Shown piece after piece: positions 1-23,565 of a stretch of 23,565 nt of DNA. A program made the position numbers and the translations under genes. The stretch is from a virus: the IMG/VR virus record IMGVR_UViG_3300020389_000003, positions 1 to 23,565 of that record, one strand, 5' to 3'. The notes under the pieces were generated by a model. The model saw only the letters and a program-made list of their open reading frames with translations. It made no database searches and was not told the DNA's origin. Within the stretch, counting starts at the first letter, position 1. Each line of letters begins with the position of its first letter.

Positions 1-39
1 GGCGCACCGGTTTTCGCAGCATTTTGAGAGGGTGAACAC

Positions 40-495
40 ATGGGCGGAGTAGGCAGCGGCCGGCACCCATCGCCAGCAACGCAGGTGAAGCGCAACACCG
101 TGCCCACGGTAGAGCTAAAGCTGCTAGGTAACTACAAGCCCGACAAGCACGGCCGGCGCGTGGATGACGTTATAGCCATAGCCAGCGGGAAGCCTGAACC
201 GCCAGCCAACATGAGCGAAGCCGGCGCTGAATGGTGGGCCTGGTCCGTGGACAGCCTGCCCGCTGGTATCTACACCAAAGCCGATACGGGGTTATTGCAC
301 CAGGCATTGAACTGGTGGGTCCGCTGGGCAGCTGCGGCAGATGCCGGCGATGCCGTGGAAATGGAACGGGCAACCCGGAACTACGTTGCACTGTCAAAAG
401 TGCTGTATTTCGGCCCAGTGGGCCGAACGAAGCTGGTATCGTCCGAACCCGTACAGGTCGACGGCATATCCAGAAGGGAGCGTGGCAATGGCTGA
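40..495 (+). CDS. terS: Terminase small subunit, P27-like
   Basis: 151 aa. It resembles P27-family small terminases, which bind the packaging site on phage DNA and hand it to the large subunit. Visible family features are a basic N-terminus, a GKPEPP motif near residues 50-55, then a helical region rich in Trp and Ala typical of the oligomerising part (about residues 60-120). The start is preceded by a GAGAGGG ribosome site. The end overlaps the large-terminase start by 8 bases, consistent with coupled translation. Position directly before the large subunit supports the call. Family assignment is by recognition of sequence pattern, not by search. Confidence 0.85.
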   Translation: MGGVGSGRHPSPATQVKRNTVPTVELKLLGNYKPDKHGRRVDDVIAIASGKPEPPANMSEAGAEWWAWSVDSLPAGIYTKADTGLLHQALNWWVRWAAAADAGDAVEMERATRNYVALSKVLYFGPVGRTKLVSSEPVQVDGISRRERGNG

Positions 496-2125
496 CAAGG
501 TAACCGCACGCTGGACGCTGAACGACGCTGACGAACGTGCCGTAGTAAATGGCTGCCGGATGGATGAAACCCGCGGCCAGCACATTATCGATTTCTGCCA
601 GCAGCACCTGCGACTATACGAAGGGGAATACGCCGGCCAGCGGGTAGAGCTGATGGACTGGCAGCACGACCTGCTTATGCGGCTGTTTGGCTGGGTGAAG
701 TTTAGCGACGACTGGAACCGCGAAGTACGGCGGTTTACCCGCTGTAGCCTGTGGGTGCCCAAAAAGAGTGGGAAGTCACCTTTGGCGGCGATGGTAGGCC
801 TTTACCTGATGACGGCCGACGGAGAACGCGGGCAAAAGGTATTCAGCGCGGCGAAAGACGGCAAGCAGGCCGGCATTGTCCACGCGCATGCCAAAGCGAT
901 GGTAGAAATGTCGCCGGCCCTGGCCGCGGAATGCAAGATAAACAACACCAGCGGCGTGATAGCCCATACACCGACGCGAAGCACGTACAGCATACTGCGC
1001 GGTGATAATATCAAAGGGCAAGAAGGGCTGAACGGCAGCGTCATTATTGACGAAACGCACGTCGTGGACAGCCGGCTGGCGTCTGTACTTGAATACATGG
1101 GCGCATCGAGGGCGGAGCCGATCCAGTTTGAAGTAAGCACCGCCGGCAATAACCCCCAGGGGTACGGCAAGCGGCAATGGGACTATGGCCGGGCCGTAAA
1201 TGAAGGGATGATCCACGACGATTCATTCTTAGCGGTTGAATATTCGGCACCGCAGGCGACAACTGACGCGGATTGCGGTGACGTAGAAATCTGGAAAGCT
1301 GCCAACCCATCCTGGGGCGTCACAATCAAGCAGGGCGAATTCGAGCAAAGCTACCAACGGGCACAGCGTAGCCTGACAGACTTCCAAACGTGGAAAATGT
1401 ACCGTTTAAACATATGGACCAGTGCGCAAAATATCTGGCTGCGCAAGGCAGACTGGAAAGAATGCCAGGCCGACATCACCGAGGATGAAATGGCCGGCCG
1501 GGACTGCTTTATCGGGCTGGACCTGTCACGGACGCGGGATATGACAGCGGCCGTTTGCGTCTTTCCGGGTGACGACGGCGAGACCTATACCGTTCTGCCG
1601 TATTTCTGGCTGCCCGAAGAAACCGCGAAAGCCAATAGTCATCTGGCATCGTACCTGGACTGGTCAGCCGGCGGCTATCTGGAACTGACACCAGGCAACG
1701 TCGTTGATTATTCGTACGTGGAACAGCGGATTATTGACCTGGCCGGCCTGTTCAACGTGCAGGGTCTGGTTTTCGATCCCACGTACGCGGAAGAACTGAC
1801 ACAGCGGCTAGAAGCTAACAACGGTATTCCGCGCGAAGCATTCCGCCAGACGATTATGATGTTTGCCGGCCCCACGGCGGAATTTGAACGGCTGGTTATC
1901 GGTAAGCACCTGCGGCACCCAGGCCACCCCGTACTAGATTGGCAAGCCGGGCACGTACAGGTGAAGCAGGACAACAACGCAAACAAGCGGCCCGTGAAGC
2001 CTGTTCACGACGACCCGAAAAAGATAGACGGCATTGTGGCGGCGATCATGGCACTAGGCCGCGCGCAGGCTGAAGCTCCACCAGTTTATGACTATTACGA
2101 AGACAACACCCTGGAACTGTTCTAA
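488..2125 (+). CDS. terL: Terminase large subunit (ATPase-nuclease)
   Basis: 545 aa from the ATG at 488, which has an AGAAGGGAG ribosome site; an in-frame ATG at 341 lies inside terS and is less likely. This is the packaging motor that pumps DNA into the prohead and cuts it. The Walker A motif VPKKSGKS is at residues 90-97 and Walker B VIIDE at 185-189. The C-terminal RNase H-like nuclease shows the expected acidic positions in GLDLSRTRD (about residue 343), VFDPTY (about 430) and KKIDG (about 514). Length and motif order fit the Terminase_1 family of HK97-like phages. The stop codon overlaps the portal start by one base (TAATG). Confidence 0.95.
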   Translation: MADKVTARWTLNDADERAVVNGCRMDETRGQHIIDFCQQHLRLYEGEYAGQRVELMDWQHDLLMRLFGWVKFSDDWNREVRRFTRCSLWVPKKSGKSPLAAMVGLYLMTADGERGQKVFSAAKDGKQAGIVHAHAKAMVEMSPALAAECKINNTSGVIAHTPTRSTYSILRGDNIKGQEGLNGSVIIDETHVVDSRLASVLEYMGASRAEPIQFEVSTAGNNPQGYGKRQWDYGRAVNEGMIHDDSFLAVEYSAPQATTDADCGDVEIWKAANPSWGVTIKQGEFEQSYQRAQRSLTDFQTWKMYRLNIWTSAQNIWLRKADWKECQADITEDEMAGRDCFIGLDLSRTRDMTAAVCVFPGDDGETYTVLPYFWLPEETAKANSHLASYLDWSAGGYLELTPGNVVDYSYVEQRIIDLAGLFNVQGLVFDPTYAEELTQRLEANNGIPREAFRQTIMMFAGPTAEFERLVIGKHLRHPGHPVLDWQAGHVQVKQDNNANKRPVKPVHDDPKKIDGIVAAIMALGRAQAEAPPVYDYYEDNTLELF

Positions 2126-3768
2126 TGGCAAACATGATCGATACAGGCGACGAAGCCCGCAGCATGGAGAATCCAAACATTCCGCTGGGCAGCCCTGAAG
2201 TATGGAACGAAGTTTTCGGTAGTGACCTGGCCGACACCGGCGAAGCTGTGAACAGCAAGAAGGCTTTAAGCCTGGCACCCGTCTGGCAGGCGGTAAGCCT
2301 GATATCGGGCGACGTTGCGAAACTGCCCATAAACGTCTACCGCCGTCGGCCCGACCTGGGCGAACGCGGCCGGGAAGTGGACCGCGGGCATGTAGCCCAG
2401 AACCTGATTAGGTGGAAGTCCAACCCGCATATGTCCGCGTTCAAGTTCTGGCGGCGTTTGATGACGCACGCGCTGCTGTACGGCAACGCATACGCTTTGA
2501 TTGACCGCGACCCGAACGGCAAGGCGTTGGGCCTATATCCGCTGTTACCTGACCGGACACAGCCGCAGATACGCGACGATGGCAGTATGTTCTACGTTTC
2601 CGAAATAGGCGGCGAACTGGTTACATTCTTCGGCAGCCAGGTAATGCACCTGGAACATATCAGCATCCGCGGTGATGCAGACTGTGAACTGGTCAGCGTT
2701 GCCCGCAACAGTCTGGCACTGGGCCTGGCACAGAATAAGTTTGCCAGCCGGTTTTTCCAACACGGTGCCCGCATTGGCGGAATTCTGGAAGTGCCGCCAG
2801 GCATGACAAAAGTAGCAGCCGACAATCTGGAACAGGGATTCCGCAAGACCTACGAAGCGGTAGACAACGCATTCAAAACCGTCATTCTGCGCGAGGGGTC
2901 CAAATTCCACGCCGGCCAGTTCAATGCGCAAGAAGCGCAAATGGTGGCGGCCCGCAGCGAACAGGTAAAAGACATTGCCCGCTGGTACAACCTGCCACCG
3001 CATAAGCTGGGCGACGACAGCCGGACCAGTTACAGCAGCCTGGAACAGGAAAACCGCAGCTACCTGGATAGCTGTTTGTCGCCCTGGCTGCACACAATCC
3101 AGGCTGAATGCTGGATGAAGCTACTGACGACACCGGAACAGGACGCGGGCACCCATTTCGTAGAACACAACATTGACGCATTGATTCAGGCGGACACCCT
3201 GACCAAATACCAGGTTGGCCGTATGGGTATAGAAATGGGCGTTCTAAGCCCTGACGAATTCCGAGCTATGCAAAATATGAACCCACGGCCAGACGGCCGC
3301 GGTGGCGTTTACCTGCGGCCGCTAAACATGACTGTGGCTGGCGAAGAAGATACTCAGGGCGACGATTCAGCCAGCCGGGACGCTACGCGCTATGTCATGT
3401 TAGACGCTATTGACGATGCCGTGGGAGGGCTGCTGGGCGTTGTCACGCGGGCCGTCAAACGCAAGACAGCAAGCCGGTTTTGCAGCTGGGTAGATGGCAG
3501 CCTGGACAGTGACACAATGGAAACCGTGCAGGCCGATCTATGCACCGCGGTGATGGCGTATTGTGCTGTCAGACGTAGCGACGTACTGGAAACTACCAGC
3601 CGGATTATGGAAGCACTCTACAGCCGGCTGCACAGGCAGTTGGACAAGCTGCTGGAATCCACCGGCCAGGATGACATCAAAGCAACCGTTGTGGATAACG
3701 CGGCCAGTCTGCGCGTGGACCTGCCTGAACTAATTTTGCAAGACGTTGAAAAGGATGACGACCAATGA
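2125..3768 (+). CDS. Portal protein, HK97 gp3-like
   Basis: 547 aa. It forms the dodecameric ring at the head vertex through which DNA enters and leaves. The N-terminal part has the HK97-type signature LSLAPVWQAVSLISGDVAKL followed by PINVYRR (about residues 49-75), and a typical portal core continues to about residue 405. The protein is longer than usual: residues from about 420 onward form an extra helical, acidic-ended region that I do not recognise. Its end overlaps the protease start as ATGA, so translation is likely coupled. Order terminase-portal-protease-capsid is diagnostic. Confidence 0.93.
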   Translation: MANMIDTGDEARSMENPNIPLGSPEVWNEVFGSDLADTGEAVNSKKALSLAPVWQAVSLISGDVAKLPINVYRRRPDLGERGREVDRGHVAQNLIRWKSNPHMSAFKFWRRLMTHALLYGNAYALIDRDPNGKALGLYPLLPDRTQPQIRDDGSMFYVSEIGGELVTFFGSQVMHLEHISIRGDADCELVSVARNSLALGLAQNKFASRFFQHGARIGGILEVPPGMTKVAADNLEQGFRKTYEAVDNAFKTVILREGSKFHAGQFNAQEAQMVAARSEQVKDIARWYNLPPHKLGDDSRTSYSSLEQENRSYLDSCLSPWLHTIQAECWMKLLTTPEQDAGTHFVEHNIDALIQADTLTKYQVGRMGIEMGVLSPDEFRAMQNMNPRPDGRGGVYLRPLNMTVAGEEDTQGDDSASRDATRYVMLDAIDDAVGGLLGVVTRAVKRKTASRFCSWVDGSLDSDTMETVQADLCTAVMAYCAVRRSDVLETTSRIMEALYSRLHRQLDKLLESTGQDDIKATVVDNAASLRVDLPELILQDVEKDDDQ

Positions 3769-4385
3769 AAAAGCGTTTCCCGAACCAGCTGCCCGTCGAA
3801 GTGCGCAGCGAGAACGGCCAGCCCGTCATTACTGGTTATGCGGCCGTGTTCTATCGTGCAGACGACCCGGGCACAGAATTTGAACTGATGGACGATTACG
3901 TTGAACGCATCATGCCAGGTGCATTCACAAACGCAATCGAAGCGCGGCAGGATGTCCGCGGGCTGTTTAATCACGATATGAACCAGGTGCTAGGCCGTAC
4001 CACGGCCGGCACAATGGTGCTAAGTGAAGACGGTCTAGGGCTACGGTACGACATTACGATGCCGGACACCCAGCTAGGCCGCGACGTAGCTACCAGCATT
4101 AGCCGCGGCGACGTTACCGGCAGCAGTTTTAGCTTTCAGGTGGGCACCGACGGCGCAGAAATACGACGCGACGACGGGCAGACTGTCCGCGAACTGCGCA
4201 ACCTGGACGTGTTCGATGTCGGCCCTGTCACGTTTCCAGCGTATAAGGGCACCAGCACAACGCTGCGCAGCCTGGACAACGTGCAGGAATCGAATGCGGC
4301 ACTGGATCAGTGGTTGGAAGCTGCCCAGCGGGACCAGGACGCGGTTACAGTGCGGGCCAGGCTAATCCAGCTGGATTTGCATTGA
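3765..4385 (+). CDS. Prohead maturation protease, HK97 family
   Basis: 206 aa serine protease (U35/S78 type) that removes the delta domain of the capsid protein during head maturation. The opening resembles the family (GYAAVFYRADDPG near residues 24-36). The catalytic histidine is probably His70 in GLFNHD and the catalytic serine Ser120 or Ser121 in DVTGSSFSF. The following DVGPVTFPAY motif is also typical. The start overlaps the portal stop (ATGA). It is followed by 186 bases without a gene, then the capsid gene, its expected substrate. Confidence 0.93.
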   Translation: MKKRFPNQLPVEVRSENGQPVITGYAAVFYRADDPGTEFELMDDYVERIMPGAFTNAIEARQDVRGLFNHDMNQVLGRTTAGTMVLSEDGLGLRYDITMPDTQLGRDVATSISRGDVTGSSFSFQVGTDGAEIRRDDGQTVRELRNLDVFDVGPVTFPAYKGTSTTLRSLDNVQESNAALDQWLEAAQRDQDAVTVRARLIQLDLH

Positions 4386-4571
4386 CGATTACAGACGAAC
4401 CGTGACAATTACAGATGCCGGTTGAACGCAACGCAAGTAGACGGCGACTAACGAACAGCTGAACCCTGACAAGGCAGTATCTGTTTGTGCTGTGTCTTAT
4501 TACGAACACAGCCGGCAGATGGTGCCTGTTTTTTGTGGACCTAGCCGGCGCAAACCGACAAGGAAACCACG
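4386..4571 (+). promoter_or_regulatory. Capsid gene leader with hairpins
   Basis: This is the longest gene-free gap in the structural block. It contains a hairpin with stem GCTGTGT (4489-4495) and ACACAGC (4506-4512) and a ten-base loop. A short GGCA/TGCC stem (4514-4526) follows, and then six T residues (4529-4534). ATTACAGA occurs twice near its start. The arrangement could be a leaky terminator, an mRNA-stabilising leader or an RNA-processing site raising capsid expression. No convincing promoter was seen. A Shine-Dalgarno AAGGAAA lies at its end. Confidence 0.4.
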
Positions 4572-5888
4572 ATGTCAGATATTCTTAAGCAGCTGCAAGA
4601 GCAACGTAGCGAACTGTCAGCCCAGATTAAAACACTGGCCGAAAGCCAGGATGATTGGTCCGCAGAAGACCGCGGTAATTGGGAATCGGTTAACAGCCAG
4701 TACGATAACGTATCGTCTGAAATGGAAGCCGAAAAAGAAAAGCTGGCCGTCGAATCGCGATTAGCTGAAGTGGCGCAGGCCACTGACGTTGCAACATTCA
4801 AGGCAAAGCGCGCAGGGGCTGAACCTGTCACGGCCGAAAGCCACAACCTGGCATTCCAGGCCTGGGCACGATACCAGAACGGTATTGATATCGAGGACCG
4901 CCACCAGAACGCGTGCCGCCAGGTAGGCATTGATTACAAAGCACCGTCTTTCGATGTCACGCTGGCACAGAAGCCGCTCGGATTCCGCCATAACGGGTTT
5001 GGTCGTGCATTGGAAGCACGGGCGCAATCTGTTGGCACCGATTCGGCTGGTGGTTACACCGTCCCCGAGGGATTCGTTTCGGAACTGGAACGGGCATTGC
5101 TGGCATTTGGTGGCCCGCGGCGCGTTGCCAGAATTCTGCGAACTGACAGCGGTAACGATATGCCCTGGGCAAACGTCGACGACACCGGCAACACAGGCCG
5201 ACTGTTGAGCGAGAATGCCGCGATTACTGAAACCGCTGTCACGTTTGGTAGTGTGACGCTGGCGGCCTATAAGTATTCGAGCGACAGCGTACTCGTCAGT
5301 GCCGAACTGATGTCAGATTCGGCATTCTCGCTGGCATCTGAAGTCGGCAGCATGCTGGGCGAACGTATCGGCCGCATCACCGCGCAGCACTTCACCACGG
5401 GCACCGGCAGCAGTCAACCGCAGGGCTGTACTGTTGGCGCGTCTGCTGGCGTGACAGCCGCGGGGGCAGCTGCAATTACCACTGACGAATTGATTGAGCT
5501 GTATCACAGCGTCGACCCCAGTTACCGGAATGATCCGAGCTTCGGCTGGATGATGCACGATGACATCGTGCTGTACGTTCGCAAGTTGAAGGACGCGAAC
5601 GACCAGTATCTGTGGCAGCCTGGCCTTCAGGACAGCGAACCTGACCGATTGTTGGGTAAGCCCGTCGTTGTCAATAACGACATGCCTGCCCTGGCAACTG
5701 GAAACGTCACTGTCCTAGTTGGCGCTTTTTCCAAGTTCATTATTCGGGACGCTGGCAATATCCGGCTGTTCCGGCTGGAAGAACGATTCAGGGACAATGA
5801 CCAGACTGGATTCGTGGCATTTAGCCGCCATGACAGCAAAATTATCGATGCCGGTAGTGGGCCGATTAAGAAGCTGACCCAGGCATAA
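4572..5888 (+). CDS. Major capsid protein, HK97 fold, with delta domain
   Basis: 438 aa. Residues 1 to about 75 are a charged coiled coil, the delta scaffolding domain normally removed by the protease. Mature protein probably begins near residue 150, just before the family hallmark GTDSAGGYTVPEGF (154-167). The rest shows capsid-family features such as VSAELMSDSAF, the GTGSSQPQG turn, and the C-terminal segment ending in an axial-domain-like FSRHDSKI. The ATG at 4572 has an AAGGAAA ribosome site. The neighbouring protease and connector genes confirm the role. Confidence 0.95.
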   Translation: MSDILKQLQEQRSELSAQIKTLAESQDDWSAEDRGNWESVNSQYDNVSSEMEAEKEKLAVESRLAEVAQATDVATFKAKRAGAEPVTAESHNLAFQAWARYQNGIDIEDRHQNACRQVGIDYKAPSFDVTLAQKPLGFRHNGFGRALEARAQSVGTDSAGGYTVPEGFVSELERALLAFGGPRRVARILRTDSGNDMPWANVDDTGNTGRLLSENAAITETAVTFGSVTLAAYKYSSDSVLVSAELMSDSAFSLASEVGSMLGERIGRITAQHFTTGTGSSQPQGCTVGASAGVTAAGAAAITTDELIELYHSVDPSYRNDPSFGWMMHDDIVLYVRKLKDANDQYLWQPGLQDSEPDRLLGKPVVVNNDMPALATGNVTVLVGAFSKFIIRDAGNIRLFRLEERFRDNDQTGFVAFSRHDSKIIDAGSGPIKKLTQA

Positions 5889-5898
5889 CGGGGTAGCA

Positions 5899-6114
5899 AT
5901 GAAGGTCAGACTGTTGACGGGGCGCGTATCGCTAACCGGCGTGAACAATGCCGGCGACGTTATCGACGTTCCCGAAGCGGAAGCCATGACCCTGATTGAC
6001 CGAAACCTGGCCGAACCTGTCACGCAATCGCGCGTGGCAGGCCGGCCGGAATCGGCGATGCTGGAACCACCCAAGCCCAAGCGCAGGAAAGCAAAACATG
6101 ACGGGCGTAATTGA
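5899..6114 (+). CDS. Small conserved phage head-region protein
   Basis: 71 aa. The pattern of a short beta-rich N-terminus with AGDVIDVPEAEAMTLIDRNLAEP (split as AGDVIDVPE and AEAMTLIDR) is common in small proteins encoded beside capsid genes. The C-terminus is proline- and lysine-rich. The ATG follows GGGGTAGC. It overlaps the next gene by 17 bases. A role in head completion or decoration is a guess from position only; no catalytic motif is present. Confidence 0.7.
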   Translation: MKVRLLTGRVSLTGVNNAGDVIDVPEAEAMTLIDRNLAEPVTQSRVAGRPESAMLEPPKPKRRKAKHDGRN

Positions 6115-6721
6115 CTACGGCCTGGACCTGCAAACCGCAGCCGCAGCCGAACCGTTGACGGCGGCGGAGTGCCGCAGCCATTTGAACCTTGACGAAACGT
6201 ACTACGACACCACGCTGGACAATCTGGTTATAGCGGCCAGACAAACGGTGGAGTCTGTCACCGGCCGCCAGTTGATAACGGCAACGTATGACCTGACCCT
6301 GGACAAGTTCCCAGCAGGCCGTAAGGTGCTGCCGCTGCCCAAGGGCCAGCTGCAAAGCGTATCAGCGATAACCTACACCGACACCGCCGGCATTAGTGCA
6401 ACCTGGACGGCCAGCGATTATATCGTTAGCACGAAACGCGACCCAGGCAGCGTTACGCCGGACTACGACAAAGTCTGGCCCAGTGCGCGCAGCGTTCGCG
6501 ATGCCGTGCAGATTCGATTTGTTGCCGGCTACGGTGACGCGGCCAGCGACGTACCGCAGGCAATCAAGCAGGCCATTCTGCTGCTGGTTGGTCACCTATT
6601 CGAGAACCGTGAAGCCGTACTGGTGGGCGTGAATGCACAGCCGCTACCAATGGCCGTTGACAGTCTTCTGGCACCGTATTCATTGGGGGACCAGTTTACA
6701 TGGTACGGGCAGGGAAGCTAA
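6098..6721 (+). CDS. Head-tail connector, gp6-like adaptor
   Basis: 207 aa from the ATG at 6098 (preceded by CAGGAAA). A longer frame from 5996 reads through the previous gene and is unlikely. Sequence features match the HK97 gp6/phage_gp6 connector family. An N-terminal helix-rich part has LTAAECRSHLNLDETYYDTTLDNLI-type wording, written here as LTAAECRSHLNLDE and DNLVIAARQTVES. A central beta region and an end helix (AIKQAILLLVGHLFENREAV) follow. The adaptor ring docks under the portal. The gene overlaps the next by 22 bases. Confidence 0.88.
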   Translation: MTGVIDYGLDLQTAAAAEPLTAAECRSHLNLDETYYDTTLDNLVIAARQTVESVTGRQLITATYDLTLDKFPAGRKVLPLPKGQLQSVSAITYTDTAGISATWTASDYIVSTKRDPGSVTPDYDKVWPSARSVRDAVQIRFVAGYGDAASDVPQAIKQAILLLVGHLFENREAVLVGVNAQPLPMAVDSLLAPYSLGDQFTWYGQGS

Positions 6722-7041
6722 GGCGGCGCATCGCCATTCAGACAGAAGCCGAAGCCGCTGACGCTGGCGGACAGTTGATAAGTACGTGGTCGACAGACAG
6801 AACGATGGACGGGCAGATTATCGAGAAGGGCGGCGGCGAGACAATCCGCGGCAACCAGGTTAACGACCAGGTAACGGCCGTAGTCGTCATACGCGAACCG
6901 CGTAGCGGCACGTTTCCTACGCCGAAAATGCGTTGTCAGTTCACCGACGGCGGCAGCACCAGAACATTAGATATCGAGTACGTGCAGCGGCGTGATAACT
7001 ATCACCGCGAATTGTGGTTGTACTGCCGGGAGGATGTCTAG
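6700..7041 (+). CDS. Head closure protein (stopper), SPP1 gp16-like
   Basis: 113 aa. Small beta-rich protein of the phage head-tail joining family: N-terminal AGKLRRRIAIQTEAEAADAGG and W-containing strand near residue 30, then repeated strands ending in WLYCREDV. These proteins seal the portal after packaging and form the tail interface. The ATG at 6700 lies within the connector gene and is preceded by GGGGGA. The gene is followed without gap by a GTG start at 7042. Confidence 0.85.
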   Translation: MVRAGKLRRRIAIQTEAEAADAGGQLISTWSTDRTMDGQIIEKGGGETIRGNQVNDQVTAVVVIREPRSGTFPTPKMRCQFTDGGSTRTLDIEYVQRRDNYHRELWLYCREDV

Positions 7042-7473
7042 GTGGCAAAGTTCGGACTAAAAAACGCTGGTTTTCACGTCACCGGAATGGACGTTGTTGA
7101 CCGCAAGCTATCCAGTTTTGACGACAAGGTGCAGAAGAAACTGATTCGCAAAGCGTTGCGCAATGGTGCAAAGCTGATAGCCGGAACCGCTAAAAGTGCG
7201 GCACCGAAGGACAGCGGACTATTGAAGACCAGCATTAAGCCGAAAGCTGCGAAGCGTAGCCGCAAGACAGCCCACCAGGTAACAGTGCGGGTGGTTAGCG
7301 GGATGTCCACGCACCGCGGCGAGTTCTACCCTGGCGGGTTTATCGAGTACGGCACGCAATACCAGCCGGCCCAGCCGTTCATGCGGCCAGCAGCGAAACA
7401 GCAGCGGCAGGCGGTGATTAACCTATTCCGCAAAGACGTTGCGGAAGCTGTGAAGGAACTGGCGAAAAAATGA
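7042..7473 (+). CDS. Tail-completion/neck protein, HK97 gp10-like
   Basis: 143 aa starting with GTG directly after the previous stop; a GGGAGGATG stretch just upstream supplies the ribosome site. The protein fits the HK97-gp10 family: an N-terminal helical part with KVQKKLIRKALRNGAKLIAGTAK, then the hallmark APKDSGLLKTSI, then YPGGFIEYGTQYQPAQPFMRPA. Members act at the head-tail neck. Its end overlaps the next gene by four bases (ATGA). The location between the stopper and the tail terminator agrees. Confidence 0.9.
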   Translation: MAKFGLKNAGFHVTGMDVVDRKLSSFDDKVQKKLIRKALRNGAKLIAGTAKSAAPKDSGLLKTSIKPKAAKRSRKTAHQVTVRVVSGMSTHRGEFYPGGFIEYGTQYQPAQPFMRPAAKQQRQAVINLFRKDVAEAVKELAKK

Positions 7474-7892
7474 CAGACATTGGCAAAGGGCTACGCACGT
7501 ACCTGCTGACAGACACCGCAATAGCGGCTGACGTTGGAACGCGCATATTCCCCAGGGCCATGCCGCAAGATGCCACGCTGCCGGCTATCGTGTTCCAGCT
7601 AATCAGCAGCATTAGCGTGGACCAGGTAGACAGCGCGGCAGGCATTGCCAATGCACTGGTGCAGGTAGACATCTACGGCGAAACGCACCTGGCCGCGAAT
7701 AACCTGGCCGAAGATGTCCGCAACGCTGTACACGGTTACAGCGGGAGCATGGGCAGCGAAACAGTGCAGTCTGTTGGTATCGCCAACAAAATTGAAGGCT
7801 ACCTGGTGCCTGACGACGGCGGCGACGACGGCACGTACCGCGTAACGCTGGACCTGGACATTGTACACACCGAAGCAGTACCCACGTTTTAG
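7470..7892 (+). CDS. Tail terminator, DUF3168-like
   Basis: 140 aa. It resembles the DUF3168/gp11 tail-terminator family, which caps the growing tail tube. Visible traits are the N-terminal helix with LRTYLLTDTAIAADVGTRIF, the conserved PAIVFQLIS strand, a VQVDIYG strand, a helix with ANNLAEDVRNAVHG, and the final VTLDLDIVH strand. The start overlaps the previous stop. It lies just before the tail tube gene, as expected. Confidence 0.88.
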   Translation: MTDIGKGLRTYLLTDTAIAADVGTRIFPRAMPQDATLPAIVFQLISSISVDQVDSAAGIANALVQVDIYGETHLAANNLAEDVRNAVHGYSGSMGSETVQSVGIANKIEGYLVPDDGGDDGTYRVTLDLDIVHTEAVPTF

Positions 7893-7903
7893 GAGTTTGA
7901 ATT

Positions 7904-8317
7904 ATGGCGATGACAGGCAACGGAACGAGCATTGTATTCGGAACGTCAGGCTGGACGGGTTCGATTATTTCGATATCGGGCACAAGCCAATCACGCGAAG
8001 CCCTGGAAGATACGCACCTGGGCATCACGGGCGAGCGAACATTCGTGCCGGACGATCTAATCAGCCCAGGCGAATTCGATATCGAATTCTATTGGGACCA
8101 ATCCGCGGGGACATTTCCACCGATTACGGCGGTGGCAGAAAGTTTGACGATATCGTTCAAATTGAAAACGGGCGAAACCGTCCAAGCCACTCTCGCTGGA
8201 TCAGGATTCGCGACAGAATCCGAAGGACCGACAACGACGAATTCTGAACTAATGACCGGCACAATGACCATCCAGTGGGACGGGAAAACCGGCCCCACGT
8301 ATACAGCAGGCAGCTAA
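7904..8317 (+). CDS. Major tail tube protein
   Basis: 137 aa. Small beta-rich protein with the order expected of a siphovirus tail tube: N-terminal strands with ISISGTSQSREALEDTHLG, a PDDLISPGEFDIEFYW segment, and a late LMTGTMTIQWDGK strand. It has one of the best ribosome sites of the window (AGGAG, then ATG at 7904), consistent with high expression. Position between tail terminator and chaperones supports the call. No C-terminal Ig-like domain is present, so it is a minimal form. Confidence 0.87.
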   Translation: MAMTGNGTSIVFGTSGWTGSIISISGTSQSREALEDTHLGITGERTFVPDDLISPGEFDIEFYWDQSAGTFPPITAVAESLTISFKLKTGETVQATLAGSGFATESEGPTTTNSELMTGTMTIQWDGKTGPTYTAGS

Positions 8318-8638
8318 ATGGACATCCAACTAGAACCGCACCCTGCCAGGCATCTGGTAGATGGCGAGCTGGTGCCGTTAATAACGGACCAACTGATGGT
8401 CCGCGTTGATGGTATTCAGGTCGGCTACTGCGGCGCGGCTGCTGGTGGGTATCTGCAATTCACCGTGCCCGTGGACCAGGCCACCCAGGACGCTGTAGCT
8501 GTCCACGTTGAACAGCAGGTAGGCGGCCCGCAGGATGTCGTGGTGATATTGGACGTGGAAGCAGCGTTAGAAGTAATCGACGACGACGACGGTAACGGGG
8601 AGCTCACTAACGATGACGAAGATAGCAGGCCGGAATGA
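8318..8638 (+). CDS. Uncharacterised tail-region protein
   Basis: 106 aa, starting at the base after the tail tube stop. I do not recognise it. It is acidic, with a predicted beta-rich middle and a very acidic end (VIDDDDGNGELTNDDEDS). The phage position is where some genomes encode a small tail accessory or chaperone. It overlaps the next gene by 26 bases. Function cannot be assigned. Confidence 0.7.
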   Translation: MDIQLEPHPARHLVDGELVPLITDQLMVRVDGIQVGYCGAAAGGYLQFTVPVDQATQDAVAVHVEQQVGGPQDVVVILDVEAALEVIDDDDGNGELTNDDEDSRPE

Positions 8639-9005
8639 CATATTGAAATTGTGCGAACGGCGGCACAAGGACGTTGTAATCGACGAACTGGGCCTGGCGT
8701 TTCGTATTCAGTCATTGACCGAACGCGAAAAGGCAGCCTATGAAACCGCGTTAATTGGAAAGGCAGGCAAGATCAGCAAACAGCGGCTGCTAGATGCCAG
8801 CCGGCGGTTGGTTTGTCTATGCCTGGTCGACAAGGACGGCAAGCCGGTTATGGATGCGGGCGACGTTGATAACCTGGCGAACCTGGACGGGCTGGTTGTC
8901 GCCAGGCTGTACGATGCCTGCCGCGTGCATTGTGGGTTTGACGAGGGCGACATCGAGGGCGCGATAAAAAACTCCGAAGCGATTCACGTAGACGATTCGC
9001 AATGA
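8613..9005 (+). CDS. Tail assembly chaperone, upstream frame (G-like)
   Basis: 130 aa, with GGGGAG before the ATG. It is a helical protein encoded between the tail tube and tape measure genes, as lambda gpG is. About nine of ten ribosomes would stop at 9005 if the frameshift site at 8966-8972 behaves as in other phages; that fraction is family knowledge, not measured here. The final residues after the slippery site (NSEAIHVDDSQ) differ from the fusion product. The gene's stop overlaps the ATG of the next frame (ATGA), so separate translation of the second frame is also possible. Confidence 0.82.
   Translation: MTKIAGRNDILKLCERRHKDVVIDELGLAFRIQSLTEREKAAYETALIGKAGKISKQRLLDASRRLVCLCLVDKDGKPVMDAGDVDNLANLDGLVVARLYDACRVHCGFDEGDIEGAIKNSEAIHVDDSQ
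8966..8972 (+). other. Programmed -1 frameshift site, A AAA AAC
   Basis: Six A residues followed by C lie with AAA (8967) and AAC (8970) in the zero frame, the canonical X XXY YYZ arrangement. The -1 frame is open from the slip to the stop at 9292, with no stop codon, passing through LRSDSRRRFA before the ATG at 9002. The product would be about 226 aa. The gene pair lies exactly where lambda-like phages make G and GT by the same mechanism. Confidence 0.8.
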
Positions 9006-9292
9006 CCCTGGCGGCGACGCTAGGGCACGTCAACGTGGATCACATGTTAGATCAGATAACCCCCGAACAGTTTATAGAGTGGCAAGCGTGGTTAGTAGTT
9101 GAACAGGGCGGCGACCAGTGGCACCAGACGGCACTACTGGCAGCCGTGATACATAACACCCAGGTGGTTAAACGTAGCGACCTGGCAAGCCCTGACGACT
9201 ACTTGCCGCAGTTTAACGTAGGTAATGACAAAGCAACTGACACCGACGAAGCCGAACGGCTGATTGCAGCACAATATGGCAACAGTGGCTGA
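9002..9292 (+). CDS. Tail assembly chaperone, -1 frame extension (T-like)
   Basis: 96 aa if read from its own ATG; otherwise the C-terminal half of the frameshift fusion described at 8966-8972. The segment ITPEQFIEWQAWLVVEQGGDQ is typical of the downstream chaperone half, which recruits tail subunits to the tape measure. The frame is -1 relative to the upstream gene. It overlaps the tape measure start by 17 bases. Confidence 0.85.
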   Translation: MTLAATLGHVNVDHMLDQITPEQFIEWQAWLVVEQGGDQWHQTALLAAVIHNTQVVKRSDLASPDDYLPQFNVGNDKATDTDEAERLIAAQYGNSG

Positions 9293-10787
9293 AATAGCTG
9301 TAAACATTACAGCACGCACGCAAAAGCTTGAGAAAGACCTACAGCGCGCCAAGGATAAGCTCTCGAAGGTGGGCCAGTCTGCGAAGACCAGCGGCAGCGC
9401 GTTGGGCGGCTGGGCGAAGCGGGCACTAGGTGCCGCGGCAGCAGCCTACGGCATGTATGCGGTACTGCGCAGTATTTCCACGGCGATGGAAGAAATTGAC
9501 GCGGCAGCCAAGCAGGGGCGGGCTATTGGCATGACGACCCAGCAGATTTTGCAGCTGAATCACGCTGCCAAATTGGCCGGCGTAGGTGCAACGCAACTTA
9601 AAACGGGCCTGGCCCGCATGACAGTGGGCGTTCAGGACGCGGCCAGGGGCACCGGCGAAGCACGACTAGCGTTGGAGGCTATGGGCGTCAATGTCCAGCA
9701 GCTGGCGGCACAATCACCGCATGAGCAGTTCATGGCGATAGCTGACGCTATATCGGGCATCGCGGACCCAGCCCAGAAAGCTGACGCGGCCTATAAAATG
9801 TTCGGCCGCAGCGGTATTGACCTTATTAACATGCTGAACGGTGGAAGCGCGTCACTTACAGCCCAGGCCGCGGAATTCGACAAGCTGAACGGTAAGATCA
9901 GCGACATAGACGCCAGCGCAATAGAAGCGGCGAACGATGCCATTACCGACATGAAAACAGCTTTCAAGGCTGTCTGGCAGCAGCTGGCAATTGCCCTGGC
10001 ACCGACACTGAAAGCCGTCGCGAAGATATTTCAGGACATTGCGGAGTGGGTCCGATCAGTAGCCGAACGGGCCAAAACTATGGGCCTGCGGTTTAGCCGT
10101 ATTGTTCCAATCGTCGTCAAAATGATCGCGATATTCGTGGCTATGAAGATTGCCACGATTGCCCTGGTAGCGGCGAAGGCTGCGCTGCTGGCAATGTCCG
10201 GCCCTGCTGGCTGGGCACAGCTGGCGGTTGGCCTGGCCCTGGCAGCCGGCGCATATGCCACGATAAAAAATGAACTAGGCGGCGCGGTGAAAGAAACCAA
10301 GAACCTGACCGGGGCGACGCAACAGCAGGTAGAAGCAACGGAACAGCAGACGAAAGCAGCGGACGACCTGAAGAAGAAGCAGGCCGAACTGGCACGGCAG
10401 CAACAGGCACTGATAGCAGCCGGCAAACAGGTAACGGACCAGTTTAAAGTACCACAGGAAAACTTGAGCGAACGGTTGGCGCATCTGCACAAGCTGGTTC
10501 AGGCAGGTGCTATCAGCTGGCAGACCTACGGCCGGGCCGTGAAGGGTGCTATTACAGATTTTAAGTCAGCCAGCAAGGCACAGCAGCAGCAGGCAGCCAA
10601 GCCGATAGCGGCTGTAACAATGGGATCGTCTGCGGGATTTTCTGCACTGCAAAAGGCGAACCGCGAACAGCAGCGGCAGACGCGGTTACACGAACAGGAA
10701 GTGGAATTACAGCAGCAGACGAACCGCATACTTAACGGCGTCCGAACTGACATCACGAACAGCGCACCGGAAGTTGCAAACATATGA
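9276..10787 (+). CDS. Tape measure protein
   Basis: 503 aa from the ATG at 9276; an upstream in-frame TTG at 9264 is less likely. Long helical protein with an N-terminal coiled coil (AVNITARTQKLEKDLQRAK), Gly/Ala-rich middle, hydrophobic membrane-like segments at about residues 275-335, and a Gln-rich coiled-coil end. It sets tail length and enters the cell with DNA. At about 0.15 nm per residue, a family rule, the tail would be near 75 nm, short for a siphovirus. No peptidase or lysozyme domain is visible. The end overlaps the next gene (ATGA). Confidence 0.9.
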   Translation: MATVAEIAVNITARTQKLEKDLQRAKDKLSKVGQSAKTSGSALGGWAKRALGAAAAAYGMYAVLRSISTAMEEIDAAAKQGRAIGMTTQQILQLNHAAKLAGVGATQLKTGLARMTVGVQDAARGTGEARLALEAMGVNVQQLAAQSPHEQFMAIADAISGIADPAQKADAAYKMFGRSGIDLINMLNGGSASLTAQAAEFDKLNGKISDIDASAIEAANDAITDMKTAFKAVWQQLAIALAPTLKAVAKIFQDIAEWVRSVAERAKTMGLRFSRIVPIVVKMIAIFVAMKIATIALVAAKAALLAMSGPAGWAQLAVGLALAAGAYATIKNELGGAVKETKNLTGATQQQVEATEQQTKAADDLKKKQAELARQQQALIAAGKQVTDQFKVPQENLSERLAHLHKLVQAGAISWQTYGRAVKGAITDFKSASKAQQQQAAKPIAAVTMGSSAGFSALQKANREQQRQTRLHEQEVELQQQTNRILNGVRTDITNSAPEVANI

Positions 10788-12004
10788 CCGTTACAGCAGT
10801 AACAGTAAAGCACGACGGCTGGTCTGCCAGCATGACGCCAGGCAGCCAGAAGGTGCAAACCGTGGCCGGCGTTGTCACCCTGGGCAGCAAGATCGACTTT
10901 ACCGTTGTCTTCAACGTCAAGACAGACGACAGGCAAGATGGCCCGCAGATAGTAGCCGCGGGTGATATTGCCGGCGTTAACATTCCCAGCATCGGTGATT
11001 TTTACGAATTCGGGAACGACAAGGACGTAAACGCATTCTGTAAGGCCGTGGCACCGCGTTCATTAGGTGGGAATCTGTGGGAAGTCACTTGTGTCTATGG
11101 TCCGGCGCAAGACCTGACACCCAAAGACAAGCCAGCTGCAATTGATATGAAGGACAAAGACGGGCAGCCGGTTGACGACCCGATGAACGCTATGGCAACC
11201 GTCAACGTAGGCCTGGTGCATTTAAAGGCACCTGTTGCCAAGGCGTTGTACAGCGGCCAGGTATGGCACGTAAAAGACGTTGGCATCGTCGCAAAACGCG
11301 AAGAAATAATGCAGCTGCCTGGCGGCCCGCTGGGCGGCACGCGCGTTGAACCGGCTCGCCACGGTGGATTGTTTGAATGGCCTGACGCGATACCAGTGGT
11401 AAACAGTGCCGGCACGCCATTTGATCCAGCGCCAGAACGCGACGAAGCCCGCGTTCGTATTACGATTTCCCGAAACCATCTAAACGCGCCGCGTTTCCAT
11501 ATTGACCGCTGGGTGGATACCGTCAACCGCAACCCGTTTAGGATTGAACGTCAGGGCTTTATATGGGACGTGGACGCCGGCGCAGCCAAAATGATGTCAG
11601 TTGGTATGCAGCAGCAGGAGTGGAACGGGTTTGCATTCTGGCGCGTGACGTATGAAATACACCTGATTCCTGACAGCATGATGGTGGATTGGAATTGGGA
11701 CGACGACGAGTTCCACCCCTGGCGGCCGAAGATTCTAGACCAGGGGCTGGTACGGTCAACAGATGCAGACGACGGCGACTACTTCACAGCGAAAAAGGCC
11801 GGCGTTGAAAATATTGTAGACAGCCGCGGCCAGGCGATAACTGAACCAGTGTTATTAAACGGCGACGGCGGCACCCTCATAGGCGACCCGCTGGGCCGTA
11901 GCGCGGTCTGGCTGGAATACATAATTTACCAGGAAACCGAGTGGGCCGGACAACAGGCAGGCAACCTGTTGTTCAACCAGCTGAATCAAGGCGTTCGTTT
12001 ATAA
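10784..12004 (+). CDS. Uncharacterised tail protein, probable tail tip/baseplate
   Basis: 406 aa. I do not recognise the family. The N-terminus is beta-rich and resembles a tail domain (VTLGSKIDFTVVFNVKT). The middle has a motif-rich region with several Trp and Asp residues (about residues 215-310), including an FHIDRWVDTVNRNPF stretch and a MVDWNWDDDEFHPW stretch. There is no signal peptide or membrane segment. Position just after the tape measure makes a distal-tail or hub protein the best guess. It replaces the usual Dit/Tal pair, neither of which is evident. Confidence 0.75.
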   Translation: MTVTAVTVKHDGWSASMTPGSQKVQTVAGVVTLGSKIDFTVVFNVKTDDRQDGPQIVAAGDIAGVNIPSIGDFYEFGNDKDVNAFCKAVAPRSLGGNLWEVTCVYGPAQDLTPKDKPAAIDMKDKDGQPVDDPMNAMATVNVGLVHLKAPVAKALYSGQVWHVKDVGIVAKREEIMQLPGGPLGGTRVEPARHGGLFEWPDAIPVVNSAGTPFDPAPERDEARVRITISRNHLNAPRFHIDRWVDTVNRNPFRIERQGFIWDVDAGAAKMMSVGMQQQEWNGFAFWRVTYEIHLIPDSMMVDWNWDDDEFHPWRPKILDQGLVRSTDADDGDYFTAKKAGVENIVDSRGQAITEPVLLNGDGGTLIGDPLGRSAVWLEYIIYQETEWAGQQAGNLLFNQLNQGVRL

Positions 12005-12016
12005 AGGGCAACGACG

Positions 12017-12853
12017 ATGGCAGACAAAACTTGGAACGGTACAGGCAGCGTTGGCAATGAAGGTGACCTAGCAGAAGCTGACAATTGGACACCCAGCGGC
12101 CTGCCGGCAGCCAGTGACGACGTGCGGCTAGTGGCGCAGCACCCGCAGGCCATGACAGCAGGTCTAAGCGCGTTGTCTGTCACCAGCCTGGCGTCATTTA
12201 TCGTGGAGCAAGGCTACACCGGCGCGATTGGCACCAGCACCGTTACGCTGGATATCCTGGTAACGGGGACGTTCGAATTCAACGGCACGGGCGAATCCTA
12301 TATCGATCTGCTGGCAAGTTCCATAGATGCCATTGTGATTAGCACGGGCAGCCCGTCAGCGGCTGGCAAGCGTAGCCTGAACCTGTCCGGGTCCACGTTG
12401 TCAGCCATTGAAGTGCGGGGCGGTAACGTCGGCATCGGCCGGCACGGCAGCACCAGCACAGTCACAGCGACCCGCATCAGTGGCGGCGAACTGTATATCG
12501 ACAACGGCACGACGGTTAATACGCTGACAAGCCACGGCGGGACCGCGTACCTGGACGCGAATATTATCACAGTGGCACTGTACCGCGGGCAATTGATAAC
12601 AGGTGAATCAGCGACGATTACAACGCTGACAATTGACGGCGGCAGCGTCACAGATTACAGCACCGGAACGATTACAACCGCGAACGTGAATACCGGCCGT
12701 CTGACGGTGCCGGCCGGTATTTCAAAGGCGATCACAACGCTAAACCTGAACGCCGGCGGGTCCGTATCATTCGACCCGAATAATGTGACGGTGGGCGATG
12801 TCCAGCTAGGAACCGACAACGTACCGATCACCGTTAGCACGGGCCGCGGGTAA
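12017..12853 (+). CDS. Beta-solenoid-like tail/adhesin protein
   Basis: 278 aa, AAAGGG ribosome site. The opening (TWNGTGSVGNEGDL...ADNWTPSGLPAASDDV) is the common start of bacterial beta-solenoid surface proteins. From about residue 60 onward there are repeated short strands with Thr, Ser and Gly turns (STVTATRISGGELYIDNGT, TITTLTIDGGSV, GTITTANVNTG) that suggest a right-handed beta-helix. A role in the tail tip or receptor binding is inferred from position. It is more Thr/Gly-rich than the neighbouring genes. Confidence 0.75.
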   Translation: MADKTWNGTGSVGNEGDLAEADNWTPSGLPAASDDVRLVAQHPQAMTAGLSALSVTSLASFIVEQGYTGAIGTSTVTLDILVTGTFEFNGTGESYIDLLASSIDAIVISTGSPSAAGKRSLNLSGSTLSAIEVRGGNVGIGRHGSTSTVTATRISGGELYIDNGTTVNTLTSHGGTAYLDANIITVALYRGQLITGESATITTLTIDGGSVTDYSTGTITTANVNTGRLTVPAGISKAITTLNLNAGGSVSFDPNNVTVGDVQLGTDNVPITVSTGRG

Positions 12854-12860
12854 TAAATCA

Positions 12861-12868
12861 GGGGGGGG
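12861..12868 (+). repeat. G8 tract before a fibre-like gene
   Basis: Eight consecutive G residues, four bases before the ATG at 12873. The tract sits where a Shine-Dalgarno site belongs and may serve as one. Homopolymers of this length can also change by slippage and alter initiation. Confidence 0.8.
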
Positions 12869-12872
12869 TACG

Positions 12873-13790
12873 ATGGCAAAAGGCTACCTGGTCACAGCGG
12901 AAACAATCGAGAAGCTGCGCGCCGATCACGAAGAACTGAAGACGCAAATTAAGCGGCTACAGAATACGGTGCTGCGCCGGCCGGCAGCTGCTGTTGGCGG
13001 CCAGGCTGAAACGCTGGCCCTGGCAAAGACCACTGGCACAATTGCCGGCTACACGACGAACGATGACGGCAACCCTGTACTGGAAGGCGGGGAAGCTACC
13101 ATTCAATCTATGGACGGTGAAGGGGTGCTGGTGGACCAGCTGCGGACAGTGACGGCGTACAACGTGGATAGCAGCGACGTTGAAGCCGACACCTATGTTA
13201 ACGTTAGCCGGCACTTTAAGACCGGCAAATGGCTGATAGACCAGGTAGGCAGCACGGCTGCTGGACAGACGCTGCACCGTTTCACACTGAACGAAGATAT
13301 GGGCACCGGAACAGCGCAGCAGGCCGGCGCGGACCTGCTGACCCTGGCCGGCGTGGACACTGGCACAGATGTCACCCTGCTGGATGTTAATAATCGGTTT
13401 CCGTATGCGTTGGGGCCGGCAACCTATGCCCATAGCGGCACGCCAGAACAGAACACCATTACGGGTGCCCGTGGCCTGGCTATTTTCGATGGCACCGATT
13501 ACTACATTGTGGAATGCGAATCGATAGCCCGTTTTTGCCGTTTCAAGGTAGACCAGGTTAGCGGGTTTGATACGTCGGACGCAACATTCGACGCGGTGCC
13601 GATAGACTACGGCTGGATGGACGGCCAAAACCCAGGGCCGCGGACTATCAATAACCCGCAGACGCATTGCCTGGACCCTGCTGAGTATATCTTTTCAGGT
13701 GACGACGGTGACTACCTGATTGCTAGATGGTCTGACGTTACAGGAACGTACTGGATTGTCCAGATGGAATGCCCTGACGTTTCGTGCTAG
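12873..13790 (+). CDS. Coiled-coil fibre-like tail protein
   Basis: 305 aa. Residues 1-38 form a short coiled coil (ETIEKLRADHEELKTQIKRL) as in trimeric fibres. A Gly/Ala linker follows, then beta-rich domains with repeated GTDYYIVE and GTYWIVQMEC strands. It ends in a Cys-containing tail. I do not recognise a named family; a minor tail or fibre role fits its place between two tail genes. The G8 tract at 12861 acts as its ribosome-site region. Confidence 0.75.
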   Translation: MAKGYLVTAETIEKLRADHEELKTQIKRLQNTVLRRPAAAVGGQAETLALAKTTGTIAGYTTNDDGNPVLEGGEATIQSMDGEGVLVDQLRTVTAYNVDSSDVEADTYVNVSRHFKTGKWLIDQVGSTAAGQTLHRFTLNEDMGTGTAQQAGADLLTLAGVDTGTDVTLLDVNNRFPYALGPATYAHSGTPEQNTITGARGLAIFDGTDYYIVECESIARFCRFKVDQVSGFDTSDATFDAVPIDYGWMDGQNPGPRTINNPQTHCLDPAEYIFSGDDGDYLIARWSDVTGTYWIVQMECPDVSC

Positions 13791-13797
13791 GGGGGGG
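13790..13797 (+). repeat. G8 tract before the Cys-rich gene
   Basis: The last G of the upstream stop codon plus seven more gives eight G residues, ending two bases before the ATG at 13800. It is the second such tract at the border of the same gene. Confidence 0.8.
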
Positions 13798-13799
13798 TT

Positions 13800-14342
13800 A
13801 TGGCCTGGTTTCCGTGCTGCTGCCCGTGGTGTTGTCTTGGATTCTCCACTGGCTACGAATACGACGTAACGATATCGGGCCTGTCAGATGACCCCTACGG
13901 CGACTGTACGAACTGCGCCAGCCTGAACGGCACGTATACGCTGCAATACTGGCAGCCGGAACCGTCGGAAGTGCAAGGCGAGCGGACGAATTACCGTTGC
14001 GATTTTAAATACGACGTACTGGATTCGCCTTACATTTGGGAATGTGACCCAGGGGCGATGCACGTATGCAGGATTGCAATGCGAATATCGCCATTCCAGC
14101 AGACTGCGCCACCCTATGACAATTACTGCCGCTATGAAGTGCAAGTGTACAGCTATTGCCAGGGGTCTAATCACGTTGTGGGTGACCTGTGGGCAAGTTT
14201 TCGATTCGAACGCGCCCAGCCTGGCGGGTACGGCAGCTGTTCATGTTTATTGGATGGAACTGAAGCGTTTGATTTTTACGGCAATTCAGACGCCAGCTAC
14301 TGTATAGAAGACGCGACGATTCGCGTTGAAGGGCCGGCGTAA
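13800..14342 (+). CDS. Cysteine-rich tail-region protein
   Basis: 180 aa with 15 cysteines, including a CCC/CC cluster in the first 12 residues (PCCCPWCCLG) and spaced pairs (DCTNC, SCSC). The core is aromatic and beta-rich with a repeated strand pattern. No signal peptide is evident, and the first residues do not form a membrane segment. DCTNC followed by LNGTYTLQYW looks like a repeat unit I have the impression of seeing in environmental tail proteins, but I cannot name it. Disulfide-stabilised tip domain or metal site are possibilities. The stop overlaps the next start (TAATG). Confidence 0.7.
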   Translation: MAWFPCCCPWCCLGFSTGYEYDVTISGLSDDPYGDCTNCASLNGTYTLQYWQPEPSEVQGERTNYRCDFKYDVLDSPYIWECDPGAMHVCRIAMRISPFQQTAPPYDNYCRYEVQVYSYCQGSNHVVGDLWASFRFERAQPGGYGSCSCLLDGTEAFDFYGNSDASYCIEDATIRVEGPA

Positions 14343-15529
14343 TGGATTGTCAGTTCATCGACCAGGGCGACTACTTCAAGTGTGAGAACTGCGGCACCGT
14401 CAAACAGCGCGTAACCCGCAGGCAATGTCCGACAACGGGCGGCCTGGGCAACGCTGTGGCCCGCATAACCAGCAGCGTAGGCATCAGGAAATGTGGCGGC
14501 TGCACGCGCAGGCAAGGCTGGCTGAACCGTTTAACACCCTGGACGAAACGCGCTGACGTTGTGCTGCTGTTTCCGGCGAAAAGTGACCCGGATTGGCTGG
14601 AAACCCGCGGGGAACTGGTGGGCCAGCTGCTGGAAAAGAACGGGCACACAGCGTTCATTGCCACGATGCAAACGCGGCGGCTGGATGAACTACAGGAAAT
14701 CATCGATACCCTGAACCCGCGAATTATCGTTAATCGTGCATTCTTCGTTAATCAGGATATTATCGGCCAGGCAGCCCGCAAGAACCGCGGCACCCGATTC
14801 GTTACCGTCAATCATTCCAGCTATGCCTATACGCACGCCAGTGATAACTGGATCAGACAACAGGCAGCATCTATCGAACTGGCGCACGAACTGCCAAACG
14901 TATTTTGTGCCCACGTTGACGAACGCAATATTCACGGCCAGCTGGGCCTGCGGCGTTGCATCTACTTTCCGAACGTGGTGACACAGCCGGAAGCTACAGC
15001 CAGGCCACTGGCGCAGATGGACAGGCCACTGGTCACAATCGCGGGCCGGCTGCACCTGGTGAAAAACCAGCTCCAACAGATGATGGCCGTGCGAATGGTG
15101 AGGGACGCACGCGCCCTGCTGGTTATGAAAGCTGACGACGAACTGCCGCGGCTGGCAGCGGATTCTATCGGGCTCGATTATGACCTGGTCCCCTGGTTAC
15201 GGTGGCGGGCCTGGCATGAACTGCTGGCGGAACGGGTAGCCGTGGGAATGCAGGCCAGTTTTAGCGAATCGTTTAACTATGTTGCCCTGGAGCATATGCA
15301 GCTGGGCCGGCCCGTTGTGGGATCAACCGCTATCAGATACCTGCCGGCAGAATGGCAAGCAGACGCTGATTCCCCAGCAGCAATGGCCGCGGTGCTGCGC
15401 AGTCATCTGGACAATTGGGCCGAACGATCAGAACAGGCTATCGACATAGCCGGCCAGGTGATGAAAAGAAACAACGCGGCGTTTTTGGATACCGTTGCAC
15501 AGCTGTTGAAACGGAAGCACGGATTTTAA
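14342..15529 (+). CDS. Glycosyltransferase, GT-B fold (GT4-like), with zinc-ribbon N-terminus
   Basis: 395 aa. The N-terminus has CxxC pairs at Cys14/Cys17 and Cys51/Cys54, suggesting a zinc ribbon. The rest has GT-B features: an N-terminal Rossmann-like strand ADVVLLFPAK with a helix after it, VNHSSYAYTH, VTIAGRLHLVKN in place of the usual GR(L/F)xxxK motif, and the EX7E signature as E309...E317 in SESFNYVALEH. GT4 enzymes transfer a nucleotide-activated sugar. Likely targets are a phage tail protein or the host envelope, inferred from its place after tail genes. GAAGGG precedes the start. Confidence 0.85.
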   Translation: MDCQFIDQGDYFKCENCGTVKQRVTRRQCPTTGGLGNAVARITSSVGIRKCGGCTRRQGWLNRLTPWTKRADVVLLFPAKSDPDWLETRGELVGQLLEKNGHTAFIATMQTRRLDELQEIIDTLNPRIIVNRAFFVNQDIIGQAARKNRGTRFVTVNHSSYAYTHASDNWIRQQAASIELAHELPNVFCAHVDERNIHGQLGLRRCIYFPNVVTQPEATARPLAQMDRPLVTIAGRLHLVKNQLQQMMAVRMVRDARALLVMKADDELPRLAADSIGLDYDLVPWLRWRAWHELLAERVAVGMQASFSESFNYVALEHMQLGRPVVGSTAIRYLPAEWQADADSPAAMAAVLRSHLDNWAERSEQAIDIAGQVMKRNNAAFLDTVAQLLKRKHGF

Positions 15530-15543
15530 CAAAGGGGCTGCAA

Positions 15544-15780
15544 ATGGAATTCGCAAAAGGCATCTGGGCGTCAATCATGACATCCAGCAAAAGTAAGCGC
15601 GTACTAGCAACGGTTGTTACCGCGTTTATTGTGGCGGTGAATCAGGAGTACGTCGGACTGGATGACGATACCTGCTGGCGTCTGGCATTGCTGGCCGTGG
15701 GACTGGTGGTATCTGATTCGATTCGCCCAGTGGACCCAGGCAAGTATCAGAAACAGGCAGACACCAATGGCGAAGCGTAA
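15544..15780 (+). CDS. Small membrane protein, holin candidate
   Basis: 78 aa from the ATG at 15544 (AAAGGGG upstream), rather than a longer frame starting inside the glycosyltransferase gene. Two hydrophobic stretches, about residues 21-33 (LATVVTAFIVAV) and 46-60 (RLALLAVGLVVSDS), separated by a short polar EYVGLDDDT loop suggest two membrane segments with a charged end, a holin-like layout. There is no sequence signature, so this is a candidate only. It overlaps the next gene by 14 bases. Confidence 0.65.
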   Translation: MEFAKGIWASIMTSSKSKRVLATVVTAFIVAVNQEYVGLDDDTCWRLALLAVGLVVSDSIRPVDPGKYQKQADTNGEA

Positions 15781-16000
15781 CAAAGAAGACCGCCAGGGCA
15801 GGGCGGCTGGCAAGGTCGACAAGCACCAGGCAAAGGCCGACGGCAAGGTTCAGAAGATGGCCGGCAAAGCTGACCTGGCACGGGCAAAGGCCACCAAGCG
15901 AAAGTGGCTATTCTTCCTGATATGCGCGCTGATTGCTGGCTATCTAATTATCGTCAAGGGCGGCGGCCTGGGCGTTATCCAGAAGCTGATACCCAAGTAG
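15767..16000 (+). CDS. Small basic membrane protein
   Basis: 77 aa from the ATG at 15767; a longer reading from 15662 lies in the previous gene. Residues 1-47 are very rich in Lys, Arg and Ala (MAKRNKEDRQGRAAGKVDKH), then one membrane helix (WLFFLICALIAGYLIIV), then a short tail ending in GVIQKLIPK. Function is unknown; a lysis-related or packaging-related role is possible. Confidence 0.65.
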   Translation: MAKRNKEDRQGRAAGKVDKHQAKADGKVQKMAGKADLARAKATKRKWLFFLICALIAGYLIIVKGGGLGVIQKLIPK

Positions 16001-16003
16001 CTG

Positions 16004-16034
16004 TTGTCGCACCGAACTGGCTGCCGGCGATAAT
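16004..16034 (+). promoter_or_regulatory. Candidate promoter for a structured RNA
   Basis: TTGTCG at 16004-16009 (4 of 6 with TTGACA) and GATAAT at 16029-16034 (5 of 6 with TATAAT), spaced by 19 bases, slightly long. The predicted start would fall near 16041, at the base of the first hairpin. Sigma-70-like logic is assumed. Confidence 0.4.
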
Positions 16035-16039
16035 AAAGG

Positions 16040-16164
16040 CTGCCAGACGGCGGACCACAACGCGACTAATATAGCCGCAGGCTGGCAGAACGAACCACAC
16101 CCGCGAAAGCGGGCGCAAGCTGCCGCGCCGCGGTCACTCCCCATCGCGGCGCGGTGGCGTTTTT
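16040..16164 (+). ncRNA. Candidate phage small RNA with three hairpins
   Basis: This 125-base segment follows the stop of the membrane protein at 16000. Hairpin 1 pairs CTGCCAG (16040-16046) with CTGGCAG (16082-16088), has a three-by-three internal loop, then GCGG (16050-16053) with CCGC (16075-16078), leaving a 21-base loop. Hairpin 2 is CCCGC (16100-16104) with GCGGG (16109-16113) around a GAAA tetraloop. Hairpin 3 is the intrinsic terminator (16119-16158). A promoter-like sequence lies just upstream (16004-16034). No protein can be read across it convincingly. It could instead be a structured 3-prime end of the late mRNA. Confidence 0.45.
16119..16164 (+). terminator. Strong intrinsic terminator
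   Basis: A 16-bp stem (16119-16134 with 16143-16158, three of the pairs G-U) whose core CCGCGCCGCG/CGCGGCGCGG is perfect, an eight-base loop, then TTTTT at 16160-16164. It would end the late operon. The next gene starts 17 bases later and must depend on readthrough or another start. Confidence 0.88.
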
Positions 16165-16180
16165 AACAAATGGGCTAACG

Positions 16181-16453
16181 ATGGACGATGCACACTTGGA
16201 AGTTATCAAGGCGGAAATTCGCCGGCTCGAACAGAAGGTGGACGCGGTGCAGGATACGCTGGAAGCGCAACTGCGGCCGCTGGTCCAGCTATACCGTGGC
16301 AACGGCAAGCCGTCCCTTGAAGCCCGCGTTTTTCATGTTGAGCGGGAAGTGGATGACCAGACGAACAATACGCGCTGGGCGATTCGGTCAGCTGTTGCCG
16401 CGATGCTGGCAGCCCTGGGTACCGTCTTATGGTCAATCATCAGGCAGGGGTGA
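16181..16453 (+). CDS. Coiled-coil membrane protein, XhlA/holin-like layout
   Basis: 90 aa from the ATG at 16181; an upstream GTG at 16154 is inside the terminator and is rejected. Residues 1-45 form a coiled coil (IKAEIRRLEQKVDAVQDTLEA), and a C-terminal membrane helix is present (about residues 66-86, IRSAVAAMLAALGTVLWSII). Coiled coil plus one C-terminal membrane helix of this size resembles XhlA-type lysis accessory proteins, but homology is not shown. No good ribosome site is visible. Confidence 0.6.
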   Translation: MDDAHLEVIKAEIRRLEQKVDAVQDTLEAQLRPLVQLYRGNGKPSLEARVFHVEREVDDQTNNTRWAIRSAVAAMLAALGTVLWSIIRQG

Positions 16454-16466
16454 CAAAGGCAAACCG

Positions 16467-16589
16467 ATGAAGTTTTACAACTACTGCAAGGCTGTCTTAT
16501 GGCTGGCCGGCGTATTCGCTGCCGTATCAGTTGGCGTGCTATCCAGTATGCTGATATGGAAGATAGCAAAATGGTGGCGGGCGTTCTGA
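16467..16589 (+). CDS. Tiny membrane protein
   Basis: 40 aa (MKFYNYCKAVLWLAGVFAAV start). One central hydrophobic helix, aromatic and basic ends (KIAKWWRAF). The start has only a weak ribosome site. Being beside other small membrane genes suggests a lysis cluster, but the function is unknown. Confidence 0.5.
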   Translation: MKFYNYCKAVLWLAGVFAAVSVGVLSSMLIWKIAKWWRAF

Positions 16590-16669
16590 ATCAGTGTTGA
16601 CGCAATTGACATAAGACGATACGCTTTGACCGAACATAATAAACACTCTCGTTCGGAGCTAAGTAGTCA
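16590..16669 (+). promoter_or_regulatory. Probable early promoter/operator region
   Basis: 80 AT-richer bases before a block of regulator genes. TTGAC occurs at 16597, 16606 and 16626. One possible promoter is TTGACG (16597-16602), 17 bases, TACGCT (16620-16625); CATAAT at 16635-16640 is a better -10 but lacks a well-spaced -35. An inverted repeat CCGAAC (16630-16635) and GTTCGG (16651-16656) overlaps the GGAG ribosome site of the next gene. Operators or a 5-prime hairpin are both possible. Confidence 0.5.
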
Positions 16670-16900
16670 ATGGATGACGCAATCGGCAGGGCAGCCGCAG
16701 CAGCTGTTAGAGAATCTTACAACATAGCCCACCACCGGCAGCGGACGTTAAACGTAACGCTGACATCACGCCGGCAGGTACGCATTATGACGGACCCGAA
16801 ACGGCGCGCCGCGTTGGAAGCTGTGGCGACCAGGGAAGCGGGCCACCCAGTGGTATTTGAATTCCACTACCGGCCAGCGATGCCAGGGCGGCCGCGATGA
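16670..16900 (+). CDS. Uncharacterised small early protein
   Basis: 76 aa, first gene of the rightward early block. Ala-rich helical N-terminus (AIGRAAAAAVRES) followed by a basic middle and a VVFEFHYRP strand. I do not recognise it. The ATG has GGAG 11 bases upstream, partly within an inverted repeat. Its TGA overlaps the next ATG (ATGA). Confidence 0.65.
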   Translation: MDDAIGRAAAAAVRESYNIAHHRQRTLNVTLTSRRQVRIMTDPKRRAALEAVATREAGHPVVFEFHYRPAMPGRPR

Positions 16901-17085
16901 CCGTAACAGCAGAACAACTGCTGACCTTTGCGGAACTGGCGGCCCTGCTGCACGTTTCAAGGTCGACGGCAAGCCGGATGCTAAAAGCCGGCAATCTACC
17001 GCCCCACGTTCGCGTTGGTATGCGGCGGCGTTGGCGACGGCGGGACGTTGCAAGCTGGCTAGATACCCAGGGGGCAGGCAAATGA
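16897..17085 (+). CDS. Excisionase-like helix-turn-helix protein
   Basis: 62 aa. Matches the excisionase/HTH_17 pattern: LLTFAELAALLHVSRSTASR then MLKAGNLPPHVRVGMRRRWRRRDVASWL. Residues about 8-31 form the helix-turn-helix, and the RRRWRRRDV stretch is the typical wing. Without any integrase in the window it is more likely a transcription regulator than an excision factor. Both ends overlap neighbours by ATGA. Confidence 0.88.
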   Translation: MTVTAEQLLTFAELAALLHVSRSTASRMLKAGNLPPHVRVGMRRRWRRRDVASWLDTQGAGK

Positions 17086-17465
17086 TACAGCTGCAACTTT
17101 TCGGGGGGGGCGTTGGTTTAGGTGGCGGGCAGCATGGCGCAGGGCAGGACGCCGGCAAAGTGCTGTCCGTTGCCGCCAGCCGGCTGGCCCGCAGTACGGA
17201 CCCAGTTACCAGCCACCTGGCTGCCAGCAATGTAAGTGAAACCGGATCGGCAGCACGCTGGCAGCGGGTGGCCCTGGACCTGATACGGCGACGGCCAGGA
17301 ATGACAGCCCGCGAACTAGAGAACGCCGGCGGTTATGAAAACGGCCAGATTCGTAAGCGGCTGTTGGAAGTCATGCGGGGCGGCCTGATTCGCAAGGGCA
17401 CCGCCAGGACGTGCCGCGTTAGCGGCCGACAGGCAGCAACATGGTGGGCCAGCAATGTACGTTAA
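17082..17465 (+). CDS. Winged-helix DNA-binding protein
   Basis: 127 aa from the ATG at 17082 (overlapping the previous stop as ATGA); the frame is open farther upstream, but that part lies under another gene. The segment STDPVTSHLAASNV and the later LDLIRRRPGMTARELENAGG then IRKRLLEVMRGGLIRKGTAR are a familiar phage winged-helix pattern, with G..A.TWW at the end. The first 22 residues are Gly-rich and encoded by a G8 tract (17103-17110). Likely a regulator. Confidence 0.8.
   Translation: MIQLQLFGGGVGLGGGQHGAGQDAGKVLSVAASRLARSTDPVTSHLAASNVSETGSAARWQRVALDLIRRRPGMTARELENAGGYENGQIRKRLLEVMRGGLIRKGTARTCRVSGRQAATWWASNVR
17103..17110 (+). repeat. G8 tract inside the winged-helix gene
   Basis: Eight G residues starting 21 bases after the ATG at 17082. 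A one-base change here would shift the reading frame of nearly the whole protein. Confidence 0.8.
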
Positions 17466-17832
17466 ATGTAAACCGTGCCGCATCGCGTTTCACACCGTAG
17501 ACGACTACGCGAGCGGCCAGCGGCTACCCAGCATTAACCAATGCCCGAACTGCGACGGCCCTGTGGCGGAAACAAAAACCATCTACTACGGGCACCCAGA
17601 AATAGAAGCGAGTGCGGACCAGCGGGCAAAACTTAGTCACCGGCTGAACATGGCGAAAGCACTCTACAGCAGTCTGTATGAAGGGCTGGACCTGACACAG
17701 CAAACAGCAAAGGTGCAAGACCGTGCCTACCAGCTGTATTTGCATCTGATAATCGGGGGCGAAGAAAGCACGCCGGATGGAACAGCGGAAGCTGACACAA
17801 TTCGAACGCGCAGAAATACAGAAGCTACATAA
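17455..17832 (+). CDS. Zinc-ribbon protein of unknown function
   Basis: 125 aa. Cys5/Cys8 (VKCKPC) and Cys30/Cys33 (QCPNC) form a likely zinc ribbon at the N-terminus. A mostly helical middle follows (RLNMAKALYSSLYEGLDL), with a polar Thr/Arg end. It overlaps the previous gene by 11 bases and the next by 56. A nucleic-acid-binding role is an inference from the zinc ribbon. Confidence 0.7.
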   Translation: MYVKCKPCRIAFHTVDDYASGQRLPSINQCPNCDGPVAETKTIYYGHPEIEASADQRAKLSHRLNMAKALYSSLYEGLDLTQQTAKVQDRAYQLYLHLIIGGEESTPDGTAEADTIRTRRNTEAT

Positions 17833-18136
17833 ACAGGGTCTAAGCGTACACGCAATTGCACAAGTAATGGGACGACACCACGCAACCTGCTGGCGCGTGC
17901 TGAGCGGAGAAAGCCCGCGCGGGGGCGTGGTATCTGCCTGGCGTTGCAGCGGCTGCGGGGCAATGGTCAAAACGCAGGATTGTATGGCCTGCACAAAGCA
18001 GCGGGGACTAGATGAAAGCCGAAAACGAAACGCGGTCACAGCAAAACGATTCTGGCGTTACCTGCCCGTTGTCGTATGCAGGCAACGAATTGTTGACGCT
18101 GGGCTGGCAGGTGGCGATGGACCCGACCTGCGTTGA
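17777..18136 (+). CDS. Helix-turn-helix plus zinc-ribbon protein
   Basis: 119 aa. Residues 6-44 look like a resolvase-type helix-turn-helix (FERAEIQKLHKQGLSVHAIA then QVMGRHHATCWRVL). A CSGCGAMVKTQDCMAC zinc motif follows at about residues 57-72. The last third overlaps the next gene for 125 bases and looks less like a protein. The start lacks a strong ribosome site. Likely a small DNA-binding regulator. Confidence 0.6.
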   Translation: MEQRKLTQFERAEIQKLHKQGLSVHAIAQVMGRHHATCWRVLSGESPRGGVVSAWRCSGCGAMVKTQDCMACTKQRGLDESRKRNAVTAKRFWRYLPVVVCRQRIVDAGLAGGDGPDLR

Positions 18137-18368
18137 TATGGGCCGGCAGGGCAGGCCCATAAAGATGTACGAATGCCAGGCGTTGACTGCCTGGGCGGAT
18201 CAGGCACCTGAAGACGAACTGCGGCAATACCAACAGACAAGGGGATTTTCTGATGCCTATTTCGATACATGGAAAAGATTACACCACCGTGGCAGAACGG
18301 GTGTTGAAGATTCACAAGGACAAGCCGAATCAAGCGAGCATAACGACGAAGGTGCTGCAACTGAATGA
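18012..18368 (+). CDS. Uncharacterised acidic protein with large overlaps
   Basis: 118 aa, GGGGA before the ATG. No recognised family; the middle (VTCPLSYAGNELLTLGWQV) is followed by a mixed helical segment and an acidic, Ser-rich end. It overlaps the upstream frame by 125 bases and the annealing-protein gene by 116 bases. One of the three overlapping frames may be shorter than drawn. Its good ribosome site favours it being expressed. Confidence 0.5.
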   Translation: MKAENETRSQQNDSGVTCPLSYAGNELLTLGWQVAMDPTCVDMGRQGRPIKMYECQALTAWADQAPEDELRQYQQTRGFSDAYFDTWKRLHHRGRTGVEDSQGQAESSEHNDEGAATE

Positions 18369-18771
18369 TAAGTTTGTGTTGATGCAAGCACGGCTGACAA
18401 TCCGCGGTGACGAGCGGCAGACGTTTACCGGGCACGCTATCGAATTCCACGACACTAAAAACCAGCGGGCCGTCAATTTTGCCAGTGCTGTTGAGAACTG
18501 CGAAACGTCGGCCGTTGGCAGGGCGTTGGCGGCTGCCGGCTACTGCGGGACAGAATTTGCCAGTGCTAACGAAATGCAAAACGTGGAGGGCAAGACGAAC
18601 CGACGGGCAGCCCAGGCAAAGGCACCCGCAGTTGGAAAGCCTGCTGGCAAACCTGCTGGCAAACCTGCTGGCAAACCTGCTGGCAAGCCTGCACGGGCAC
18701 CAGCTGGCAAGAAAGCCCTGCGGTCACTAACGAAAGAAGAAGAAGCAGTTTTAAACGGTCTACCATTTTAG
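18253..18771 (+). CDS. Candidate single-strand annealing protein with GKPA-repeat linker
   Basis: 172 aa, AGGGGA ribosome site. The core (PISIHGKDYTTVAERVLKIH ... ENCETSAVGRALAAAGYCG) belongs to a widespread phage family beside SSB genes. A beta-beta-beta-alpha order and the helix with ETSAVGRALAAAGY resemble Rad52/Erf/Sak annealing proteins, but this is inference. A 12-bp repeat encodes GKPAGKPAGKPAGKPA, a flexible basic linker. The acidic end LTKEEEAVLNGLPF closes in Pro-Phe like an SSB tip. Its nearest downstream neighbour is SSB. Confidence 0.75.
   Translation: MPISIHGKDYTTVAERVLKIHKDKPNQASITTKVLQLNDKFVLMQARLTIRGDERQTFTGHAIEFHDTKNQRAVNFASAVENCETSAVGRALAAAGYCGTEFASANEMQNVEGKTNRRAAQAKAPAVGKPAGKPAGKPAGKPAGKPARAPAGKKALRSLTKEEEAVLNGLPF
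18640..18687 (+). repeat. Four tandem 12-bp repeats (CCTGCTGGCAAA)
   Basis: Three identical units at 18640-18675 and a fourth ending AAG at 18676-18687, each read as PAGK. Degenerate relatives flank it. The unit keeps the reading frame, so copy-number change only lengthens or shortens the linker of the annealing-protein candidate. Confidence 0.9.
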
Positions 18772-18781
18772 GGGAATAACA

Positions 18782-19174
18782 ATGGCGAATTTGAACATGG
18801 TACAGCTGATTGGCAACCTGACGCGGGATGTGGAGCTGCGGCAGACTGAAAGCGGTACGGCTGTCTGCACCCTGGGCGTAGCTGTCAACGAAAAGCGAAA
18901 AGACGGTACAGAAGACGTTGTTTTCGTAGATGTCACGTTATGGGAGCGGCAAGCCGAAGTGGCCGCTGAATATCTGGGCAAGGGCAGCCCAGTCTATATC
19001 GAGGGCCGGCTAAAGCTGGACAAGTGGCAGACGAAAGAAGGGGAAGCGCGGCAGATGCTGACAGTTACAGGCCGGCGCATGCAGATGCTGGGCAGCAAGC
19101 AGCAGCAGCAGACGGCGGTACAGGAACTACAGCAGCCGGCCGAAGCGTGGCCCCAGACAGATAACCCGTTTTGA
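18782..19174 (+). CDS. ssb: Single-stranded DNA-binding protein
   Basis: 130 aa. Classic OB-fold SSB: MVQLIGNLTRDVELRQTESG, CTLGVAVNE, then FVDVTLWERQAEVAAEYLGK and GSPVYIEGRL through residue about 105. A short Gln-rich linker follows, ending in QTDNPF, a weakly acidic version of the usual SSB tip that recruits partner enzymes. It protects ssDNA during replication and recombination. AGGGGAA precedes the ATG. Confidence 0.95.
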   Translation: MANLNMVQLIGNLTRDVELRQTESGTAVCTLGVAVNEKRKDGTEDVVFVDVTLWERQAEVAAEYLGKGSPVYIEGRLKLDKWQTKEGEARQMLTVTGRRMQMLGSKQQQQTAVQELQQPAEAWPQTDNPF

Positions 19175-19176
19175 CA

Positions 19177-19671
19177 ATGAAATACCAGATAGACCAATGC
19201 GAACTGGCGGCCTGCAAAGCTTGGGCGGTGCAGCTGATTGAATCGAGCCCGAACCGTGAACCGTATTGGACGGTGGCAAACTTCACAGCCGGCAAAATGG
19301 CGGAAGTTGCCGTGTCAAGCCGGCTGGGCGTTTGCCCGTCTTTCAGGTATGGCCCTGATGGCGGTATTGACATCACGTGGCACGGCCTGCGGCTGGACAT
19401 TAAAAGCACGTACAACGCCACCCATAATCTGTGTCTTGCTGAAAGCGTGCGCCCAGGTGGCGCAGACCTGTTCATTGCCTGTCACGTGGACCGCGGCACA
19501 AACGTGGTATCTGTGTGGGGCTGGCAGTTGGCAACCGTGGTATTTGCTGACGCGGAGCTGAAGCCCGGCAAGCGGCCCTATCGTATCTACCAGCGTTCGC
19601 TGCTGGTGCCTGGCGTGCCGCTAATCACAGAAGTAAGCAGACGAATAGAACTGGAAAAGGTGCCGTTCTAA
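19177..19671 (+). CDS. PD-(D/E)XK-fold nuclease, uncharacterised
   Basis: 164 aa from the ATG at 19177; a TTG at 19171 that overlaps the SSB stop is an alternative. The pattern Glu43 (GKMAEVAVSSRLG), Asp61/Asp65 (DGGIDITWHG), then Asp74-Ile-Lys76 (LRLDIKST) matches the PD-(D/E)XK nuclease core, as in restriction enzymes and recombination nucleases. It ends LEKVPF, the third Pro-Phe end in a row. Its place after SSB favours a replication or recombination role. The stop overlaps the next start (TAATG). Confidence 0.7.
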   Translation: MKYQIDQCELAACKAWAVQLIESSPNREPYWTVANFTAGKMAEVAVSSRLGVCPSFRYGPDGGIDITWHGLRLDIKSTYNATHNLCLAESVRPGGADLFIACHVDRGTNVVSVWGWQLATVVFADAELKPGKRPYRIYQRSLLVPGVPLITEVSRRIELEKVPF

Positions 19672-20552
19672 TGGATGGATACATAAAGCTCCACCGCAAG
19701 ATACTAGATAGCGCGGTATTCCAGTCACCTGCGTTATTAAAGGTCTGGACCTGGTGCCTGTTGCGGGCCAATTGGGCACCGCGGCAGCTAATGACTGGGC
19801 AAGTTCTAGAACCTGGGCAACTTATCTTGTCCTACAACCGGGCAGCCGATGCTCTGGATATGTCGAAAAGTACAGTTTTCAGACATATCAAAGCACTAGA
19901 GCAACTGGGCAACATTACGCTAAACGTGGAACGCAAATGGACCACCTTAACCCTTTGCCAGTGGCGGACTTATCAAGACGACGAAACGAAAGGTGGAACG
20001 ATAGCCGAACGCAAATGGAACGATAGCAGAACGCAAATGGAACGCCAGCCGAACGCAAATGGAACGATAGGCGAAACAGAAGAAGAAGGAAAGAAAGTAA
20101 GAAGGAAAGAAAGAAAGACAAAAGGGGGTGTTCTTTCATTTGATGAAATGAAGCTAGTGTTCAACGGCCGGCTGGATACTGACGTTGCACGGGCTGCCAT
20201 GCGTCAATGGATTGACTACCAGACAGCACGCGGTACGCCACCGCCCACCAGGGACGGGCCGCAGCTGATACTGGAACGCTATGCCGTCAGCGGCAGCAAT
20301 GCCCTGGCCCGCGATATCGAACATTGCATTGCCCAGAACTGGGCCGGCCTGTATCCACGCAAAGACACTGGTGGCGACGATCCACCGAAACCGCTACGCG
20401 ATGACCCAGCAGAAGCCTGGCAGAACATTCTGTTCCGGGTCCATAAGTGTGCCGGCCATGACATCAGCGACGGCCGTTGCCAATGCTGCAAGGTGCCGGC
20501 TGATTACATCGAACGGGCAGAACGCGAACTAGACCGAAACGGAGTGCTGTAG
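19671..20552 (+). CDS. Replication initiator, O/DnaD-like with internal iterons
   Basis: 293 aa. The N-terminus (GYIKLHRKILDSAVFQSPAL then LKVWTWCLLRAN) is the familiar phage replication-protein winged-helix opening, followed by a second helix-turn-helix (LDMSKSTVFRHIKALEQLG). Residues about 108-150 are a low-complexity Lys/Glu-rich linker encoded by DNA repeats (19985-20066) and a purine tract. The C-terminal half (VLSFDEMKLVFNGRLDTDVAR onward) has CQCC near the end. Like lambda O, it probably binds the iterons within its own gene and recruits the host helicase. No helicase or loader gene is present. Confidence 0.8.
   Translation: MDGYIKLHRKILDSAVFQSPALLKVWTWCLLRANWAPRQLMTGQVLEPGQLILSYNRAADALDMSKSTVFRHIKALEQLGNITLNVERKWTTLTLCQWRTYQDDETKGGTIAERKWNDSRTQMERQPNANGTIGETEEEGKKVRRKERKTKGGVLSFDEMKLVFNGRLDTDVARAAMRQWIDYQTARGTPPPTRDGPQLILERYAVSGSNALARDIEHCIAQNWAGLYPRKDTGGDDPPKPLRDDPAEAWQNILFRVHKCAGHDISDGRCQCCKVPADYIERAERELDRNGVL
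19929..20128. other. Candidate replication origin
   Basis: This region contains the iterons and, just after, a 51-base tract (20078-20128) that is all purine on the + strand except T at 20098 and C at 20119. The layout, iterons in the middle of the initiator gene next to an easily melted A-rich tract, parallels lambda ori in the O gene. Function is inferred. Confidence 0.65.
19985..20066 (+). repeat. 22-bp direct repeats (iterons) in the replication gene
   Basis: The 16-base core GAACGCAAATGGAACG occurs perfectly at 20007, 20029 and 20051, exactly 22 bases apart, with ATAGC/ATAGG spacers. A degenerate copy precedes them in register (TGGAACGATAGCC from 19994), and a 13-base match lies at 19929-19941. 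Because 22 is not divisible by three, the copies are read as ERKWND, RTQMER and PNANGT. Confidence 0.92.
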
Positions 20553-20810
20553 ATGACAATGGTAGACAAATACGAAGACATTATCGGACAGCTGAAAGCA
20601 GCAGAAACAATAGAACAGGGAATCGATGCCTGCTATGAGTTTTTTACGACGCTGCCAGATAGTACAGGTGACGAATTTATGGCGTTTATGTGCGGGGTTA
20701 CGTGGCGCAATGGGTTAGAGGAATCGCCGTCAGTGTTTGAAATGGTGGATTCGTTTATCAATATTCACCTGGCCGGAAAGCTGTACGGACAGATGCACAA
20801 AGGCGCATGA
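20553..20810 (+). CDS. Uncharacterised small protein
   Basis: 85 aa (MTMVDKYEDIIGQLKAAETI start; ATG at 20559 is possible). Mostly helical and acidic, with no recognised motif. Its 3-prime part overlaps a methyltransferase remnant in another frame, so the last 20 or so residues (from FINIHLAGKLYG) may be acquired by a deletion fusion. Function unknown. Confidence 0.6.
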   Translation: MTMVDKYEDIIGQLKAAETIEQGIDACYEFFTTLPDSTGDEFMAFMCGVTWRNGLEESPSVFEMVDSFINIHLAGKLYGQMHKGA

Positions 20811-21264
20811 GTACGTTTTCCTGATGACCAAATCGTCCAGGTATTACTATGACGCTGACGCGGTAAGGGAAAAGGCAGAATACGGGCGCAGAAAATGGTC
20901 GAGCGTGGAAGGTAACTTAGCGGCAGCCACAACGGCAGGTGATAAACGTCTACACCACGGCGTTAGAGTGTCGGCCAGCGTGACAGGTGCAGATCCATCA
21001 GCCGGCAGAAACCGGCGCAGCGTCTGGACGATTGCAACGGCACCCTATCCAGGGGCACATTTTGCCACGTTTCCGCCGGCACTGGTACAGCCCTGCATAA
21101 AGGCGGGCTGCCCAGAAGGCGGTACCGTACTGGATCCGTTCATGGGTAGCGGCACGACTGGCGACGTTGCCCTACGGCACAGCTGCAAGTTTATCGGCAT
21201 TGAACTGTCAGAAGAATACATCCAGCTGGCAATGAAACGATTTGACCAAAAGGTACTGTTTTAG
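20737..21264 (+). pseudogene. N-terminally truncated DNA methyltransferase (beta-class type)
   Basis: The frame gives 175 aa, with homologous-looking sequence from about residue 13 (PESCTDRCTKAHEYVFLMTK, then SSRYYYDADAVRE). In complete enzymes this is the middle of the protein, usually MPES.TDRPTKxHEYxFLL. AdoMet-binding motif I is present (LDPFMGSGTTGDVA), as is the final FIGIELSEEYI. The catalytic DPPY/SPPY motif expected in the missing N-terminal half is absent, as is a good start site. Most likely an inactive remnant; a split enzyme using a partner is a remote alternative. Confidence 0.75.
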
Positions 21265-21277
21265 AAGGCGGCAAATT

Positions 21278-21493
21278 ATGAAAGTGCGACTAATTAAGCC
21301 GGGGCATCGTAACCGGGTACGGATCATCGGCAACGCATGTGAGAACCTGCTTCACCTGGAAGCAATGGCGGCCGGCATGGGAATGCAGCGTGTGGGATTC
21401 GTCAAATTCTGGCTGCACGTGGCATTCTGGTGGCGGAAGAAACAAGGCAAAGGGCCGGACCTGTTCGACCAGGGCGACCCGGAACTAAACTAA
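21278..21493 (+). CDS. Uncharacterised small basic protein
   Basis: 71 aa from the ATG at 21278 (AGAAGGCGGC upstream), rather than from 21242, which lies in the methyltransferase remnant. Basic N-terminus (MKVRLIKPGHRNRVRIIGNA), helical middle with several Met and Trp residues, acidic end. No family recognised. Its stop overlaps the next start (TAATG). Confidence 0.65.
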   Translation: MKVRLIKPGHRNRVRIIGNACENLLHLEAMAAGMGMQRVGFVKFWLHVAFWWRKKQGKGPDLFDQGDPELN

Positions 21494-21846
21494 TGACAAA
21501 CGGTAGACGCAAAGGCAAGGACGCTGAACTAGAAGTAGCCGACAGGCTGCGCCGGCTGCTGCAAACCAAAGCGGAACGGTCACAGCAGTACAGCGGCATG
21601 GGCAGCGGGCCAGGTGACGTTATCGTATACGACACCCACGATAAACCGATGGACCTGGTGGTCGAAGTCAAACGGCGGGAACGGTACAGCGTTAACCAGC
21701 TAATCGAGTGGTGCCATCGGGCCAGCAGCGATGCAGGGGATTACAACCCTGCCATTGTCGTGCATCGTGGCAGCCGGCAGCCCTGGCTGGTGACAATGCA
21801 GCTAGACGATATAGCCGCATTCATTGATGAAATGGGCCGGCTGTAG
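21493..21846 (+). CDS. Holliday-junction-resolvase-like PD-(D/E)XK nuclease
   Basis: 117 aa from the ATG at 21493. Pattern: GRRKGKDAELEVADRLRRLL (acidic residue in helix 1), then GPGDVIVYD (Asp42) and MDLVVEVKRRERY (Glu58-x-Lys60). This is the layout of archaeal Hjc-like and VRR-type nucleases, which cut branched DNA. It could resolve recombination intermediates before packaging. The end helix (MQLDDIAAFIDEMGRL) is typical. Start overlaps the preceding stop. Confidence 0.8.
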   Translation: MTNGRRKGKDAELEVADRLRRLLQTKAERSQQYSGMGSGPGDVIVYDTHDKPMDLVVEVKRRERYSVNQLIEWCHRASSDAGDYNPAIVVHRGSRQPWLVTMQLDDIAAFIDEMGRL

Positions 21847-21976
21847 CGGGAAAAAAAGGCAAACTAATTCCCGATTTACTATGCTTACATGTATACCTGA
21901 AGGGCGATTTATACTAATATGTGGGTGCGGGAAAACCCGCGCAGCGGAAACTAAAAAGGAAACAAAAGGTAAAACA
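21847..21976 (+). promoter_or_regulatory. AT-rich intergenic region, possible promoter
   Basis: 130 bases with AT-rich segments. A -10-like TATACT (21910-21915) follows CTTACA (21884-21889), but the 20-base spacing is poor. A small hairpin GCGGG-AAAA-CCCGC lies at 21927-21940, and CGGGAAAA also occurs at the left edge. It probably drives the following two genes. AAAAGG precedes the next ATG. Confidence 0.35.
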
Positions 21977-22219
21977 ATGAAAATCGAAACGCTAAATTGG
22001 AACACCGGCTGCGAATACACACCGCAGGGGCAAATAGTGATGGCTGTCAAGGACGAGAGCGGCGATATTTTCTTCAATGATACTAGCCGCCGCATCTGGG
22101 GAAAATTAACGCGGGCTGTATCATTTTCAAGGGGCGCGATCATGCGTGAATACGATTCAGGCAACTATGAATGGATTAACCGCAATCAGTTACACGAGCT
22201 GTTTCCAGGGGTAAAGTGA
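21977..22219 (+). CDS. Uncharacterised small protein
   Basis: 80 aa from the ATG at 21977; the longer frame from 21824 crosses the intergenic region. Begins MKIETLNWNTGCEYTPQGQI and has a mostly beta layout with aromatic residues, ending HELFPGVK. No family recognised. Its TGA overlaps a GTG start of the next gene (GTGA), so the two are probably co-translated. Confidence 0.65.
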   Translation: MKIETLNWNTGCEYTPQGQIVMAVKDESGDIFFNDTSRRIWGKLTRAVSFSRGAIMREYDSGNYEWINRNQLHELFPGVK

Positions 22220-22452
22220 ATAAAGCACGACTAATTAAACGAATCAGCAAGGCCCGCAAGGACGCGGGCTTGTCTGTTAATGCTGCCGCGGCCCTGGTGG
22301 ATTGCAGCGATATGGCAACGCGCGGCAGTAAGCTGACACAGCCCAGCTGGGCACGCATCGAAGCAGGCCAGCAAAACCCTACATGGGATACCCTGTTTGG
22401 TATGGCTGCTGCCGTGGGCCTGCGGGTGGATATATCTGTAGACAGATCATGA
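22216..22452 (+). CDS. Cro/C1-type helix-turn-helix regulator
   Basis: 78 aa starting with GTG inside the previous stop. The sequence fits XRE/HTH_3: RISKARKDAGLSVNAAAALV, then an unusually long loop (DCSDMATRGSKLTQ), PSWARIEAGQQNPTWDTLF, and a GMAAAVGLRVDI end. Likely a transcription regulator. As no lysogeny genes are seen, it need not be a lysogenic repressor. Its stop lies tail-to-tail with the minus-strand gene: the palindrome TCATGA (22447-22452) supplies both stop codons. Confidence 0.85.
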   Translation: MNKARLIKRISKARKDAGLSVNAAAALVDCSDMATRGSKLTQPSWARIEAGQQNPTWDTLFGMAAAVGLRVDISVDRS

Positions 22453-23163
22453 CAGCGGCATCGGTTCAAACAATGCCTGCCGTCCACCCAGGACGATACC
22501 GCAACCAATTACTGGTTTGGCTGTGAATTTCTTGCCATAGTCCATTGCCATTGTTTCATGATCCACGCCACAGCCAGTTGATAGGCCGAACACGATGGCA
22601 TCTTGGTTCGCATAGTAGCTGCACCCTGCCTGACTATGCAGATGGCCCTGCACCCAGGGCGTAAAGTTTTCTTTAGCATTCTTCAGTGCTGCCTGCTGCC
22701 CGCCTTTACCCCTGTCACCGTGGGCATACGTTACACCGTCGTATACGTAGGTTGCATAGCGGGGCAGCCATTGCCAGTTGGGCGTTTCCCAGATGCGGGC
22801 GTATGAACGCAACAGTTCAACAGGGATACCGCTACTGCGGGCCTGGCGTGCTGGTAGGTCGTCGTGATTGCCTGTCAGTACGGTACAGCGGGGGAATGCA
22901 GTATAGAGCTGCTGCACCTGGCCCATCGCCTTATGGTATTCATCGCCAGCAGCAGGCAGGGCGGGGTTACGTTCGTGGTAGCTGATACCGGCCCAGTCTA
23001 CGACGTCGCCGATGTGGATAACCTTACGGCACTTCCAGCGTTTACGCATGGCTACCAGGAACTGTACATAGCCAGGCAGCATGGCAGGACAGTGGGTGTC
23101 GCCGATAACTAGAACGTTCAATGGATGGCATCCAGTGGAACATGCGATCCCCACGTATTTCAT
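22447..23163 (-). CDS. Metallophosphoesterase
   Basis: 238 aa; the only minus-strand gene. Calcineurin-type motifs are complete: GDTH (Asp22, His24), GDVVD (Asp53, Asp56), GNHD (98-101), HGD (148-150) and GHLH (173-176). Two metal ions would be bound, and the enzyme would hydrolyse a phosphoester; the substrate is unknown (nucleotide, cyclic nucleotide or nucleic acid end). The ATG at 23163 lacks a ribosome site; a TTG at 23121 that starts at NVLVIGDTHCP is an alternative giving 224 aa. Opposite orientation suggests an acquired cargo gene. Confidence 0.88.
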   Translation of the reverse strand: MKYVGIACSTGCHPLNVLVIGDTHCPAMLPGYVQFLVAMRKRWKCRKVIHIGDVVDWAGISYHERNPALPAAGDEYHKAMGQVQQLYTAFPRCTVLTGNHDDLPARQARSSGIPVELLRSYARIWETPNWQWLPRYATYVYDGVTYAHGDRGKGGQQAALKNAKENFTPWVQGHLHSQAGCSYYANQDAIVFGLSTGCGVDHETMAMDYGKKFTAKPVIGCGIVLGGRQALFEPMPLS

Positions 23164-23199
23164 TGTTGATGAACTGCACGTAATAGCAACAATAGCAGT

Positions 23200-23511
23200 A
23201 TGCCAATGGCCGCGAACTACTTATGCAGTAAGTGCAAGAAGCCTAGCTGCAAGTGCGCACGTTACAGCCAGAAGCACCGCACCAGCCCAGCAAAACGCGG
23301 CTATGGCCGCATGTGGCAGCGGGCCAGGCTGGTCTACCTGAAAGCGAACCCGCTATGCAAAACGTGCAGCAGTAAGGGGAAGACAAGGCAGGCAACTGTT
23401 GTGGATCACATCATTCCGCATCGTGACGACATCAAAGTATTTTGGGATACCAGCAACTGGCAGCCGCTGTGTATCTGGTGCCACAACAGCAAGACTGCCC
23501 GCGGGCAGTAG
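23200..23511 (+). CDS. HNH endonuclease
   Basis: 103 aa. Zinc-type HNH: CKKPSCKC and CKTC pairs, then VVDHIIPHRDD (His) and NWQPLCIWCHNSKT. In HK97-like phages this protein lies just before the small terminase and helps cos cleavage during packaging. Here it is at the right end of the window, opposite the small terminase at the left end. An alternative ATG at 23206 would give 101 aa. Confidence 0.9.
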   Translation: MPMAANYLCSKCKKPSCKCARYSQKHRTSPAKRGYGRMWQRARLVYLKANPLCKTCSSKGKTRQATVVDHIIPHRDDIKVFWDTSNWQPLCIWCHNSKTARGQ

Positions 23512-23523
23512 GGGGCGGGGGGG
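23511..23523 (+). repeat. G5-C-G7 tract
   Basis: GGGGG, C, GGGGGGG begins at the last base of the HNH stop codon and ends five bases before an ATG at 23529, again at a Shine-Dalgarno position. Confidence 0.75.
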
Positions 23524-23528
23524 TGCAA

Positions 23529-23565
23529 ATGTTAGGAACTGGACCAACAGAAGAACGCACACTCA
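23529..23565 (+). CDS. Start of a partial reading frame at the window edge
   Basis: ATG with a G-rich upstream tract; only twelve codons are visible (MLGTGPTEERTL). If base 23565 is joined to base 1, the frame runs on to TGA at 33-35 and gives 23 residues, ending five bases before the small terminase ATG. It may be a leader peptide, or the ATG may be unused. Confidence 0.3.
   Translation, partial: MLGTGPTEERTL

Follow-up and report, generated by a model that had tools for sequence, protein, structure and literature searches.

The initiator gene and its neighbourhood

The window analysed here, a 23,565-nucleotide stretch of viral DNA (IMG/VR record IMGVR_UViG_3300020389_000003), contains a gene for a putative replication initiator in which a short repeat array is directly followed by a purine-rich tract (Table 1). 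The gene product matched the DnaD-like helicase loader family phrog_2514 with an E-value of 4.8e-26 over residues 1–166 and, weakly, the O-like families phrog_678 and phrog_345 (E ~1e-5). Its relatives identified by tblastn are annotated as replication initiation proteins or DnaD-like helicase loaders.

Table 1. Features of the initiator gene and the putative origin within the window.
Feature	Position	Strand	Basis
O-like / DnaD-like replication initiator gene, 293 aa	19671..20552	+	phrog_2514 and O-like families; tblastn relatives
N-terminal winged-helix DNA-binding domain, residues 1–105	19671..19985	+	AlphaFold2 helix-turn-helix (HTH) and wing; Pfam HTH matches just below cut-off
Recognition helix, residues 66–78	19866..19904	+	DSSP of the model
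Outlying 13-base iteron copy in the wing-coding part	19929..19941	+	exact match to GAACGCAAATGGA
Degenerate iteron unit AACGAAAGGTG	19985..19995	+	11-bp phase shared with the array
Iteron array, seven contiguous 11-bp units GAACGNNNNNN, predicted initiator-binding part of the origin	19996..20072	+	repeat scan; family-wide conservation
Purine/A-rich tract, predicted DNA-unwinding element	20073..20126	+	purine count; low stability; family-wide tract after arrays
C-terminal domain, residues 157–293, putatively recruiting helicase or loader	20139..20552	+	relatives; moderate model confidence

Structure prediction with AlphaFold2, built from 54 family members, gave pLDDT values above 90 for most of residues 11–100 and revealed a helix at residues 55–62, the recognition helix at 66–78, which includes Arg71 (codon at 19881–19883), and a wing at 82–95. 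The N-terminal winged helix of phrog_2514-type initiators is thus present both by profile and in a confident model. The 11-bp direct-repeat array right after it is present as well, and we propose such an array as a typical feature of this initiator type. The linker (residues 107–155) was modelled with low confidence and is predicted to be unfolded; the DNA coding for it consists of the iterons and the purine tract. Relatives of the C-terminal domain, found by a search via P0005, include gp72 of KLEP17-4 and O-like proteins. Sequence and fold searches of the PDB returned only generic winged-helix regulators, with a best sequence-profile match of E 0.0013 and no fold match with E below 0.001.

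An SSB gene is located upstream of the initiator gene with one ORF in between, and the next ORFs downstream encode an 85-aa protein, a methyltransferase and a PDDEXK/RusA-like nuclease. The methyltransferase gene (20737–21264, N6/N4-type DNA methyltransferase) overlaps the end of the 85-aa ORF. No helicase or loader gene was recognisable in the window, which is a fragment. The GC skew had no turning point within it, and a fragment mostly transcribed in one direction need not have one.

The 11-bp iteron array and the purine tract

The initial annotation, made from the sequence alone, had described a lambda-like origin with three perfect 16-base cores spaced by 22 bases. A sequence scan of the window located exact copies of the 16-nt sequence GAACGCAAATGGAACG at 20007, 20029 and 20051, at precisely this spacing and in three reading frames of the initiator gene; their translations agree with the peptides ERKWND, RTQMER and PNANGT read previously. 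The degenerate copy ahead of the cores and the 13-base match at 19929, an exact copy of GAACGCAAATGGA, were likewise found. The 22-base repeat is real as a lag-22 signal, but the true period is 11. Seven in-phase units starting with GAACG begin at 19996, 20007, 20018, 20029, 20040, 20051 and 20062, and the in-register reading of 19996–20072 is GAACGATAGCC / GAACGCAAATG / GAACGATAGCA / GAACGCAAATG / GAACGCCAGCC / GAACGCAAATG / GAACGATAGGC. Two unit types with the common core GAACG alternate, namely GAACGCAAATG and GAACG followed by an ATAGCC-like sequence, and because of this alternation the 11-bp array appears to have a period of 22 bp, the length of a dimer of units. Degenerate continuations precede (AACGAAAGGTG) and follow (GAAACAGAAGA) the array; no inverted repeat was found in the array region.

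Both periodicities exceeded all 2000 codon shuffles of the gene: the lag-22 score was 53/61 (shuffle mean 24.0, sd 2.1, maximum 34) and the lag-11 score 37 (mean 24.1, maximum 32). The only stronger repeat in the whole window is a 12-bp in-frame repeat coding for GKPA at about 18637. This tandem repeat (18625–18690) is situated near the end of ORF 18253–18771 (phrog_11717, next to the SSB gene) and constitutes a true in-frame protein repeat, which makes it a useful contrast to the 11-bp array. The outlying iteron copy is found 67 bp upstream of the first unit and one base off the 11-bp phase. Read in the frame that the unit at 20007 also uses, it specifies the residues ERKW in the DNA-binding domain's wing; it may serve as a binding site or be the sequence from which the repeat arose.

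The near-pure purine tract noted earlier behind the iterons was confirmed, with 51 purines among its 54 bases, and few 54-mers of the window are as rich in purines. By calculated duplex stability, only one region of the 23.5-kb window is weaker than the 50-mer at 20074, as would be predicted for an unwinding element. That region, the least stable 50-mer, is at 21873–21922, just after the PDDEXK/RusA-like gene (21430–21846).

Conservation of the array and co-variation with the initiator

Homologs were collected from phage records, viral contigs and bacterial genomes of several phyla; query P0001 alone yielded no relative in the viral contigs. Among 95 distinct, non-redundant genes in which the sequence following the winged helix was long enough, the best lag was 11 in 51 genes, 22 in 9 and 33 in 5. 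The lag of 11 was significant (p<0.01) in 72/95 homologs by codon shuffling and in 59/95 by protein-preserving synonymous recoding. In a rerun with fewer shuffles, 74 of the 95 homologs carried a lag-11 array, compared with 0 of 182 control ORF segments from the same loci. The arrays occupy the same place, after the winged helix, and share a unit consensus of roughly GAACAACAAAT with the local variants GACC.., GAGC.., CAAC.., TAAC.. and GAACG... Throughout the family the array is succeeded by some 45 bp rich in A and purines; the A content of this stretch was in the top 5% of the respective gene in 56 of 72 homologs. Judged from these comparisons, related phages from many bacterial phyla share this layout. 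One homolog (L012, MZ361826) is named Hydrogenophilus phage vB_LmoS_C996, a name in the style of Listeria phages, and the adjacent matches are vB_LmoS records; the host given for it may be incorrect.

About a fifth to a quarter of the homologs are devoid of a significant 11-bp array. They include five proteins of 195–203 aa from metagenomic viral contigs (L025, L066, L077, L086 and L094), which have the same winged helix and almost no linker and whose genes showed no significant array; either the origin must lie elsewhere in these phages or the proteins must do another job. A search of the viral contigs for the exact 17-mer CGAACGCAAATGGAACG gave seven single matches in unrelated genes, about the number expected by chance and none in an array.

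Whether DNA or peptide is conserved can be read from 17 Staphylococcus prophage alleles with arrays of equal length. Pairwise comparison counted 608 synonymous and 48 nonsynonymous differences in the N-terminal domain, and 0 synonymous and 526 nonsynonymous differences in the array, these counts being non-independent events from five array haplotypes. Almost all array differences are exchanges between the units CAACAACAAAT and GGACAACAAAT, while ACAACAAAT is fixed, and the 0 to 526 pattern arises because whole 11-bp unit types swap. In these alleles the direction is unambiguous: the DNA is kept while the peptide varies. The alleles and the homolog survey both agree with the earlier expectation that relatives keep the iterons while the linker peptide changes. 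Selection for a flexible polar or charged linker peptide, with the DNA repeat simply following, would be consistent with the polar (N/Q/T/K-rich) linkers of many homologs. The Staphylococcus counts and the synonymous-recoding test of the homologs both argue against this explanation, as does the reading of the unit in three frames, which leaves no peptide repeat in the window, and we regard it as extremely improbable.

The binding protein was approached by associating residues of the N-terminal domain with iteron bases over 66 homologs. The strongest associations involved positions 91, 55, 71, 98, 54 and 67, most of them at places where the winged helix is predicted to touch DNA. One of these, recognition-helix residue 71, varies in step with bases 1 and 11 of the iteron. 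In the first set, Arg71 occurred together with G at unit base 1 in 33 of 36 homologs, compared with 6 of 30 for other residues; this pair had been chosen from 107 x 11 pairs before the association was examined in 25 held-out homologs from the same wider family. There, G1 accompanied Arg71 in 6/6 and other residues in 4/19, and T at base 1 accompanied Lys71 in 5/6 and others in 3/19. The Arg71-G1 association persisted after thinning to below 45% identity (p 0.006), and thinning combined with average-product correction placed 71-base 11, 91-base 5 and 71-base 1 as the top three of 1177 pairs. None of 4000 trait simulations, run on a tree inferred with column 71 excluded, attained the observed association in either direction. 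The window protein has Arg71 and its unit starts with G, and arginine-guanine is a classic protein-DNA contact. Held-out and phylogeny-corrected alike, this co-variation is the strongest evidence that the protein binds the repeats of its own gene, and it makes binding of the 11-bp units by the initiator's own winged helix very probable.

Mantel correlations between N-domain and iteron distances were also significant; as their strength at the recognition helix did not exceed that in other parts, they are silent on the contact itself. A predicted pairing of Ser54-Tyr55 with G at unit base 5 was rejected: no new Ser54-Tyr55 homologs were found, and the converse is broken by L250 (Gly54-Arg55, GAACGCAGATT).

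Reading of the repeat in three frames had been taken earlier to mean conservation at the DNA level. The family data uphold this conclusion, but the argument is insufficient alone, because a recent tandem duplication also gives three frames. A neutral or recent minisatellite-like duplication in the disordered linker, serving no binding function, would explain why the copies are nearly identical; the linker is predicted to be disordered and is tolerant, and 66 bp (3 x 22) preserve the frame. We nevertheless consider it very improbable, as the same 11-bp period is found in the same place in homologs with less than 45% identity, neutral repeats in coding DNA would be expected to avoid periods not divisible by three, and the units co-vary with the recognition helix. 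Moreover, the alternating unit types differ outside GAACG, so the core has outlived duplication.

Known origins and the putative initiation mechanism

The closest precedent is gene 18 of phage L, where six 11-bp TGTCCAACGGA repeats were reported to be the likely origin in a study that includes region-swap genetics (PMC8022706). The homologous gp18 of the P22-like phage ST160 has the same TGTCCAACGGA unit, and an A-rich stretch and the repeats follow its N-terminal domain. These genes, like that of the window, encode an O-like initiator and contain 11-bp direct repeats; their N-terminal domain is tied to the window family via KLEP17-4, which makes their connection with the window protein an indirect one. 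They differ from the window in having two clusters of fewer units rather than one run of seven, another unit sequence and Ser instead of Arg at residue 71. HK022 O, a relative via KLEP17-4 gp72 (tblastn E 1e-5), is also encoded by a gene with 11-bp periodic units (TACCAGCARAT, p 0.003), although these form two short clusters, unit base 1 is T and residue 71 is Tyr.

The lambda origin comprises four inverted-repeat iterons of about 19 bp in gene O, which are bound by O dimers (PMC7466680); in NC_001416 they are located at 39034, 39054, 39078 and 39101, with spacings of 20, 24 and 23 bp or about two helical turns. As in the window, they lie between the parts encoding the N- and C-terminal domains of the initiator, and a purine-rich, AT-rich tract follows on the coding strand. 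The window therefore has the mid-gene repeats and the adjoining AT-rich/purine-rich tract of a lambda-type origin, whereas the inverted-repeat iterons of about 20 bp bound by an initiator dimer are replaced by 11-bp direct repeats. Homology of the N-terminal domain to that of lambda O was not detected (hhalign E 0.55). The initially proposed lambda-like origin in the replication gene accordingly holds for layout and mechanism, but neither for the iterons, which are 11 bp long, nor for the DNA-binding domain, which is not detectably akin to that of lambda O.

Because gp20 (ORF20) of Staphylococcus aureus phage 80alpha is not complemented in trans, the ori is assumed to lie within its gene (PMC5499656), and the phage record annotates a putative rep_origin there. 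We rejected gp20 as an experimentally supported relative because its N-terminal domain differs (no match) and its repeats measure 15/30 bp. In SPP1, direct repeats inside gene 38 (oriL) are bound by the initiator that this gene encodes, and an AT-rich unwinding element adjoins them (PMC6316719); unlike the window, SPP1 possesses an additional origin, oriR, as well as helicase genes of its own. Both systems are analogous cases in which the origin lies in the initiator gene or has been assigned to it.

Binding by itself could not separate an origin from an operator array through which the initiator would regulate transcription of its own operon, and the N-terminal domain does resemble ordinary HTH regulators. 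We judge a purely regulatory role to be quite improbable. The site is about 325 bp inside the gene and not at a promoter, it usually has an A-rich weak tract after it, the C-terminal domains are O-like, and the relatives and analogues described above have their ori at this place (PMC8022706, PMC5499656, PMC7466680). Operator and origin functions are, in any case, not mutually exclusive.

We consider it highly likely that a replication origin of the phage lies here, inside the gene for its own initiator. In silico analysis established the array and its phase, conservation at the DNA level, co-variation of helix and units and low stability of the tract; from these we infer the binding stoichiometry, tract opening, helicase loading and the start of initiation at this place. 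Initiator monomers would bind the seven (up to nine) head-to-tail units through the N-terminal winged helix, about one protomer per helical turn along one side of the duplex, and Arg71 in the recognition helix would recognise the G at the start of each unit. The alternating unit types leave room for a dimer per 22 bp in place of one protomer per 11 bp. The resulting nucleoprotein complex would form beside the weak purine/A-rich tract, strain and open it, and the C-terminal domain would then bring the replicative helicase or its loader.

Family members share a constant N-terminal domain but have C-terminal parts that match a wide range of O-like families, as expected if N-terminal domain and iterons act as a cassette. 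We lean slightly towards the broader view of a family that crosses phyla and in which most genes contain, in readable form, the code for binding by their own product. Each 11-bp unit would hold a single winged-helix protomer in a filament with one protomer per turn, and residue 71 would set base 1 or 11 (Arg with G1; Lys with T1, usually after G11). N-terminal domain and iterons would travel together, and the helicase-recruiting C-terminal domain would be exchanged.

An origin built into an initiator gene is of an already known kind; the family-wide 11-bp rule, for which no description covering the whole family was found in the open-access literature, and its association with the recognition helix are of more interest. 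The likely origin of an uncultured phage is hereby placed to the base, and the 11-bp repeats of phage L turn from an anecdote into a rule for a large initiator family. As protein and target reside in one gene, sequence data alone give access to hundreds of matched winged-helix/DNA pairs, with which recognition specificity and origin incompatibility can be tested directly.
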